From an uncultured Spirochaetaceae bacterium (GTDB taxonomy: Bacteria; Spirochaetota; Spirochaetia; Sphaerochaetales; Sphaerochaetaceae): 64,000 nucleotides of DNA. The stretch is from assembly GCA_944392935.1 (NCBI GenBank), contig CALXYI010000038.1:1-64000 (forward strand), read 5' to 3'. Below are positions 1 to 64,000 of the stretch, piece after piece; within the stretch, counting starts at the first letter, position 1; the number at the start of each line of letters is the position of its first letter. The notes under the pieces were generated by a model, which saw only the letters and a program-made list of their open reading frames with translations, made no database searches and was not told the DNA's origin. The position numbers and the translations under genes are program-made.

Positions 1-65
1 TAGCATAATGGATAGTGCATTCCCCTCCGGAGGGAAGGATGACGGTTCGATTCCGTCCGCGGGTA
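1..65 (+). tRNA. tRNA-Arg(CCG), 5' end outside window
   Basis: The 3' 65 nt of a tRNA are present. The D-arm (stem gcat/gtgc), the anticodon arm with stem ttccc/gggaa (20-24/32-36) and anticodon CCG at 27-29, the T-arm gacgg-ttcgatt-ccgtc (41-57) and the 3' acceptor strand cgcgggt (58-64) with discriminator A65 can all be read. CCG decodes the arginine codon CGG. CCA is not encoded. The seven 5' acceptor bases lie before the window. Confidence 0.93.
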
Positions 66-106
66 GTACACGGGGCAATCACCCAATCCGAGATCCAGCC
101 TTCGCA

Positions 107-652
107 TCACTCATCGGCGGAAAGGAGCTCGGCGATCCTGGGGCGCACAGCAGGAGCAACCGCTGCGGCAATGGCTATCTTCAGCACATCCCCCACTATG
201 AATGGAACAAGCCCCGCACTGAGCGTTGCGGCAAGCGGAAGCCCACCCAGCTTCATCGATAGCCAGGGAAGCCCCACAAGATAGACGATGATCGTAGAGG
301 CAGAGGCGGAGAGGAATGCTGCGATGCGGGTGCCCTTCCCAATGAGCATCACCGCGGCCCCAACAACAGAGGCTGGCAGAAGGCCGATGAGATAGCCTCC
401 GGTAGGTCCGAGAAGCGCGGCAAGCCCGCCGCCTGATGTGAAGACGGGAAGCCCCACGGCCCCAAGGAAGAGATATGCTGCCGTACTTGCCACAGCAAGG
501 CGGAAAGGCAGGCAGAGCGCGGCTATCAGCAGGAAGAGCGTCTGAAGCGTCATCGGCGCCGGGACAAGGGGTATCCTGATGAATGCACCTGCTGCGATGA
601 GTGCTGCGAAAAGAGCGGTGAGGACAATCCTGAGTATCTGCTTTCTCTCCAT
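107..652 (-). CDS. bioY: Biotin ECF transporter substrate-binding component BioY
   Basis: A 181-residue integral membrane protein of the BioY family, the S-component that binds biotin and works with the ECF module BioM/BioN in the cytoplasmic membrane. About six hydrophobic helices are visible, with the family region from PLVPAPMTLQTL to LGPTGGYLIG in the first half. I chose the ATG at 652 because it follows an AAAGG Shine-Dalgarno-like stretch and removes an unrelated hydrophilic N-terminal extension. It is the last gene of the leftward bioM-bioN-bioY set, after a 59-bp gap that carries its own BirA-like operator. No biotin biosynthesis gene is visible nearby, which fits uptake rather than synthesis. 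Confidence 0.93.
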   Translation of the reverse strand: MERKQILRIVLTALFAALIAAGAFIRIPLVPAPMTLQTLFLLIAALCLPFRLAVASTAAYLFLGAVGLPVFTSGGGLAALLGPTGGYLIGLLPASVVGAAVMLIGKGTRIAAFLSASASTIIVYLVGLPWLSMKLGGLPLAATLSAGLVPFIVGDVLKIAIAAAVAPAVRPRIAELLSADE

Positions 653-655
653 ATT

Positions 656-687
656 ATGTAAACCTTTATCTATAATTAAGTTTACAA
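656..687. promoter_or_regulatory. BirA-type operator upstream of bioY
   Basis: Inverted repeat ATGTAAACC (656-664), 14-bp spacer, AGTTTACAA (679-687). It closely matches the known BirA operator (TTGTAAACC, about 14-16 bp, GGTTTACAA), with one mismatch per half. It sits just upstream of the bioY start codon, so biotin-loaded BirA would be expected to block bioY expression. Confidence 0.85.
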
Positions 688-711
688 AATATATCCTGAT
701 ATGTCCATCCA

Positions 712-1434
712 TCAGATTGCATGAGGCAGTATCATCCACAAGGCGAGGACAGCGAGATCCCCGATGATCACAGCGACATCGCCGGCACGGTAGGACGGAG
801 CACCCCGCCTTGCCCCTGCATCATATCCCCTCGCATAGAGCGCATCGGTATATGCCTCCGCCCTTGAGACAAGATCCGAGACTGCCGCTATGGAGAACTC
901 GGTGACTGAGCGGAGCGGATGGCGGGCAAAGGATGCGGAGCGTGAGCGCCGTGCTTCGAACATGCTGGCTGTGCAGTCGACTATGATGGGTATCATCGAT
1001 ATCGTCATCTCAAGGGCTGCCGCGATGGTGAATGCACGCTTTCCAATCAGGCGGGACAGCGCCGAGCCCAGGGAACGCGAGATATCATCAGGCATCGTCG
1101 TATCGGCAAGGAGCATCGAGGCAAGGACCACGGCCAGGAAGCCGATTCCGGAGGCCATGGCAATCATTGCATCGCCTGTCTCCGCAGCTGAGGACAGGGC
1201 CATGAGCATCGCGACAGCTATGAAGAACACGCCTTCCTTAAGATATGCACGGAAAGGAAGCCTGATGCAGATAGCCAGCGCAAGCATCAGCGCCGACAGG
1301 CCGAGCACGGCTTCCGGGCATGCTGAGGAGACCATGGCCGAGAACACGAGCAGCGACAGAAGCTTCGCATTGGGATTCATCCGCGAGAGGAAGCTATCGG
1401 AAGCGCGGTAATGGAAGATCACGCCTTCAGCCAT
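712..1434 (-). CDS. bioN: ECF transporter transmembrane component BioN/CbiQ family
   Basis: A 240-residue membrane protein of the EcfT/CbiQ family, which couples ATP hydrolysis by the ATPase to movement of the S-component. The N-terminal region (FHYRASDSFLSRMNPNAKL) is typical of EcfT, followed by about five transmembrane segments. The cytoplasmic coupling region contains LEMTISMIPIIVD and an Arg/Ala-rich stretch (FEARRSRSASF) resembling the coupling-helix motifs that contact the ATPase. I chose the ATG at 1434, giving a 16-nt overlap with bioM, which is common for translationally coupled genes. Genomic context assigns it to biotin rather than cobalt or nickel. Confidence 0.88.
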   Translation of the reverse strand: MAEGVIFHYRASDSFLSRMNPNAKLLSLLVFSAMVSSACPEAVLGLSALMLALAICIRLPFRAYLKEGVFFIAVAMLMALSSAAETGDAMIAMASGIGFLAVVLASMLLADTTMPDDISRSLGSALSRLIGKRAFTIAAALEMTISMIPIIVDCTASMFEARRSRSASFARHPLRSVTEFSIAAVSDLVSRAEAYTDALYARGYDAGARRGAPSYRAGDVAVIIGDLAVLALWMILPHAI

Positions 1435-2159
1435 GCAAGATCCCCGAATGAGCAGGATGGAGGAAGATATACACCGTAATCGCGGAGCGCACCGTATACG
1501 TCCTCCGATGGCCCGCATTCCACGAGGCGGCCATTATCCATTATCAGGAGCGTATCGGTATGGGCAAGGAACTTCTCCGCCTCGTGCGATACCACCAGTA
1601 TCGTATACCCCCTCTCATGCAGTGAGATGAGCGCACGGATGACGGAAAGCGTCGAAGGATAATCCAGATTGGCAAACGGTTCGTCAAGGAGAAGCACGCT
1701 CGGATGCATTGCAAGCACCCCCGCGATGGCGGTCTTCCTCAGCTCCCCTCCGGAGAGCGTCTGCGGCCTCTGCCGCCTCTTATCCTCAAGGCCCATAAGG
1801 CAGAGAGCCTCCTCCACCCTGCTCTCCACCTCCGCCTTGTCCAGCCCGAGGTTCTCGGGACCGAATGCGACATCCTTCTCCACGCTCTGCGATACGATCT
1901 GCATCTCCGCACTCTGGAAGACAAGCGCGATCCGCCTCATGCGCTCTCCCGGCGATGATTCACGGCCATCCAGCAGGATCCTTCCGGATGATGGCTTCCT
2001 GAGCCCCTTCAGGCATCGCATGAGCTGGCTCTTCCCAGCCCCGTTCCTGCCGCAGAGAGCCGCGAAAGCGCCTTTCTCCAGCGACATGGAGATATCCGAA
2101 AGGATCTGATTGCCGTTTATTCCAAGATTGAGGTCCTCGGTCCTGAGCGCAGCTTCCAT
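1419..2159 (-). CDS. bioM: ECF transporter ATPase BioM (CbiO-like)
   Basis: A 246-residue ABC ATPase. Walker A (GRNGAGKS), Q-loop (VFQSAEMQ), signature LSGGE, Walker B (VLLLDEPF) and a switch His (VSHEAEK) are all present. It energises biotin import with BioN and BioY. The start at 2159 is chosen because homology begins at MEAALRTEDL; the Shine-Dalgarno sequence is weak. It is the first gene of the set, and a BirA-like operator lies 31-61 bp upstream of its start. Confidence 0.9.
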   Translation of the reverse strand: MEAALRTEDLNLGINGNQILSDISMSLEKGAFAALCGRNGAGKSQLMRCLKGLRKPSSGRILLDGRESSPGERMRRIALVFQSAEMQIVSQSVEKDVAFGPENLGLDKAEVESRVEEALCLMGLEDKRRQRPQTLSGGELRKTAIAGVLAMHPSVLLLDEPFANLDYPSTLSVIRALISLHERGYTILVVSHEAEKFLAHTDTLLIMDNGRLVECGPSEDVYGALRDYGVYLPPSCSFGDLAWLKA

Positions 2160-2189
2160 GATGGGGATGGTATCATCAGCAGCCCTATT

Positions 2190-2220
2190 GTGTAAACCTG
2201 AAAGCGTATATAGTTTACAT
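2190..2220. promoter_or_regulatory. BirA-type operator upstream of bioM
   Basis: Inverted repeat GTGTAAACC (2190-2198) and AGTTTACAT (2212-2220) with a 13-bp spacer, one base shorter than the site at 656-687. It lies between bioM and the divergent AlkZ-related gene. A possible leftward promoter, TTATGG-17 bp-TATATA, overlaps it. The two matching sites at both transcription units of one transporter strongly suggest biotin repression. Confidence 0.78.
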
Positions 2221-2263
2221 ATTCCGCATCCATAATCCATCGCTTTGGCATTATCATGTAGGC

Positions 2264-2917
2264 ATGAGGATAAGAACGCCAGAGGATATGGCAGCCATCA
2301 TATCGCAATACGGATTCCTGCCCTTCTTCAATGCGGGGATCCCGGGATTCTCCGCAGAGGAGCTATCTGACAGTTCCGTCTGGTTCCCTCCGGAAGGGCT
2401 CGGCGTCTGGGACTGGAAGGACCGCGTGATGCGGATGACAGGCTGTGCCTATGGCCGTTTCTTCCGTTCCCATCCGGGGTTCATCACAGAGGAGATGCTG
2501 CTCCTGCTTGCAGCATACCGCCGCGACGGCTATGACTTCGAGGGCATGGTCAGCGACGGGCTGGTATCCAGAGGTGAGAGGACAGTCTACTCGATCCTTG
2601 AGGAGACAGGGGATGAGATGTCGACATTCCTCCGCCTCAAGTCACGTCTTGCGAAGTCCTCATTCGACAAGGCATGCGGGGAGCTGCAGATGAAGACATT
2701 CATGATGGTATCGGGATTCGATTACCGCCTCACGAAGGATGGAAGGCCATATGGATGGGGAATCGCGCGCTATGCGCTCACTGATGCCGTCTACGGAGGA
2801 TTCGAGGAGAGGATGGACAGGTACAGCCCCCAGGAAGCGCATGGCCTCCTGATGGCCATGATGCAGAAGAGCTTCCCCGAAGCAGAGGAAGCCCTTCTCA
2901 GACGATTCCTTGGATGA
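2264..2917 (+). CDS. AlkZ-related protein (DNA glycosylase-like winged-helix family)
   Basis: A 217-residue cytoplasmic protein that I recognise as the AlkZ-related group: an N-terminal region with GFLPFFNAGIPGFSAEEL, a WFPPEGLGVWDWKDRV segment, AYGRFF, and YRRDGYDFE. The group is distantly related to AlkZ/YcaQ glycosylases that remove interstrand crosslinks or alkylated bases, but many members are uncharacterised and I do not see enough to assign an activity. It is divergent from bioM and its stop abuts the stop of argF (convergent, no gap). The Shine-Dalgarno sequence is poor (TAGGC before ATG). Confidence 0.75.
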   Translation: MRIRTPEDMAAIISQYGFLPFFNAGIPGFSAEELSDSSVWFPPEGLGVWDWKDRVMRMTGCAYGRFFRSHPGFITEEMLLLLAAYRRDGYDFEGMVSDGLVSRGERTVYSILEETGDEMSTFLRLKSRLAKSSFDKACGELQMKTFMMVSGFDYRLTKDGRPYGWGIARYALTDAVYGGFEERMDRYSPQEAHGLLMAMMQKSFPEAEEALLRRFLG

Positions 2918-3931
2918 TCAGAACTTGAGGGTGTCGGAAAGGGTTGCGACCATCACTGCCTTAATGGTATGCATCCTGTTCTCAGCCTCATCGAAGACAA
3001 CGGATGCCGGGCTCCTGAAGACCTCATCCGTGACTTCCATCTCCTTCAGCCCGAACTTCTCATAGACCATCTGGGCCGTCGATGTGTTGAGGTCATGGAA
3101 CGACGGCAGGCAGTGCTCGAAGATGGTCGTCTCCTTTCCCGTGGACTTCATGAGGGAGGCAGTCACCTGATATGGCTTGAGAAGCTCGATGCGCTCCGCC
3201 ATCTTGTCCTCCTCGCCCATCGAGCACCAGATATCGGTATAGATGATATCCGCATCCTTCACGGCCTCATACGGATCGGAGGTGATGGATACCGATGAGC
3301 CATTCTCCGCAGCCCACATCCTGCAGCCATCCACGAGCGAGGCGGAGGGCAGGAGGGACTGAGGCGTGGCCACGGCATAATCCATGCCCACCTTCGCCGC
3401 TCCTATCATCAGAGCGTTGGCGACATTGTTCCGCCCATCCCCGACATATGCGAGCTTCATCTCATCAAGAGGCTTCCCCAGATGCTCATAGGCTGTGAGG
3501 AAATCAGCCAGCACCTGTGTCGGATGATCATCATCCGTCAGGCCATTCCATACAGGAACTCCGGAATACGCCGCTATATCCTCGACGATGCTGTGCTCGA
3601 AGCCCCTGTACTCGATACCGTCATACATCCTTCCCAGGACCTTGACGGTATCCTCCAGCGATTCCTTCTTCCCCATCTGCGAATTGGTGAGGAACGTCAC
3701 CCCCGCGCCTTCATCGTAAGCCGCGACCTCGAACGAGCATCTTGTCCTCGTGGAGGTCTTGTCAAAGAGAAGGACTATGTTCTTCCCTGCAAGAAGATGC
3801 CCATGCACTCCGGGATCGACAGGCTGCTTCCTCTTCTTCTTCTTGAGCTCAGCAGCAAGGCTGATGAGATAGAGTATCTCATCCTTCGAATAGTCCTTGA
3901 GTGTCAGAAAGCTTCTTCCCTTGAGATTCAT
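2918..3931 (-). CDS. argF: Ornithine carbamoyltransferase
   Basis: A 337-residue enzyme converting ornithine and carbamoyl phosphate to citrulline. The carbamoyl-phosphate loop STRTR, the HPTQ motif, DIWCSMGEE (ornithine loop) and the catalytic HCLP motif are all intact, and the sequence aligns end to end with E. coli ArgI/ArgF. The ATG at 3931 follows AGGAG. Its promoter contains an ARG-box-like palindrome, which argues for arginine-responsive control; an anabolic or catabolic role cannot be decided from sequence alone. carAB at 53.8-58.0 kb would supply carbamoyl phosphate. Confidence 0.96.
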
Positions 3932-3945
3932 GCTTGGTCTCCTAT

Positions 3946-3992
3946 ATGCATCCATAATGCATTTTTATGCATGTATTGTCAAGATGCTGCAT
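3946..3992 (-). promoter_or_regulatory. argF promoter with ARG-box-like operator
   Basis: A near-ideal leftward promoter: -35 TTGACA (3977-3982), 17-bp spacer, -10 CATTAT (3954-3959). The palindrome ATGCATTTTTATGCAT (3957-3972) fills the spacer and has the TGNAT-4 bp-ATNCA geometry of ArgR boxes (E. coli TGAAT-4-ATTCA). TGCAT also recurs at 3947 and 3988, so copies lie about 10, 11 and 20 bp apart on one helix face. ArgR-type repression of argF is the natural reading. Confidence 0.72.
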
Positions 3993-3998
3993 ATTTAT

Positions 3999-5429
3999 TC
4001 ACTGAAGCCAGTCCACGGTCTCCTTTATCTGCTCGCCGTACTGCTCCTTGATCTCATCGTATACAGGACATGACTCATCAATCACTATCTCCGCCTCCAC
4101 GCTTCCGGCAAGTATATCCTCACCTATCGAAGCCACAGAAGATGGTATATTGATGCTCCCAAGCTTCGGCATGTCCCTGAAAGCATTGTCCTCGATGGAC
4201 TCGACACCATCGGAAATCACGACATTCCTGATGCTGGATTCCCTGAAAGCGCCGTAGCCGATGGACTTCACAGCAGATGGTATCACGATTGAATCGACAC
4301 CGATGATACCAAGGAAAGCGGCATTCGGGATCCTGGATATCGCTGCAGGAATCGTGATAGTTCCATCATCAAAGACCGCATACTCGAATGCACCAACCCC
4401 AATGCTCTCGAGATCCTCCGGCAAGTCTCCGCAGATGGTGATGCGCTTGGTTTTGCTGTCTGTCCAGGTCCTGCTGCCGAGCGTGTAGTTCGTCTCATGA
4501 TGCTCACCTGCGAATGCCATATCCCCTATATGCCTCACGCTATCCGGGATGGTGACGGAGAATGTGCGCCCCACGCCCTCTGCGAAGTCGTCAGGTATCG
4601 AGAGCAGAGTATCGGGAAGAGCTATGCCGCTTGATCCGAAATAGACGTTCCCGACAGGGATTGCATAGATGATCATGGTCCTGTCCCTGTCGTACACGAT
4701 GCCACCGTCTATGGTGAAATCAGCATCAGGGGACACCTCGGAGAATGACAGCCTGCATCCCGTGCAGTCCCTGAATGCATCAGGATCGATATGCGTCACT
4801 GAAGATGGAATGGTTATCAGAGGGGACTTCCCATTTGAATCCGCCCCGTTGATTGCATACGGCCCTATTCCCGTGATTCCCTCCGGGATCTCAAACTCAT
4901 CATTGAAACTGAGACGTGGAGTGCGCACAAGCGTCTTCGTGGTCTTGTCATACAATCCGTCATCGAGCACAGCGAATGTCTCATTCCCATCGCGCACAAT
5001 GATTTCGGAATAATAGGAGGTCATCGTCTCTGGTGCTATCGTATCGACAGCGGCAGGGATGATGAATACATTGTCAAGCATGTATGGGATCCTCTCCTCC
5101 GTATCCTTCCGCTTCAGCTGCTTCTCGAGGTCCCCATCCTCTCCCCGCATCGGGATATAGACATCGGCGACGGCATCATGGCAGTACATGTACTGCTTGC
5201 CTTTCCTGTCATTATAGTTCCTGGGCTTGCCTTCGTATATCCTGTATGCCTCGCTCTCTGAGGCAAGATAGTACTCAGTGCCCTCCGCATCCTCTATGAT
5301 CGGAGCGCCATCGTACCATGTATCGGCAATCTCATACTCCTCAGGGACATCATTTGTCTCAGGTGAGCCCAGGGCATATACGCTCGCTGCCGCAAGAAGC
5401 AGCAGAGCAAGAACAACGATCCTCTTCAT
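3999..5429 (-). CDS. Secreted leucine-rich-repeat (BspA-type, LRR_5) protein
   Basis: A 476-residue exported protein. The N-terminus is a signal peptide (MKR, a hydrophobic core, then SVYALG before SPET) with no lipobox cysteine. From about residue 150 onward it carries BspA-like repeats of about 23-30 residues with the pattern IPxxVxxIGxxAFxxC, for example IPDSVRHIGDMAFAG, IGVGAFEYA, IGYGAFRES and IEDNAFRDM. Such proteins are surface or periplasmic and often bind host or matrix molecules; the ligand is unknown. The ATG at 5429 has a GGAGG site. It follows rmuC by 48 bp and is probably co-transcribed. Confidence 0.85.
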   Translation of the reverse strand: MKRIVVLALLLLAAASVYALGSPETNDVPEEYEIADTWYDGAPIIEDAEGTEYYLASESEAYRIYEGKPRNYNDRKGKQYMYCHDAVADVYIPMRGEDGDLEKQLKRKDTEERIPYMLDNVFIIPAAVDTIAPETMTSYYSEIIVRDGNETFAVLDDGLYDKTTKTLVRTPRLSFNDEFEIPEGITGIGPYAINGADSNGKSPLITIPSSVTHIDPDAFRDCTGCRLSFSEVSPDADFTIDGGIVYDRDRTMIIYAIPVGNVYFGSSGIALPDTLLSIPDDFAEGVGRTFSVTIPDSVRHIGDMAFAGEHHETNYTLGSRTWTDSKTKRITICGDLPEDLESIGVGAFEYAVFDDGTITIPAAISRIPNAAFLGIIGVDSIVIPSAVKSIGYGAFRESSIRNVVISDGVESIEDNAFRDMPKLGSINIPSSVASIGEDILAGSVEAEIVIDESCPVYDEIKEQYGEQIKETVDWLQ

Positions 5430-5477
5430 GGTTCCTCCACTGGATAGACTATATTGCATTACGCCATCGGATTCCAC

Positions 5478-6812
5478 CTACACAGGCTCCCGGGGACCAG
5501 GATCAGAGGCCTCTATCTCCTCCGGGGAGGCAGCATCATCGGGAAGCTCTATCTTCCCGAGCTTCCCGGAGATCATGCTGTTGCGCTTTACTGCATTGCC
5601 CAGCCTGTCGGATGCCCTGTCTATGGCTTCCTGTGTCTTCTCGAGGTCCTCTCCGAAGCGGTGGAACTGCGCCTTGAGCTCACGGAAGAGCTGCCAGATG
5701 CGTTTCGTGTTCTTCTCGACCTGCAGTGTCCGGAATCCAAGCTGCAGGGAATTTATGAGGGCGGAGAAATTCGTAGGCCCGGTAAGGACAACCTTGTATG
5801 TCTCCTGCAGCGTCTCCGCAAGGCCTCCCATCCTCAGAAGCTCCGCATAGAGGCTCTCTGTCGGGACGAAGAGGATCGCGAAATCCGTGGTCTTCGGCGG
5901 CACTATGTACTTGTCGCGTATATCCCTGGCCTCGGATATGACCCTGGCCCTGAGCTCCTTGAGGGAGGAAGCCACGGCATCCTCATCGCCGCCGGACACG
6001 GCCTCCGAATACCTGATGAAATCCTCGGTGGGGAACTTTGAGTCGATCGGCAGGAAGACATCGTCACCCTCTTCCTTCCCCGGCAGCCTTATTGCGAACT
6101 CTACAATGGGACCACCCCGCCGCGGGGCGTAGTTGGCGACATACTGGGAAGGTGTCATCATATCCGAGAGGATCGTTCCAGCCTGCACCTCGCCCCAGGT
6201 TCCGCGGACCTTCACATTGGAGAACATGCGCGACAGCGATGAGACATCGCCTGCCAGCCTGTTCATCTCCCCTATCGACTGGTACAGCGCCTCAAGGTTC
6301 TTCGTCACCTCGGCAAACGAGGCCGTTATCCTGTCATCGAGGGTCTTCTGGAGCTTCTCCTCCACAGTTCCCCTTATGGACGCAAGCTGCTTGTCATTGT
6401 CCTCCCTGATCCTGTCCATTCCCTCCCTGACCTTGTCTATCATCAGCGAGGTCTCCTTCAGGATCCTGCCAAGCGCCTCGAGGTTCTCCCGCCTCATGGC
6501 CTCGACCGATGCCTTCATCGCCTCTGACGATTCCCTGCTGGCTGCAGAGAGCCTGTCACCCAGCGCCCTGTTCTCCGCGAAGAAGAGGCTCATCTGCTTC
6601 CTCTCCGATTCGGATATCGAGACAAGGCTCGAGCGGGTTGATTCGGAAAGGGAATGCATCTGGCCCTCTATCGACTGGAGACGCTGCTCAAGGGATGAAC
6701 GGAAGCTGTCCATCGCTGCCCTGCCGCCCCGTCCCTGCCGGAAGAGGATCACGGCAAGAAGGACCACTATAAGCGAGAGGAAGGATATGAATACGATCTG
6801 GAGGATATCCAT
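5478..6812 (-). CDS. rmuC: DNA recombination protein RmuC family
   Basis: A 444-residue protein with an N-terminal membrane anchor (residues about 3-23), a long coiled-coil (about 35-170) and the RmuC nuclease-like core (about 200-370) with typical stretches VRGTWGEVQ, LPIDSKFPTEDFIRY, IVPPKTTDFAILFVPTESLYAE and GPTNFSALINSLQLGFRTL. RmuC limits inversions at short inverted repeats in E. coli; the exact reaction is not settled. The start at 6812 keeps the membrane helix usual for the family, although no strong Shine-Dalgarno is visible. It is upstream of the LRR protein. Confidence 0.93.
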   Translation of the reverse strand: MDILQIVFISFLSLIVVLLAVILFRQGRGGRAAMDSFRSSLEQRLQSIEGQMHSLSESTRSSLVSISESERKQMSLFFAENRALGDRLSAASRESSEAMKASVEAMRRENLEALGRILKETSLMIDKVREGMDRIREDNDKQLASIRGTVEEKLQKTLDDRITASFAEVTKNLEALYQSIGEMNRLAGDVSSLSRMFSNVKVRGTWGEVQAGTILSDMMTPSQYVANYAPRRGGPIVEFAIRLPGKEEGDDVFLPIDSKFPTEDFIRYSEAVSGGDEDAVASSLKELRARVISEARDIRDKYIVPPKTTDFAILFVPTESLYAELLRMGGLAETLQETYKVVLTGPTNFSALINSLQLGFRTLQVEKNTKRIWQLFRELKAQFHRFGEDLEKTQEAIDRASDRLGNAVKRNSMISGKLGKIELPDDAASPEEIEASDPGPREPV

Positions 6813-6853
6813 AGCTGCATTCTAGCGCATACCGAGGCGGATGACAGCTGGCT

Positions 6854-8029
6854 TCACGCCATCAGCTTGCGCAGCATGGACTGGAAACCGCATGCGGCCT
6901 TCACGAGCTGATCTATCCCGATATACTCGTCACGCACATGCGCGAGGCTCTCCAGAGAAGGACCATAGCCGATGCATGGGATGCCGCGCTCCCCTGCATA
7001 GTGGCTGCCGTTGGTGCAGAATGAGAAATGGGATACGGGAGCCTCTATCCCTGCCTCCTTCAGCCCCTGGAGGGCCTTCTGCACATAGGGGTTCCTCTCA
7101 TCGGTGAGCCATGCGGGGAAATAGCGCCTGGCCTTTATCGTCTCGCCTGTCCAGCATTTCCCCTCGCCTTCAGCGATATAGCATCTCGCCCTGATTCCAG
7201 GATCGGCAGCCACCGCCCGTGCGATGGCCTCGTTGACCTGGGAGAGTATGATGCCCTCATCCTCCCCTACGAGCGTGCGCCTGTCGAACGTGGCACGGCA
7301 GAGCGACGGCACGACGGATGCCCCGGGATATGGGAAGCTCTTGATGTCAGTAAGCTCAAGGATGCCGCGTCCGAGGACCGGATGCTCGCTGGGGACTATC
7401 TTCCTGATCTCACCGATCACTGCCATCATGCCGTACACGGCATTCCGGCCCTTCTCGGGATTCGAGGAATGGCAGCTCACGCCCTCAGTCTCGACAACCA
7501 CCTCGGCCCTTCCGCGCTGCCCGATCTTGACAGTCGTCGATGTAGCCTCCCCGATTATTACGAAAGAAGGATCGGCAAGGGATGAGATGATACGCGATGA
7601 TACGCCCTCGAAGCACTCCTCATGGACCGTGCAGGAGACGTAGATATCCCCGGCGAAATCCTTCCCTGTCTCCTCTGCGAATCCTGCGGCTGCCGTGATC
7701 ATCGCGGCAACGCTGCCCTTCATGTCGGAAGTGCCGCGCCCATAGATCCTCCCATCCTCGATCTCCCCGGAGAACGGATCATGCACCCACTCATCCCTGT
7801 CGATGACAGGAACCGTGTCGATATGCCCATCCATGAGGATCCTCGGACCTTTCCTCCTGCCATGTATGCAGCCAAGCACGCTGCCATATGTGACGATCTC
7901 CGCTTCATCGAAGCCGCAGCCGAGCATGCGGCTCCTCATGAGAGCTGCCACCTCCTTCTCATGTCCTGATACGCTTGGGATCCGTATGGCCTCCTGGCAG
8001 AATGCGATGAGGTCGCTGTCGCTGATCAT
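6854..8029 (-). CDS. M20 family metallo-hydrolase (YgeY-like)
   Basis: A 391-residue zinc-dependent peptidase/deacylase of the M20 family. The metal-binding and catalytic motifs are visible: DGHIDTVP (about 67), the GRGTSDMKG loop, VHEEC (about 137, general base Glu) and GEATS. The whole-length pattern is most like the YgeY group of selenium-metabolism-linked hydrolases, but no xanthine/selenium genes lie nearby, so the substrate (an N-acyl amino acid or small peptide) is open. A strong AGGAGGAGG site precedes the ATG at 8029. Confidence 0.85.
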   Translation of the reverse strand: MISDSDLIAFCQEAIRIPSVSGHEKEVAALMRSRMLGCGFDEAEIVTYGSVLGCIHGRRKGPRILMDGHIDTVPVIDRDEWVHDPFSGEIEDGRIYGRGTSDMKGSVAAMITAAAGFAEETGKDFAGDIYVSCTVHEECFEGVSSRIISSLADPSFVIIGEATSTTVKIGQRGRAEVVVETEGVSCHSSNPEKGRNAVYGMMAVIGEIRKIVPSEHPVLGRGILELTDIKSFPYPGASVVPSLCRATFDRRTLVGEDEGIILSQVNEAIARAVAADPGIRARCYIAEGEGKCWTGETIKARRYFPAWLTDERNPYVQKALQGLKEAGIEAPVSHFSFCTNGSHYAGERGIPCIGYGPSLESLAHVRDEYIGIDQLVKAACGFQSMLRKLMA

Positions 8030-8097
8030 CCTGTGCCTCCTCCTGCCTATTGTACAGCAGGATCAGGCTGGAGCACAGGCTTCATGGAAATGCGGAA

Positions 8098-8118
8098 GGG
8101 GTCCCGAAGAAGGACCCC
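8098..8118 (-). terminator. Hairpin downstream of metQ
   Basis: Seven-base-pair stem GGGGTCC/GGACCCC with a 7-nt loop, 25-45 nt past the metQ stop. There is no long U-run, so it is a likely but not ideal rho-independent terminator. Confidence 0.6.
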
Positions 8119-8142
8119 CTCAATCATCCGGCGCGGCCAGGA

Positions 8143-8946
8143 TCAGTCTACGAGGACAACCTCACCATTGGGATAGCGCTCGGCCACATATGCCTGCACC
8201 GCCTCGCTCTTGAGCGCAGCAACCAGGGCCTGGATCTTCGGTGCGTTCTCATCTCCATCGCGCACTGCGATCACATTCACATACGGGCTGTCGGCACCTT
8301 CCACGAAAAGCCCGTCACGTGTTGCGATGAGGCCTGCCGGGATTGCGTAGTTGCCGTTGATGACAGCTGCATCGACATCGGGAAGCACGCGTGGAAGCGA
8401 AGCTGCCTCGATCTCGGAGAATGAGAGCTTCTTCGGGTTGTCTGCGATATCCGCAGGCACGGCCTCAAGCCCTGCACCATCGCTGAGGGTGATCAGGCCT
8501 GCACTCTGAAGCAGGAGGAGAGCCCTTCCCTCGTTCGTGGGATCGTTGGGGATCGCGATGGTGGCACCATCGGGGATCGCATCAAGCGATGAATGCTTGT
8601 CGCTGTATACGGCAAGAGGCTCGATATGGATGCCGCCAGCCGACACGAGATGGTATCCTCTCTCAGCATTCGCTGACTCAAGGTACGGGAGGTGCTGGTA
8701 GAAATTCGCATCAAGCTCACCTGATTCGAGAGCCTCGTTCGGCGTCACATAATCAGTGAATTCGACGATCTCGAGGGTGTAGCCCTCATCCGCGAGCTGA
8801 TCGACCACCTGCGAGAGCATGGCGGCATGCGGATCAGGTGTTGCACCGACCTTGATGACGTTCGGATCTGATTCCTGGGCACCGCTTGCGAATGCCGGAA
8901 CCGTGAGTGCGATGACTGCAAGAGCAACTGTGAGAATCTTCTTCAT
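8143..8946 (-). CDS. metQ: Methionine ABC transporter substrate-binding protein MetQ (NlpA family)
   Basis: A 267-residue periplasmic binding protein of the NlpA/MetQ family. The signal peptide ends near AFASGAQE and, unusually for this family, has no lipobox cysteine, so it may be released or otherwise anchored. Family stretches include VGATPDPHAAML, DANFYQHLPYL, IAIPNDPTNEGRALLLLQ and VINGNYA. It would deliver methionine (D or L, or a derivative) to MetN/MetI. It is separated from metI by 269 bp holding a terminator, its own promoter and a Met-rich leader ORF, so it is transcribed independently. Confidence 0.93.
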   Translation of the reverse strand: MKKILTVALAVIALTVPAFASGAQESDPNVIKVGATPDPHAAMLSQVVDQLADEGYTLEIVEFTDYVTPNEALESGELDANFYQHLPYLESANAERGYHLVSAGGIHIEPLAVYSDKHSSLDAIPDGATIAIPNDPTNEGRALLLLQSAGLITLSDGAGLEAVPADIADNPKKLSFSEIEAASLPRVLPDVDAAVINGNYAIPAGLIATRDGLFVEGADSPYVNVIAVRDGDENAPKIQALVAALKSEAVQAYVAERYPNGEVVLVD

Positions 8947-9126
8947 ATATTATCTCCAAGAATTACGGATATACCGTTCGATGCCATGTCCCCTTGGGAC
9001 CCTCTCTGCTGGAAATGATGATGTGGTGGAAAAATGAATACTATGCCCTGACGGGCATCATCATGGAGGACATCATGATCGATGTGAAAGTAAAGCTGTA
9101 CATCTTCGTCCTCCTTTATCTGAGAT
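8947..9126 (-). promoter_or_regulatory. metQ leader RNA with mutually exclusive pairings
   Basis: About 180 nt lie between the predicted start of transcription and metQ. Three complementary pairs are visible. The SD of the leader peptide, GGAGGAC, is complementary to GTCCTCC inside the leader ORF (9064-9070). The AUGAUGAUG run (9056-9064) is a perfect 9-bp match to CAUCAUCAU (9015-9023). ATGCCC/GGGCAT (9043-9058) forms a compact hairpin. A further small hairpin, GTCCC-AAG-GGGAC, lies near 8988-9000. The Met-codon segments take part in the pairings, which is the architecture of a translation-sensing attenuator. No uridine-rich terminator is visible, so the output may be translational or Rho-dependent. 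Confidence 0.55.
9041..9103 (-). CDS. Methionine-rich leader peptide of metQ
   Basis: A 20-codon ORF encoding MYSFTFTSIMMSSMMMPVRA, with six Met codons including MM and MMM runs. It has an excellent Shine-Dalgarno (AAAGGAGGAC, 4-5 nt from ATG) and begins about 23 nt after the predicted transcription start, 94 nt upstream of metQ. A run of codons for the transported amino acid in a short, well-initiated ORF is the hallmark of leader peptides such as trpL or hisL. I know of no described Met leader peptide for MetQ, so function is inferred from position and composition only. Confidence 0.65.
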   Translation of the reverse strand: MYSFTFTSIMMSSMMMPVRA

Positions 9127-9132
9127 GTCTAC

Positions 9133-9161
9133 ATTATGCATAAAGATGGAAGTTTATGCAA
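9133..9161 (-). promoter_or_regulatory. metQ promoter with TGCATAAA inverted repeat
   Basis: -35 TTGCAT (9156-9161), 17-bp spacer, -10 CATAAT (9133-9138). An 8-bp perfect inverted repeat TGCATAAA/TTTATGCA (9137-9144 and 9153-9160, 8-bp spacer) coincides with both elements, and a third TGCA follows at 9168. The left arm also lies in the 10-bp palindrome TTATGCATAA. The half-sites resemble those in the argF promoter, so an ArgR-like or Met-specific repressor could bind here. Confidence 0.6.
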
Positions 9162-9180
9162 TGATTTTGCAGCATAATAA

Positions 9181-9206
9181 AGGCACTCTTTTCATTGGGA
9201 GTGCCT
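9181..9206 (-). terminator. Rho-independent terminator after metI
   Basis: Perfect 8-bp stem AGGCACTC/GAGTGCCT with a 10-nt loop, followed on the minus strand by TTATTAT. It begins 9 nt past the metI stop and ends the gdpD-metN-metI transcript before the metQ promoter. Confidence 0.85.
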
Positions 9207-9214
9207 ATCTTCTT

Positions 9215-9877
9215 TCAGCGCTTGGACATAAGATGCGAGCTTATCCTGTCGCCTATGAACTGTATGAGCTCAACCATCACTATTATTATCACAACGGCGG
9301 CAACCATGTAGGATGGACGGAAGCGCTGGTACCCATAGCGTATGGCAAGGTCTCCCAGCCCCCCGCCTCCGATGGCTCCTGCCATCGCGGAGTAGCCTAT
9401 GAGGTTTATTATCGTGAGCGTCACGCCAGAGGCAAGAGACGGCAGCGCTTCGGGGATCAGGACCTTGGCAATGATCTGCCAGTTCGTGGATCCCATCGCT
9501 TTCGCAGCCTGCACGACCCCCGGATCGACTTCCTTCAGCGAAGACTCTATGACCCTGGCCACGAACGGAGCCGCAGCGATCGAAAGGGGGATCACCGTGG
9601 CCATCGTCCCGATGCTTGTGCCTATTATCAGGCGGGAGAGAGGCATCAGGACGATCATCAGGATCAGGAACGGGAATGACCTGAGGACGTTGACTATCCT
9701 CGAAAGCACGCTGCAGAACACCGGATGCGGGATTATGCCGCCGCTTTCCTCAGAACCAGTGACATGCAGCAGCACCCCTATAGGGAAACCAAGGAGCATC
9801 GAGAATATGGTGGAGAGGAATACCATGACGGCTGTCTGCCATGTAGCCTCAAGGACAAGATTCATCATAGTGGACAT
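9215..9877 (-). CDS. metI: Methionine ABC transporter permease MetI
   Basis: A 220-residue permease with five to six transmembrane helices. The EAA loop facing the ATPase reads VQAAKAMGSTNWQIIAKVLIPEALPSLASG, and the C-terminal MAGAIGGGGLGDLAIRYGYQRF is diagnostic of MetI. The ATG at 9877 is chosen because it follows GGAGGTGTGAA and lies 1 bp after the metN stop. It forms the transport channel of MetNIQ in the inner membrane. Confidence 0.94.
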   Translation of the reverse strand: MSTMMNLVLEATWQTAVMVFLSTIFSMLLGFPIGVLLHVTGSEESGGIIPHPVFCSVLSRIVNVLRSFPFLILMIVLMPLSRLIIGTSIGTMATVIPLSIAAAPFVARVIESSLKEVDPGVVQAAKAMGSTNWQIIAKVLIPEALPSLASGVTLTIINLIGYSAMAGAIGGGGLGDLAIRYGYQRFRPSYMVAAVVIIIVMVELIQFIGDRISSHLMSKR

Positions 9878-9878
9878 T

Positions 9879-10877
9879 TCACACCTCCTCCGCCTCGTCG
9901 ACATAGACGCCCTTGCTGCGCAGCATGGCAACGGCCTTGCCTGCTGCCTCTGCATCAGGGCCTATATCGGTGATCATGACACCGATCTCCTCTCCGTCCA
10001 CGTTCTGCACCCCAGCCGCACGGATGTTGAATACAGCGCCTGTGGATGATGAGACTGCGGAGATGATCGGCTCATCGGTCTTGGAGCCGCGGAAGCGGAG
10101 CGTGTAGTGGCCGCCTTCCTTCGACCACCTGACGATGGACTCCCTGACCGTAGCCAGCGATGAGAGGAAATCCTTCGTCACGGGATGGCGCGGGGAGGCG
10201 AAGATATCAGAGACCCTGCCCTCCTCCACGATCCTGCCGGAATCCAGCACCGCGACCCTGTCGCATGCATCACGGACAACCTCCATCTGATGCGTGATCA
10301 TCACGACGGTGAGGTTCATCTTCTTCTGTATCTCCTTGATCAGCGCAAGGATCGAGCGGGTGGTCTGTGGATCGAGGGCGCTGGTGGCCTCATCGCAGAA
10401 GAGTATCTCGGGATCGGTGGCGAGCGCACGCGCGATCGCGACACGCTGCTTCTGCCCGCCGGAGAGCGTGGATATAGGGGCGTCCCCCCTTCCCTGCAGG
10501 CCGACAAGCTCCAGAAGCTCCTCCGTACGCCTCCTTATATGCTCCTTATCCATATGGCATATCTCCATCGGATATGCGATATTCCCTGCCGCATTGCGCG
10601 ATGAGAAGAGGTTGAATGTCTGGAATATCATCCCAATATGCCGTCTTTCGGCTATCAGCTCGGATTTCGGGAGATTGTCCACCCTCTTATCATCATAGTA
10701 GACCTCCCCCTGATCAGGGACTTCCAGCATCGACACGAGGCGCACAAGCGTCGACTTGCCTGCCCCCGACTTGCCTATGATCCCATATACCGTGTTAGAA
10801 GGTATCGTCAGCGACACATCCTCCACGGCATGGAGCTGGCCATAGCTCCTTCTGAGATTCCTAAGTCTTATCTCCAT
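9879..10877 (-). CDS. metN: Methionine ABC transporter ATPase MetN
   Basis: A 332-residue ATPase. Walker A GKSGAGKST, signature LSGGQKQR, Walker B ILFCDEATSALD and a switch His (MITHQMEV) are intact. A C-terminal NIL domain (about 255-332) is present; in E. coli MetN this domain binds methionine and gives trans-inhibition of transport. It follows gdpD by 31 bp and is translationally close to metI. Confidence 0.95.
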   Translation of the reverse strand: MEIRLRNLRRSYGQLHAVEDVSLTIPSNTVYGIIGKSGAGKSTLVRLVSMLEVPDQGEVYYDDKRVDNLPKSELIAERRHIGMIFQTFNLFSSRNAAGNIAYPMEICHMDKEHIRRRTEELLELVGLQGRGDAPISTLSGGQKQRVAIARALATDPEILFCDEATSALDPQTTRSILALIKEIQKKMNLTVVMITHQMEVVRDACDRVAVLDSGRIVEEGRVSDIFASPRHPVTKDFLSSLATVRESIVRWSKEGGHYTLRFRGSKTDEPIISAVSSSTGAVFNIRAAGVQNVDGEEIGVMITDIGPDAEAAGKAVAMLRSKGVYVDEAEEV

Positions 10878-10908
10878 AAAGCACTCCGCCTTATCCTTAT
10901 ATCAGATT

Positions 10909-11643
10909 TCAGGAAGAAGCTCCAATGCCGATGGCGGCCCTCACCCTCTCAGGCTCATTGGTTATCAGCCCATCGATGCCCCACTCTGAGCATCTCCGGA
11001 TATCCGCCTCATCATTGACTGTCCATGCATTGATCCTGACACCGTTCGCCCTGAGCTCATGCACAGCTGCGGCATCGAGTATCCGGAGAGACGGATGATA
11101 GCACTCGAATCCGGCTTCCCTTATCTCCCTCCCGATGTTCCTGAGGATCATCCCGTCGAAGAGGAATCCAATGGGGATCCCCGGCTCAAGGGCGCGGAGG
11201 CGGAAGAGCGTCAGCCAGTTGAATGAGGAGAAGAGCACCCTGTCCTCCACACCGAAGCGATGGACCAGGGAAAGGACCTTCTCCTCTATCCCCGGATAGT
11301 ACACCGGCGCTGTCTTGAACTCTATGTTCGTGTATATCCCCCTGGACGAGATGAAGGAGAGATACTCCTCAAGCGATGGGATGGGCGTGAATCCGAAGAT
11401 GCCGTTCTTCGTCTTCCCTGCAGATATGCTCTCAAGCTCCGCCCTGGTGAAATCGGAGACCGCACCATCCTTCCCGGTGGTCCTGGCCAGCGCCTCATCA
11501 TGCATGATCATGACCTCTCCGTCACTGGAGAGATGCACATCCAGCTCGATTGCGTCGGCACCGGCCTCCACGGCCCTCCTGAACGCAAGCATCGTATTCT
11601 CGGGGTATGCCCCGCTGTATCCTCTGTGCGCGATGATATCCAT
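10909..11643 (-). CDS. Glycerophosphodiester phosphodiesterase
   Basis: A 244-residue cytoplasmic GDPD (no signal peptide) that hydrolyses glycerophosphodiesters to glycerol 3-phosphate and an alcohol. The catalytic motifs are clear: AHRGYSGAYPENT at the N-terminus (His for acid/base catalysis), ELDVHLSSDGEVMIMHDE (metal ligands E, D and His), IEFK and the C-terminal NAWTVND. It is the promoter-proximal gene of gdpD-metN-metI; no biochemical link to methionine uptake is evident. Confidence 0.92.
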   Translation of the reverse strand: MDIIAHRGYSGAYPENTMLAFRRAVEAGADAIELDVHLSSDGEVMIMHDEALARTTGKDGAVSDFTRAELESISAGKTKNGIFGFTPIPSLEEYLSFISSRGIYTNIEFKTAPVYYPGIEEKVLSLVHRFGVEDRVLFSSFNWLTLFRLRALEPGIPIGFLFDGMILRNIGREIREAGFECYHPSLRILDAAAVHELRANGVRINAWTVNDEADIRRCSEWGIDGLITNEPERVRAAIGIGASS

Positions 11644-11676
11644 ACCCCTGAGATACTCCCCCGAGGGAATAAAAGC

Positions 11677-11699
11677 AAGCTCCCTCAGTCAGGGAGCTT
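11677..11699 (-). terminator. Rho-independent terminator overlapping the PTS-like stop codon
   Basis: Nine-base-pair perfect stem AAGCTCCCT/AGGGAGCTT with a 5-nt loop, followed on the minus strand by GCTTTTATT. The stop codon of the upstream gene is in the loop-side of the stem. It separates the PTS IIC-like gene from gdpD. Confidence 0.85.
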
Positions 11700-12710
11700 C
11701 ATATCCCCGTCCTTTATCCAGCCGCATCTGCGGAGCGGGAATGCGAATGCAAGCGAGAGGAGAGCGGGAAGCAGGAAATGGACTGCAGCTATCGCAGGAA
11801 GGGAGGATGCCCCCATCTCGGCAACGGCATTGAACTGGCCGACCAGCCCGCTGGTGCCCATGCCTGCCCCTGCCGCGTTGTTCGTCATCTTCAGAAGGCA
11901 TGTGGATATCGGGCCCGTGACGGCGCTTGCCGCGGTAGGGGGTATCCAGATGCGCCAGTTCCTCCAGATATTCGGTATCTGGAGCATCGATGTGCCCAGC
12001 CCCTGGCTTATAAGGCCTCCGACACCGTTCTCGCGGAAGCTGATTGCCGCGAAGCCCACCATCTGCGCCGCGCAGCCCGCGCATGCAGCCCCTGCGGCCA
12101 GCCCGGAAAGCCCAAGGGATATGCATATCGCGGCAGAGCTTATCGGAAGGGTGAGCACCATCCCGACGACAACGGATACCAGGATGCCCATCGGGAATGG
12201 ATAGAGCATGGTGAGGCGGTTGATGAATGCGCCGATCGCTCCCATGAGAGCCGCGACGAACGGGGAGACAAGCATGCCTGCAAGTCCGCCTATCATGATC
12301 GTCGTGAATGGAACGAGTATTATATCGGCTTTCGTCTTCCCCGTTATCCACTTGCCTGCTGCCGCCCCTGCCAGAGCCGCGATGCATGCCCCGAGAGGCT
12401 CTCCGGAGGCTATGGCTGCCGTCCCTGCGGCATCTATCGTGACCGTCCCGGCACCGATGGCCCCTGCAGCTGCGGCGGCAAAGAGGGAAAGCCCCTTGGC
12501 TCCGATGCTCCAGGCAACCCCGATACCTATCGATGGCCCTGTGAGATACTGCGCGACCTGTCCGAAATAGGAAAGCCAGCCTATTCCGGCATAAGTGCCT
12601 ATCTGCTTGATGATGAGACCGATGATCAGTGACGCAAAAAGCCCCTGCGCCATTCCATTGAGCACGGACACGATATGCTGCCCGATGCCCTTTTCCTTTC
12701 CTTCAGGCAT
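11685..12710 (-). CDS. PTS IIC-like integral membrane protein (PTS_EIIC_2 family)
   Basis: A 341-residue, very hydrophobic protein with about ten membrane segments and Gly/Ala-rich helices (AAAAAGAIGAGTVT, GLAAGAACAGCAAQMVGFAAISF). The pattern, including NGVGGLISQGLGTSMLQIPNIWRN, fits the PTS_EIIC_2 group of IIC-type proteins that lack linked IIA or IIB domains. No PTS partner is nearby, so a phosphorylating role is uncertain and it may be a facilitator. Start at 12710 follows GGAGAGGG. Confidence 0.75.
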   Translation of the reverse strand: MPEGKEKGIGQHIVSVLNGMAQGLFASLIIGLIIKQIGTYAGIGWLSYFGQVAQYLTGPSIGIGVAWSIGAKGLSLFAAAAAGAIGAGTVTIDAAGTAAIASGEPLGACIAALAGAAAGKWITGKTKADIILVPFTTIMIGGLAGMLVSPFVAALMGAIGAFINRLTMLYPFPMGILVSVVVGMVLTLPISSAAICISLGLSGLAAGAACAGCAAQMVGFAAISFRENGVGGLISQGLGTSMLQIPNIWRNWRIWIPPTAASAVTGPISTCLLKMTNNAAGAGMGTSGLVGQFNAVAEMGASSLPAIAAVHFLLPALLSLAFAFPLRRCGWIKDGDMKLPD

Positions 12711-12822
12711 TTCCCTCTCCTGATGCAGATGCGATGGAATCCGGATAGCGGGGACGACGCAGCACCATTTTCAATGCAGCGAAGGCTTCCGTCTGCTGCG
12801 ATTATCAGGGAAAAGGGGGAAG

Positions 12823-13281
12823 ATGGTCAATGCGGATTTGACTTGCATGCCTTTTGATACGATATTCACAGATATGGCAAATGGTTTCTTCTCAGGCCGC
12901 AATGGCTCCGATCAGCTATCCGTATTCCTCACAGCCGTGGCCCTGGTGCTGGCTGCCGCAGCCTCCGTAATATCGGAGGAGGCAGCAAGAGCAGCTGTCA
13001 CAGCAGTGGCCGCAGCGCTTGTCGCCGTGGCCGCCTTCAGGATGCTCAGCATGAATACGGCAAAACGGAGGGCAGAGAACGAGAAGTTCCTCTCATTCCT
13101 CCGCTCGTTCTCCTCCACAACCGAGGAGAAAGCGAGGAAGAAGGCAAGGAAGGAGGATCTGAAGACGCATGCATACTTCAGATGCCCGGAATGCGGAACC
13201 GAATGCCGTGTCCCCAGAGGCAAGGGGAAGATCAGGATCACATGCCCCCGGTGCTCCCATCAGTTCATAAAGAGGACATGA
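12823..13281 (+). CDS. Membrane protein with C-terminal zinc ribbon
   Basis: A 152-residue protein of unknown function. Two hydrophobic helices (about residues 33-50 and 57-75) form a hairpin anchor. A charged linker rich in Lys/Arg/Glu follows, then a zinc-ribbon of the form CPECG...CPRC (about residues 121-145). The ribbon is probably cytoplasmic. It is followed after 1 bp by the DUF5685 gene and then a J-domain gene, so the three probably work together. The start is uncertain: ATG 12823 is preceded by GGGGG at short spacing; ATG 12874 is an alternative. Confidence 0.7.
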   Translation: MVNADLTCMPFDTIFTDMANGFFSGRNGSDQLSVFLTAVALVLAAAASVISEEAARAAVTAVAAALVAVAAFRMLSMNTAKRRAENEKFLSFLRSFSSTTEEKARKKARKEDLKTHAYFRCPECGTECRVPRGKGKIRITCPRCSHQFIKRT

Positions 13282-13282
13282 T

Positions 13283-14080
13283 ATGTTCGGATACGTGCTT
13301 GCAAACGGATCATCGCTGTCAAAGGAGGAGAAGGCAGTCTACAAGGCGCATTACTGCGGGCTCTGCAGGGTGCTGAGGGAGCGCTACGGGCAGAAGGCCA
13401 TGATGGCGCTCAGCTACGACATGGTGTTCCTCGAGATGGTGCTTTCCGATCTCACGGGAGCCGAGGAGTCATCAGGGACGGAAAGATGCATACCGCATCC
13501 CGTGAAGGAGCATGCCTACACCATCACATCCTGCACGGAGTATGCCGCTGATATGCAGATGCTCCTCGGATATTACTCCCTTCTGGACCAGGTGCACGAT
13601 GAAGGGAAGCACCGCGATGCGGAGAAGAGGATGAGGCGCCTGCTTCCGATGCTCGAGGAACGCTATCCGAGGCAGAGCGAGACGATACGCATCCACCTTG
13701 ATGAGCTCGGAAGGAATGAGGGGGCGGGATGCAGCGACCCGGAAGGCATGTCCCTGATATTCGGCACGCTTCTCGGAGAGGTGTTCGTCAGCGATGACTC
13801 CTCGTTCTTCAGGGATGACCTCAGGGCTCTCGGCTGCAGCCTGGGGCGCTTCATATACCTCCTGGATGCATGGTGCGACAGGAAAAGGGATGCCAGGACC
13901 GGTAGCTATAATCCGATTCCGGCGGGCATCGATGCCGCGGCGATGAGGGAGATGCTGCTGGATGCAGCCTCCTCCGCGTCCGATGCTTTCGAGCGGCTGC
14001 CGCTTGACCAGCATGTTTTCATTCTGAGGAATATCCTTTACAGTGGGATCTGGTCGAAATTCAAGGAAGAGAAGGAATGA
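13283..14080 (+). CDS. DUF5685 family protein
   Basis: A 265-residue helical cytoplasmic protein matching the DUF5685 family: it starts [17 protein letters not shown] and has the Cys pair [13 protein letters not shown] near residue 25, then [24 protein letters not shown], and an [15 protein letters not shown] stretch near residue 195. The all-helical fold and Asp-rich D-D motifs recall prenyltransferase-like proteins, but no activity is known. It sits between the zinc-ribbon membrane protein and a J-domain protein, an arrangement I associate with DUF5685 in other anaerobes. Confidence 0.82.
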
Positions 14081-14688
14081 TGGATCCATACAGTGTCCTC
14101 GGGCTGAGGCCCGGCGCTTCTGATGAAGAGGTCAAGAAGGCGTACAAGTCGCTCGCGAAGAAATACCATCCTGACGTTGCGGGGAACAGCCCGGAGGCAG
14201 CCAGGAAGATGCAGGAGATAAATGCGGCCTATGATCAGATAATCAACCACAAGGAAAGCTTCTCATCCTCGTCATACGGCCAGTCATCGCCATTCGGCTA
14301 TGGCGGTGGATACGGATACTCATCAGGATATTCATCGCAGCAGACCCAGGAGCCAATCGAGCTGAGGGCGGCTGTCGCATACATAAACGCACGTAGATAT
14401 GCCGAAGCCATAAACACGCTCAGGTCCATACCGGTGGAAAGGCGCTCAGGGAGATGGTACTACCTCATGGCATATGCGGAGGCCCATACAGGCGACAGCG
14501 TAGGCGCGATGAGGGATATAGACATGGCGATCTCGATGGAACCCGGGAACATGACATACCTGGCATTCCGCGACAGGATATCCGGACGCAGGATGCAATA
14601 TGAGGACTGGTCACGGAACTACGGAGGATTCAGCACCGGCTTCTTCCCATGCTGCTTCCCCTTCTTCCCATGCTGCTGCATTATCTGA
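14080..14688 (+). CDS. J-domain (DnaJ-like) protein with Cys-rich C-terminus
   Basis: A 202-residue protein. Residues 1-60 are a J domain with the HPD tripeptide (YHPDVAG) that stimulates DnaK ATPase. A Ser/Gly/Tyr-rich linker follows, then a TPR-like helical region ([33 protein letters not shown]), and the protein ends in a hydrophobic, Cys-rich tail [15 protein letters not shown]. It lacks the zinc finger of true DnaJ. The second of two adjacent ATGs (14080) is chosen for spacing from AAGGA. The tail may anchor it to the membrane or bind metal; that is inference. Confidence 0.82.
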
Positions 14689-15289
14689 ATGAATCCGAGA
14701 GCGGGCTGACCAGCGCTCCGATGAGCTGTGTCATGAACTCCGGAGCCATTTCAAGATCGACCGGGATCTTCCCATAGAGGATATCGTAATACACCCCTAT
14801 CACCGCGGATATCATGAAATCGAAGGCCATCTCGATCCTGTCATGCCTTGCCTTGTCGCCGGCAAATCTCTCCGCGAATGTCGACTTCATGAAGAAATCC
14901 ACAGCGGCGCTCCGGCTTTCCTCTATCCTGCTCCTGAAATCCGGCACGGAGAAAAGCATGCGGTAGTAATCGCTGTCCTTGGCAAGGAGGGCTGAGAGTG
15001 CTTCGAAGAACGGAAGAGGATTGGCGAGTATTATATCAGGAGTCATCGTCCCGAATGCTTCCTGCACCTCCGCCACGATATTCGTGCGGATGGAATCCAG
15101 GACCTCGGACGTATCCTTGAAATGGGCATAGAATGTTCCTCTGTTTATGTCTGCTTCCTTGACTATATCAGTGATCGTGATCTTCTCGAACGGCTTTGAC
15201 CGCATCAGGGAAACGAGAGCTTCCCTTATAAGGCGCTTGGATCTGAGCGAACTTCGGTATTCAGCTTTGACTCTTGTTCTTTCCTCCAT
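14681..15289 (-). CDS. TetR/AcrR family transcriptional regulator
   Basis: A 202-residue regulator with an N-terminal helix-turn-helix (about residues 15-60, [23 protein letters not shown]) and an all-helical ligand/dimer domain. The ligand is unknown. It converges on the J-domain gene with an 8-bp overlap. A perfect 12-bp palindrome, GCAGAATTCTGC, lies 54-65 bp upstream of its start and may be its own operator. GGGGAGG precedes the ATG. Confidence 0.88.
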
Positions 15290-15342
15290 TCTCTGCCTCC
15301 CCTTTGTTTATACAGTTTAGAATGGATTCCAGCAGAATGAAA

Positions 15343-15354
15343 GCAGAATTCTGC
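15343..15354. promoter_or_regulatory. Palindrome upstream of TetR gene
   Basis: GCAGAATTCTGC is a perfect 12-bp palindrome, and a direct half-copy GCAGAAT starts at 15332. Its position upstream of the regulator suggests an autoregulatory operator, unproven. Confidence 0.4.
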
Positions 15355-15365
15355 AATATTGCGGG

Positions 15366-16178
15366 TTAGTGTACAGAAGGAAGCACCCGAAGGGCAAAAT
15401 CGATGCCTATCCTCAGCCCGTCATCGGCTATGTCCGGAGCTATCCAATCCGCCGCTGCCTTGAGATCATCGGAGCTGTTCCCCATCGCTATGCCAAGGGC
15501 AGCATGCTCTATCATCTCAATGTCATTGGCGCCGTCGCCGAAAGCCACGGTCTGCGATATATCGCTGCCGAGGGCTTCAAGCAGCCTGTCGATGCCGGTG
15601 GCCTTCGTGATCCCCGGAAGGACGATCTCGCCCATGTTCTCCCGCGGAAGCCCCACGGTATTGTCGACGATGCAGAAGCGATGCCCTATCTCCTCCCGGA
15701 CCTTCTCCACAGGATATCCCGATGTGATATAGAGGATCTTGATGACAGCGGCCTCAGGTGGAACGGAATCGGATACCAGCAGCGAATCTATGACGACCTC
15801 TGTCCCCAGATGCCTGTGCATGAGGGAACGCCAGAAGGCAAGCGCCTCCTCCGTTATGTATGTGCCTGAACCAGTCTGCACGAGCATGCGGAAGCCCTTT
15901 TCCCGGCAATATCCCATAGCATATCCCCTGTCTTCTTCCGTGAATGCGGCGCTGAAGATGCTCCGGGAGCCGAGTACCACATCGGCACCGGCGGAGAAGA
16001 CACCGCCGTCGAAGCCTATGGAGTATATCCCCTCAGGGACCTCTGCCCTGCTGCGCCCCGTCGCGAGGAATGCATGGTGCCCATCCGCACGGAGGCGCCT
16101 GATGGCCTCCGAAGCGCTAGCAGGCACGGAGGATCCGAAAGGAAGCAGCGTGCCATCGACATCGAAGAAGAACTCCAT
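15366..16178 (-). CDS. Cof-type HAD-IIB phosphatase
   Basis: A 270-residue HAD hydrolase of the Cof class, which dephosphorylates small sugar or cofactor phosphates. Motif I is FDVDGTLL at the N-terminus (nucleophile and acid Asp); the family cap follows, and motif IV is GDGANDIEMIEHA near residue 210. The ATG at 16178 overlaps the ilvA stop (TGATG), so the two are translationally coupled. The substrate is unknown. Confidence 0.9.
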   Translation of the reverse strand: MEFFFDVDGTLLPFGSSVPASASEAIRRLRADGHHAFLATGRSRAEVPEGIYSIGFDGGVFSAGADVVLGSRSIFSAAFTEEDRGYAMGYCREKGFRMLVQTGSGTYITEEALAFWRSLMHRHLGTEVVIDSLLVSDSVPPEAAVIKILYITSGYPVEKVREEIGHRFCIVDNTVGLPRENMGEIVLPGITKATGIDRLLEALGSDISQTVAFGDGANDIEMIEHAALGIAMGNSSDDLKAAADWIAPDIADDGLRIGIDFALRVLPSVH

Positions 16179-17380
16179 CACCGCCCCTCGCCGACGAACT
16201 GGAATCCGGCAGCGGAAAGCCTGCTCTTTATCTCATTGATATGGCTGAAGTCCCTGGTCTCCATCGTCACGCGGAGAGTGCAGTTGTTGAGCTGCTTCTC
16301 ATTCCCTGTCTTGTCATGGAAGACGCCTACGACATTGGCACCTGCACCTGCGATTATCGAAGAGACCTCCACCAGCTGTCCCGGCTTGTCGATCAGCTCC
16401 ACGGTGATATCCGCAAGGCGTCCCTGCTTTATCAGGGCCCGGTTGATGACGCGCGAGAGGATGGTGACATCTATATTGCCGCCGGAGACAAGGCAGACGG
16501 TCTTTCCCTTCAGGGGGATCCTGTGGAAGAGAGCTGCCGCGACTGCAACGGCTCCGGCGCCTTCGGAGACGAGCTTCTGCGTCTCCATCATGCTGAGTAT
16601 GGCTACTGCCGTCTCGTCATCCGTCACCGACACGACATCATCGACATACTTATCCACAAGCGAGTATGTCAGGTCGCCAGGGCATTTCACGGCAATGCCA
16701 TCGGAGATCGTCGATACGGATGCAAGCTCCTCGATCTTATGGTCATGGATCGAATTCACCATCGAAGGTGCCCCGGCCGCCTGCACGCCATAGACCTTTA
16801 TCGAAGGCTTCAGGAGCTTCATGGTGAATGCCATTCCGGCTATGAGCCCGCCTCCTCCGACAGGCACGATCACATTGTCCACATCAGGAAGCTGGTTGAG
16901 TATCTCAAGCCCGATCGTCCCCTGCCCCGCTATGACATCGGGATCGTTGAACGGATGGATCATCGTCCTCCCCGTTTCCTTCATTATCTCGATGGCCCTG
17001 CTGTACGCATCATCGTAGACGCCCTTCACGAGCTCCACGGCTGCACCATAGGCACGGGTGGCCTCGACCTTGGAGATCGGAGCTCCTTCCGGTATGCATA
17101 TCACAGCATCGATGCCCTGCCTTGAGGCGGCAAGCGCGACACCCTGCGCATGATTGCCGGCAGAGCATGCGATGACGCCTTTCCTCTTCTGGTCATCGGA
17201 GAGCCTCGATATCCTGTAGTAGGCGCCCCTGACCTTGAAGGACCCTGTGGTCTGGAGATTCTCCGTCTTGAGATATACCTCATCGGACGGGAACATACGA
17301 GGTGCGCGGATCAGATCCGTATTCCTTGCCACTTCCTTCAGCACGAAGGAAGCCTGGTAAACCGTATCAAGAGTGAGCAT
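16178..17380 (-). CDS. ilvA: Threonine ammonia-lyase (threonine dehydratase)
   Basis: A 400-residue PLP enzyme that converts threonine to 2-oxobutanoate and ammonia. The PLP lysine is in TGSFKVRGA (about residue 49), the phosphate loop is VPVGGGGL (about 175), and a single C-terminal ACT domain (about 320-400) is present. This length with one ACT domain matches the short form found both in isoleucine synthesis and in threonine degradation. No other ilv genes are nearby. Confidence 0.92.
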   Translation of the reverse strand: MLTLDTVYQASFVLKEVARNTDLIRAPRMFPSDEVYLKTENLQTTGSFKVRGAYYRISRLSDDQKRKGVIACSAGNHAQGVALAASRQGIDAVICIPEGAPISKVEATRAYGAAVELVKGVYDDAYSRAIEIMKETGRTMIHPFNDPDVIAGQGTIGLEILNQLPDVDNVIVPVGGGGLIAGMAFTMKLLKPSIKVYGVQAAGAPSMVNSIHDHKIEELASVSTISDGIAVKCPGDLTYSLVDKYVDDVVSVTDDETAVAILSMMETQKLVSEGAGAVAVAAALFHRIPLKGKTVCLVSGGNIDVTILSRVINRALIKQGRLADITVELIDKPGQLVEVSSIIAGAGANVVGVFHDKTGNEKQLNNCTLRVTMETRDFSHINEIKSRLSAAGFQFVGEGR

Positions 17381-17470
17381 ACCTCATGATATGAATTCAG
17401 GGCCGTGTTGTGAAGCTGATGCCCAATACCCTCCTTTCTGCTTTATCTGTTTCTGCTATTCTCTTTATTG

Positions 17471-17486
17471 CCGGTATCAAAACCGG
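17471..17486. promoter_or_regulatory. Inverted repeat upstream of second TetR gene
   Basis: CCGGT-ATCAAA-ACCGG, 5-bp perfect arms, 16-32 bp before the TetR start. Likely site for autoregulation. Confidence 0.45.
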
Positions 17487-17502
17487 ACAAAGCGGGGATT
17501 TC

Positions 17503-18063
17503 ATGGATAAATACACACAAAGAGAGACGACTGCATCAAGCAGCCGCTCGGAGGGCACTCGGGAGAAGCTGGCAGAGGCCCTGCAGCGCCTGATGCAGAG
17601 GAAAGCGCTGAGCGGGATAACCATCGGGGAGCTTACGGGTACGGCTTCCCTCTCGCGGAAGAGCTTCTACTATCATTTCGCGGACAAGGAGCAGCTGGTC
17701 AGATGGATGCTGGCGAGGGATCTTGAGAAGATACTCTCCAGCTCCGTATCGTCTGCATGGGAGGCACTGGAGATCCTGTGCCATCACTTCGGCGCCAGAA
17801 GGGAATCCTACAGGAACCTCATGGATGGGCCGGGAGCCAAGGAGATGTCACGCCTGCTCTGCCCGTTCTTCGGCAGGCTCCTGGAGAAGGAAGGAGCAGC
17901 ATGCGCCGGTGATGATTTCGCGCGGTTCTTCGCAAGCAGCGTGATGATGGTGATCACATGGTGGCTCCAGGACTGCAGCGAGGAGGATGCCGCTGCCTTC
18001 CTCCTTGATCTCAGGCACCATGCGATAAGGCTTTCCGAGTACTGCCTGCTGACGCTGAGATAG
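17503..18063 (+). CDS. TetR family regulator (DhaS-like C-terminal domain)
   Basis: A 186-residue regulator. The HTH is at residues about 20-65 (ITIGELTGTASLSRKSFYYHFADKEQLVRWM); the helical C-terminal domain resembles the TetR_C_7 group including DhaS. I chose the ATG at 17503 after a GGGG site; a longer reading would add a hydrophobic leader not expected in TetR proteins. It lies upstream of the radical SAM gene on the same strand with a separate promoter between them. Confidence 0.82.
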   Translation: MDKYTQRETTASSSRSEGTREKLAEALQRLMQRKALSGITIGELTGTASLSRKSFYYHFADKEQLVRWMLARDLEKILSSSVSSAWEALEILCHHFGARRESYRNLMDGPGAKEMSRLLCPFFGRLLEKEGAACAGDDFARFFASSVMMVITWWLQDCSEEDAAAFLLDLRHHAIRLSEYCLLTLR

Positions 18064-18078
18064 ATCCATACGGTCATA

Positions 18079-18107
18079 TTAACGATTCTGTCCAATGACG
18101 TTATAAT
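18079..18107 (+). promoter_or_regulatory. Promoter of the radical SAM-metK operon
   Basis: TTAACG (18079-18084), 17-bp spacer, TATAAT (18102-18107). A small hairpin CTTTCC/GGAAAG lies in the 5' leader before the start codon at 18151. Confidence 0.6.
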
Positions 18108-18150
18108 GTTCTGTAGGTATCTTTCCTTACTGGGAAAGAGAGGTGCAGTC

Positions 18151-19515
18151 ATGAGGAATTCCATAAAGGATAATGCAGAAGCCATCGCACTGAAGACGGT
18201 TCTCGGGTACATCAATGAGAAGGAGCCTGACGAGGCAATCGGCAGGATAATAGACTGGGTCGACAGATTCGATGCGAAGGAAGGCACTGTATCGAAGCAG
18301 CTGAAGTACATACATGAGTATCTCGGCGACAAGGACAGCAACTGGTACAGGCTCGTGAAGAGCTTCTGGACGGATATCGATCCAGAGGTAAGGAAGAGGA
18401 CATTCGAGAACTTCATCATCAACGCCACCATCCTCGGGGGACGCAGGAAGAAGGCGGCAATGGAGAAATACGGATGCAATATACCATGGACGATACTCAT
18501 CGATCCGACATCCGCATGCAATCTGCACTGCACGGGATGCTGGGCTGCGGAGTACGGCAACAAGCTCAATCTCAGCTATGATTTCCTCGATTCGATAGTC
18601 AATCAGGCGAATGAGCTAGGGACGAGGATGTTCCTCTATACAGGCGGCGAGCCCCTCGTGAGGAAGGCGGACATAATAAAGCTCTGCGAAGCGCATCCCG
18701 ATTCGCAGTTCATGGCTTTCACGAACGGCACGCTGATCGATGACCAGTTCGCGGAGGACATGCTCAGGGTGAGGAACTTCGTTCCGGCCATCTCCGTAGA
18801 GGGATTCGAGGAAGCCACCGACTTCAGGCGCGGGCAGGGAACGTTCAAGGCCGTGGAGAAGGCCATGGGAATACTCCGTGCCCACAAGCTCCCGTTCGGT
18901 GTCTCATGCTGCTACACGCACCAGAACTACAGGGTGATAGGCTCGGAGGAATACTTCGACTGGATGATAGGGCAAGGCGCCAAGTTCGCATGGTTCTTCA
19001 CATACATGCCGATCGGGGTCGGATCCCCTACCGAGCTCATGGCGAAGGCCGAGGACAGGGCATTCATGTATGGCAGGATACGTGAATACAGGCGCACGAA
19101 GCCCATATTCACCATGGACTTCTGGAATGACGGCGAGTATGTGAGAGGGTGCATCGCTGGCGGCAGGTACTACTTCCATATAAATGCAAACGGAGATGCC
19201 GAGCCATGCGCATTCATACACTACTCGGATACGAACCTGAAGGACCACACGCTCATAGAAGCGCTGCAGTCACCGCTTTTCCAGCAGTATGCCGAGCATC
19301 AGCCCTTCTCCCCCAACTACCTAAGGCCCTGCCCTCTGCTTGACAACAACGGGGCACTTGCTGATATGGTACATGCCTCGGGAGCTGATTCCACCGACCT
19401 CTCCGCGAAGGAGGATGTCGATGAGCTCTGCGGGAAATGCAAGGCAGCCGCTGCGGAATGGAAACCTGTGGCGGATGATATATGGCATAAGACACACCCA
19501 GGGATGCCTGTATAG
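18151..19515 (+). CDS. Radical SAM enzyme with C-terminal cysteine region
   Basis: A 454-residue radical SAM protein. The cluster motif is CNLHCTGCW (about residues 127-135), preceded by an unusual 110-residue helical N-terminal domain. YTGGEPL, the family GGE motif, follows. The C-terminal part has cysteines (CIAGGRYYFHINANGDAEPCAFIHYS, then CPLL and LCGKCK) resembling a SPASM/twitch auxiliary cluster site. The substrate is unknown. It is followed after 15 bp by metK, which makes its cosubstrate. Confidence 0.85.
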   Translation: MRNSIKDNAEAIALKTVLGYINEKEPDEAIGRIIDWVDRFDAKEGTVSKQLKYIHEYLGDKDSNWYRLVKSFWTDIDPEVRKRTFENFIINATILGGRRKKAAMEKYGCNIPWTILIDPTSACNLHCTGCWAAEYGNKLNLSYDFLDSIVNQANELGTRMFLYTGGEPLVRKADIIKLCEAHPDSQFMAFTNGTLIDDQFAEDMLRVRNFVPAISVEGFEEATDFRRGQGTFKAVEKAMGILRAHKLPFGVSCCYTHQNYRVIGSEEYFDWMIGQGAKFAWFFTYMPIGVGSPTELMAKAEDRAFMYGRIREYRRTKPIFTMDFWNDGEYVRGCIAGGRYYFHINANGDAEPCAFIHYSDTNLKDHTLIEALQSPLFQQYAEHQPFSPNYLRPCPLLDNNGALADMVHASGADSTDLSAKEDVDELCGKCKAAAAEWKPVADDIWHKTHPGMPV

Positions 19516-19530
19516 GCAATCGGAGGAAAT

Positions 19531-20688
19531 ATGAGACGGTTATTCACTTCTGAATCCGTAACGAACGGACATCCGGACAAGGTATGCGACCAGATCGCTG
19601 ACGGGATCCTCGACGAGCTTCTGAGGGAGGATCCGATGTCCCGTTCCGCATGCGAGGTCACGGCAGAGCCGGGAGCGGTGCACATAATGGGCGAGATAAC
19701 GACAGCGGCCCATCCTGACTACATATCGATAGCGCGGCGCGTCATCGATGATATAGGGTACTCGGATCCTTCATACGGCTTCGACAGCAGCGCCTCCATA
19801 ACATGCTCTCTGCATGAGCAGTCAGGGGATATCGCGATGGGCGTCGATGCCTCCGCAGAGGACAGCTCCACGATAGGGGCCGGCGACCAGGGCATGATGT
19901 TCGGCTATGCATCTGACGAGGGAGAGGAATACATGCCTCTTGCCCTCACGCTTGCACGCCGCATCACGATGAGGCTCACAGCGCTCAGGAAGGACAGCAC
20001 GCTTCCGTTCCTGAGGCCCGACGGGAAGAGCCAGATCACAGTCGAGTATGAGGGAAGGAAGCCCGTGCGCATCGCCGCTGTCGTCGTCTCGGCACAGCAC
20101 GATCCCGATATCTCCCTGGAGGATCTCAGAGCCGGCATCATGGAGAAGGTAATCATCCCCTCCCTTCCCGGCAGCATGCTTGACAGCGCGACCAAGTACT
20201 ACATCAATCCCACGGGGCGATTCGTGCTCGGAGGCCCTGCCGCGGATACGGGCCTCACTGGACGCAAGATCATCGCTGATACATACGGCGGCTATGCCCA
20301 CCATGGCGGCGGTGCCTTCTCAGGAAAGGATCCCACGAAGGTCGACAGGACGGCGGCTCTGGCGCTCAGGAACATCGCGAAGACGATAGTCGCGGCAGGA
20401 GCTGCGGGGGAATGCGAGCTGCAGGCAGCCTATGCGATCGGAGTGGCAGACCCGGTATCCCTTGCGATCTTCACGAACGGAACGGGGAAGATCGGGGATG
20501 AGACGATAATCTCATGGGTGCGCGATCACTACGATCTCCGCCCGGAGGGCATGATAAAGCGCTTCGGCCTCAGGCGCCCGATCTACAGGGAAAGCGCCAG
20601 CTATGGCGCATTCGGCAGGACGGATGCCCTGTTCCCCTGGGAGGAGATCGATCAGGCTGCCGCCGATGATCTGAGGAAGCTTCTATAG
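19531..20688 (+). CDS. metK: S-adenosylmethionine synthetase
   Basis: A 385-residue enzyme making SAM from methionine and ATP. Motifs GHPDKVCDQIAD, GAGDQGMMFGYA (P-loop-like), GGGAFSGKDPTKVDR and the C-terminal region are intact and in order. GGAGG precedes the ATG. The only methionine-metabolism gene in this operon is metK itself, paired with a radical SAM enzyme; methionine would come via MetNIQ. Confidence 0.97.
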   Translation: MRRLFTSESVTNGHPDKVCDQIADGILDELLREDPMSRSACEVTAEPGAVHIMGEITTAAHPDYISIARRVIDDIGYSDPSYGFDSSASITCSLHEQSGDIAMGVDASAEDSSTIGAGDQGMMFGYASDEGEEYMPLALTLARRITMRLTALRKDSTLPFLRPDGKSQITVEYEGRKPVRIAAVVVSAQHDPDISLEDLRAGIMEKVIIPSLPGSMLDSATKYYINPTGRFVLGGPAADTGLTGRKIIADTYGGYAHHGGGAFSGKDPTKVDRTAALALRNIAKTIVAAGAAGECELQAAYAIGVADPVSLAIFTNGTGKIGDETIISWVRDHYDLRPEGMIKRFGLRRPIYRESASYGAFGRTDALFPWEEIDQAAADDLRKLL

Positions 20689-20696
20689 ACAGCGCG

Positions 20697-20717
20697 GAGA
20701 GGCCATCACGGCCTCTC
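20697..20717. terminator. Bidirectional terminator between metK and membrane protein gene
   Basis: GAGAGGCC-ATCAC-GGCCTCTC, 8-bp perfect stem, followed by TTCCTCTTT on the plus strand. The convergent gene's stop codon is inside it. Confidence 0.8.
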
Positions 20718-21548
20718 TTCCTCTTTCCCGTCAGGAAGATCCTTATCCTCCTTCACCCTCGTGGGGATGAATCTCTTCGCGAATCTTCCCTTCCCCCTGC
20801 CCTTTATGTAGAAGAAGCCGATGATGGAGAAGACGAATGCCCCTACGAATGTAACGAAGAGATCCTTCATGGTATCGAACAGCCCTATATCCAGATAGCC
20901 ATCTATACCCAGATCGATGCCGTTGACGGCAGTCGATGCTATCCCTGTTATGACGACAGGCCTGTTGGATTTCGTCGGATCGAGGAGCACGGAGCCTATC
21001 TCATGGACGATGGTATCCTTCTGCATATCGAGGAGGAAGAGCCTGTCCATCGAGAACTCGAAGAACTCCCATATGATGCCGATCGTCATCGAGAAGCAGA
21101 AGGAGACTATGGCGACATATACAGGAGACAGGTAGAACTTGGTGTTCTCATTGCGGTTCACTATATCGACCAGGGAGAATCCCACAGCGGCTGCAAGGAA
21201 GCCGGTGGTTGTATGGAGTGCCGTGTCCCATCCCGGGACATTCACGTAGAAGGCCCTTATCTCCCCGAGTATCTCCGCCGAGTAGATGAATATGAGCACT
21301 ATGACCTCAAGGGTATTCGGGATGTCGATATGCCAGTTGCGCTCTATGAATGACGGGATGGTGAAGAGGATGAGTGTGAGCACGCAGAGCATCACGTTCT
21401 GCCAGTCGCGGTTGAATACCTGCGCTATGAGCACAAGCACCACCGATAAGCGGAGAAGGATGTAGATGATTGTCTTATGCGGCTCCTTCCTCAGCTGCTC
21501 GCGCAATGTCAGGGTGTGTATTCTCCTGCGGTGTCTCATTCCTGCCAT
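20706..21548 (-). CDS. Integral membrane protein, YjdF/DUF2238-like
   Basis: About 280 residues with six predicted membrane helices between residues 25 and 260. Conserved-looking polar points in the membrane part include WDTALHTTTGFLAAAVGF, IGIIWEFFEFSMD and a lone DT pair, like the YjdF/DUF2238 family of unknown function. The start is uncertain: 21548, 21539 and upstream ATGs are all poorly provided with Shine-Dalgarno sites. A perfect 11-bp inverted repeat lies just upstream. Confidence 0.65.
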   Translation of the reverse strand: MAGMRHRRRIHTLTLREQLRKEPHKTIIYILLRLSVVLVLIAQVFNRDWQNVMLCVLTLILFTIPSFIERNWHIDIPNTLEVIVLIFIYSAEILGEIRAFYVNVPGWDTALHTTTGFLAAAVGFSLVDIVNRNENTKFYLSPVYVAIVSFCFSMTIGIIWEFFEFSMDRLFLLDMQKDTIVHEIGSVLLDPTKSNRPVVITGIASTAVNGIDLGIDGYLDIGLFDTMKDLFVTFVGAFVFSIIGFFYIKGRGKGRFAKRFIPTRVKEDKDLPDGKEEERP

Positions 21549-21560
21549 GCCATAAAGCAT

Positions 21561-21587
21561 AGCATGCAAAGCAGCTCTTTGCATGCT
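21561..21587. repeat. 11-bp inverted repeat between divergent genes
   Basis: AGCATGCAAAG (21561-21571), 5-nt loop, CTTTGCATGCT (21577-21587). It lies between the membrane protein and the aminopeptidase. No U-run follows on either strand, so an operator is more likely than a terminator. Confidence 0.6.
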
Positions 21588-21623
21588 CCTGCCGAAATGA
21601 TTATCATCCGGTAAGGAGGGCAG

Positions 21624-22940
21624 ATGAACGATACGATACAGAGATACAGGGCTTTCCTCGACAGCGGCAAGACAGAGCGCGAATGCGTGAAGGAGATCAT
21701 AAGGCTGGCTGAGGGGAAAGGGTACAGGAACATAGAGGAGACGGGGCATCTGCAGCCCGGTGACAAGGTCTACTATACCCAGTACGGGAAATCGATAGCG
21801 CTATTCCATATCGGCACGGATGAGGCGGAGAAAGGCATGAACATCCTCGGAGCGCATATCGACTCGCCACGGCTCGATGTGAAGATGAATCCTCTCTATG
21901 AAAGCGACGGGATCGTCTATCTCGATACGCACTACTATGGCGGGATCAAGAAATACCAGTGGGTGACGATACCGCTTGCCATCCATGGCATCGTTGCCCT
22001 CAGGGATGGCAGCACAAGGGAAGTCATCATAGGAGAGGATGATGACATGTCATTCTGCATCTCCGACATCCTCCCCCACATGGCGCAGGAGCAGATGAAG
22101 AAGACTGCCTCGGAGTTCATCCCGGGCGAGGATCTCGATCTCATCATAGGCCTTGATACGGAAAACGATGAGAACGCCAAGGATGCAGGCAGGAAGAGGA
22201 TACTCGCGGCCCTGTCCGACAGGATCGGCATGGACGAGAAGGACTTCCAGAGCGCTGAGCTGGAGATAGTACCCGCGGGAAAGGCGAAGCTGATGGGGCT
22301 GGACGGGTCGATGATCCTTGCATACGGGCAGGATGACAGGGTGTGCGCATTCACATCCCTTGATGCCCTCCTCGAAGCGGATACCGTCAGGCGAACATGC
22401 TGCTGCCTCCTTGTGGACAAGGAGGAGATAGGCTCTGTAGGAGCCACAGGCATGGACAGCGTCCTCTTCGAGAACGCTGCGGCGGAGGTGCTCCAGCGGA
22501 CAGACGGCTATGACGGACTGAAGCTGAGGCGGATGATGCGCAGTTCCTGCATGCTCTCCAGCGACGTGAATGCAGCCTATGATCCGCTCAACGCCTCCCT
22601 CTATGACAGGAAGAACTCCTCCATCCTCGGCAACGGCGTAGTGTTCAACAAATATACGGGAGCCAGAGGCAAGTCCGGGGCCTCCGATGCGAATGCTGAG
22701 TTCATCGCGAAGCTGAGGAACACGATGGACAGCGCTTCCGTTGAATACCAGATAACGGAGATGGGCAAGGTCGATACAGGCGGAGGCGGCACGATCGCCC
22801 GCTATGCCGCATACTACGGGATGCAGGTCATAGACTGCGGTGTCGCGGTGCTCTCCATGCATTCCCCCTGGGAGATAACAGCCGTACGCGACGTGCTCTC
22901 GGCAAAGGACTGCTACAAGGCATTCCTGCAGATGGTCTGA
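21624..22940 (+). CDS. M18 family aminopeptidase
   Basis: A 438-residue cytoplasmic zinc aminopeptidase of the M18 (aspartyl aminopeptidase) family. Metal ligands sit in LGAHIDSPRLDV (His/Asp) and VDKEEIGSVGATG (Glu pair), with a late MHSPWEI His. The usual preference of the family is acidic N-terminal residues. A strong AAGGAGGG site precedes the ATG. It is transcribed alone. Confidence 0.93.
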   Translation: MNDTIQRYRAFLDSGKTERECVKEIIRLAEGKGYRNIEETGHLQPGDKVYYTQYGKSIALFHIGTDEAEKGMNILGAHIDSPRLDVKMNPLYESDGIVYLDTHYYGGIKKYQWVTIPLAIHGIVALRDGSTREVIIGEDDDMSFCISDILPHMAQEQMKKTASEFIPGEDLDLIIGLDTENDENAKDAGRKRILAALSDRIGMDEKDFQSAELEIVPAGKAKLMGLDGSMILAYGQDDRVCAFTSLDALLEADTVRRTCCCLLVDKEEIGSVGATGMDSVLFENAAAEVLQRTDGYDGLKLRRMMRSSCMLSSDVNAAYDPLNASLYDRKNSSILGNGVVFNKYTGARGKSGASDANAEFIAKLRNTMDSASVEYQITEMGKVDTGGGGTIARYAAYYGMQVIDCGVAVLSMHSPWEITAVRDVLSAKDCYKAFLQMV

Positions 22941-22947
22941 GAGGCTA

Positions 22948-23469
22948 TCAGGAAGGAAGGACGACAGTATGGAGCGGTGTGTAGACCATACCCCGCTCCC
23001 CTCTCTCGGAAAGGATCAGGGAGAAGGATGAGACAGCTGAGACGATAGGCTCTATTCCGCCGGCCACGGCTGATGAGAAGACGCGGCGTCCGAGCGTTAC
23101 GTGCGGCCTGTACCTGCGCTTCTCAAGCTTCAGGCCGCGCTGGGAGAGCTCACGATGCAGCTTTCCCTGGAGTGCCATCAGGGCCTTTTCCTCGCGGCAG
23201 CCCAGCCACCAGATATCACCATCAGGGCGAGGGAAGGAACCTGTCCTGTCCATGGTCATGGTGAAAGGACGGCAGACGGAGGCTTCCATTGCCTCTGCAG
23301 CCATATCCCGTTCCGCAGCGCTGCATTCACCGAGGAACTCAAGCGTGAGATGGAGATTCTCCCTCGGGGAGAAGCTCCCTGAGGAAGACAGATCATGGAT
23401 CGAATCCCGGATAGAGGCTATCCGGTCCACGGTATCCTCTGGAAACAGTATCGCTATGAAAAGCCTCAT
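22948..23469 (-). CDS. thpR: RNA 2',3'-cyclic phosphodiesterase (2'-5' RNA ligase family)
   Basis: A 173-residue 2H phosphoesterase. Both HxTx motifs are present: HLTLEFLG (about residue 39) and HVTLGRR (about 125). These open 2',3'-cyclic phosphates in RNA. The N-terminus MRLFIAILFPEDTVDRI is typical, so the ATG at 23469 is chosen. It converges on the aminopeptidase with a 7-bp gap. Confidence 0.92.
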   Translation of the reverse strand: MRLFIAILFPEDTVDRIASIRDSIHDLSSSGSFSPRENLHLTLEFLGECSAAERDMAAEAMEASVCRPFTMTMDRTGSFPRPDGDIWWLGCREEKALMALQGKLHRELSQRGLKLEKRRYRPHVTLGRRVFSSAVAGGIEPIVSAVSSFSLILSERGERGMVYTPLHTVVLPS

Positions 23470-23533
23470 GGACGGATGATACACCGCGCCGCCGATCATG
23501 CATATGCGGGAGAGGCCTCCCGCATGCTGGATA

Positions 23534-24994
23534 TCATTCCCTCTCGAGCTCCTGGGCCTCCTTGGCGGAAAGGAATGCCGATGGAGCCGGCTCTATGCCC
23601 ATCTTCCATTCGATCGCATTGACGATGAAGAATGTCACGGTCCCGACAGCGCAGCCGAATACGACAGGCAGTATCCCCAGATAGAAATCACCGCCTGAAA
23701 GCAGCTGCCAGAAGATGACTCCGATAGTGCCGGCTATGACCGAGATCTGCCCGGAATGCTTCGTGGCCCGCGGCACGACCATCCCAAGCCCATAGGCTGC
23801 GAACGGACCCGCGCATCTGATCGCGAATGCGAAGGTGTTCATCGTCACGATATTGATCTGCAGAAGCGATATGAGCATCGCGACCGTGCAGAATATGACA
23901 TTGCATGCCCTTGTCCAGAAAATGGTCTGATCGTCTGTCAGGCTCTTTGCCTTCGCGCTGTAATGGAACATTATATCCTTCATGAACATCGTGGACATGC
24001 AGAGGAGATTGGAATCAGCGGACGACATCGTTGCCGATATGATGGCAGCGGAGACGAGCCCGGTTATGATCGTCGGTGCGAAATGCTCTGTCACGGCCAT
24101 CATCGCGGTCGCGCCTGTTATGCCTGCTATCTGATCCTTCATGGCAAGCGCTGCCAGGCCGAGAAGCGTCGGGAATATAGCCATGGCCGCCATGAGCACT
24201 CCTGACAGGAGAGAGGCGCGGAACGCTGTCTTCTCATCCTTGGCGCTTTCGAAGCGGCTTATCATCTCAGGTCCGGAAAGGAATGTGCAGAAGTAGTTGA
24301 ATATATACCCTATGATGACTACCCAGCCGATCTTCGTGGGATCCAGCTGCTCACCAGGCAGCTGTGATGATATGGCCTCCCAGCCTCCGCAGCCATGGAT
24401 CACTATCGGAGTCGCGATTGCGAGCCCGGCGAGGATGATTATGAACTGGACGAAATCGGAGATCTGGTCAGCTATCATCCCTCCGAGCGTGGTGTACACG
24501 ATGATTATCACGCCGGCAACGATAAGGCACACGTTCATGGGTATCCCGGTCAGCGTGGAGACGACTGATCCGGAAGCCGCCACCTGGGATGATGTAAGGC
24601 AGAAGAGCGCCAGTATGTTCAGCACGGCGGAGAATACGGAGCTGCCTGTCCCGAACCGCCTTCCGATGACCTCTGGTATGGTGACTGCAAGCGTCTTCCG
24701 GATGCGGGGAGCGAAATAAGCCAGAGGAATCATCGCGATCGATGCGGCAAGCACATACCAGATCGCGCTCATCCCCCATGCCCCGAAGGCCTTGTCTGCC
24801 AGCCCTGTGGTCGATCCTCCTCCGATATTGTTCGCGGAAAGCGAGAACGCGACCATGAAGAGTCCCATCCTGCGCCCTGCGATCATATAGTCGCTGCTGG
24901 TCTTGATCTTGATCTTCCCTACGACGAATCCGATTACGAGCATTCCGATGAGGTAGCCCGCTACGATAATGAGAGCACCAGTATTCAGATCCAT
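23534..24994 (-). CDS. Sodium:solute symporter family transporter
   Basis: A 486-residue transporter with about 13 membrane helices. The SSS motifs include SDYMIAGRRMG near residue 36, SANNIGGGSTTGLADKAF (substrate/sodium region, helix 2), and the later SAAIISATMSSADSNLL signature near residue 320. It imports a small solute with sodium; the closest recognisable pattern is generic (amino acid, sugar or carboxylate). GGGAGGGAG precedes the ATG at 24994. Confidence 0.9.
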   Translation of the reverse strand: MDLNTGALIIVAGYLIGMLVIGFVVGKIKIKTSSDYMIAGRRMGLFMVAFSLSANNIGGGSTTGLADKAFGAWGMSAIWYVLAASIAMIPLAYFAPRIRKTLAVTIPEVIGRRFGTGSSVFSAVLNILALFCLTSSQVAASGSVVSTLTGIPMNVCLIVAGVIIIVYTTLGGMIADQISDFVQFIIILAGLAIATPIVIHGCGGWEAISSQLPGEQLDPTKIGWVVIIGYIFNYFCTFLSGPEMISRFESAKDEKTAFRASLLSGVLMAAMAIFPTLLGLAALAMKDQIAGITGATAMMAVTEHFAPTIITGLVSAAIISATMSSADSNLLCMSTMFMKDIMFHYSAKAKSLTDDQTIFWTRACNVIFCTVAMLISLLQINIVTMNTFAFAIRCAGPFAAYGLGMVVPRATKHSGQISVIAGTIGVIFWQLLSGGDFYLGILPVVFGCAVGTVTFFIVNAIEWKMGIEPAPSAFLSAKEAQELERE

Positions 24995-25015
24995 GCTCCC
25001 TCCCCTGGATTTTGT

Positions 25016-25030
25016 CTCATCTGAGATGAG
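25016..25030. promoter_or_regulatory. 15-bp palindrome upstream of the sodium symporter
   Basis: CTCATCT-G-AGATGAG, perfect arms of 7 bp, 22-36 bp before the symporter start. It is positioned to be an operator. Confidence 0.45.
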
Positions 25031-25121
25031 TCGGGTTCTACAGCCGCTTCCGCTGCATGCATCGTCAGCTGATCCTTTGCCTGTATAGTTTCGCATACGG
25101 CACGGGAATGGACAAACAGAA

Positions 25122-25167
25122 TTGACGGCAAAGGCTTTATGCGTTACCTTATTGATAATAATTATCG
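25122..25167 (+). promoter_or_regulatory. Rubredoxin promoter with Fur/PerR-type box
   Basis: TTGACG (25122-25127), 17-bp spacer, TACCTT (25145-25150), followed at the transcription start by TGATAAT-A-ATTATCG (25153-25167). This matches the 7-1-7 Fur/PerR box TGATAAT-N-ATTATCA with one mismatch. Iron or peroxide control of an oxygen-defence rubredoxin is plausible. Confidence 0.68.
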
Positions 25168-25186
25168 ATAACGGAGGTGTTATCCA

Positions 25187-25348
25187 ATGAAGAAGTATGT
25201 CTGCAATCTCTGCGGCTATGTCTATGATGAAGCCGCTGGTGATCCCGATAACGGAATCGCTCCCGGAACGAAGTGGGAGGATGTACCTGCTGACTGGGTC
25301 TGCCCGCTCTGCGGAGCCGGCAAGGATGAGTTCTCGGAGGAGAACTGA
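25187..25348 (+). CDS. Rubredoxin
   Basis: A 53-residue electron carrier. The two iron-binding pairs CNLCGY and CPLCGA, the [10 protein letters not shown] loop and DWVCP are exactly in family positions. It is cytoplasmic and transfers electrons to rubrerythrin- or superoxide-reductase-type enzymes in anaerobes. GGAGGTG lies 9 nt before the ATG. It is transcribed alone, with its own promoter and terminator. Confidence 0.97.
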
Positions 25349-25360
25349 AAGAAGACGCAA

Positions 25361-25387
25361 CCCGTGGGACCAAGCCCACGGGCTTTT
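25361..25387 (+). terminator. Rho-independent terminator after rubredoxin
   Basis: CCCGTGGG-ACCAAG-CCCACGGG, 8-bp stem, followed by CTTTTT. It lies in the 50-bp gap before the convergent glnN stop and may serve both genes. Confidence 0.93.
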
Positions 25388-25398
25388 TCATTTCACTG

Positions 25399-27483
25399 TC
25401 ATGAATAGAAGAGCATCTCGCCGTATGTAGGATACGGCCAGTACTTCTGCCCTGCTATGAGCTCCAGCGCATCCGCATACTGCCTCACCTCATCCATGGT
25501 GGGTATGATGCTGCTGCGGCTGAAATGAGCCAATGCGGAACCTTCATAACCTGCGGAGAGCGCAACAGCGCTCTCGAGCTTCCCTACAGCCCTGTAGAGG
25601 TTGCCGATGAGGCCTTCGAGCTCGGCGAGCCTGTCCTCCTCAGCCTCCGTCTTCATTCCCGGCAGCGCTGCCCTCTTCTCGTTGATGCCCTTCGCGATAT
25701 CCGCGGAATATGCCATGACCGCAGGAAGCACCTGCCTGTTGATCATATCGATCATCGTCAGGGCCTCGATGTGCAGGGTCTTCGAATACTCCTCATTGAG
25801 TATCTCATAGCGGGAATGGAGCTCGATGGAACTGTAGATGCCGAATTCGGAGAACACCTGGATATTCTCCGGGGACAGCAGCGTATCATAGGCCTCCGGT
25901 GCGGAGACGAGGTTCAGCAGTCCCCTGCGTCCCGCCTCCTCGACCCATTCCGGTGAATAGTTGTTCCCGTTGAACACTATCCTCCGGTGCGCGATGTATG
26001 TATCACGGACAAGATCCGATACGGCCTGGGTGAAGTCATCGGCAGCGGAGAGGATATCATGGAAATCCCGGAGCTCCTTGGCGACGATGGTGTTTATCAC
26101 GGTATTCGGTCCTGCGACGGAGAACGATGAACCGAGCATCCTGAATTCGAACTTGTTGCCTGTGAATGCGAACGGGCTTGTCCTGTTGCGGTCCGTCGTA
26201 TCCCGGGGGATTGCAGGAAGGACATGCACACCCAGCTGCATCTTCTCCTTCGTGCGCCCTGCAAGAGGCTTGCCCTCCGCAATCGATTCCAGGATCTCCG
26301 TAAGCTCATCGCCGAGGAATACCGACACGATTGCCGGAGGAGCCTCATTCGCCCCGAGACGATGGTCGTTCCCTGCCGAAGCCACGGACATCCGCATCAG
26401 CCCCTGGTATTCATCCACGGCCTTGAGCACGGCAACGAGGAAGAGGAGGAACTGGGCGTTATCCTTCGGGTTCGCCCCCGGCTCGAGGAGATTGACGCCC
26501 TTATCGGTGGATATCGACCAGTTGTTGTGCTTGCCGGATCCATTGACCCCCGCGAAAGGCTTCTCATGCAGCAGGCATGCGAAACCATGCCGCTCCGCGA
26601 CTTTCTTCATCATCTCCATCGTCAGCTGGTTGTTGTCGACAGCGATATTGGTCGTCGTGTACACAGGAGCGAGCTCATGCTGGCAAGGCGCCGCCTCGTT
26701 ATGCGACGTCTTCGCATAGATGCCGAGCTTCCACAGCTCCTTGTCAAGATCCTGCATATACTCAGACACCCGGGTACGGAGGGCACCGAAGTAGTGATCC
26801 TCCATCTCCTGCCCTTTCGGGGCCCGGGCGCCGAGGATGGTGCGTCCCGTATAGATCAGGTCCTTGCGCTTCTCATAATCCTTCTTGTCTATGAGGAAGT
26901 ACTCCTGCTCCGCACCGACGGTGGTTATGACGCGCTTTGCCTCGGTGCCGAAAAGCGAGAGTATCTTCACAGCCTCCTTGGAGAGCACCTCCATGCTCCG
27001 CAGGAGCGGCGTCTTCTTGTCCAGCACCTCCCCCGAATACGAGCAGAAGGCTGTCGGGATGCAGAGCGTGCCATCCTTTATGAACGCATAGCTCGTAGGA
27101 TCCCAGGCAGTATATCCCCTGGCCTCGAATGTGGCCCGGAGACCGCCGGAGGGGAAGGAGGAGGCATCCGGCTCTCCTTTTATGAGCTCCTTGCCGGAGA
27201 ACTCAAGAAGGACACGGCCGCCTTCTGCGGGGACTATGAAGGCCTCATGCTTCTCTGCCGTGATTCCGGTCATGGGCTGGAACCAGTGAGTATAGTGCGT
27301 GCAGCCCTTCTCTATCGCCCAGTTCTTCATCGCATTGGCAACAGAGTTGGCCACGTTTATATCGAGATCCTTTCCTTCTTCGACTGTGCGCCTGAGTGCC
27401 TTGTACACATCCTTCGGCAGTCTCTCCCGCATGACATCATCATTGAATACAAGGGAGCCGAAGCAATCAGCTGCAGTTTCCAT
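25399..27483 (-). CDS. glnN: Glutamine synthetase type III
   Basis: A 694-residue GSIII enzyme that makes glutamine from glutamate and ammonia. The length, the N-terminal FGSLVFNDDVMRERLPK, GAEQEYFL (metal ligands), KTSHNEAAPCQHELAP, and NGSGKHNNWS are typical of the GlnN family found in Bacteroides, cyanobacteria and spirochaetes. The C-terminal helical part (about 560-694) is the GSIII-specific extension. A promoter TTGACT-17 bp-TATTCG and GGAGG before the ATG are visible. Confidence 0.95.
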   Translation of the reverse strand: METAADCFGSLVFNDDVMRERLPKDVYKALRRTVEEGKDLDINVANSVANAMKNWAIEKGCTHYTHWFQPMTGITAEKHEAFIVPAEGGRVLLEFSGKELIKGEPDASSFPSGGLRATFEARGYTAWDPTSYAFIKDGTLCIPTAFCSYSGEVLDKKTPLLRSMEVLSKEAVKILSLFGTEAKRVITTVGAEQEYFLIDKKDYEKRKDLIYTGRTILGARAPKGQEMEDHYFGALRTRVSEYMQDLDKELWKLGIYAKTSHNEAAPCQHELAPVYTTTNIAVDNNQLTMEMMKKVAERHGFACLLHEKPFAGVNGSGKHNNWSISTDKGVNLLEPGANPKDNAQFLLFLVAVLKAVDEYQGLMRMSVASAGNDHRLGANEAPPAIVSVFLGDELTEILESIAEGKPLAGRTKEKMQLGVHVLPAIPRDTTDRNRTSPFAFTGNKFEFRMLGSSFSVAGPNTVINTIVAKELRDFHDILSAADDFTQAVSDLVRDTYIAHRRIVFNGNNYSPEWVEEAGRRGLLNLVSAPEAYDTLLSPENIQVFSEFGIYSSIELHSRYEILNEEYSKTLHIEALTMIDMINRQVLPAVMAYSADIAKGINEKRAALPGMKTEAEEDRLAELEGLIGNLYRAVGKLESAVALSAGYEGSALAHFSRSSIIPTMDEVRQYADALELIAGQKYWPYPTYGEMLFYS

Positions 27484-27879
27484 GACACCTCCGTGAGCAT
27501 CGAATAGCCTAACGGGAAAAGATAGTCAACTGCCAGGCATTGCACTTGCAGAACATACCCCGTTGCGATTATCCTCTTTGCGTTGACAAAGGCGTCAGCG
27601 GAAGCTGGAGCCTTTCTCACGCGATACCGGCATGGATGGCCCCAGTGAGCCTGGCACCTCTGCAAAGGGAAGAGAGGTGGATATGACCGGATCCGGAAGC
27701 TATATTCCATTCCATCATGACTCCGCACGCTGCGGAGGAATCAGCAGCAGCATCAATAGATACCCCCACCTGCCCTTCCCGGAAAGCGGCACCAGCAGAA
27801 AAGCATTCAGGGCATGGACAGAGGGAAAGCCGAGCGCGGATATCCGTCTCAGCTTCCCCGTCCGGCAGGGAGGGATAGC
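27484..27879. other. 396-bp gene-free region between glnN and pyrG
   Basis: No convincing gene is seen. The left part carries the glnN promoter. The middle (27588-27679) can fold into three consecutive stems. They are AAAGGC...GCCTTT, with an inner CAGC-GGAA-GCTG capped by a GNRA tetraloop (27588-27615); CTCAC/GTGAG (27616-27649); and CACCTCT/AGAGGTG (27655-27679). A smaller hairpin, TCCGCA-CGC-TGCGGA, lies further on. I recognise no known riboswitch class in it. The region could be a long 5' leader of pyrG or hold a small RNA. Confidence 0.5.
27501..27529 (-). promoter_or_regulatory. glnN promoter
   Basis: -35 TTGACT (27524-27529), 17-bp spacer, -10 TATTCG (27501-27506), about 18 bp before the glnN start codon. 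Confidence 0.55.
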
Positions 27880-29493
27880 ATGCCAAAGCATATTTTCGTA
27901 ACAGGAGGAGTCGTCTCGGGACTCGGCAAGGGAATCACGGCAGCAAGCCTTGGAAGGCTGCTGAAGGCACGGGGGCTGAAGATCGCCGCGCAAAAGCTCG
28001 ATCCATACATGAATGTCGACCCTGGAACGATGAATCCCCTTCAGCATGGAGAGGTGTTCGTAACTGACGATGGCTCGGAGACGGATCTCGATCTCGGGCA
28101 TTACGAAAGATTCATAGACGAGGATCTGAACAGGTTCTCCAACCTGACGTCAGGGAAGGTCTTCTGGAACGTGCTGAACAAGGAAAGGAACGGAGAATAC
28201 CTGGGATCGACTGTCCAGATAATCCCGCACGTCACGGATGAGATAAAGCGCTTCATCTACTCGCTGGGAGAGAAATCCGCAGCGGATGCCGTCATAACCG
28301 AGATCGGCGGTACTGTAGGGGATATCGAATCGCAGCCCTTCCTGGAGGCGATAAGGCAGATAGCCTCCGAAGAGGGGAAGGAGAACTGCCTGTTCATACA
28401 TGTGGTGCTTGTACCGTACATAGCCTCCTCCGGCGAGCATAAGTCAAAGCCTGCGCAGCACTCGGTGAAGGAGATGATGAACGCCGGGCTGTTCCCGGAT
28501 ATCATAGTATGCCGCGCGGACGAGCCGATAGAGGAGTCGGTGAAGGAGAAGATAGCGCTGTTCTGCAATGTGAAGCGCGACTGCGTCATAGAGAACAGCA
28601 CCGTTCCGATCCTCTATGAGGCTCCCCTGATGCTGCAGGAGGAGAACCTTGACACGATCGTCTGCAGGGAGCTCGGGATTGACGCCCCTGCCGCGGACAT
28701 GGAGGAATGGCGCTGCCTTATAGGAAGGGCCAAGGAGAGCACGGGGACTGTCAGGATAGCGATAGTCGGCAAGTACATACAGCTGCATGATGCATACCTC
28801 TCCGTCATCGAGGCCCTGAAGCACGCAGGATGGGCACAGCATTCGGAGATCGAGGTGGAATGGGTCGACGCGGAGGAGCTGGACAGCGGATCCGCCCCTT
28901 CTCTTCTGGGAAATGCCTCAGGCATACTCGTGCCAGGCGGCTTCGGCTCAAGGGGTGTCGAAGGGAAGATCGAAGCGGCACGCTATGCGAGGGAGCATGG
29001 GATCCCCTACCTCGGCATCTGCCTCGGCATGCAGGCTGCGGTCATAGAATTCGCCCGCAATGTCCTGGGATACAGCGATGCAGCCTCATCCGAAACCGAT
29101 CCGGATACGGCGCATGCCGTGATATCCCTCATGCCGGACCAGAAGGGCAGCATCCCCAAGGGCGGAACGATGAGGCTGGGAGCATATCCCTGCGTGATAA
29201 CCCCGGGATCCATGATGGAGAAGGCATACGGGAAGAGGGAGATCAGCGAGAGGCACAGGCACAGATATGAATTCTCGAACGGGTACAGGGAAGAGTTCGA
29301 GAGGAACGGGATGAGGATAGCAGGCACGAGCCCCGATGGAAAGCTCGTCGAGGCTGTCGAGATACCGGAGCATCCATTCTTCCTCGGAGTGCAGTTCCAT
29401 CCGGAGTTCAGGTCGCGTCCGAACAGGCCGCATCCCTGCTTCATGGCATTCATCGAAGCTGCTGTCAGAGAGAGCCGCGGAATGAGTAGATGA
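27880..29493 (+). CDS. pyrG: CTP synthase
   Basis: A 537-residue enzyme that aminates UTP to CTP. The N-terminal synthetase domain begins [16 protein letters not shown] and includes [15 protein letters not shown] and [10 protein letters not shown]. The C-terminal glutaminase has the nucleophile Cys in GICLGMQ and GVQFHPEF. The ATG at 27880 is chosen after GGGAGGGAT; an upstream in-frame start adds nonhomologous residues. It converges on an unknown gene with a 29-bp overlap. Confidence 0.96.
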
Positions 29494-29980
29494 CCTTGTC
29501 CTCACCCGAGAGCAGCGTGAGTGACCTCCCCTCTCCGGAAGGGCTTTCCGAGTAATGCAGCGTGAACGGGATGCCGAGGATATCGCCGGAGAGGATGCCA
29601 TCTTCCGCTGCCGCTATCGTTGCCGCGGCATCGAAGACAAGGAGGACCGTTTCCCCTGATGTGCGGAATACCGACAGCCTGCCATCGGTATCGATTCCGG
29701 AGAGGCGGGAGAATGCCTCACGCCCTTCCCTGTCCGTCAGCCATGATGTGCTGTCCAGCATGACGATGACCTCCTCCGCCGCGATGCTTCCGCTCATTCC
29801 TCCGGCCTCGGAGAGTAGGATGAAGGATGCAGCCAGCAGCATGACAAGAACGCATGATGCTGCGATGGCCGCAGCAAGGCGGATGCCTTTCCGGCCGGGA
29901 ATGACAGGCGCTATGCCTTCTCTATCCTTTCCTTGTTCCTTCTTGCCCATATAAGGAGTATCATCCCATGTATCCTGCAT
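29465..29980 (-). CDS. Hypothetical single-span membrane protein
   Basis: About 171 residues; not recognised. A charged cytoplasmic N-terminus ([11 protein letters not shown]) precedes one strong transmembrane helix ([21 protein letters not shown]), and the remaining 100 residues would be outside, with a regular beta-like pattern ([33 protein letters not shown]). Start is uncertain between 29980 and 29950. It converges on pyrG and is divergent from the uvrA-like gene. Confidence 0.5.
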
Positions 29981-30014
29981 GGCTGACAGCCATCGGATTA
30001 TTGCGGGGAAGGAT

Positions 30015-32504
30015 ATGATAGACAGCGTAAGGATCCGTGGGGCGAAAGTGCACAATCTGAAGAACATCGATGCCGACGTGCCGCTTGGCAGGATCGTGGG
30101 GATCGCGGGAGTCTCCGGATCCGGCAAGTCATCCCTTGCGCTCGGAGTGCTCTATGCAGAAGGTTCCAGAAGGTATCTCGAATCCCTTTCGGCCTATACA
30201 AGGAGAAGGATGACGCAGGCAGAGAAGGCCTGGGTCGATGAGGTATCATACATACCGGCAGCGCTTGCCCTCAGGCAGCGTCCGGGAGTGCCAGGGATCC
30301 GCAGCACGTTCGGAACCGGAACAGAGCTCCTGAATTCCCTCCGCCTGATGTTCTCCCGCCTTGCAAGCCACCGCTGCCCGAATGGGCATTATGCCTCCCC
30401 CTCGATAAGGACAGCCGCCGGAGAGGCGCTTGTGTGTCCGGTATGCGGAGCCTCGTTCTACGCCCCTTCTGCAGAGGAGCTTTCCTTCAACGGACAGGGT
30501 GCCTGCCCTGAGTGCGACGGAACCGGAATCGTGAGGACAGTGGACCGATCGACGCTCGTGCCGGATGATTCGCTAACGATAGACGAAGGTGCGGTCGCAC
30601 CGTGGAACACCCTGATGTGGTCGCTCATGACCGATGTGTGCCGTGAGATGGGAGTGCGCACGGATGTGCCTTTCCGCGAGCTCTCGGACAGGGAGAAGGA
30701 AATCGTATTCGACGGCCCCGCTGTCAAGAAGCACATCATCTACCACGCCAGGAAGACAGAGCAGGCTGCGGAGCTGGATTTCACATACTACAATGCAGTG
30801 TACACGGTCGAGAACGCGCTCTCGAAGGTTAAGGACGAGCAGGGAATGAAGCGTGTTGCCCGCTTCCTGAAGGAGGAGCCATGCCCTGCATGCCATGGCT
30901 CGCGGCTGTCCGAGGCGGCAAGGGCTCCGGAGCTTATGGGGATATCGCTCGATGAGGCCGCCGCAATGACGCTGTCGGAGCTCACTGGCTGGGTCCGGGA
31001 TGTGCCGGCATCGCTGCCGGAGGAGATGCAGCCGATGGCAGAGAGCATATGCGCCTCGTTCCTGGATAATGCAGGACGGCTGCTGGATCTCGGTCTCGGA
31101 TACCTCTCCCTTGACAGGGCTTCCTCCACGCTCTCTACCGGAGAGCGGCAGAGGATGCAGCTTGCCAGGGCAGTGCGCAGCAGGACAACAGGCGTCATGT
31201 ATGTGCTTGATGAGCCTTCCATCGGACTCCACCCCGCAAATGTCAAGGGGCTGATCAGCATGATGGATGACCTCAAGGCAGACGGCAATTCCGTCGTGCT
31301 TGTCGATCACGATACGGATCTGCTCTCCGCTTCTGACTGGATCATCGAGATGGGGCCGGGAGCCGGAGAGAACGGAGGGCGCATAATAGCGGAAGGCACG
31401 ATAGAGGAGATAGTGCGTAGCGAAGCCTCGCAGATAGGGCCATTCCTCTCGGGGAAGAGGATCGAGGCAAGGAAGCGCTGTCTGGAAAGCCGTCTCTTTG
31501 ATTACGGCTGCATCCATCTGTCAACGGAAGCAATACATACAGTACAGCCGCTTGAGGTGGATATACCTAAGGGGCGCCTGACGGCAGTCACCGGAGTCTC
31601 AGGATCAGGCAAGACCACGCTCATACTCGAAAGCCTCGTCCCTGCGCTGGAGGCCCTGACGGAAGGAAGGCCCCTGCCTGCCCATGTGGTATCCATGGAA
31701 GCTGAGGGGATAGAGAGCGTCAAGCTCATCGATGCAACTCCTATCGGGATCAATGTGCGATCGACTGTAGCTACATATGCCGGAGTGCATGACGAACTGA
31801 GGAAGATATTCGCCAGAACGGAGGACGCCCGTGCAGGAGGCTTCAGGGCCGGCGACTTCTCGTACAATACAGGACGCCTCAGATGCCCCGTATGCGATGG
31901 CACGGGATCCATCAGCCTCGATGTGCAGTTCCTGCCGGATGTTGAGATCCCCTGCCCCGGATGCAGGGGCTCAAGATACTCAGGTGAAGCCGGGCATATC
32001 AGGCTCAGCACCAGAAGCGGCGGCAGCTATACGATATCGGACATAATGGATATGGATGTAAGCACAGCCATCAAGGCACTCGACGGACTGAAGACGATAA
32101 CCCAGAAGCTGAAGACGCTTGAGGATCTCGGGCTTGGCTATCTCAGGCTTGGGGAAGAGACTCCCAGCCTTTCCGGCGGTGAAGCGCAGCGCCTCAAGCT
32201 CGCAAGCGAGATGGGCAGGCCTCAGGAAAGGACCGCATTCATATTCGACGAACCCACGATCGGGCTCCATCCACTTGATGTGATGACCCTCCTCTCGGTA
32301 TTCCAGTCCCTCCTTGACCATGGCGCTACGGTGGTAGTCATCGAGCATGATACAGCAGTGATGCAGAATGCGGACTACATCATCGATATGGGTCCGGGAG
32401 GAGGAAAGGACGGCGGCAGGATAGTCGCGGCAGGAGTGCCGGAACGGATAAGGGAATCCGGGGAAAGTATCACTGCAGGCTACCTCTGGCATTGGAAGCC
32501 CTGA
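30015..32504 (+). CDS. UvrA paralogue lacking the UvrB-binding domain
   Basis: An 829-residue tandem ABC ATPase of the UvrA family. Two Walker A motifs (GVSGSGKSS, GVSGSGKTT), two signatures (LSTGERQR and LSGGEAQR) and two Walker B motifs (YVLDEPSIGLHP, FIFDEPTIGLHP) are present, plus CPxC zinc-module cysteines. The roughly 115-residue UvrB-binding domain that should follow the first zinc module is absent: SHRCPNGHYAS leads almost directly to CPVCGASF. This is the UvrA2-like class, in which repair or drug/DNA-damage tolerance roles have been proposed. GGGGAAGG precedes the ATG. Confidence 0.9.
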   Translation: MIDSVRIRGAKVHNLKNIDADVPLGRIVGIAGVSGSGKSSLALGVLYAEGSRRYLESLSAYTRRRMTQAEKAWVDEVSYIPAALALRQRPGVPGIRSTFGTGTELLNSLRLMFSRLASHRCPNGHYASPSIRTAAGEALVCPVCGASFYAPSAEELSFNGQGACPECDGTGIVRTVDRSTLVPDDSLTIDEGAVAPWNTLMWSLMTDVCREMGVRTDVPFRELSDREKEIVFDGPAVKKHIIYHARKTEQAAELDFTYYNAVYTVENALSKVKDEQGMKRVARFLKEEPCPACHGSRLSEAARAPELMGISLDEAAAMTLSELTGWVRDVPASLPEEMQPMAESICASFLDNAGRLLDLGLGYLSLDRASSTLSTGERQRMQLARAVRSRTTGVMYVLDEPSIGLHPANVKGLISMMDDLKADGNSVVLVDHDTDLLSASDWIIEMGPGAGENGGRIIAEGTIEEIVRSEASQIGPFLSGKRIEARKRCLESRLFDYGCIHLSTEAIHTVQPLEVDIPKGRLTAVTGVSGSGKTTLILESLVPALEALTEGRPLPAHVVSMEAEGIESVKLIDATPIGINVRSTVATYAGVHDELRKIFARTEDARAGGFRAGDFSYNTGRLRCPVCDGTGSISLDVQFLPDVEIPCPGCRGSRYSGEAGHIRLSTRSGGSYTISDIMDMDVSTAIKALDGLKTITQKLKTLEDLGLGYLRLGEETPSLSGGEAQRLKLASEMGRPQERTAFIFDEPTIGLHPLDVMTLLSVFQSLLDHGATVVVIEHDTAVMQNADYIIDMGPGGGKDGGRIVAAGVPERIRESGESITAGYLWHWKP

Positions 32505-32521
32505 CACCAGCATGGTATAAT
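32492..32521 (+). promoter_or_regulatory. darA promoter
   Basis: TTGGAA (32492-32497), 18-bp spacer, TATAAT (32516-32521) with an extended -10 TG. It overlaps the end of the uvrA-like gene. Confidence 0.6.
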
Positions 32522-32542
32522 AGAGGGAAAAGGAGAAGAAGA

Positions 32543-32872
32543 ATGAAGCTTATTCTTGCCATCATCCAGTCGTCAGACGAGTCAGATACGGTACAGGAAC
32601 TCAACAAGAGGGGTTTCTTCGTGACGAAGCTGTCGACCACAGGCGGTTTCCTGAAGGCAAAGAATACGACGCTTCTCATCGGCACCGATGATGAGAAGGT
32701 GGAGGCAGTCATAGAGACGCTGAAGAAATACGCCGGTCACAGGATGCAGCTGAGCCCTGTCTCCGGAGCTGATATGCGGCTCTTCAATCCCGGCGGGGCG
32801 AATATGGTCGAAGTGCCTGCAGGCGGCTGCGTCGTATTCGTGCTGGATATAGACAAGGCCCAGAAGTTCTGA
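32543..32872 (+). CDS. Cyclic-di-AMP receptor DarA/PstA family
   Basis: A 109-residue PII-like trimeric protein. The N-terminus MKLILAIIQSSDESDTVQELNKRGFFVTKLSTTGGFLKAKNTTLLIG contains the TTGGFL and GNTT-like elements that bind c-di-AMP in Gram-positive DarA/PstA. The downstream effector is unknown. AAAAGGAG precedes the ATG. Confidence 0.9.
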   Translation: MKLILAIIQSSDESDTVQELNKRGFFVTKLSTTGGFLKAKNTTLLIGTDDEKVEAVIETLKKYAGHRMQLSPVSGADMRLFNPGGANMVEVPAGGCVVFVLDIDKAQKF

Positions 32873-32896
32873 ACCAGAGCAGCAGCTGCACTTCCA

Positions 32897-34093
32897 TCAG
32901 AGATATTCCAATGGATCAGAGAGCAGGAATTCCCCCAGAGGGATCATCATCGACCCGGCATCGGCTTTTGCCGATACGGAAAACACCTTGCTTCCCGGGT
33001 ATCTAGTCAGGAATGAATCCATGCCTCTGCCATGTGTCCTGCCTCCTCTTTTCACTTCGAATGTGGCTGCGGAACATTCATTGTACAGTACGAAATCCAC
33101 CTCATCCTGTTTCTCCCTCCAATAGCCGAGACTGACATCTTCTCCTGCCACCGAGTTGAGGAGGTGCGTTCCCACTGCAGATTCCACAAGGTGGCCCCAG
33201 AACGTGTCATCCTCCTTCGTCTTGGTGAAATCCATAGGATGCCTTGACAACATGAGCGCATTATTGAAGACCTGGAGCTTCGGGCTGGAAGCGCGCTTTC
33301 GGACTTTGCTGCCGGAATATTTCTGCAGCCCTGCCAGAAGGCCGCTCTGCCTGAGCAGGTCAAGATAGTATGCCAGTGTCGTCGTGTTCCCTGCATCTGA
33401 CAGCTGTCCGAGCATGTGCTCGAATGGCAGGATCTGTCCGGAATAGTATGCCCCCAGTTCCATGAGCTGTCTCAGCAAAGCTGGCTTCTGGATGGGTGTA
33501 AGCATGAATATATCCTTCGTCAGGCTCGGCTCCATGATTGAATCGCGTATGTATGCCTTCCATCTCTTCTCATCCCTTATGAAGCCAGCCGGTCCGGGAT
33601 ATGAACCGAAATATATGTATTCATCCAGCGAGAACCCGAATACCTCCTTCATCTCGCCATAGGACCAATGGGGGACTGGAATCAGTTCGAATCTTCCCTG
33701 GAGGGATTCAGAGGGCCCCTTCGCCAGAAGGAGCCGTGATGAGCCTGACAGGATTGCCTTCACGTTCGCTCCTGTCTTCTTGTCTTCGTCCCACAGCTTC
33801 TTCACTGTCTCGCTCCAGTTGGCGATTTTCTGTATCCCATCAACCACGACCTGTGCTTCACCATGCCGCCTTGCAAGGTCTCTGGCCCTGTCCCATATGC
33901 CTTTCAGCCATGTATCTCCCAAGACGGTGATGTCATCAGCGCTTTCAGAGACATATGGAATCTCCAGTGTCGAAAGGACATCGGCGATGATTGTGCTTTT
34001 ACCGACCTGCCTTGGGCCAGCGAGGACCTGTATGAACCGTCTCCTTTCCCTGAGCCGGCTCCTGAGCATCTCCGTGTACCTGATTCGCTCCAT
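32897..34093 (-). CDS. AAA ATPase with C-terminal DUF4143
   Basis: A 398-residue protein of the widespread AAA_14-DUF4143 family. The Walker A is GPRQVGKST (about residue 26-34). The Walker B position reads VVVDGIQK, where nearly all relatives have VVIDEIQK: the catalytic Glu is replaced by Gly. A nuclease-like C-terminal DUF4143 (about 200-385) contains EVDFVLY and FEVKRGGR, resembling a PD-D/ExK core. The cellular role of the family is not settled. GGAG precedes the ATG. Upstream are an operator-like palindrome and a repeat array. Confidence 0.85.
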   Translation of the reverse strand: MERIRYTEMLRSRLRERRRFIQVLAGPRQVGKSTIIADVLSTLEIPYVSESADDITVLGDTWLKGIWDRARDLARRHGEAQVVVDGIQKIANWSETVKKLWDEDKKTGANVKAILSGSSRLLLAKGPSESLQGRFELIPVPHWSYGEMKEVFGFSLDEYIYFGSYPGPAGFIRDEKRWKAYIRDSIMEPSLTKDIFMLTPIQKPALLRQLMELGAYYSGQILPFEHMLGQLSDAGNTTTLAYYLDLLRQSGLLAGLQKYSGSKVRKRASSPKLQVFNNALMLSRHPMDFTKTKEDDTFWGHLVESAVGTHLLNSVAGEDVSLGYWREKQDEVDFVLYNECSAATFEVKRGGRTHGRGMDSFLTRYPGSKVFSVSAKADAGSMMIPLGEFLLSDPLEYL

Positions 34094-34122
34094 ATGGACT
34101 CCTTTTCATTTATCTCAGAACA

Positions 34123-34140
34123 TTGAGATGATTATCTCAA
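34123..34140. promoter_or_regulatory. Operator-like palindrome upstream of DUF4143 ATPase
   Basis: TTGAGAT-GATT-ATCTCAA, 7-bp perfect arms, 30-47 bp before the ATPase start. Extra half-sites TATCTCA (34111) and GTTGAG (34144) flank it. Likely autoregulatory. Confidence 0.5.
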
Positions 34141-34267
34141 TCCGTTGAGTAAATTGCGGCATAATCCGATGGGTTCTTCAATTGGTCTCCTTGCATGGAA
34201 TATGCCTTGCTTTTCTTCAGGAAGCAATGTGGCCATCACCAGCATCTTCACATGCAGAACACGAAAT

Positions 34268-34485
34268 GATAATGAGGAAGTTGTATATCAAACGAAGGAT
34301 AACGAGAAAGTTGTCTTTGCAATTCTCAAAACATGAACAGGAAATCGGAAATGATAATGGGAAAGTTGTATATATCGCGAATGATAACGAGAGAGTTGTT
34401 GATTCAAAGGGCAAAAAAGAACCCTTCCCGTCTCCTGAACCCGTGAAAATAACGGGAAAAGCTGGAGATTAACGAGAAGAGTTGT
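34268..34485 (+). repeat. Imperfect GATAAYGRGAAAGTTGT repeat array
   Basis: Four close copies of a 17-mer at 34268, 34298, 34353 and 34383 (GATAATGAGGAAGTTGT, GATAACGAGAAAGTTGT, GATAATGGGAAAGTTGT, GATAACGAGAGAGTTGT), arranged as two pairs 30 bp apart. Two decayed copies begin near 34448 and 34467. Read in frame, each copy would encode DNEKVV-like hexapeptides and the differences fall mostly at third-codon or conservative positions. Not CRISPR: spacers are short, unequal and related. Confidence 0.7.
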
Positions 34486-34516
34486 CGATCTACAAAATAG
34501 CATTCGTATCCGCAGA

Positions 34517-34589
34517 TGGAGCCGACGAGACTCGAACTCGCCACTTTCAGATTGCGAACCTGACGCTCTACCAGATGAGCTACGGCCCC
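34517..34589 (-). tRNA. tRNA-Ala(CGC)
   Basis: A 73-nt cloverleaf with acceptor stem GGGGCCG/CGGCTCC, D-arm, anticodon loop TTCGCAA (anticodon CGC) and a normal T-arm. The G3:U70 pair, the alanine identity element, is present. CCA is not encoded. A promoter TTGCAT-17 bp-TATATT lies upstream at 34603-34631. Confidence 0.95.
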
Positions 34590-34602
34590 GTTGATACATC
34601 GG

Positions 34603-34631
34603 AATATAACAGCAATGGGCTTTTGATGCAA
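34603..34631 (-). promoter_or_regulatory. tRNA-Ala promoter
   Basis: -35 TTGCAT (34626-34631), 17-bp spacer, -10 TATATT (34603-34608); predicted start about 7 nt before the tRNA. Confidence 0.7.
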
Positions 34632-34633
34632 TG

Positions 34634-34658
34634 AGGCCTCCGGAGATTCCGGAGACCT
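34634..34658 (-). terminator. Hairpin after the outer-membrane protein gene
   Basis: Stem CTCCGGA/TCCGGAG with a 3-nt loop, extended by AGG/CCT across a mismatch. It lies just past the stop at 34670 and ends the six-gene operon. Confidence 0.6.
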
Positions 34659-34669
34659 ATCATGCACTA

Positions 34670-35188
34670 TCAGAAATTCCAGCCGATCGCGATTGCCGGA
34701 AGAGGGATTATGAAATCCCATGTCCTGGCATAGTCCCTTCCAAGCTCGCCGAGCTCCACTATGAGCCCGGTTCCGACACGCACATAGAGATTCTGCGTTA
34801 TATCGAAATCGAAATCCACGGTTCCGAAGAAATTGAGGTCCACGCCGCTCTGGCTGAATACGAACTCCGGCCCCACAGCTGCTATGAGATCGCAGCTTTC
34901 GCTTATCCTCGTCTGATAGGCATATCCGACGCTCACTCCTATCTCGGTGGAATTGCCGAATACAGGTGTGATGCCTACCATCATCCCATGGCCTTTGTGG
35001 AAATCCATATCGAGCTCGGCATCGATGAGGAACTCCGGAGTGAACTGGGTCCTCTGGTTCTCCCCTCCCGATATCGAAAGCTGGCCGTAGGTTGCCTTGC
35101 CGCCGAGCGCAAGGCTCATGTCCACCGATGCGAATACCGCCCCTGCCGCAAACGCAAGCACAAGCAGAACTGCTGCTAAACGCTTCAT
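34670..35188 (-). CDS. Predicted small outer-membrane beta-barrel protein
   Basis: A 172-residue exported protein. A clear signal peptide (MKRLAAVLLVLAFAAGAVFA) is followed by alternating amphipathic strands (MDFHKGHGMMVGITPVFG, GVSVGYAYQT, VDLNFFGTVDFDFDITQNLYVRVGTGLIVE) and a terminal Trp-Asn-Phe, typical of outer-membrane barrel insertion. The family was not recognised. It overlaps the dipeptidase gene by 4 nt and is the last of the lspA operon. Confidence 0.72.
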   Translation of the reverse strand: MKRLAAVLLVLAFAAGAVFASVDMSLALGGKATYGQLSISGGENQRTQFTPEFLIDAELDMDFHKGHGMMVGITPVFGNSTEIGVSVGYAYQTRISESCDLIAAVGPEFVFSQSGVDLNFFGTVDFDFDITQNLYVRVGTGLIVELGELGRDYARTWDFIIPLPAIAIGWNF

Positions 35189-36147
35189 ACTTCCTCCTCC
35201 GCAAATGAAAGCACTCTCTTTGCGTTACCTTCCCACATCTTATCGAGAACAGACTGGGCTATTCCACTCCTGCATAGTGCATCACGGAGCAGATAGAGCC
35301 TGTCAGGAGATGGTATCTCAAGCTTGCCGCTGATGCCGTCGAAATCCGTGCCGATGGCAAGCGCATCCTCCCCTGCAGTCCTGTATATATGCATCGTATG
35401 CCGCACCATATCGCTGATTGCACTGACTGCATCCGCGTCATCCGCTGAAGCACCATCACGGAGGAATGCGGGACACAGGTTCAGTCCTGCGATGCCGCCG
35501 TTATCCGCAAGCATCCTGAGCTCATCATCGGTGAGGTTGCGAGGCACATCGGTGACAGACCTGGCATTGGAATGGGTTGCGATGAACGGCCCCTCAGCAT
35601 AGCGCGCGACATCCATGAATCCCCCGTCGCTCAGATGCGACACATCGACTATCATCCCGAGCCGTCCGCATTCCCTGACGGCCTCTATGCCCTTCTCCTT
35701 GAGCCCCTTCCGCATTGCATCGGGATCGCGCGAGTTGGGATACCCGAGCTCATTCTCCCAGTTCCAGGTCAATCCGAAGATCCTCACGCCCCAGCTCCGG
35801 AGGATGGAAAGCCTGGAGATATCCCCTTCTATGGCACCGCCTTCCTCCGTAGTGAGGATCGCATGGACTCCGCCATCAAGATCCCGGACATGCCTCATGA
35901 GCGGAATCGCGGCCTTTTCCGTCTCTGATATGAATCTCTCATGAAGCGCATTCAGGATCTCCCATGGGGATTCACCCCGGTGGGCAGCTGGCACGAGATC
36001 ATGCATAGGCGTGAAGAGCGCGAAGCACTGCCCTGTCACGCCTCCCCTCTCAAGGCTGTCCTTGTCTATGCTGAGGCTGTTGGAGATGAGCGAGCCATGC
36101 CCGTCCCTCCACAGCGAATAGATGGTGTCGGAATGGAGATCGATCAT
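35185..36147 (-). CDS. Membrane dipeptidase-family (M19) hydrolase
   Basis: A 320-residue zinc dipeptidase of the renal dipeptidase family. Metal and active-site residues are in DLHSDT, LTTEEGGAIEGD, DVSHLSDGGF and THSNARS, plus the late GTDFDGI. No signal peptide is visible, so it is probably cytoplasmic; the family cleaves dipeptides, including D-amino-acid-containing ones. Overlaps both neighbours by 4 nt. Confidence 0.9.
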   Translation of the reverse strand: MIDLHSDTIYSLWRDGHGSLISNSLSIDKDSLERGGVTGQCFALFTPMHDLVPAAHRGESPWEILNALHERFISETEKAAIPLMRHVRDLDGGVHAILTTEEGGAIEGDISRLSILRSWGVRIFGLTWNWENELGYPNSRDPDAMRKGLKEKGIEAVRECGRLGMIVDVSHLSDGGFMDVARYAEGPFIATHSNARSVTDVPRNLTDDELRMLADNGGIAGLNLCPAFLRDGASADDADAVSAISDMVRHTMHIYRTAGEDALAIGTDFDGISGKLEIPSPDRLYLLRDALCRSGIAQSVLDKMWEGNAKRVLSFAEEEV

Positions 36148-37112
36148 CTTCTCTTCCCCAGAAGGAGGCCAAGTGACTCCTTCCTCAGCGGGAAGCGCTT
36201 GTCAGGATAGCCTTCCGCAGAATAGTAGCAGTACCAGGTCTCCTCATTCTCCTTGTATCTCGCATCGCACGATGTGATCGAGCCGGAGGCCCATCCTTCA
36301 TCCGATGTCGTCTGTATGATCTCCCCGTCGCTGAATGCGATGCCATCCGTGCTCCGCATGATGATCATCACCGATCCGGTCCTCCTCCGATCCGGACTGT
36401 AGAAGTACGGACAGGCGATTGCAGCAAGGGCATCGGAGCATGGTATGACCCGGAATGCCCCGGCTGCGAGATTGCGGTACCGACTATCCGGTTCCGGCTT
36501 GATGACAGGCACAGCCGACAGCTCATATGGCCCTTCAGGATAGAATGAATCCGCGCACATTACATAGGCTCCTGTCCTTATCCCGGAACGCGGGATAACA
36601 GCTTCTCCCGCACCGAAATAGATGCGGTAATGGCCTTCCCACTGCAGCAGCTGCGGCCTTGAAAGCCGCCGTGGGCCGCCGCGGAATGATGAAAGGGGGA
36701 CATCATCTGAGTCTATGATCTTCCTGGGAGCTGACCAGAGGGCCAGGTCGGAGGAAGTCGAGAGCATGATGCGCGATGACCTGCTCCTCTCCCCGTTCTT
36801 GCCGTATGTCCTGCAGTGGATCTCATAGAGAAGGTAATAGACGCCTCCATTATCCCTGAATATGGAAGGTGAATGCGCATGGGGGAAAATGAGATGCTCC
36901 TCCTTCCATTCCAGTCCCGATGTCGAAGTGAAATGCACGACGCCCTTCCATGTGCTGGCGAAGAGATGCCACAGGGCATCCGGCGATTCATCAGGCAGGA
37001 GGAAGGATGGATCCGAAAGACGCGGCAGCAGGCTGTTCCCGGTAGCTATCGGCTCATCATTGAAGGAGAACCAGTATGTATCATCGAATGTGCTTACCGG
37101 AAGGAACCGCAA
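36144..37112 (-). CDS. Five-bladed beta-propeller glycoside-hydrolase-like protein
   Basis: A 322-residue protein with repeating strand blocks and motifs of the GH43/GH32-like propeller superfamily: LSDPSFLLPD, HAHSPSIFRDNGGVYYLLYE, YRIYFGAGEA and EETWYCYYSAEGY. The catalytic residues cannot be assigned with confidence. I place the start at a TTG (37112) because GGGAGGAG lies 5 nt upstream and an ATG start would run back into the previous gene. No signal peptide. Confidence 0.68.
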   Translation of the reverse strand: MRFLPVSTFDDTYWFSFNDEPIATGNSLLPRLSDPSFLLPDESPDALWHLFASTWKGVVHFTSTSGLEWKEEHLIFPHAHSPSIFRDNGGVYYLLYEIHCRTYGKNGERSRSSRIMLSTSSDLALWSAPRKIIDSDDVPLSSFRGGPRRLSRPQLLQWEGHYRIYFGAGEAVIPRSGIRTGAYVMCADSFYPEGPYELSAVPVIKPEPDSRYRNLAAGAFRVIPCSDALAAIACPYFYSPDRRRTGSVMIIMRSTDGIAFSDGEIIQTTSDEGWASGSITSCDARYKENEETWYCYYSAEGYPDKRFPLRKESLGLLLGKRR

Positions 37113-37114
37113 TG

Positions 37115-37417
37115 CTACTCCTCCCGTCTTGCCCTGCGCCGGCCCTTGCCGAAGAGCGGATCGAGCTTGCTCTCCAGATCGAATCTGATGATCACCCATC
37201 GCGCCAGACGCGAATAGACGAAGAACGATCCGAAGAGGGAAGCCACGATAAGCAGCATCATGATCACCATCGCCATCGATGATTCCGCTATCGACGGAAC
37301 CAGATGCACAAGCAGGGCGAAGACTCCCATCGCCAAAGCCATGAAGGTCATCAGGAGCAGCAGGTTCACCACTGTCGCGACGAGTATATATATCACTGAG
37401 TTAAGCTTCTTGTTCAT
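37115..37417 (-). CDS. Small two-span membrane protein
   Basis: A 100-residue protein with two long hydrophobic helices (about 8-40 and 46-68) and a very basic C-terminus (GKGRRRARREE) facing the cytoplasm. Function unknown. It overlaps lspA by 17 nt and precedes the propeller gene by 2 nt, so its position in the lspA operon is tight; a link to lipoprotein or envelope maturation is possible. Confidence 0.65.
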   Translation of the reverse strand: MNKKLNSVIYILVATVVNLLLLMTFMALAMGVFALLVHLVPSIAESSMAMVIMMLLIVASLFGSFFVYSRLARWVIIRFDLESKLDPLFGKGRRRARREE

Positions 37418-37931
37418 TCTTCCTGATCCTCTCTGAAAGCAGTATGCCTATGATAAGCAGTATAACCGAAATGACGACCGCAGCATCTGCGATATTGTAT
37501 GTAGGGAACCTCTCCATTCCGAACCAGCCGTAATTGTCCGTGGAGATCCAGTCGACGACCCGCAGCGAGCGGAAGATCCTGTCGATTATATTCCCCACCC
37601 CGCCTCCGACGATTCCGGCAAGGCACCATTTCTGAGCGCGGGTGAATTCCCTGTCCATCTTCCTGGAGGCTATGGCCGCGGAGAGCAGTATCATGAGCGC
37701 AAGCGGCAGGAGGATGAAGAATATGTGCTTTATCCAAACAGGAAGATCCGAACCGAGGGAGAATGCCACGGCATCATTGCGCACATGGCAGATCCAGAGG
37801 AAATCCCCGAACAGCCGGCACGCGATGCTCCCTTCAGGGATGAAATGCACGACAAGGGCCTTGGATATCTGGTCCAGGGCTATTATCACCGCGGAAAGGA
37901 TGAAGGGCTGGTATCGTCTTCCGTCTTTCAA
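37401..37931 (-). CDS. lspA: Signal peptidase II (prolipoprotein signal peptidase)
   Basis: A 176-residue inner-membrane aspartic protease that cleaves lipoprotein signal peptides before the lipidated Cys. Four helices are visible. The two active-site regions read VRNDAVAFSLG (canonical VxNxGxAF) and YNIADAAVVISV (canonical FNxADxxI); both catalytic Asp are present, although the first motif is atypical (NDAVA instead of NTGAA). The start is placed at TTG 37931, whose bases overlap the nif3 stop (TTGA); no ATG fits. Confidence 0.85.
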   Translation of the reverse strand: MKDGRRYQPFILSAVIIALDQISKALVVHFIPEGSIACRLFGDFLWICHVRNDAVAFSLGSDLPVWIKHIFFILLPLALMILLSAAIASRKMDREFTRAQKWCLAGIVGGGVGNIIDRIFRSLRVVDWISTDNYGWFGMERFPTYNIADAAVVISVILLIIGILLSERIRKNEQEA

Positions 37932-38686
37932 AGCCCTGTCTCCGCATCGATGAAGAACGAAGGGATGCCCCATTCCTTCTCCGTCATCCTCATGAGGGCC
38001 CTTACCCCGAACACCTCGCTCCTGTAATGGCCGCCTGCAAGGAAGTTGATCCCGTTCTCTCGGACAGTGCTGTATATCTCATGCGGCGCAGTGCCCGTGA
38101 TGAAGAGATCCAGGCCTTCCCTTATGGCCTGGTCCACATCCTCGCCGCCGCCTCCGGAGATGATCCCCACGGTCTCGACCATATCACGTCCGGCCTTGAT
38201 GATCCTCATTCCCGACTCTTCCGAGAAACCAAGTATCCTGGCGACTTCAGGGACCGTCATCGGGAACGGGAGGCTGCCTTTGAAGCCTATCCTGATGCCT
38301 TTGTAGTCACCGAACGGATCATAGCCCTTCATGCCGAGCGCTATCGCCATCTGCGCATTGTTTCCGTATACCGGATGCGCATCGAGGGGAAGATGGACAG
38401 CCAGAAGCATGAGACCAGCATCGAGGGCTCTCTTCACGCGTCGGTAATGGGATCCCGTGATGGCTATCGGGGAACCCCAGAAAAGCCCGTGATGCACGAC
38501 CAGGATATCAGCGCCGCCCTCCACAGCCGCCTCTATCGTGTCATACGAGGCATCGACTGCGAACGCTGCCTTCTGAAGCTCCCTGTCAGGAGCGCCTATC
38601 TGCACACCGTTGAGCGAGATATCGAACGGGAACGATGCCACGTCCAGACGCCTGATGATCTCCTCTGCGTATTCTCTTGCAAGCAT
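37928..38686 (-). CDS. Nif3-like dinuclear metal centre protein (NIF3/YbgI family)
   Basis: A 252-residue protein of the YbgI/NIF3 family, previously linked to GTP cyclohydrolase I type 2. Metal-binding His/Asp residues lie in LVVHHGLFWG (about residue 63), AVHLPLDAH and FLAGGHYRSEVFGVRAL. The function in bacteria is uncertain. ATG 38686 gives the usual length. It is the first gene of the operon and its stop overlaps the lspA start. Confidence 0.88.
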   Translation of the reverse strand: MLAREYAEEIIRRLDVASFPFDISLNGVQIGAPDRELQKAAFAVDASYDTIEAAVEGGADILVVHHGLFWGSPIAITGSHYRRVKRALDAGLMLLAVHLPLDAHPVYGNNAQMAIALGMKGYDPFGDYKGIRIGFKGSLPFPMTVPEVARILGFSEESGMRIIKAGRDMVETVGIISGGGGEDVDQAIREGLDLFITGTAPHEIYSTVRENGINFLAGGHYRSEVFGVRALMRMTEKEWGIPSFFIDAETGL

Positions 38687-38739
38687 GGGAGAAGTATAAT
38701 CCGTTTGACATGAAATAATCCACAACATACACTTCCCCT

Positions 38740-40626
38740 GTGATCAGGGAACTCAGGACAGAGGAGCTGCGGCTCACGATGCCGGAAGCGCCATTTCCAT
38801 CGATAGGAAGCGGGATGGATATCGTCGGGCAGGAGAAGGCCATAAGCCTTCTTTCGCTGGGGCTTGCCATGGACAGGGCCGGGTACAATATCTATCTCTC
38901 GGGCGATGATGGCTCAGGGCGCCTCTCCGCGGTGATGAAGGAGATAAGGCAGATAGAGGGAGATACCTCGGTCCTCCGCGATGCCGCCTACGTCTGGTCA
39001 GGTTCCGGCTCACGCATAAAGCTGCTGCTGTTCGGGAAGGGCGAGGCCGCAGCCTTCCAGAATGATCTCGAGGATTACGGCAAGGGAAGCCTCAGCGAAG
39101 CCGGGCTCCACGCGAGATGGCACCGCGACGACATTGCATCATTCGTATCCATGCTTCCGCCCTACAGCGAGATGCCCGAGGCATACCGGCTCAACATAGT
39201 GCTGGATCATGGCAGGTCGGTACGCCGGCCAGCGATAATCGAATCGCATCCATCGCATCAGTCGCTTTTCGGGACAGCGGAACGTTCACGGTTCCCGCAC
39301 CTCTCGGTACGCCTTGGCTCGTACCAGGAAGCGGCAGGCGGCTTCCTGATAATGGATGCCGAGGAGATAACCGGTGATGAGGCGCTGTGGAAGACGCTCA
39401 AGCGCTATCTCGAGATGACGGAGCGGGCCATGGCCTCGACCGCAGTGCCCGGGGAGATGATAAACTCAGTGCGTCCTTCCCCTATCCCGATACTGACGAA
39501 GGTGATACTCATCGGCACGGAGGACACATACTCGAAGCTCATCGATAAGGATGGGAAATTCGCCCACTATTTCAGGATCGCCCCGGAATTCGACTACACG
39601 ATGCCCAGAAGCGAGGAGAACATGAGGGGAACGGTAAGCTTCCTGAAGACAATCGGAAACGCATTCCTGGAAGCGGATGACTCCGCATATGCCTCGCTTC
39701 TCAGATACTCCTCATGGCTTGCCGAGAACAGGGACCGGCTCACTACGGAGCTCTCGCTTCTCGGCGATCTCCTGGGAGAGGCCAACCTCCTTGCGGAAAG
39801 CAGAGGAAGGGATTCCATCTCCGGGCAGGATGTGGACGAGGCCATCAGCAGGCGCCAGTGGCATGCCTCGGTATCAGAGGAGAGCATAAACAACGAGATA
39901 CGGACAGGGGAGATGGTCATCGCCCTCACAGGCTCCAAGGTCGGGATAGTCAATGGTCTTGCAGTCATGGACAGAGGAGCCTCATCCTTCGGGACACCTG
40001 CAGTCATCTCGGCAACCGTCGCCCCAGGCAGCGAAGGGATAGTGAACATAGAGCACGAAGCAGGGCTTTCCGGAGGCATCCATGACAAGGGGCTGCTGAT
40101 CCTCGAAGGATATCTCAGGCATCGCTACGCACGGACTTTCCCCCTATCGCTCTATGCGGGCATCTGCTTCGAGCAGAGCTATGCTGAGGTGGATGGCGAC
40201 AGTGCGTCGCTCGGGGAGCTGTATGCCCTGCTCTCCGCGATATCGGAAGTCCCGCTCAGGCAGGACATAGCAGTGACAGGCTCCGTAAGCCAGATGGGAG
40301 CGCTCCTTCCCGTAGGAGGGATAAACGAGAAGATCCAGGGATTCTTCAATGCATGCTCTGTCTCTGGCCTCACAGGCACGCAGGGTGTCATGATACCTGT
40401 GCAGAACATATCATCCCTGATACTTCCTGCGGCGATCGAGGAAGCCATGGACAGGAAGATGTTCCATATCTGGGCGATATCCGAAGTGGATGAAGGAGCA
40501 GAGCTGCTGACGGGAATCAGAAGCGGCCAGAGGGACAGGAAAGGCGCATTCCCGCCTGTCTCATTCAACAGGCGCGTGGAGGATGGCCTCAGGAACCTCT
40601 GGCGTTACAGCCAGGAGAAAGGCTGA
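38740..40626 (+). CDS. Lon-like (LonB-type) ATP-dependent protease
   Basis: A 628-residue protein with an N-terminal AAA-like region, ISGQDVDEAISRR in a sensor/lid helix, and a C-terminal S16 Lon protease domain (about 380-590). The catalytic Ser is in EVDGDSASLGE (canonical DGDSAS) and the Lys in GGINEKIQGFF. The Walker A region reads LSGDDGSGRLS: the lysine is replaced by Arg, so ATP use is doubtful. No substrate-binding N-domain of classical Lon is seen. Start is GTG at 38740 with no obvious Shine-Dalgarno. It is divergent from nif3. Confidence 0.85.
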   Translation: MIRELRTEELRLTMPEAPFPSIGSGMDIVGQEKAISLLSLGLAMDRAGYNIYLSGDDGSGRLSAVMKEIRQIEGDTSVLRDAAYVWSGSGSRIKLLLFGKGEAAAFQNDLEDYGKGSLSEAGLHARWHRDDIASFVSMLPPYSEMPEAYRLNIVLDHGRSVRRPAIIESHPSHQSLFGTAERSRFPHLSVRLGSYQEAAGGFLIMDAEEITGDEALWKTLKRYLEMTERAMASTAVPGEMINSVRPSPIPILTKVILIGTEDTYSKLIDKDGKFAHYFRIAPEFDYTMPRSEENMRGTVSFLKTIGNAFLEADDSAYASLLRYSSWLAENRDRLTTELSLLGDLLGEANLLAESRGRDSISGQDVDEAISRRQWHASVSEESINNEIRTGEMVIALTGSKVGIVNGLAVMDRGASSFGTPAVISATVAPGSEGIVNIEHEAGLSGGIHDKGLLILEGYLRHRYARTFPLSLYAGICFEQSYAEVDGDSASLGELYALLSAISEVPLRQDIAVTGSVSQMGALLPVGGINEKIQGFFNACSVSGLTGTQGVMIPVQNISSLILPAAIEEAMDRKMFHIWAISEVDEGAELLTGIRSGQRDRKGAFPPVSFNRRVEDGLRNLWRYSQEKG

Positions 40627-41406
40627 TCATCCGCCCTTTTCCGAAGCGATATCCCTGGCTGCATTCCTGAGAAGGCTGACTGCTGAATCCATATTCTCCT
40701 GACTCTGATAGAAATCAATCTGCCCGGTGATTCCGAGAGCTGCCGGGACCGAACCATCCTGAAGCTTTATCGGGACGGCCAGGCATCCTATGCCGATGGC
40801 ATATTCCTCGATATCGATCGAGAAGCCCCTGCGGCGTGCCTCTTCAAGCTGGGCAATGAGATCCGGCATGGTATCCACCGTATGGGATGTATTCTTCCTC
40901 ACAAGGGGCCAGGCTTTCCTCATGAACCGATCCACCTCCTCATCTGAATACCCGGATAGAAGCATCTTCCCGCCAGCGCTGACATTGATCGGTATCTTCT
41001 CCCCCAGCTCGGATATCACTGCGATTGCCCTGACAGGAAGCTCCTGTGCAACAACAACCGCGGCATCATACGACAGGATGCATAGCTGGCAGGCCTGCCC
41101 TGTAGAGGAAGCGATATCCTTCATGAAAGGCCGTGCTATCTCGATAAGCTCCCCCATACCCTGGGATGAGCTTGCCCAAAGGCTCACCTTCGCACCGATG
41201 ACATAAAGCTCCTCATTGCGGCGGCTCGGCCTGAGCACGTTATAGGAAGCGAGACAGCTGACAAGCCTGTATGCAGAGGCGATGGGAATCCCCAGATGCA
41301 CGGATATATCCCGGATCGTCCTGCCATCTGCACCCGAAGCGACATAATCAAGTATCTTCAGTGCCCGCTCGCATGCCGGTGGATAATTCGTATTGCTCGA
41401 CTGCAC
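40627..41406 (-). CDS. IclR family transcriptional regulator
   Basis: A 259-residue regulator: winged helix at the N-terminus (TIRDISVHLGIPIASAYRLVSCL) and the IclR effector domain with INVSAGGKMLLSGYS, IDIEEYAIGIGCLAVPI and AALGITG. It ends 146 bp downstream of the rpiB gene on the same strand and probably controls the adjacent sugar genes. The start could be GTG 41406 (preceded by AGGAGGG) or ATG 41433. Confidence 0.88.
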   Translation of the reverse strand: MQSSNTNYPPACERALKILDYVASGADGRTIRDISVHLGIPIASAYRLVSCLASYNVLRPSRRNEELYVIGAKVSLWASSSQGMGELIEIARPFMKDIASSTGQACQLCILSYDAAVVVAQELPVRAIAVISELGEKIPINVSAGGKMLLSGYSDEEVDRFMRKAWPLVRKNTSHTVDTMPDLIAQLEEARRRGFSIDIEEYAIGIGCLAVPIKLQDGSVPAALGITGQIDFYQSQENMDSAVSLLRNAARDIASEKGG

Positions 41407-41552
41407 ATTCCCTCCTGAGGCCGAATCCCGCATATCTCCGTAAGGATATCATATTCCCTGATGAATGTTCATCGCTGCAGCAAATGCATGGAAAGGGAAA
41501 CCGGGGAAAGGACCATCCCCATCCCCGGCTCTGCGTCATCATGGCGTGGAAA

Positions 41553-41993
41553 TCATCTGCGGCTCATATCATACTCAACGTAACGGCTGACCTTGGCCTC
41601 TGAAGGCGTGCCGGGCTTATACTCATATCCCAGCCATTCCCTGAGAAGACCTTCCATTACCTTCGGACCGAGCGTGAAGGCTCCGAAGCAGGCAATATTC
41701 GCATTATTGCTCTTTATGGAGCGCTCTGCTGAATATGAATCGGCAAGAAGGGCTGCATATGCGCCCTTGACCTTGTTCGCGCTGATCGTCATCCCCAGCC
41801 CCGTACCGCAGATAAGCACCCCGCGGTCAGCTTTCCCCGAGGCTACATACTCAGCGACGGCTATCGCGGTATTTGCATAGATGGGGTCATCGCTCCCGAA
41901 ATCGACGACATCATGCTTCAGGCTTTCAAGAACAGCCTTGAGATGCTCCTTTTCCTGCGTGGCGTTCGGATCACAGCCAATAGCTATCCTCAT
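41553..41993 (-). CDS. rpiB: RpiB/LacAB family sugar-phosphate isomerase
   Basis: A 146-residue isomerase of the RpiB family, which interconverts ribose 5-phosphate and ribulose 5-phosphate or related aldose/ketose phosphates. The N-terminus MRIAIGCDPNA, VLICGTGLGMTISANKVKG (active-site Cys and phosphate loop) and RSIKSNNANIACFGAFTLG are conserved. In erythritol pathways RpiB homologues isomerise erythrulose 4-phosphate, and the adjacent DhaL/DhaK support a tetrose role here. Overlaps dhaL (ATGA). Confidence 0.88.
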   Translation of the reverse strand: MRIAIGCDPNATQEKEHLKAVLESLKHDVVDFGSDDPIYANTAIAVAEYVASGKADRGVLICGTGLGMTISANKVKGAYAALLADSYSAERSIKSNNANIACFGAFTLGPKVMEGLLREWLGYEYKPGTPSEAKVSRYVEYDMSRR

Positions 41994-42634
41994 TCCGTCA
42001 CCTCCAGAAGGCTGCAGATTCCGTCGGCCATGGCCTGGAGTATGATGCAGCATGATACGGAGCCGGCATCCAGGACACCCCTGCTCCTTTCTCCAAGGCG
42101 GCTGGATCTGCCGTATTTCGCAACAAGATCCTTCGTCGAGTTCATCCCATCCTCCGCCGCCTTCCTGAACACCTTAAGGGAGGCGGCGAAGTCTGAGGAT
42201 GAGGAGGAAAGGCTTTCCACGGCAGGCGAGAGCGTATCGACAAGAGTCTTGTCGCCCACACGGGCATCGATGATATCGAAGAGCTCGCTCTCTGCATCCT
42301 GCAATGCTTTTGCGAGGCTTTCCCTATCTATCGTCTCAAGGCCATCGAGGGAATCCCCCATAGCGATGAAGATCGTGCCGTAGATCGGCCCCATGGAGCC
42401 GCCGATCTCGGTCAGCAGGACATTCCCAAGTTCGGAAAGCCCTTCGGAGAAGGCAATCTGCTTTCCCTCTATCCGCTCCCCGAAGATCGTGAAGCCCTTA
42501 TTCATATTCATGCCATGGTCGCCATCACCGATTAGGCCGTCGACATCTCCCAGATAAACCTTGTTCTCCTGTATGGCGGATACCATCTTCATAAGAACAG
42601 GATATCCGTCGGCATTCCTGAATGATTCCTTCAT
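41990..42634 (-). CDS. dhaL: Dihydroxyacetone-kinase-type ATP-binding subunit DhaL
   Basis: A 214-residue ATP/Mg-binding domain of the DhaL family: GDGDHGMNMNKGF holds the Asp that bind Mg-ATP, then GGSMGPIYG and SRLGERSRGVLDAGS. It phosphorylates the substrate held by DhaK. Because both the kinase domain and the K domain are separate proteins and no PTS-type DhaM is present, it is uncertain whether ATP or a PTS donor is used; ATP is more likely for this motif set. Overlaps dhaK by 4 nt. Confidence 0.88.
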   Translation of the reverse strand: MKESFRNADGYPVLMKMVSAIQENKVYLGDVDGLIGDGDHGMNMNKGFTIFGERIEGKQIAFSEGLSELGNVLLTEIGGSMGPIYGTIFIAMGDSLDGLETIDRESLAKALQDAESELFDIIDARVGDKTLVDTLSPAVESLSSSSSDFAASLKVFRKAAEDGMNSTKDLVAKYGRSSRLGERSRGVLDAGSVSCCIILQAMADGICSLLEVTE

Positions 42635-43626
42635 CTTTTCCTCATCCCCACGCTATAGCACGGCTTGTCATACAATGCGGCAAGATCCTGATCCAGCTTC
42701 ATGATGCTGAGGGTCACTCCCATCATCTCAAGGGAAGTGAAGTAATTGCCCACAAGCGCATCATGGATGCGGATTCCCTTTCCGGAAAGGATCTTCTGGA
42801 CTTCGCCATAGAGCACATAGAGCTCCATAAGCGGAGTGGCACCCAGTCCGGAGACAAGCACGACGACATCATCGCCCTCTCCTATCTCGATATCACCGAG
42901 GATCAGCGAGCACATGCGCTTAGCCATATCGGCAGCGCTTTCGAGTGGAAGGACCTCGATTCCAGGCTCGCCATGATGGCCTATGCCGACTTCCATCGTC
43001 CCATCCTTTATCTCGAAATTCGGATGGCCGACAGCAGGGAGCGTGCAGGGAGTCAGGCCTATGCCTATGCTTCTCGTGCTGTCGATTGCCTTCTGTGCGG
43101 CAGCTATGACACCATCAAGATCCCTTCCTTCAGCAGAAGCAGCACCGGCTATCTTCCACATCAGGATCTCGCCGGCGACCCCCCTTCTCTTCTCCTTCTG
43201 GTCAGCCGGTGCGGAAGCGACATCATCATTCGCAACCACCGTGCGGACCTCCAGTCCTTCCTTCTCTGCCTTCTTCACCGCCATGCGGACATTCATGTTG
43301 TCCCCGGAGTAATTGCCGTAGAGGCAGGCAACTCCCTTTCCCCCGTCAGCGGCCTTGAAGGCATCATGGAATGCAACCGCAGTCGGTGACGAGAAGATCT
43401 CGCCGACAGCAACTGCATCGCACATGTTCTTCCCGAGATAACCGATGAACGCAGGCTTATGACCGGATCCGCCGCCAGTGACGATTCCTACCCTCCCGGA
43501 AACCGGTTCAACGCTCTTGATCACCCTGGGATTCGCTGTCCTCTCGACGATGTCAGCATGGGCTGATACGAAACCATCCACCATCTCATCGACTATATTG
43601 TCAGGATTATTGAGGATTCTCTGCAT
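42631..43626 (-). CDS. dhaK: Dihydroxyacetone-kinase-type substrate subunit DhaK
   Basis: A 331-residue DhaK domain that binds ketotriose or ketotetrose substrates covalently through an active-site His. The substrate region shows GGGSGHKPAFIGYLG, EIFSSPTA, LYGNYSGDNMN and GIGHHGEPG (catalytic His). ATG 43626 is chosen over an upstream start. Neighbours (RpiB, FucI-like) suggest a tetrulose-type substrate rather than dihydroxyacetone itself; this is inference. Confidence 0.88.
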   Translation of the reverse strand: MQRILNNPDNIVDEMVDGFVSAHADIVERTANPRVIKSVEPVSGRVGIVTGGGSGHKPAFIGYLGKNMCDAVAVGEIFSSPTAVAFHDAFKAADGGKGVACLYGNYSGDNMNVRMAVKKAEKEGLEVRTVVANDDVASAPADQKEKRRGVAGEILMWKIAGAASAEGRDLDGVIAAAQKAIDSTRSIGIGLTPCTLPAVGHPNFEIKDGTMEVGIGHHGEPGIEVLPLESAADMAKRMCSLILGDIEIGEGDDVVVLVSGLGATPLMELYVLYGEVQKILSGKGIRIHDALVGNYFTSLEMMGVTLSIMKLDQDLAALYDKPCYSVGMRKR

Positions 43627-43636
43627 ATTGCCTCCC

Positions 43637-45046
43637 TTAACCGAGCATCTCCACATCGATGCCGAGCATCCTTGAAACCATCTTCAGCTCCTCAGTCCAG
43701 TCCCCATAGATCGCATGGCAATGGTTTGCATCGAATCTGTCGAGGAAAATCCGGTGATCGAATGGAAGCTTCGCGAAGACATGGGGCCATTCCATAGTCG
43801 TCTCCGCCATCTTCTCCTCCGGCACTTCAATGAACTCGACAGGTATTATCGTCATCCTGTACCTGCCTTCCGTCCTGTTGAGCCTTGCAATCGTCGCCTT
43901 GCCTGCCTTGGTCATGAGATTCACATGGCAGCCACCGCCGGCATACATCTCAAGAGCTGGATAAAGCGTTGTCTTGGCAAGATTCGCCTTATAGTCATCC
44001 GTTCCAGTAGCATAATACGTGGACTGGCTGCCGCAGTTGCAGAAAACCATCGCATCATATTCGCTGTCATAATGACGGACATCCATGAAGATCACAGGAT
44101 CATCGGAAAGAAGCTTCAGTATCTGCATCGTAAGAGCTGCGTCGCTATCGGCTTCACAGGCCATGACACATGGTTCCTTCTTGCCATCCCAGTCATAGGG
44201 ATCGTTCATGAATGCAGCCGCGATGCATTCCGTACAGTGATGGCGGCTCATCTCGTAATGGCATTTCACGCCAACGAAATCATATTCGTTTTCCTTCGCA
44301 ATCTTCTTCAGGGCCTCATAATGCCTTATCTGCGTCCTAAGCTTATCAGGTGTGAACGTGGTGCCATTGTACTTGATTGCCTTGCAGTTCTCCGTCAGGT
44401 AGTCGAATCCCTTCTCGACCTGAGCGGGATCTATCGTATCCGCAACGCGGATTATCTCGCTCTGATCAAGATGATCGACATCAACACCGAAGATCCTCTG
44501 CCAGTCCTGCATGCTCACTGTGGCGCTGTACATGCCGAGGCTCCTGCCTCCGATCAGGCCGTACTTCTGGCCATTGAGCATGCTCTTCACCTTCGCGCAT
44601 TTCGCGAATGTGATGATCTTCTCAAGCACGGGCTTGGTCCGGAAATCACCGGCAACGCGGAAATGGTCTATGCCAAGATGGTTGAGAGCACCGCCAGCTG
44701 CAAGCATCGCAACCATCCCGGGCCAGTCCGGATTGAGATTGGCTGCAAGAAGATATGGCCCCTTGCCGTTCTTCGCTGCGATGGCGGAGAAGTTGGGGAA
44801 TGCAAACACTCCATAGGAGAAGATGGTGCCGTCCACTCCCTTGTTCCTGAGCTTCTCTGCCTCTTCCTTAGCGCTTGCAACGGAGCTGACAAGCCTGTCT
44901 GCAACAATCACATCCACGCGGCCATCGCGGGTAAGCTCCTCATAAATCACATCCACCTGTGCCTGGACAATATCCTTGAGCTGCTGGTGGACCTCAGGAT
45001 CTCCATCTGAAAAGCCGATCAGGCCGAGAATAGGTTTGCGTATCAT
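43637..45046 (-). CDS. L-fucose/L-arabinose isomerase family protein
   Basis: A 469-residue member of the FucI-like family (COG2407). Characteristic elements are the N-terminal LIGFSDGDPEVHQQL, GGRSLGMYSATVSMQDWQRIFGVDVDHLD (about 170-198), FVGVKCHYEMSRHHC, and ACEADSDAALTMQIL with the Mn-binding acidic residues. It probably interconverts an aldose and ketose. It is the first gene of the FucI-DhaK-DhaL-RpiB operon, with a strong AAAAAGGAG site. The true sugar is unknown; relatives act on fucose, arabinose and others. Confidence 0.85.
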   Translation of the reverse strand: MIRKPILGLIGFSDGDPEVHQQLKDIVQAQVDVIYEELTRDGRVDVIVADRLVSSVASAKEEAEKLRNKGVDGTIFSYGVFAFPNFSAIAAKNGKGPYLLAANLNPDWPGMVAMLAAGGALNHLGIDHFRVAGDFRTKPVLEKIITFAKCAKVKSMLNGQKYGLIGGRSLGMYSATVSMQDWQRIFGVDVDHLDQSEIIRVADTIDPAQVEKGFDYLTENCKAIKYNGTTFTPDKLRTQIRHYEALKKIAKENEYDFVGVKCHYEMSRHHCTECIAAAFMNDPYDWDGKKEPCVMACEADSDAALTMQILKLLSDDPVIFMDVRHYDSEYDAMVFCNCGSQSTYYATGTDDYKANLAKTTLYPALEMYAGGGCHVNLMTKAGKATIARLNRTEGRYRMTIIPVEFIEVPEEKMAETTMEWPHVFAKLPFDHRIFLDRFDANHCHAIYGDWTEELKMVSRMLGIDVEMLG

Positions 45047-45059
45047 TGCCGACTCCTTT

Positions 45060-45094
45060 TTATCATATTTGATAATTATATTATCTTATATGAT
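45060..45094. promoter_or_regulatory. Tandem operators at the isomerase-operon promoter
   Basis: Site one is the palindrome TTATCA-TATT-TGATAA (45060-45075), containing ATCATATTTGAT. Site two, ATCTTATATGAT (45083-45094), starts 21 bp further on. A TATAAT for leftward transcription lies between them (45075-45080). The 12-bp core recurs in reverse complement at 51994-52005 upstream of tctC, so the two operons probably share one repressor. Confidence 0.6.
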
Positions 45095-45189
45095 TATAGC
45101 GTATCATGGGGGATGCCAGCTGTCAAACGGAAATCCTCCGCAGCCATAACCTCAGGCCACGGAGGAAAACCATTGGACACAATGAAATG

Positions 45190-45888
45190 TCAGATCTGCC
45201 TGAATGAATCCAGAAGGTGCTGATGGACCATGGACGAGACCTCGGAAGGGTTTCCTTCCTCAAAGCCTCCGATGATCCTCTCGTGCCAGTTTATGCCATC
45301 AAGATTGCCTTCAGGGCGCATGTCGATGCGCCGCAGGATATAGTCGAAGAGGATATCGTTTATCGACTGGATGAAGAGGGATAGCAGCGCATTGCCGCTC
45401 TGTTCCGCGATAATGAGATGGAATGCGAGATCCAGCCTTACGCGCTCAAGCCTGGAGTCCTTCATCTGTATCATTTCAGAGAGATTATCCTTCAGCTTCT
45501 GGATGAATGCCGCATCCCTGTTCTGGCAGGCAAGCTTCGCCGCCTCGCACTCCAGTATTATCCTTACATCCGTTATGTTCTCATCGCTGTAGTTGTTGCT
45601 TTTTATCAGGCGCAGGAGAGCACGTTCCATATACTTGTTGCTGGGGCGTGTGGTATATGCGCCATCCCCCACCTTGGTCTTCACAAGACCGCGTTCCCTG
45701 AGGATCTTCAGCGCCTCCCTGATCACGGTCCGGCTGACGCCGAACTGATCAGCCATCTCGAATTCTGTCGGAAGCTTGATGGAATCACCGTTGTACTTCA
45801 GTATTGACCGCTCCAGGGAATCGGCGATTTCCTCATAAAGAGTCCCCTTGCTTATCGAAGCAGAATCTATATTGTCAAGTTTTCGCAT
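45190..45888 (-). CDS. GntR family (FadR subfamily) transcriptional regulator
   Basis: A 232-residue regulator with an N-terminal winged helix (FEMADQFGVSRTVIREALKILRERGLV) and a C-terminal FCD helical domain containing the Asp/His-type ligand region (RLDLAFHLIIAEQSGN). It is upstream of the isomerase operon and is the best candidate for binding the shared ATCATATTTGAT sites. Shine-Dalgarno AGGA is present. Confidence 0.9.
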   Translation of the reverse strand: MRKLDNIDSASISKGTLYEEIADSLERSILKYNGDSIKLPTEFEMADQFGVSRTVIREALKILRERGLVKTKVGDGAYTTRPSNKYMERALLRLIKSNNYSDENITDVRIILECEAAKLACQNRDAAFIQKLKDNLSEMIQMKDSRLERVRLDLAFHLIIAEQSGNALLSLFIQSINDILFDYILRRIDMRPEGNLDGINWHERIIGGFEEGNPSEVSSMVHQHLLDSFRQI

Positions 45889-45987
45889 TTCGTCTGTCCT
45901 ATCGGTAGAGCAGGATAAAGATTCCGAAGAAACTTATTTGCCTTTGTATTTTATAATGAGTTATCGTAAAAAAGTAAGAGGTGCTAG

Positions 45988-46791
45988 ATGCCAAAGGATA
46001 TCTCAGAGAACCAGGTTCCAGCAGTACGCAAGACATTCTCCATACTCGAATACCTGCTCACTGCCGACGGAGCGACCATAAAGGATATCTCCGCGAATTG
46101 CCAGATTCCTCCTGCAAGCACGATGCGCATCGTGAAGACACTGACCGAGATGGGCTACCTGGAACAGAATTCCGAGAAGACCGCCGCTTCCTATCGCATA
46201 GGGCCCAGCTTCCTGCGCTTCTACCAGAAGGCAAGGAACAGCATCAATCTGCAGGCAATTGCGAAGCCGGAGATGGAGAGCCTGAGCCATGAGACAAGCC
46301 AGACAAGCCAGCTTGCGATCCTTGAGGGCTCCTCAGTGCTCTATATCATGGTATCGAACAACAATGTGCAGCTGGGCATAATGGCTCCGCTTGACTCCCC
46401 TATTCCAATCAACGTAAGCGCCGGGGGGAAAGCGATATGCGCCTATCTTCCTGAGGAGGAGAAGCTTTCCGTCCTGAAGAGAGCGGCACTGCCTTCATAT
46501 ACTGCGAATACGATAACCGATAAGATGGAGCTCCTGTTCCGCCTTTCGGAGGTAAAGAAACACGGATATGAGTTCGACAATGAGGAATATGCCCTTGGGA
46601 TATGCTGCATTGCTGCCCCTATCTTCGACCACACTGGCAAGGTGATAGCTGCAGTCGGCATCACCGGTCCTTCTTCGAAATATGATTCGGAAGAGGACTT
46701 CAGCAAGCTTGTTGCCGCGGTTCAGAAGACTGCAGCCTCGATATCGCGGAAGATAGGGAACAGCAAGGATTCCTCTATGCAAGGATCTTGA
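45988..46791 (+). CDS. IclR family transcriptional regulator
   Basis: A 267-residue IclR protein: HTH near residues 12-60 (ATIKDISANCQIPPASTMRIVKTLTEMGYL) and effector domain with INVSAGGKAICAYLP and DNEEYALGICCIAAPI. It is divergent from the GntR gene and converges with the YhcH-family gene, overlapping it by 17 bp. A second IclR regulator is at 40627-41406. AAGAGGTG precedes the ATG. Confidence 0.9.
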   Translation: MPKDISENQVPAVRKTFSILEYLLTADGATIKDISANCQIPPASTMRIVKTLTEMGYLEQNSEKTAASYRIGPSFLRFYQKARNSINLQAIAKPEMESLSHETSQTSQLAILEGSSVLYIMVSNNNVQLGIMAPLDSPIPINVSAGGKAICAYLPEEEKLSVLKRAALPSYTANTITDKMELLFRLSEVKKHGYEFDNEEYALGICCIAAPIFDHTGKVIAAVGITGPSSKYDSEEDFSKLVAAVQKTAASISRKIGNSKDSSMQGS

Positions 46792-47227
46792 ACACAACCT
46801 TCTTCACAGGATCCGGCTCCGCAAGCCTGAGGCTCGGGGCATGGGGTTCTCCGGGGAAGAACAGCGCGAAGAATCCAGGAGCTGCCGCATAGGACACGAT
46901 GCCCTCATTGCGCACGAACCCTGCCTCCTTCTCCTCACTGTACGGAGTGACCTCGACGCTGCTGCATACAGGAGAGAGATCCATCCGTTCTTTTCCGGAG
47001 ATCAGGATCTGGACATCGATCTCCTTCCTGTGATACTCAGCCTTCTCCGAGAAAACAGCATCGGCTGTATATGAGAAGACATTGTATCTGACCGCAGGAT
47101 CATCTGTCCTATACTGCCCCTCAGGTATCTTCTGCCAATCCGTGGAGGCGATGACCTCCATTGCCTTGCGAAGGCCAGGAACGGCCCCCGCATATCTTTC
47201 CATATTGCCTATAGTATCGATTATCAT
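46775..47227 (-). CDS. YhcH/YjgK/YiaL family protein
   Basis: A 150-residue cupin-type protein of the DUF386 (YhcH/YjgK/YiaL) family, found in sialic-acid and sugar-acid gene clusters and proposed to act as an anomerase or isomerase. PGFFALFFPGEPHAP and KKVVFKI are the characteristic C-terminal motifs, and EYHRKEIDVQILISGKERMDL includes likely metal-binding residues. It is the last gene of the TctCBA operon, starting 2 bp after the dapA-like stop. Confidence 0.87.
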   Translation of the reverse strand: MIIDTIGNMERYAGAVPGLRKAMEVIASTDWQKIPEGQYRTDDPAVRYNVFSYTADAVFSEKAEYHRKEIDVQILISGKERMDLSPVCSSVEVTPYSEEKEAGFVRNEGIVSYAAAPGFFALFFPGEPHAPSLRLAEPDPVKKVVFKILA

Positions 47228-47229
47228 GC

Positions 47230-48126
47230 TCAGTCCCACTTCCTATGGTATTCATCAAGCGCAGCGAAGAGCTCCTTCTTCTCCTCTGCTGTGATGTCAA
47301 GAGCTGGAGCCCTCATATGGGAGACTCCGACACCGTGATACTCCAGAGCAGCCTTGAAATAGCCCATGTTCGCACCGGCCTTCACGATATCGGCAAGCTC
47401 TACCGCCTGCCTCTGCGCTTCCTGGGCACCTTTCATATCCCCTGCCATGAATCTTCTGTAGACCTCTACGAATGGATATGGATGGCACTGCGAACAGCCG
47501 CTCACGACACCGACACAGCCGATCGCAAGGCCTGGGAGGAAAAGCTTATCCGGCCCGACTATGACATCGAAGTCCCCATTGCCGCAGGCAAGGTACTGGT
47601 TGAACCTGATGAAATCAGGATAGCTGTACTTTATCCCGACGACATTCCCCGCAGCAGCAAGTATCTCATTGACAGCAGCAGGTGTCAGATCATTCCCGGC
47701 GCACTGCGGGATATTGTAGAGATAGACAGGGAAATCCGAAGGCACGGCTTTCGCTACCGAGACATAGAAATTGACCATCTCCCTATGGTTGACTCCGAAG
47801 AACTGAGGTGTCACCACTCCGATTCCTGCCGCGCCTATATCGATTGCATGCTCCGCAAGCTCCAGCGTATCCCTCAGCGTTGGCGCACCGACCTGCACGA
47901 AGACAGGAATCCTGCCATTGCTGGCATCGATGCAGGTCTTCGCTACGAGCTTCCTCTCGTCAACAGTCAGCTTGAGCATCTCCCCGGTCGTTCCATTCGG
48001 ATAGACGCTGTCGATGCCATTCTCGATGAGATAATCAACAAGATTGGCGAGAACTTCGGTATCCACTGCCTCATCCGCCGTAAAAGGCGTGACGACAGGG
48101 ACCGTTACCCCTTTCATCCTTATCAT
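47230..48126 (-). CDS. DapA/NanA-family aldolase
   Basis: A 298-residue Schiff-base (beta/alpha)8-barrel enzyme. The catalytic Lys is in GIKYSYPD (about residue 165) and the Tyr in YLYNIPQC (about 137). GTTGEMLKL (canonical GTTGE) binds the carboxylate of pyruvate. It most likely cleaves or forms a 2-keto-3-deoxy-sugar acid, given the neighbours, rather than dihydrodipicolinate. Substrate unknown. It starts 2 bp after the HpcH-type gene. Confidence 0.88.
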   Translation of the reverse strand: MIRMKGVTVPVVTPFTADEAVDTEVLANLVDYLIENGIDSVYPNGTTGEMLKLTVDERKLVAKTCIDASNGRIPVFVQVGAPTLRDTLELAEHAIDIGAAGIGVVTPQFFGVNHREMVNFYVSVAKAVPSDFPVYLYNIPQCAGNDLTPAAVNEILAAAGNVVGIKYSYPDFIRFNQYLACGNGDFDVIVGPDKLFLPGLAIGCVGVVSGCSQCHPYPFVEVYRRFMAGDMKGAQEAQRQAVELADIVKAGANMGYFKAALEYHGVGVSHMRAPALDITAEEKKELFAALDEYHRKWD

Positions 48127-48128
48127 TT

Positions 48129-48899
48129 TCAGCCTCCCAGCCCGCTGAGTATCGAGAATACCTTCCTGGCTCCTGAGAGGATATGGAGGTAATCAGTTCC
48201 CGCGCTTATGAAATTGATGCCGAGATCATACCACTTCCTCAGCACTTCCGGATCATCGCTTCCTGTCGAGACTCCGATGCTCTTCCCTGCTCTGTGCAGG
48301 ATATCAACGGCTCTCTTTATCAGAGCCTGCGTATCCTTCCCGAAGACATCATTCAGCTGACCGATCGATCCTGAGAGATCGCAAGGTCCGAATATGAAGC
48401 AGTCAATCCAAGGATTCCGCACCATCTCCTCAAGGTTATCCACAGCGATATAGGATTCAATCTGGACACATCTGATCAGGGCCTTGCTCTTCTTCTTTAT
48501 GTACTCCTCCGTATCCATGAGACCATACTCCGCAGCACGGACAGGTCCGAATCCACGGGTGCCATCTGGCGGATAGAGCGTCGCCTTCATCGCCTTGTCG
48601 AGCTCCTCTGCCGAGTTCACGACAGGGAAGATGATTCCGTCAGGCCCCTGCTCAAGGACTCTCTTAGCCAGAATCGGATCATTCCATGGAATACGTACGA
48701 TACTGGCGACTCCGGCAGCCCTTGCCGCAATCAGATGATTCTGCAGGCAGCCATAATCGATTGCGGAATGCTCCGTATCAATCCACAGGAAATCAAAGCC
48801 AACATTGCCGCAGAGCTCGGTGACAGCAGCATCATTGAGATCGATATGCATCCCCTTCAGGAACTCGCACTTCCTGAGCTTTTCCTTTACATCAACCAT
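48129..48899 (-). CDS. HpcH/HpaI-type class II aldolase
   Basis: A 256-residue metal-dependent aldolase of the HpcH/HpaI family. WIDTEHSAIDY (catalytic His loop) and GPDGIIFPVVNSAEE are conserved, with CVQIESYIAVDN and FIFGPCDLSGSIG (metal-binding Glu and Asp). The family cleaves 2-keto-3-deoxy or 4-hydroxy-2-oxo acids to pyruvate and an aldehyde. With a DapA-type aldolase beside it, the operon has two possible cleavage enzymes. AGGAGG precedes the ATG. Confidence 0.9.
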   Translation of the reverse strand: MVDVKEKLRKCEFLKGMHIDLNDAAVTELCGNVGFDFLWIDTEHSAIDYGCLQNHLIAARAAGVASIVRIPWNDPILAKRVLEQGPDGIIFPVVNSAEELDKAMKATLYPPDGTRGFGPVRAAEYGLMDTEEYIKKKSKALIRCVQIESYIAVDNLEEMVRNPWIDCFIFGPCDLSGSIGQLNDVFGKDTQALIKRAVDILHRAGKSIGVSTGSDDPEVLRKWYDLGINFISAGTDYLHILSGARKVFSILSGLGG

Positions 48900-48914
48900 T
48901 CAAAACCTCCTGGA

Positions 48915-50447
48915 TCACTTATTCCTCGCCTTCTTGATCCGCTTGATGACGGAAGGTCCGAAGAGCGAAAGAACGGTAAGGATGATGAGAACAAGCGAGA
49001 TCGGCCTTACGAAGAACGTCGAATACGTCCCTGGCGGCAGCATCATCGTCCTGATGAAATTGGATTCGACCATCTCACCGAGGATGAGCGCGAGGACTAT
49101 CGGTCCGGTCGGGAAATCACCGCGGGCAAGAAGGAATCCGAAGAGCCCTGCTACAAGGCAGACGATGACATCGAACACGCTGTTCTGGATCGCATAGGAT
49201 CCGACAAGCGAGAAGATGATGATCGTAACGCTGATCCATGAGCGGGGAAGCTTGGTGAACTGCGCAAAGAGCTTGCTTCCGAGATTCCCTGTGAAGAGAA
49301 TCATGATGTTGCAGACGATCAGTATTCCGAAAAGGACGATAACCATATCCGGATGCTCCGAGAAGAGCAGAGGACCTGGAGTATAGTTGTACATCATCAG
49401 AGCGCCGATGAGGATCGCAGTTACGGAATCTCCCGGGATGCCGAGCGTCAGCATCGTTGTCATGGCACCGCCGATGCATGCATTGTTCGCTGCGCATGTG
49501 ACTGCAAGGGCCTCCTCGCTTCCTTCGCCATACAGATCCTTCTCCTTGGAGAAGTTCCTGCACTGGGTCCAGGATACAAGGGATGCGATATCACCGCCAG
49601 TACCGGGGATGGCTCCGACGATTACGCTTATCACGCTAGCGACAAGGAATGCCCATTTAGCCTTCCAGATCTCCCTCCAGGACTGGTGTTTTCTGGCATC
49701 CTTCGATTCCTTGACGAAATCAGAGATGACGACCTTGTCCTTCTTGTCGAGCTTCTTCACGAACTTGGTGTGGGAGACGGGGCTCTCTGCGAACTGCTTC
49801 AATGCTTCGCCTATGCCGAAAAGCCCTATCATTATAGGAACGAACTGGAAGCCATCGATCAGGAGGAACTGATCGAACGTGAAGCGCTTGATACCATTCA
49901 TCGGATCGATTCCGACCATGGCGACAGCCATTCCGATGAATCCTACGAAAACGCCTTTGCTGATGCTCTTTCCTGAAACCGCAACCATCATCGAGAGACC
50001 GAAGACAGCGACCATCGTGTACTCAGGCGGTCCGAACCTGAGGGCGAATCTCGCTATCGGGAAGGAAGCCACCATCAGGCAGAGGACTCCGAAAAGACCG
50101 CCTATGACCGAATAGAAGGTATTGATCCAAAGTGCGAGCGTCGGTTCGCCGCGCTTCGAGATCTTGACACCATCGAATGTGGAGGCAATAGATGCCGGAG
50201 TCCCCGGGACTCCTAGGAGTATGGCGCTTATTCCGCCTGCATAGATTGCCGAATTATAGATGCCGAGGAGCATTCCGAGTCCGCATGATGGCTCGAGCCA
50301 GAATGTAAGAGGCAGCAGGATAGCTACTCCCATCGTTGCGGAAAGCCCTGGCATGGCTCCTATGAACATTCCAAGGATTATGCCTCCGAGTGTGTAGAGA
50401 AGGACACTGGGGCTAAGCACTGATGCAATGATATATGACCAATCCAT
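48915..50447 (-). CDS. Tripartite tricarboxylate transporter large permease TctA
   Basis: A 510-residue permease with about 11-12 membrane helices. The N-terminus (GGIILGMFIGAMPGLSATMGVAILLPLTFWLEP) and GISAILLGVPGTPASIASTFDG near residue 75 are the TctA family signature. It moves substrate using a periplasmic binding protein and the small subunit TctB. Start ATG at 50447 is chosen after AAGGAG. Confidence 0.93.
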   Translation of the reverse strand: MDWSYIIASVLSPSVLLYTLGGIILGMFIGAMPGLSATMGVAILLPLTFWLEPSCGLGMLLGIYNSAIYAGGISAILLGVPGTPASIASTFDGVKISKRGEPTLALWINTFYSVIGGLFGVLCLMVASFPIARFALRFGPPEYTMVAVFGLSMMVAVSGKSISKGVFVGFIGMAVAMVGIDPMNGIKRFTFDQFLLIDGFQFVPIMIGLFGIGEALKQFAESPVSHTKFVKKLDKKDKVVISDFVKESKDARKHQSWREIWKAKWAFLVASVISVIVGAIPGTGGDIASLVSWTQCRNFSKEKDLYGEGSEEALAVTCAANNACIGGAMTTMLTLGIPGDSVTAILIGALMMYNYTPGPLLFSEHPDMVIVLFGILIVCNIMILFTGNLGSKLFAQFTKLPRSWISVTIIIFSLVGSYAIQNSVFDVIVCLVAGLFGFLLARGDFPTGPIVLALILGEMVESNFIRTMMLPPGTYSTFFVRPISLVLIILTVLSLFGPSVIKRIKKARNK

Positions 50448-50456
50448 ATTCACTCC

Positions 50457-50906
50457 TTACCAGAGCCTGACTCGCAGGAACATGACGAAAAGACAATAGA
50501 TGAAGATTGTCACACCAAGCACGAACAAAGCGCTCTTCCACCACTCCGTCTCATCACTGAGAAGCCAGCACACCACGGTGAATATGACTGCTGAGTTGAG
50601 GATGAAATGCCCGATATGGAAATACCAGAGCATCGCATAGAGGAAAAGCAATGCCACCAATCCGAAGAACTGGAGCATCTTCGCCTTCTCTATCGGTGCG
50701 GGATCCTCTACTTCCCCTTTCTTCTTGGCAATGAGGTATTTCACGAGGTTGAGGATGCTGAGGAAGAGCAGTATCGCGCTTATTATCGTAGGGAAGAATG
50801 CCGCGCTGGGGACACCCGGCCTCGTCGAGACAGAGAAATCCCGCGAGAAGATGAACAGGAAGGCACTGATCAATAGGCCGATTATATTTACAGCTATCTC
50901 TGCCAT
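50457..50906 (-). CDS. Tripartite tricarboxylate transporter small subunit TctB
   Basis: A 149-residue membrane protein with four helices, typical of the TctB family (STRPGVPSAAFFPTIISAILLFLSILNLV in the first loop and helix). It assembles with TctA. AAGGAG precedes the ATG. It ends 9 bp before the tctA start. Confidence 0.9.
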   Translation of the reverse strand: MAEIAVNIIGLLISAFLFIFSRDFSVSTRPGVPSAAFFPTIISAILLFLSILNLVKYLIAKKKGEVEDPAPIEKAKMLQFFGLVALLFLYAMLWYFHIGHFILNSAVIFTVVCWLLSDETEWWKSALFVLGVTIFIYCLFVMFLRVRLW

Positions 50907-50934
50907 TTTGACTCCTTAGATCAATAGAACAGTC

Positions 50935-50962
50935 GCGGCAGCAGCTTACCGACTGCTGCCGC
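50935..50962 (-). terminator. Strong hairpin between tctC and tctB
   Basis: GCGGCAGCAG/CTGCTGCCGC, 10-bp perfect stem with an 8-nt loop, in the 90-bp gap. No U-run follows on the minus strand. It probably stabilises or partially terminates the tctC transcript so that the binding protein is made in excess. Confidence 0.7.
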
Positions 50963-50996
50963 AGATTCAGATATAAGAGAAACGATGTCTCAACGA

Positions 50997-51959
50997 TTAT
51001 TCCGTATAGCCGAGAACGCGCGGTATAAGCTCGGAATAGAGCTCATACTCTGCTTCTGCATATGCCTGCATCTCCTCAGGCTCCATCCATCCCGGAGTAT
51101 AGCCATTGGAAGCGAGCATCGCCTGATATGCCTCGCTCTCATATGATGTCTTGAGGGCATCATGAAGAGTATTGAAGACATCATCAGGAGTTCCGGCGGG
51201 AACACCGAATGCGAGCCAGCAGAGAACGCTCACGTCAATTCCGCATTCCTTTGCTGTCGGGACTTCCGGGAATACGGGGAATCTCTCATCTGACATCACC
51301 GCAAGGATGCGGAGGTTGCCGCTCTGGACATGGCTGCGGACCTCAGCTGCGGAAGCGCAGATCGAATCGATATGCCCGCCCATGAGAGCCGTGATGGAAG
51401 GACCTGCGCCCTCGAACGGAATATGATTGAGCGAGATTCCGGCAGCCTGCTCAAGCTGGCAGGCAGCGAGATGCCATACAGCACCCATGCCGCTATTGCC
51501 GACGGTGATCTCACCCGGATGCTCCTTGGCATATGCAATATAGTCCTCGAATGTCTGGAACGGGGAATCGGCCTTCACGATGATTGCTGCAGGATGATGT
51601 GAAACGCGGGCAAGGAACCTGAAATCAGAAGGCACTGCATCGGAGTTGCCTGCAGGCTCTACCTGAGCGATATCAAGGGGAAGATGCGCGATTGTATAGC
51701 CATCAGCAGGAGCGCTTGCGCAGTATGACATAGCGATTCCACCGCCAGCTCCAGCCCTGTTCTCTACGACAACAGGAACACCGAGAGCCTGCTCCATACC
51801 GGGTGCGATAGTGCGGCAGTTGAGATCGGAGGATCCTCCAGGACTTGCCTGGCAGACGATAGTGATCTGGCGTGATGGGAATTTCTCTGCTCCGCCCTGT
51901 GCGAAAACGGGAATAGCCACAAGCGCAACCAGCAACAATACTGCTAATGCCTTTTTCAT
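50997..51959 (-). CDS. Tripartite tricarboxylate transporter binding protein TctC/BugT family
   Basis: A 320-residue periplasmic Bug-type receptor with signal peptide (MKKALAVLLLVALVAIPVFA) and the family features PSRQITIVCQASPGGSSDLNCRTIAPGMEQALGVPVVVENRAGAGGG. The clear N-terminal signal supports an outer-membrane-bearing organism with a periplasm. It is the first gene of the operon, preceded by a promoter and the shared operator. AAAAGGAG precedes the ATG. The ligand is unknown. Confidence 0.92.
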   Translation of the reverse strand: MKKALAVLLLVALVAIPVFAQGGAEKFPSRQITIVCQASPGGSSDLNCRTIAPGMEQALGVPVVVENRAGAGGGIAMSYCASAPADGYTIAHLPLDIAQVEPAGNSDAVPSDFRFLARVSHHPAAIIVKADSPFQTFEDYIAYAKEHPGEITVGNSGMGAVWHLAACQLEQAAGISLNHIPFEGAGPSITALMGGHIDSICASAAEVRSHVQSGNLRILAVMSDERFPVFPEVPTAKECGIDVSVLCWLAFGVPAGTPDDVFNTLHDALKTSYESEAYQAMLASNGYTPGWMEPEEMQAYAEAEYELYSELIPRVLGYTE

Positions 51960-51989
51960 TCCAACTCTCCTTTTTCAGATATGAAAATC

Positions 51990-52043
51990 TGTAATCAAAT
52001 ATGATTACAACTTATTTTCATTTCCGCTTTTATTATTTGTCAA
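51990..52043 (-). promoter_or_regulatory. tctC promoter and operator
   Basis: -35 TTGACA (52038-52043); a weak -10, GAAAAT, at 52014-52019 (18-bp spacer). Immediately downstream, 51990-52009, is the palindrome TGTAATCA-AATA-TGATTACA (8-bp arms, 4-bp centre), which contains the same core as the isomerase operon sites. A smaller inverted repeat, CAGAT-ATGAAA-ATCTG, follows at 51976-51991. Confidence 0.65.
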
Positions 52044-52179
52044 TAAAAATTTTATCTGGAATAAGTAGTATTGTCATACAAATAAGAATACAGCAATGCA
52101 TCTTCTAATATATACAGAAAATATCATGCATAAATCGCAGATTGACCTGGAAATCGGAGAGCCTGGATCCCCTTTCCTG

Positions 52180-52932
52180 TCATTCCCTGACTGACTCTAC
52201 CCACTTATAGAGCATTATGCCGACGGCTGAGGCGACGTTTATGGAGCCTTTCGCGCCATGCTGCGGAATCGTGACTATGCCCAGCGATGATTCAGCCCTC
52301 TGCCTTGCCTCGGCAGTCAGGCCTGTCTCTTCAGATCCCACGATGCAGATGCCGCGTTCGGGGAAGCGGAAATCCCTTATGTCGCATCCCCCTGTCTCAA
52401 GCGCGAATACCGGCAGGCCGGCTACGGCTTCCTCCAGCTCGCATTCCTTCCATGGAATGCCATCCACAGTGCTCCTTGATGTCCGCCTTGCCCTGGGATG
52501 CTCCGGGGATGCCGTGCCTGGGGCAAGATAGATCCCGCCGATGCAGAAAGCCTCGGAATTCCTGAATATCGCGCCGACATTGTATGGGGAACGGAGATGA
52601 TCAAGGAAGAGATAGTGCTCACGAACGGTCCGCTTCGACCAGTCTATCTCCCCTTCCTCCGTGCGGGCATCCCAATCGGAGGGGCTGTCTCCCAGGAGGG
52701 AGAGCACATTGTAGTAGATATCCTCATATCCTATCCCGGGACCTTTGGAATAGTAGCTCCTGAGACGGGAGGCTGCCTCATCATCCACGAGGTCCGAGGA
52801 GAGGATTATATCCATCACCTCGTCGAGATACTGGCCATCGGCTTCGCCGCTCATGGCTTCATGGAAGACATCCGCGGCCTTCCTCAGCTGCACCCTAGGC
52901 TTCAGGCTGCGTATCTTCTTCGCCGTTATCAT
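52180..52932 (-). CDS. TrmH-family (SPOUT) RNA methyltransferase
   Basis: A 250-residue SAM-dependent methyltransferase of the SPOUT class. The SPOUT motifs are YLFLDHLRSPYNVGAIFRNSEAF (motif 1), IVGSEETGLT (motif 2) and IPQHGAKGSINVASAVGIMLY (motif 3, the trefoil-knot SAM site). An N-terminal helical extension (about 100 residues) of unknown role is present. It probably 2'-O-methylates rRNA or tRNA. The ATG at 52932 follows GGAGG and overlaps rsmI by 38 bp. Confidence 0.9.
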   Translation of the reverse strand: MITAKKIRSLKPRVQLRKAADVFHEAMSGEADGQYLDEVMDIILSSDLVDDEAASRLRSYYSKGPGIGYEDIYYNVLSLLGDSPSDWDARTEEGEIDWSKRTVREHYLFLDHLRSPYNVGAIFRNSEAFCIGGIYLAPGTASPEHPRARRTSRSTVDGIPWKECELEEAVAGLPVFALETGGCDIRDFRFPERGICIVGSEETGLTAEARQRAESSLGIVTIPQHGAKGSINVASAVGIMLYKWVESVRE

Positions 52933-53608
52933 CGATATCCTCCGGAACCACCACCATGGCAAACTCCCCCTTTATCCTGTCCTTCTGCTTCAGGGAGGCG
53001 ATGACCTCATCGATGCTCCCTGCAATGATCTCCTCATAGGCCTTCGTCAGCTCGCGGCCCGCAACGACACGGGAGCCGGGGCAGACTGCACGGACATCCT
53101 CCAGCGTCTTCAGCACGCGGAACGGAGATTCGTAGATGACGAAGGCGTTCCCCGCATCGCGCAGTGCCTCCAGCCGCCTTGTCCTGCGGCCCTTCTTAGG
53201 AGAGAGGAATCCCTCGAATGTGAAGCTCTTCCCTATGTTGCCTGCCGCCGACACGAGCGTCACCACAGCCGATGCTCCCGGAATCGGCACTATCCTGTGC
53301 CTTCCGGACTGCCTTACCCTCTCGGCAAGCCTCGCTCCGGGATCCGAGATGCCAGGCGTGCCGGCATCCGAGCAGTATGCGACGCTCTGCCCGCTGTCGA
53401 GGAGGGACAGGATGCCTTCCGCGCTTTCAGCCTCATTATGTGCATGGCATGCGATGAGGCGCTTATGTATGCCGTAATGCGATAGCAGCTGCATAGTGTG
53501 CCTTGTGTCCTCGCAGGCTATGACATCGACGGAGGAGAGGATCCTGACAGCCCTGTACGTCATATCCTCGAGATTCCCTATAGGGGTTGCGACCATGTAT
53601 AGATCCAT
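52895..53608 (-). CDS. rsmI: 16S rRNA (cytidine-2'-O)-methyltransferase
   Basis: A 237-residue tetrapyrrole-methylase-fold enzyme that methylates C1402 of 16S rRNA. VATPIGNLEDMTYRA, CEDTRHTMQLLSHY, YCSDAGTPGISDPG and FEGFLSPKKGRR are the family hallmarks. The C-terminus (VVVPEDIDDNGEEDTQPEA) overlaps the trmH gene. The pair forms a small rRNA/tRNA modification operon. Confidence 0.95.
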   Translation of the reverse strand: MDLYMVATPIGNLEDMTYRAVRILSSVDVIACEDTRHTMQLLSHYGIHKRLIACHAHNEAESAEGILSLLDSGQSVAYCSDAGTPGISDPGARLAERVRQSGRHRIVPIPGASAVVTLVSAAGNIGKSFTFEGFLSPKKGRRTRRLEALRDAGNAFVIYESPFRVLKTLEDVRAVCPGSRVVAGRELTKAYEEIIAGSIDEVIASLKQKDRIKGEFAMVVVPEDIDDNGEEDTQPEA

Positions 53609-53670
53609 ATATACAGGATTCTAATCCAGCCTCATCATCTGCCGCAATGGATGCCTCCTGCCGAATATGC

Positions 53671-53717
53671 GTTGCAGACTTGTTGCATAATGTTGTATTT
53701 GGTGCAGTTCAGTTGCA
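53671..53717 (+). promoter_or_regulatory. Helically phased GTTGCA repeats upstream of carA
   Basis: GTTGCA (53671), GTTGCA (53682), GTTGTA (53692), GGTGCA (53701) and GTTGCA (53712) recur at 9-11 bp intervals across 47 bp before carA. CATAAT (53686-53691) could be a -10 element. The phasing suggests a regulator binding one face of the DNA. Confidence 0.45.
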
Positions 53718-53756
53718 ATCATCATCCCGGTTCAGCTAGAATCCGGCTTGGATCCT

Positions 53757-54857
53757 ATGAATATAAAAGCAATACTGAAACTCAAGGACGGAAAGGAATT
53801 CGAAGGGATAGCCTTCGGCGCGGATACTGGCCCCAGCATCGGCGAAGCCGTATTCAATACAGGTATCCCCGGCTATCAGGAGATACTCACAGATCCATCG
53901 TACTACGGTCAGATAGTGACGCTCACCAGCCCCATGATAGGCAACTACGGAATCACGGCAGGGGACTCGGAGAGCAGCGGGGTGAAGGCTGCGGCCCTTG
54001 TGGTCAGGAAGCTCTATCGAGGAGCTGTGATGGACGGCCGGACCACACTCGATGAGTACCTCCGGAAAGAGGGGATCGCGGGGATAGAGGAAGTCGACAC
54101 GAGAGCCCTCACCCTCCACCTGAGGGACCATGGCTCGCAGAATGCCGTCATCTTCAAGCCTGAGGACAGGGAGATGGCGGAGAAGCTCCTGGGATCATTC
54201 CCCGAGATAACCGAGAGGGACCTCATCGACGGGGTATCGGTGAAGCACAGCATCCTGAATCCGGATCTCGGAGAAGGATTCTGCAAAGCTCCGGAGGATC
54301 CGGTCAGGCACTTCGCCGTAATCGATTACGGCATAAAGAGATCGATCATAGCCGCACTCTACAGGCGCGGCGTGTCCGTCACGCTCTTCCCCCATACATC
54401 GACAGCAGATGAGATACTCGCCTCAGATCCGGATGCGCTCTTCCTCTCGAACGGCCCCGGCGACCCCGCACTCCTCACCACCGATGCAGAGATGGTGCGG
54501 AGCCTGATCGGCAGGATCCCGGTCGAGGGAATCTGCCTCGGCCATCAGATCATAACGATCGCGATCGGAGGGAAGACGGTGAAGATGAAGTTCGGCCATC
54601 ATGGGTCCAACCATCCAGTCCGCGACATGCTCACAGGACGCACATTCGTCACAGCCCAGAACCATGGATTCATGACGGATGCGGCAACGCTCCCGGAAAC
54701 GGCAAGGCTATGGTTCGTGAATGCCAATGACGGAACCGTAGAGGGACTGTATGATGACACGCTCTCCGTATGCTCAGTGCAGTTCCACCCGGAAGCTGCC
54801 CCGGGACCGGAGGAGGCAGAGGCTATCTTCGATACATTCATTGAGAGGGCACGATGA
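53757..54857 (+). CDS. carA: Carbamoyl-phosphate synthase small (glutaminase) subunit
   Basis: A 366-residue subunit that hydrolyses glutamine and passes ammonia to CarB. The N-terminal half shows GYQEILTDPSYYGQIVTLT and GNYGIT; the C-terminal class I glutaminase has nucleophile Cys in GICLGHQ and FHPEAAPGPEEA. The ATG at 53757 is used; TTG 53748 is an in-frame alternative. It overlaps carB by 4 nt. Confidence 0.95.
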   Translation: MNIKAILKLKDGKEFEGIAFGADTGPSIGEAVFNTGIPGYQEILTDPSYYGQIVTLTSPMIGNYGITAGDSESSGVKAAALVVRKLYRGAVMDGRTTLDEYLRKEGIAGIEEVDTRALTLHLRDHGSQNAVIFKPEDREMAEKLLGSFPEITERDLIDGVSVKHSILNPDLGEGFCKAPEDPVRHFAVIDYGIKRSIIAALYRRGVSVTLFPHTSTADEILASDPDALFLSNGPGDPALLTTDAEMVRSLIGRIPVEGICLGHQIITIAIGGKTVKMKFGHHGSNHPVRDMLTGRTFVTAQNHGFMTDAATLPETARLWFVNANDGTVEGLYDDTLSVCSVQFHPEAAPGPEEAEAIFDTFIERAR

Positions 54858-57800
54858 GACGCACCGATATCCACCATATACTCGTGATAGGCTCCGGACC
54901 GATAGTCATCGGGCAGGCATGCGAATTCGACTACTCAGGGAACCAGGCGGTACGCGCCCTGAAGGAGGAAGGATATGAGGTATCGCTCATAAACCCGAAT
55001 CCGGCCACGGTGATGACCACCCCTCACCTTGCCGACCATATATTCCTCGAGCCGCTGAAGAAGGAATACATCGAGAGGATATTCGATCAGGTAGGGCCTG
55101 ATGCCATACTCTCCACGATGGGCGGGCAGACAGCGCTCAATCTCACGATGGAGCTCCAGAAGGAGGGCCTCCTCAGCAAATACGGGGTCAAGGTCATCGG
55201 GGCATCCGCGGAGGCGATAGAGAAGGCAGAGGACAGGGGGACGTTCAAGGAGATAGTCTCCTCACTCGGTTACGAGAGCGCAGGAAGCGGAATCGCGCAT
55301 TCCATCGAGGAAGCGCTCCGGATAAAGGATAGGATACCGCTGCCGCTTATAATCCGCCCGTCATTCACGCTTGGCGGCATGGGAGGAGCGATAGCGGAAA
55401 GCGAGGAGGACTTCATCCCGCTTGTGGAGCATGCGCTCTCGATAAGCCCTGTCCATGAGATACTGATAGAGGAATCCCTCATCGGCTGGAGGGAATTCGA
55501 GATGGAGGTGATGCGCGACAGCAAGGACAACGCGATCATCGTATGCTCGATCGAGAACATAGATCCGATGGGGGTCCATACAGGCGACAGTATCACGATA
55601 GCCCCTATCCAGACGCTCACCGATGCCGAATACCAGAGGATGAGGACGGCTTCGATAGAGATACTCCGGGCAGTCGGCGTCGACTGCGGGGGATCGAACG
55701 TCCAGTTCGCGGTCTCCCCGGACCATTCCAGGATGGTCGTCATCGAGATGAATCCCCGCGTTTCACGCTCATCGGCGCTCGCAAGCAAGGCCACAGGCTT
55801 CCCGATAGCGCGCATATCCGCGAAGCTGGCTGTCGGATACACCCTGGACGAAGTGAGGAACGAGATAACGGGAGAATCCGTATCATGCTTCGAGCCCGCC
55901 CTGGATTATGTTGCGGTGAAGGTCCCGCGGTTCGAGCTTGAGAAGTTCCCGCTCGAGGCCTCTGCCCTCGGGACGCAGATGAGATCGGTAGGGGAAGCCC
56001 TTGCGCTGGGACGCACTGCGCTCGAGGCGGTCAACAGGGCATTCAGGGCCTCAGAGCAGAAGATCGACGGGATAACGGCCCTGGACAGGTCGAAATACGA
56101 TCCGGACCTGCTGCTGAGATCGGCACACCCGCTGAGATACCTCGCGGCCTACACAGCTATCAAGGAAGGAGAGTCTGACCTTGAAAGGCTTTCCCGGATC
56201 ACAGGCTATGATATCTACTTCCTCTCGCTCCTTGCCGAGCAGAAGGAGATAGAGGATGAGCTTGAGAAGGGCCGGATCGATGATGATCTCTATCTCAGGG
56301 CGAAGAAAGCAGGATTCTCGGACAGGAGAATAAGGGAGCTCTCAGGATGCAGCAGCCTGCCGCATCTCCTTCCAGCGCGCCACTATGTGGATACATGCGC
56401 AGGGGAATTCAAGGCACTCACCCCATATTGCTACACAGCGTACGGGGAGGAGGACGAAGACGAAGGCGAAGGGCGCGATGCAGTCGTCATAGTCGCATCC
56501 GGACCGAACAGGATCGGACAGGGACTGGAATTCGATACATGCTGCACGCTCTCGTCGAGGGCATTCAGGAAGCATGGCCGCAGGACCGTGATGATAAACA
56601 GCAATCCGGAGACTGTCTCCACGGACTACAATACATCGGACAGGCTGTACATCTCCCCTCTCACGGCAGAGGAAGTCCTTCAGATAATGGAGAAGGAAGG
56701 AACGCGCGATGTCGTGGTGCAGCTTGGCGGGCAGACGCCGCTGAACATGGCAGCGGAGCTGGAGAGGAACGGTGCAAGGATCATCGGGACATCGCTTGAG
56801 AGCATCGACAGGACCGAGGACAGGGCCCTTTTCTCCGATGTCGTACGCTCCCTGGGGCTGAGGCAGCCGGAAAACAGGACCGCATCCACCGTGGATGAGA
56901 TAAAGGAGAAGGCCCATGAGATCGGCTTCCCTGTACTGCTGCGCCCATCATTCGTGCTGGGAGGAAGGGCGATGTTCATCGCCTATGACGATGACGGCCT
57001 CGAGGCTTTCATCAGGAAGCCGGAGGTCACCGTATCAGATGCCTCCCCTGTCCTCGTGGACCAGTTCCTCGAGGATGCCTTCGAATACGATCTGGATGCC
57101 GTATCGGATGGGAAATCCGTGTACATCGGCGGGATACTCCAGCACATCGAAGCCGCGGGGATACACTCCGGGGACAGCGCCGCGGTGTTCCCCCCGTACA
57201 GAAGCAAGCCCGAGATACTCGGCCAGATGAGGGAATGGACGCTCCGCCTTGCCAGGCATCTGGATGTGCGGGGGCTTATGAACATACAGTTCGCGGAGAA
57301 GGACGGGAAGCTCTACATAATAGAAGTCAACCCCCGGGCAAGCCGTACCGTGCCGTTCATATCGAAGTCGAGCGGAGTCGACCTCATCGAAGCCGCAGTG
57401 CGCGTCTGGCTTGGCGAGGATCTCGTAAGCCAGGGTCTCGTGCAGGCTGAAGGCAGCTGGGCGGAAGGCCGCTGCATCACGGGCTGGGCGATAAAGGAAG
57501 CTGTCTTCTCATTCGACAGGTTCCCTCACGTGGATCCAGCGCTGGGGCCGGAGATGAGGAGCACCGGAGAGGTCGTCGGATACGGCAGGACATTCGGCGA
57601 GGCCTATGCCAAGAGCCAGGCTGCGGCAGACAACCGCCTTCCGGTCTCTGGCCGCGTGATAATAAGCGTCAACAGCAAGGACAGGGAAACGATCGTGCCG
57701 ATCGCACGGTCGCTTCAGGAGATGGGCTTCCACATCCTGGCGACGAAAGGCACGGCAAGGGACCTCTTCAATGCCGGAATCCTTGCGGATGTGGTGCTGA

Positions 57801-58039
57801 AGACGCAGGATGGGCATCCTAATATCGTGGACTGCATCAGGCAGAGGAAGGCCGACCTGATCATCAACACCCCGATGGGTTTCCGCTCGCGGCAGAGCGA
57901 TGATGACATAAGGACGGAAGCGGTGAAGGCACACATCCCATATACGACGACGACAAGCGCCGCAAAGGCCGCGCTCGAAGCGATAAGATACCTCCAGGAC
58001 AGCAGGTTCGTCGTCCGGGAGCTTCCACAGCGGCGATGA
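54854..58039 (+). CDS. carB: Carbamoyl-phosphate synthase large subunit
   Basis: A 1061-residue subunit with two ATP-grasp halves. The first starts LVIGSGPIVIGQACEFDYSG, has GGQTALNLTMEL, and continues through about residue 540. The second repeats GPNRIGQGLEFDTCC, NPETVSTDYNTSDRLY and GGQTPLNMA. A C-terminal MGS-like allosteric domain (about 920-1061) ends with VDCIRQRKADLIINTPMG. It supplies carbamoyl phosphate for arginine (argF) and pyrimidine synthesis. Confidence 0.97.
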   Translation: MRRTDIHHILVIGSGPIVIGQACEFDYSGNQAVRALKEEGYEVSLINPNPATVMTTPHLADHIFLEPLKKEYIERIFDQVGPDAILSTMGGQTALNLTMELQKEGLLSKYGVKVIGASAEAIEKAEDRGTFKEIVSSLGYESAGSGIAHSIEEALRIKDRIPLPLIIRPSFTLGGMGGAIAESEEDFIPLVEHALSISPVHEILIEESLIGWREFEMEVMRDSKDNAIIVCSIENIDPMGVHTGDSITIAPIQTLTDAEYQRMRTASIEILRAVGVDCGGSNVQFAVSPDHSRMVVIEMNPRVSRSSALASKATGFPIARISAKLAVGYTLDEVRNEITGESVSCFEPALDYVAVKVPRFELEKFPLEASALGTQMRSVGEALALGRTALEAVNRAFRASEQKIDGITALDRSKYDPDLLLRSAHPLRYLAAYTAIKEGESDLERLSRITGYDIYFLSLLAEQKEIEDELEKGRIDDDLYLRAKKAGFSDRRIRELSGCSSLPHLLPARHYVDTCAGEFKALTPYCYTAYGEEDEDEGEGRDAVVIVASGPNRIGQGLEFDTCCTLSSRAFRKHGRRTVMINSNPETVSTDYNTSDRLYISPLTAEEVLQIMEKEGTRDVVVQLGGQTPLNMAAELERNGARIIGTSLESIDRTEDRALFSDVVRSLGLRQPENRTASTVDEIKEKAHEIGFPVLLRPSFVLGGRAMFIAYDDDGLEAFIRKPEVTVSDASPVLVDQFLEDAFEYDLDAVSDGKSVYIGGILQHIEAAGIHSGDSAAVFPPYRSKPEILGQMREWTLRLARHLDVRGLMNIQFAEKDGKLYIIEVNPRASRTVPFISKSSGVDLIEAAVRVWLGEDLVSQGLVQAEGSWAEGRCITGWAIKEAVFSFDRFPHVDPALGPEMRSTGEVVGYGRTFGEAYAKSQAAADNRLPVSGRVIISVNSKDRETIVPIARSLQEMGFHILATKGTARDLFNAGILADVVLKTQDGHPNIVDCIRQRKADLIINTPMGFRSRQSDDDIRTEAVKAHIPYTTTTSAAKAALEAIRYLQDSRFVVRELPQRR

Positions 58040-58055
58040 GACTCCCCCGCAGGTT

Positions 58056-58084
58056 TCCCCTGCGGGATTCTTTTCAGCTCATGC
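58056..58084 (+). terminator. Rho-independent terminator after carB
   Basis: CCCGCAGG-TTTCC-CCTGCGGG, 8-bp perfect stem, followed by ATTCTTTT. Confidence 0.9.
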
Positions 58085-58202
58085 AAGGTATGTCCCCTCG
58101 CATTTTCAGAATATTGCACATAAAAATGATTTTTTAGATGGCATTGCAAATACATATCAGGAGTACATACCAAAATATTTTCAATATTACACACAAACTC
58201 CA

Positions 58203-58304
58203 TTTACAAATTTCTTTTTTGTTGCGATATTACAATCAGCGAGCATGATCGCAGAAAACCTCAGATCCCCCCACGGACAAACAGCGCATGCTCGCTTTTC
58301 TTTT
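58203..58304 (+). promoter_or_regulatory. aspS promoter and putative attenuator
   Basis: Promoter TTTACA (58203-58208), 17-bp spacer, GATATT (58226-58231). The transcript would begin at about 58237 with AGCGAGCAUG (58238-58247), which pairs perfectly over 10 bp with CATGCTCGCT (58287-58296). A CGC/GCG extension adds 3 bp, and TTTTCTTTT follows. This is a complete intrinsic terminator about 50 nt upstream of aspS. The loop (CTCAG, within 58248-58286) can pair with CTGAG (58310-58314) as a weak alternative. No T-box sequence is visible. Confidence 0.6.
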
Positions 58305-58346
58305 GTCTCCTGAGATGATATCCTCTTGGAAAGCCGGAGGAATCCT

Positions 58347-60134
58347 ATGGAAGAAGCATTCATGCAGCGCACCGTTACCTGCGGTGAGCTCAGAGCTGCT
58401 GATGAAGGTAAGACAGTGGTGCTGAACGGTTGGGTCCACAGGGACAGGAACCACGGAGCACTCCATTTCATGAACCTGCGCGACAGATACGGAATGACGC
58501 AGATAGTCGTCGACGATGATGCTGATGAGGCGCTCCAGAGGAAAGCGTCCGAGCTGAAGCTCGAGTACTGCATCGCCGTGCGTGGGAAAGTCCGCCGCCG
58601 TCCGGATGAGATGGTGAACCACGATATGGCCACCGGTGAGATAGAGGTGAAGGCCGAGTGCATAGAGATACTCTCGAAGTGCGATACCCTCCCGTTCATG
58701 ATCGATGAGGAGAACAATGCCCGCGAGGATCTCAGGCTGAAGTACAGATATCTCGATCTCAGATGCTCCGGGATGCAGAGAAGGATCAGGATGCGCCATG
58801 AGATAGTCAAGGCCATCAGGGAATACTTCTACGGCACCGACTTCCTTGAGATAGAGACCCCTACCCTCATAAGGAGCACGCCGGAAGGAGCAAGGGACTT
58901 CCTTGTACCGTCGAGGATATATCCGGGCAAGTTCTTCGCCCTGCCCCAGTCCCCGCAGCTCTACAAGCAGCTTCTCATGGTCTCCGGATTCGACAAGTAC
59001 TTCCAGATCGCCAGATGCTACCGCGATGAGGATCCGAGAGGAGACAGGCAGCTTGAGTTCACCCAGCTCGACATCGAGATGAGCTACGTAAAGCGCGATG
59101 ATGTGCTCTCGCTGATGGAGAATCTCTTCGGAAGCGTATTCAGGAAGGTGCTCTCCGTGGAGCTTCCCGCGCACTTCCGCCGCATCGCCTACCACGATGC
59201 GATGAACACATACGGCTGCGACAAGCCGGACCTGAGGTTCGGCCTCGAGATAAAGGATGCCTCTGCATTCGCCGCTGCCTCATCCTTCAAGGCATTCACC
59301 GATACGCTCGCGGAAGGCGGCTATGTCAAGTATATCGTAGCCCCGAAGACCGAAGGCCACGATTATACAAGGAAATACCTCTCGGAGCTCGAGAGCGCCG
59401 CGAAGATATACGGAGCGCACGGGCTTGCCTGGATGAAGGCTGAGAACGGAACGGTCTCCGGCGGTGTGTCGAAGTTCTTCGCAGGCATGGAAAGCAAGGT
59501 GCTCGAGGCGACAGGCGCCAAGGACGGGGATGTCATCCTCCTGATCGCGGAGAAGGACTGGAAGAAGTGCTGCACTTCGATGGGGGCCGTGCGCTCGCGC
59601 CTCGGAGCGGACCTCGGCCTCATAAAGCCAGGATTCGAATTCTGCTGGATCATCGATTTCCCGCTCTTCGAGTACAACGAGGATGAGGGGCATTGGGAGG
59701 CCGCGCATCACATGTTCTCGATGCCGCAGGCAGAGTACCTCGAGACACTCGAGTCCGATCCGGGTTCGGTCAAGGGTGATCTGTATGACCTCGTGCTCAA
59801 TGGCTATGAGCTTGCATCCGGATCGATAAGGATCCATGATGTCGAGCTGCAGAAGAGGATATTCAGGATCTGCAATATCCCCGATGAAGTCTCGAAGGAG
59901 CGCTTCGGCTTCCTTCTCGATGCGTTCCGCTTCAGCCCGCCGCCGCATGGAGGCATCGCTCCGGGAATCGACAGGCTCTGCATGATCATCGCAGAGGAGG
60001 CATCGATAAAGGAAGTGATCGCATTCCCGAAGAACACGGCAGCGCTCTCGCCGATGGACGACAGCCCGTCATATGTCGAGGAGAAGCAGCTTGAGGAGCT
60101 CCATCTCTCCATCATAAGAGACGATAAGGAGTGA
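58347..60134 (+). CDS. aspS: Aspartyl-tRNA synthetase
   Basis: A 595-residue class II synthetase. An N-terminal OB anticodon domain (WVHRDRNHGALHFMNLRDRYG) is followed by the catalytic core with motif 2 YRDEDPRGDRQLEFTQLDIEM and motif 3 PPHGGIAPGIDRL, and the bacterial GAD insertion between. The bacterial AspRS may charge only tRNA-Asp or also tRNA-Asn. GGAGGAATCCT precedes ATG 58347. It begins the aspS-baiN-osmC operon. Confidence 0.96.
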   Translation: MEEAFMQRTVTCGELRAADEGKTVVLNGWVHRDRNHGALHFMNLRDRYGMTQIVVDDDADEALQRKASELKLEYCIAVRGKVRRRPDEMVNHDMATGEIEVKAECIEILSKCDTLPFMIDEENNAREDLRLKYRYLDLRCSGMQRRIRMRHEIVKAIREYFYGTDFLEIETPTLIRSTPEGARDFLVPSRIYPGKFFALPQSPQLYKQLLMVSGFDKYFQIARCYRDEDPRGDRQLEFTQLDIEMSYVKRDDVLSLMENLFGSVFRKVLSVELPAHFRRIAYHDAMNTYGCDKPDLRFGLEIKDASAFAAASSFKAFTDTLAEGGYVKYIVAPKTEGHDYTRKYLSELESAAKIYGAHGLAWMKAENGTVSGGVSKFFAGMESKVLEATGAKDGDVILLIAEKDWKKCCTSMGAVRSRLGADLGLIKPGFEFCWIIDFPLFEYNEDEGHWEAAHHMFSMPQAEYLETLESDPGSVKGDLYDLVLNGYELASGSIRIHDVELQKRIFRICNIPDEVSKERFGFLLDAFRFSPPPHGGIAPGIDRLCMIIAEEASIKEVIAFPKNTAALSPMDDSPSYVEEKQLEELHLSIIRDDKE

Positions 60135-61243
60135 TCGATACACTGATAATCGGAGGAGGAGCCGCAGGTCTGTATGCGGCTTCTCTCATTCCAGGTGCCG
60201 TGATCCTCGAAAGAGGCTGCGAATGCGGACGGAAGCTGCTGCTTACTGGCGGAGGAAGGTGCAACTATACGCATCTGGGATCCGTCCCTGACCTGCTCGT
60301 GCATTACCATGGCAGCCGCAGCTTCATACGGAAAGTGCTCTACAGGCATGTACCGGAGGACATAATAGGGCATCTCAGGACGATGGGGATCGAACCAGCG
60401 GATGAGGACGGAAGGATATTCCCGGCAAACGGGGATGCCGCCTCCATCCGCACGGCTCTCCTCGGAAGATGCGGGAAGATCATTGAAGGGAAAGCTGTCT
60501 CAATAGGGCGTCTTGATGGATTCCTGCGTATCCATACGGACTCCGGTGCCATCGATGCCAGGCATGCGATCCTGGCCGCAGGAGGAAACGCATTCCCGCA
60601 GACAGGCTCGGACGGATCAGGATATGCCATAGCGCGATCCGCCGGGCATACCATCACGCAGCTGCGCCCGGCGCTGGCACCTCTCATCCTGTCCCCGCCG
60701 CTTGCTGCAGCCGAAGGGGTGAATGCCTATGTCACGCTGAGGAAAGGGAGGCTATCCGTCTCGGGAGAGGCTGTCATAACACGACGGGGCATCTCAGGTC
60801 CGGCTGCCGAGGATTTCTCATACTGCCTCTCTGGGCGCGAGGACATCACGGTATCATTCGGGAAGATGGATATCCATGCGCTGCGCGGGACGAACGGGCG
60901 GATGCTGCTGAAGAACGCAGCCCCTGTCCCGCCGCGCCTTGCCGCAGCGCTCTTCGGGGAGATGGGAGAGAAGAGGATCGCGAATCTCTCCGGAGAGGAA
61001 GAACGCCGGGCTGAGAAGCTGATATCGGCATTCCCTGCATCAGCAGCAGCCTCAAGCGCAGGCGCGATGTCCACTGCAGGGGGTGTCAGCACAGATGAGA
61101 TAGACCCGGAAACCATGGAATCGAGGATGATGCCGGGCCTCTTCCTGGCCGGCGACATAGTGGATGTCGATGCCGATTGCGGGGGCTACAGCCTCACATG
61201 GGCATTCGCAACCGCATATACTGCATCACGGAGCATCCGGTAG
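60131..61243 (+). CDS. NAD(P)/FAD-dependent oxidoreductase (BaiN/HI0933 family)
   Basis: A 370-residue flavoprotein of the HI0933/BaiN (YhiN-like) family. GGGAAGLYAA at the N-terminus is the FAD dinucleotide fold, GRKLLLTGGGRCNYTH is the family signature, and GLFLAGDIVDVDADCGGYSLTWAFATA is the C-terminal FAD contact. The substrate is unknown, though BaiN reduces bile-acid intermediates. The GTG start overlaps the aspS stop (GTGA). Confidence 0.88.
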   Translation: MIDTLIIGGGAAGLYAASLIPGAVILERGCECGRKLLLTGGGRCNYTHLGSVPDLLVHYHGSRSFIRKVLYRHVPEDIIGHLRTMGIEPADEDGRIFPANGDAASIRTALLGRCGKIIEGKAVSIGRLDGFLRIHTDSGAIDARHAILAAGGNAFPQTGSDGSGYAIARSAGHTITQLRPALAPLILSPPLAAAEGVNAYVTLRKGRLSVSGEAVITRRGISGPAAEDFSYCLSGREDITVSFGKMDIHALRGTNGRMLLKNAAPVPPRLAAALFGEMGEKRIANLSGEEERRAEKLISAFPASAAASSAGAMSTAGGVSTDEIDPETMESRMMPGLFLAGDIVDVDADCGGYSLTWAFATAYTASRSIR

Positions 61244-61259
61244 TGATATACTTCACTGT

Positions 61260-61640
61260 ATGGGACAGGCAAGGCAGATCACAGCTCATTTCACTTCAGG
61301 ACGGCGCTTCTTCGAGAATGCGCTCGGGAATGAATTCGACTTCACCTCATCCACAGGACCGTATGAGTATCTGCTTGGGGCGCTCGCAGGATGCTTCTAC
61401 TCCACGCTCGCAGGCTTCGGAAGGAAAGGCGGCTGGCAGGAGGTGACGATAGCAGTCCGCGGCATCAAGCGTGACACCATCCCCACAACGCTCGAGAGGA
61501 CGATCCTCGGGATAACAGCCAGGGGCGTGGAGGATGAGGAGGAATTCAGGATGCTTGCAGCGCGTGCCGCATCAGAGTGCTCCATATACAATACTCTCAG
61601 CGCTGTGAGCCGGATGGAGGTCACGATAGAGTTCATATGA
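61260..61640 (+). CDS. OsmC-like protein
   Basis: A 126-residue OsmC-family peroxiredoxin-like protein with the two cysteine regions LGALAGCFYSTLAGF (about residue 43) and AASECSIYNTLS (about 107). It may reduce organic hydroperoxides. ATG 61260 gives the usual length; the Shine-Dalgarno is poor. It overlaps the next gene by 4 nt (ATGA). Confidence 0.82.
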   Translation: MGQARQITAHFTSGRRFFENALGNEFDFTSSTGPYEYLLGALAGCFYSTLAGFGRKGGWQEVTIAVRGIKRDTIPTTLERTILGITARGVEDEEEFRMLAARAASECSIYNTLSAVSRMEVTIEFI

Positions 61641-62161
61641 GGGAGGCAGAGGAACGCTTCGAGATCTTCAGCGCTTTCAGGATGGGTATCGAGGGATTCC
61701 TCTCGATGCCTGCCATACCGGAAGGGATGAGATACAGGCACAGCACCATCTCGCACAGGATCGCAGAGTCGCTGCGCCCCTTCTTCCCCTCTGATATGTC
61801 TATCGATGTGGATCTCAACGGCGCAGACATAACCATATGGGATGGAAACGGCTGCGCACTGGCCCTGTTCTGGGCTCCGTCATACATCCACGCGGATGTG
61901 AAGAGGAAGGCAATCGCCTTCCATGAGAGATACTGCCCGTCGCTCACCCTTGCATTCTCGCTCTTCAGCGACCGGCCGCTGATGCTTGTGTACAGGATAG
62001 GAAAAGGCTATATCGAATACCTGCACATCGGCAAGGAGACATCAGAGGAGAAGGTCCTGAGGCGCTGCACCATCGATGAAGGCAAGGCAGATGACGGACA
62101 GCTGAGGCTGCCTATACACAGGAAGAGGAGGAAGAGGCTCACTTCCTCACAGGATCGATGA
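61637..62161 (+). CDS. Hypothetical protein
   Basis: A 174-residue cytoplasmic protein not recognised. It has a mixed alpha/beta pattern: an N-terminal helix (REAEERFEIFSAFRMGIEGFLSMPAIPEG), then acidic strands (DVDLNGADITIWDGNGCALALFWAPSYI), a helix DVKRKAIAFHERY and a basic C-terminus (HRKRRKRL). The D...D-I-T-I-W-D spacing is faintly like a PD-(D/E)xK nuclease core, but I do not claim it. It is translationally coupled to the OsmC gene and overlaps the DUF6062 gene by 23 bp convergently. Confidence 0.6.
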   Translation: MREAEERFEIFSAFRMGIEGFLSMPAIPEGMRYRHSTISHRIAESLRPFFPSDMSIDVDLNGADITIWDGNGCALALFWAPSYIHADVKRKAIAFHERYCPSLTLAFSLFSDRPLMLVYRIGKGYIEYLHIGKETSEEKVLRRCTIDEGKADDGQLRLPIHRKRRKRLTSSQDR

Positions 62162-62879
62162 CCCTCCCTTCCCCTGTCAGCTTGTAGACAGCCCTCTTCT
62201 GGGCGTCCTCGCAGCCGCTCCATGGCTTGTCGCGGTTCTCGCTCTTGTACTTCTGCGTCATCCACCAGTCATCATGCTGCACCCTGTCGAGATTCCTCAT
62301 CGTGAGGGAGATGATGAATCTGGCGTACTCTGCCAGGTCATCCCCGGAGAGAGCCTCCGGTGCAGTCTCCAGAAGGGATCTGGCATGATGCAGGCAGAAA
62401 CCCTTCGATTCCTCGAGGGCTGCCCGGAAATCCTGGTCATCCCGCCAGAGAGAGGCGACTGTATAGCAGTAGCGTACAAGGCGCTCCTCCATCCTCGAGC
62501 AGATAAGGCAGCCCCTCTCCCTCTCTCCCGCTGCATCGAAGAATGCATGCACGAGCTTCATCGCCTTCCTCGCATTCGGAGAGGATGCAATCCTCTCGGC
62601 GATGGGTGCAAGGATCTTCCTGCTCTCCTCATAGTATGTATCCATCACAAGCGCCAGCGGCTGGGGCTTCCCCGCCTCTGCGAGCATCGATAGATGATGG
62701 GTGCAGAAGCCATGGGTATTCGTCTCCACCCTCACTTCGGGAGTCATCACGGCAGAGGAAAGATAATACCTCACGCCATCCTCCTCGGCTTTCTTCATGA
62801 GGGAGCAGATGAAGCATTCGCTCCCCTCCTTCACACCATCCCATACAGGTATCGTCTCAAGCTGAAGCTGTACTTTCAT
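62139..62879 (-). CDS. DUF6062 family protein
   Basis: A 246-residue cytoplasmic protein matching DUF6062. The N-terminus MKVQLQLETIPVWDGVKEGSECFIC and the Cys pairs (ECFIC near residue 22, GCLIC near 125) and FCTHHL/FCLHH His-Cys stretches suggest two related metal-binding repeats. Function unknown. ATG 62879 follows AGGAGG and lies 8 bp after the aldolase stop. Confidence 0.8.
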   Translation of the reverse strand: MKVQLQLETIPVWDGVKEGSECFICSLMKKAEEDGVRYYLSSAVMTPEVRVETNTHGFCTHHLSMLAEAGKPQPLALVMDTYYEESRKILAPIAERIASSPNARKAMKLVHAFFDAAGERERGCLICSRMEERLVRYCYTVASLWRDDQDFRAALEESKGFCLHHARSLLETAPEALSGDDLAEYARFIISLTMRNLDRVQHDDWWMTQKYKSENRDKPWSGCEDAQKRAVYKLTGEGRVIDPVRK

Positions 62880-62887
62880 CATTCCTC

Positions 62888-63511
62888 CTAACGCATTGCC
62901 GAAATACGCGCCTTTTCCTCTGGCGGGAGCCCTGCCGTCCCCACTCCACGTGAGAGATACGTGAGCTTCGCAGCCTGCTCCAGGCATTCCATCCTGTCGA
63001 AGGCAGAGAGGAGATCGCTGCCAAGCGCAAGCGCACCGTGATTCTCAAGCAGGAATGCATTGCCCCCTCCGGAAGCCGCAGCAGAGACACGGCGGGCAAG
63101 ATCCTCTGTTCCCATCAGTGCATATGGAACGCATTCCACTTCATCCAGCAGATACCAGCTCTCGGCGATAAGGGCTGTATCGATCCTCTCATCGGAGGCG
63201 GAGAAGAGCGATGAGAATACCGGATGGCAGTGCACCACAGCCGAGATATCAGGGCGGCTGAGGTAGATGGCGCGATGCATGCCGCTCTCGATGCTGAGCC
63301 TCAGCGTCGGTGTCAGGTTCCTGCCATCATCCAGGCTCACCTCCGCGATATCGTCGGCATGAAGCGATGCCTTATCCTTCCCGGAAGGGGTTATGAGCAT
63401 CCTGCTTCCATATCTCACGCTTATATTCCCGCCCGTCGCCGTAGTGAGGGCACGGTCATAGCATCTCTTCATGAATGAGGCCACCGAGGCCTTCAGTTCC
63501 GTGATTTCCAT
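62888..63511 (-). CDS. Class II aldolase/adducin family protein
   Basis: A 207-residue zinc aldolase of the FucA/AraD family. TATGGNISVRYG, VVHCHPVFSS (His zinc ligands) and LLENHGALALG are present. It probably cleaves a ketose 1-phosphate, such as fuculose or rhamnulose phosphate; no kinase partner is in the window. It shares an operon with DUF6062 and is divergent from an AraC-type gene. Confidence 0.88.
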   Translation of the reverse strand: MEITELKASVASFMKRCYDRALTTATGGNISVRYGSRMLITPSGKDKASLHADDIAEVSLDDGRNLTPTLRLSIESGMHRAIYLSRPDISAVVHCHPVFSSLFSASDERIDTALIAESWYLLDEVECVPYALMGTEDLARRVSAAASGGGNAFLLENHGALALGSDLLSAFDRMECLEQAAKLTYLSRGVGTAGLPPEEKARISAMR

Positions 63512-63633
63512 AAGACAACTCTAGCACAGGATGCGGGGGATATATACCAAGGAGGCACCACCCGGAGGAAGGATCCGGGAGCATTGCCAGGCAAGAGCGT
63601 CCATGCAGGAGAAGCGATCACTGCTGCCTGGAT

Positions 63634-63700
63634 CGCGAATATCGCGGATGCATATCGAATATGACGCATATATTCTGTATCATATCCTCATAGGGATATG
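63634..63700. promoter_or_regulatory. Palindromes between aldolase and AraC-type gene
   Basis: CGCGA-ATA-TCGCG (63634-63646) and CATATCC-TCATAG-GGATATG (63681-63700), both perfect, in the 213-bp divergent intergenic region. They are positioned as operators for the regulator at 63725. Confidence 0.4.
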
Positions 63701-63724
63701 CCTATGCAGAGGACACATCGGTAA

Positions 63725-64000
63725 ATGTACGAGCTATTCGATGAATACAGATGGGATAAGGCATGGAAGCGCCTTACGCATAACGAGCATGGCATAGAAG
63801 GGCTGGGCAATATCGCCCACGTGAATCTTGACTGTGCCATCGCCCCTGTCCCTCCCCATTATCATGCAGGGATCTTCGAGTTCCACTGCATCGTGAAAGG
63901 CAAGCGGATATCGAAGATAGGCAGTTCGGAATACACGACGATGGGGAATGAGCTGATCTTCACATTCCCGAATGAGCAGCATAGCACGGGAGCGCTCCCG
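63725..64000 (+). CDS. AraC-type regulator, N-terminal part (cut by window end)
   Basis: The first 92 codons run open to the window edge. The N-terminal cupin-like sensor domain is visible: NLDCAIAPVPPHYHAGIFEFHCIVKGKRIS, with the HYHAG and E-F-H pattern of AraC sugar-binding domains. The HTH domain would lie outside. The start at ATG 63725 has a weak Shine-Dalgarno. It probably regulates the divergent aldolase or downstream genes. Confidence 0.72.
   Translation, partial: MYELFDEYRWDKAWKRLTHNEHGIEGLGNIAHVNLDCAIAPVPPHYHAGIFEFHCIVKGKRISKIGSSEYTTMGNELIFTFPNEQHSTGALP

Follow-up and report, generated by a model that had tools for sequence, protein, structure and literature searches.

In bacteria, control of methionine genes is known to proceed via MetJ, SAM riboswitches and T-boxes. 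To our knowledge, convincing attenuators which read Met codons are missing so far, perhaps because AUG also starts translation. S-box (SAM-I) riboswitches and Met T-boxes are RNA elements controlling genes of methionine transport and synthesis in other bacteria, but contain no ORF and differ in this respect from the leader described here. The attenuators of trp, his, leu, ilv, thr and phe comprise a short ORF with a strong Shine-Dalgarno (SD) sequence, a run of codons for the regulated amino acid near its end, a stop codon within the RNA structure and a terminator-like hairpin with a U-tract, followed by a gene for the same amino acid. All of these features recur in front of metQ in the spirochaetal DNA of 64,000 nucleotides analyzed here (the window). 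The metQ leader differs from the trp-type attenuators in the amino acid, methionine, in its Met codons, which form the rising arm of the putative terminator, in an anti-SD sequence within the ORF that closes the SD, and in its occurrence in Spirochaetota. The main departure is that no separate antiterminator was found.

According to the accessible part of a survey from 2010, leader-peptide attenuators were known only from Proteobacteria and Actinobacteria, to which a histidine leader from Firmicutes was added (PMC2965389). In the available portions of surveys covering Actinobacteria and bacteria in general, no attenuation is reported for methionine (PMC1262725, PMC2965389). A leader ORF in front of a methionine importer, metL upstream of metNIQ, has been proposed for Streptomyces lividans, based on one genome (PMC8079986). 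The statement in the original prediction that no such Met leader was known has to be qualified by metL, which was the only proposal of a Met leader for metQ found in the open-licence literature (subscription papers may be missed). The metL peptide MSTTSDRTPATEATTTPGARCMCRRMCAF contains two internal Met and three Cys residues; unlike the metQ leader, its ORF is leaderless, has no SD and no recognizable terminator (PMC8079986). Visual inspection of this peptide showed neither a shared run nor any sequence resemblance to the metQ leader. The upstream ORF of ilvB-II in Corynebacterium is likewise a leader ORF with a terminator, recently deduced from comparative analysis, but according to the accessible parts of the reports it concerns branched-chain amino acids and has a separate antiterminator (PMC10272879, PMC11109978). 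The upstream-ORF motif of fthC in Streptococcus has its stop codon in a stem and is linked to methionine supply; it differs in that the gene encodes an enzyme of one-carbon metabolism, sensing was proposed at initiation and no Met run is reported in the available part of the source (PMC11109978). A search of Rfam, with the S-box and T-box families among its models, gave no match above the gathering score at the metQ leader locus, the best weak matches being chance matches to unrelated families.

Locus and Leader ORF

The window belongs to the 1.8 Mb genome of a spirochaete; its named relatives among the collected genomes comprise bins of uncultured Spirochaetaceae and Spirochaetales as well as Candidatus Ornithospirochaeta avicola. 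On the minus strand metN and metI are followed by a likely terminator, a gap of 268 nt between metI and metQ which holds the leader ORF, and metQ itself (Table 1); the three genes represent a methionine ABC importer according to NCBIfam models. The promoter with its 17-nt spacer, the ORF of 20 codons with six Met and the strong SD (AAAGGAGGAC) were all present where the original prediction had placed them. Based on the promoter-like site, the transcript of the metQ unit is predicted to start at about position 9126. A stricter promoter scan of the window gave no call for TTGCAT-17-CATAAT. Among 65 cluster representatives, a -35/-10 pair with at least 8 of 12 consensus positions occurs in 53, with a 17-nt spacer in 37 of them, and the sequences upstream of the leader (promoter region) are conserved among relatives.

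Table 1. Features of the metQ leader and its surroundings; positions refer to the window.
Feature	Position	Strand	Remark
metQ, methionine-binding protein of the ABC importer	8143..8946	-	NCBIfam MetQ, E 3e-71
SD of metQ, GGAGA	8957-8953	-	–
Element E, CCACCACATCAT, C-rich and G-poor	9018..9029	-	overlaps CATCATCAT (9023-9015); similar CCACSACAT motifs in distant copies
3' strand of the lower stem, TATT (9040-9037), followed by U-rich CATTTTT	9030..9040	-	two-sided changes; U-tract
Leader ORF, MYSFTFTSIMMSSMMMPVRA plus stop, 20 codons, six Met including the start	9041..9103	-	conserved; covariance model R1 matches copies in 8 genera
Terminator-like hairpin: upper stem ATGCCC (9058-9053) and GGGCAT (9048-9043), 5' strand of the lower stem GATG (9062-9059)	9043..9062	-	95% pairing in the upper stem (65 sequences)
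3' strand of helix P1: anti-SD GTCCTCC within the ORF, spanning the Ser-Ser codons	9065..9071	-	covaries
5' strand of helix P1: leader SD GGAGGAC	9108..9114	-	pairs with 9071-9065; covaries
Promoter-like site of the metQ unit: -35 TTGCAT (9161-9156), 17-nt spacer, -10 CATAAT (9138-9133)	9133..9161	-	8/12 consensus
Inverted repeat AGGCACTC..GAGTGCCT, then TTTATTAT; likely terminator of metN-metI	9181..9206	-	given in + orientation by the repeat scan
metI, permease, upstream unit	9215..9889	-	NCBIfam MetI above cut-off; frame open further upstream to 9955
metN, ATPase, upstream unit	9879..10877	-	NCBIfam MetN best match, E 7e-98

Conservation and Distribution

The comparison drew on metQ upstream regions from the genus; only those with intact upstream sequence were counted, the window included. 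In all 46 there is an ORF of some 20 codons which ends with SSMMMPVRA or a close variant before the stop and lies 77-127 nt from metQ, so that no metQ-bearing relative within the genus had lost the ORF or its Met codons. The alignment, which had been suggested together with the original prediction, revealed conserved Met codons as well as compensatory pairs in helix P1 and in the hairpin. Upstream of a paralogous metQ of one genome (G035) the leader ORF is absent. Apart from the Met codons the N-terminal half of the peptide varies freely within the genus alignment, and the C-terminal PVRA is replaced by PERA, PFGA, PWRA, R or P. This variability, which extends to the residues encoded in the hairpin loop, speaks against a peptide that acts in itself, for example by binding metal, with RNA pairing being secondary. 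Met-rich peptides can bind copper, but the neighboring genes are methionine genes and not metal genes; this model was rejected because the residues at the hairpin and the N-terminus vary freely, and we consider it extremely improbable.

Beyond the genus, the pattern ATGNNNATGCCCNNNNGGGCAT was detected in 67 of the 139 genomes of the GTDB family and the reversed pattern in none. Among unselected metQ upstream regions from other genera of the family there were further variants, in which the hairpin differs. Covariance model R1, built from 65 diverse copies, matched 93 copies in 82 of the 139 family genomes, distributed over eight of 22 genera; in a class-wide search of 395 sampled genomes all matches fell within the same family. 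No such leader was found in metQ upstream regions outside the family (Treponema, Halanaerobium, Firmicutes and Eggerthella). Two further exact matches to ATGATGCCC-nnnn-GGGCAT in the window's own genome (contigs C32 and C35) and one match within the family (G033:C132, L147) were dropped, as they are not Met-rich leaders.

Both the ORF and its frame are established by the comparison. The ATG with the best SD, picked without regard to frame, shares the reading frame of the Met block in 64 of the 65 cluster representatives, and ATG accounts for 26.7% of the internal codons of the leader copies in this frame versus 0.6% and 1.5% in the other two, Met thus making up about 27% of the internal residues. 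Counted back from the hairpin, codon -7 is Met in 45, codon -6 in 37 and codon -5 in 39 of 63 sequences. Since codons -7 and -6 are often Met and yet have no part in any supported helix, Met itself appears to be selected, and the leader appears to be sequence of the coding type under selection for methionine. Cys is rather common, too, with 3.3% of the internal residues and an occurrence in 44 of 90 copies, often as Met-Cys-Met; base pairing may constrain these positions, or the sulfur amino acids may be sensed jointly.

Paired Elements and U-Tract

The whole region folds little better than shuffled sequence (z -1.37), and with the fold being unclear the comparison with relatives decides on the pairings. 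The predicted pairing of GGAGGAC with GTCCTCC, termed P1, was borne out: it ranked first among all window pairs in a scan of 57 representatives, and the native duplexes have a mean of -13.5 kcal/mol compared to -10.5 kcal/mol for permuted partners (z about -10, 65 representatives). Two-sided changes are seen across the leader copies, and pairs of relatives are GGAGAGCAU / AUGUUCUCC (L011), GAGGAAAGAC / GUCUUUCUUC (L114) and AGGAGGUAUGC / GCAUGUCUUCU (L117). A strongly covarying helix which closes the leader SD would also suit a leader that monitors translation or initiation in general (fMet-tRNA, ribosome loading) by means of a self-occluding SD, and not elongator Met-tRNA, and the fthC upstream ORF of Streptococcus has been suggested as an fMet-tRNA sensor in the accessible part of the report (PMC11109978). 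The internal Met codons, however, are more than 10-fold enriched over the other frames and are kept at positions without pairing duty, and we regard sensing at initiation as improbable.

A second pairing had been postulated as the actual switch, namely of the Met codons AUGAUGAUG with the downstream CAUCAUCAU, whereby a stalled ribosome would free the downstream strand. In the window's genome a perfect 9-nt complement is indeed present (ATGATGATG, 9064-9056, and CATCATCAT, 9023-9015, 32 nt apart), and a similar pairing appears in the minimum-energy fold. It does not covary, however, and with z +0.28 and p 0.62 in 65 representatives the helix is no better than permuted partners; the motif diverges in many relatives, and the fold of the region reaches a z of -1.4 only. 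We consider this switch very improbable. The idea that Met codons serve as a helix arm is nevertheless supported, the helix being a covarying terminator-like hairpin and not AUGAUGAUG:CAUCAUCAU.

This hairpin has the consensus GAUG-AUGCCC-nnnn-GGGCAU-RA-YAUY-U-tract and is represented in the window by ATGCCC-GTCA-GGGCAT at the end of the ORF (9058-9043), a stronger conserved hairpin that the original prediction does not list. Its rising arm consists of the last Met codons and the Pro codon of the leader ORF, and GATG of the lower stem is made of Met codons as well. The stop codon (UAA, UAG or UGA; TAG in the window) starts at the last U of the stem, while the loop and its encoded residues vary (VR, ER, FG, FW, WR, CR). 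In the paralogue leaders the stem reads AUGCGC/GCGCAU, i.e., CCC:GGG is exchanged for CGC:GCG, Pro for Arg, and the stop is located in the loop; as pairing is kept despite the Pro to Arg change, it is the hairpin that is conserved there and not the peptide end. Taken alone, the upper stem would make a poor terminator, since the U-tract begins about 6 nt later, and the covarying lower stem of 4 bp after a 2-nt bulge resolves this. In the lower stem GAUG pairs with YAUY across the bulge, which corresponds to the last two bases of the stop codon; it is paired in 78% and shows two-sided change in 20 cells compared to 6.4 +/- 2.0 after shuffling, a value reached in none of 500 shuffles. In genus g21 Cys takes the place of a Met (ATG to TGC), with a compensating change to GTAC in the downstream strand. 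Directly after the lower stem follows a U-rich tract with a mean of 5.1 U per 8 nt, compared to a background of 2.3, and almost no G; the tract is unclear in some paralogue leaders (G116, G081). Hairpin and U-tract are arranged as in an intrinsic terminator with a bulged stem of 10 bp, at which transcripts may end. An all-pair scan with permuted controls gave no covarying antiterminator helix that would exclude the hairpin, and the 5'-end CAUC may pair weakly with GAUG (p 0.01).

The main rival to intrinsic termination is Rho-dependent or translational control via element E: the same leader would respond to the same Met-tRNA signal, and E would load Rho or mask the metQ SD, as in tna- and cat-type leaders. 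Even distant paralogues have a motif like E (CCACSACAT) 10-20 nt behind the hairpin, the region from +5 to +30 is almost G-free, and a strong U-tract is missing in some copies. The downstream leader, however, is variable in length and sequence, whereas hairpin and U-tract are conserved, and no pairing of E or of the mid-leader with the metQ SD exceeds permuted controls, a comparison of low power as the SDs vary little. Neither E paired with the Met codons of the first block nor the anti-SD paired with the metQ SD exceeded permuted controls (65 representatives). Altogether we rate control via E as unlikely. No pairing partner turned up for the C-rich motif CCACSACATNNNTAT, a possible Rho or protein site which distant copies share at this distance of 10-20 nt from the hairpin.

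Genes Following the Leader

Behind leader copies lie metQ, a second gene of the metQ family, a metNIQ operon, metY and a peptide ABC transporter. The second gene of the MetQ/NlpA family is found behind a leader in six genomes; its product, about 32% identical and with the motif IGVPDDATNQARAIKLLETAGL, has a Met-rich leader of its own, and its substrate is probably methionine or a derivative. MetQ-like paralogues with leaders ending in MMMR before the stop occur in four genomes (G078, G080, G081, G116). Genome G082 carries a leader in front of a complete metN-metI-metQ operon, and in genome G131 the leader lies before metY, encoding O-acetylhomoserine sulfhydrylase (TIGR01326, E 1e-191). In G082 and G083 a leader precedes a peptide-binding ABC transporter of family 5. 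The similar leaders MRHSGFSMCMMSSMMPVRA and MRHSGFLMCLMPSMMPVRA (L243, L245) before this peptide-type transporter hint at the import of methionine-containing peptides. In G116 a leader is located before genes for a dehydrogenase and an aminotransferase, the matches of the latter including methionine aminotransferase models below the cut-off. On contig C37 of this genome two Met-rich leaders (L148, L202) lie back to back on opposite strands, facing a MetQ-like gene and the dehydrogenase and aminotransferase genes, respectively. The peptide transporter and the dehydrogenase/aminotransferase pair, for which a link to methionine is no more than possible, count against a methionine-specific reading.

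Of 25 leaderless metQ genes examined, 22 are situated 2-98 nt behind metI, and the three exceptions belong to one genus, g22. In leader-bearing loci for which metI was found, metI and metQ are 268-491 nt apart. These distances indicate that the leader accompanies an independently transcribed metQ, and a separate control point would not be needed for a metQ close behind metI. SAM (S-box) riboswitches above the cut-off were detected in 13 of 60 sampled relatives and not in the window's genome; leader and SAM riboswitch may share the control of methionine genes within the genus.

Proposed Mechanism

A methionine-specific leader-peptide attenuator at metQ is the best reading of the comparative data, and we hold it to be rather probable. 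The metQ transcript from its own promoter would begin with a short ORF whose Met codons lie partly right ahead of the rising arm of the terminator-like hairpin and partly within it. With plentiful Met-tRNA, or with no ribosome loaded, formation of the hairpin at the U-rich tract would end most transcripts; in the terminated short RNA P1 would close the leader SD with its own anti-SD, so that no translation takes place. P1 would close the SD before a ribosome is loaded or after its release. With scarce charged Met-tRNA, slow decoding of the Met codons would keep a ribosome on the rising arm and P1 would stay open; the hairpin would be blocked and RNA polymerase would continue into metQ. As the sensed codons lie within the rising arm, a ribosome delayed there would prevent the terminator.

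On the assumption that a ribosome shields some 12 nt past its A-site codon, stalling on any Met codon of the second block would mask the whole arm and stalling on the last Met of the first block would block part of the lower stem; a stall further upstream, e.g., at either of the two leading Met codons of block 1, would not hinder the terminator. Full masking would thus be achieved from the second block only, and the timing of ribosome and polymerase would matter. The opposite sign of the response is possible; it would depend on this timing, which lies beyond the sequence. The leader would represent the attenuator class in a variant form, with direct masking by the ribosome replacing the antiterminator.

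Discussion

The original observation is real and strongly conserved, and the comparison with relatives supports well that the Met-rich leader is placed for sensing charged tRNA-Met and for controlling metQ. Of the characteristics of an attenuator, the conserved ORF with its ribosome-binding site, the enrichment of Met codons, the methionine gene downstream and the hairpin with U-tract are present at metQ, and the alternative antiterminator helix is not. What appears to be new is methionine as the sensed amino acid, since this type of switch is known for tryptophan and others, but not convincingly for methionine. That the locus represents the first well-supported methionine-specific attenuator and the first leader-peptide attenuator in Spirochaetota, working without an antiterminator, with the sensed codons as terminator arm, a self-closing ribosome-binding site and a small regulon (metQ, second metQ, metNIQ, metY, possibly peptide uptake), has in our view about an even chance of being correct.

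The leader would place a leader-peptide attenuator with strong comparative support and a compact regulon in Spirochaetota. Its layout, in which the sensed codons form the terminator arm, an antiterminator is lacking and the SD closes itself, would allow a minimal attenuator design to be tested directly in a reporter some 150 nt long. The leader-bearing family consists of gut and environmental spirochaetes, in which methionine import genes and, in one genome, a gene of methionine synthesis lie behind the leader. In such unculturable spirochaetes the leader may serve as a marker for methionine-linked transporters.
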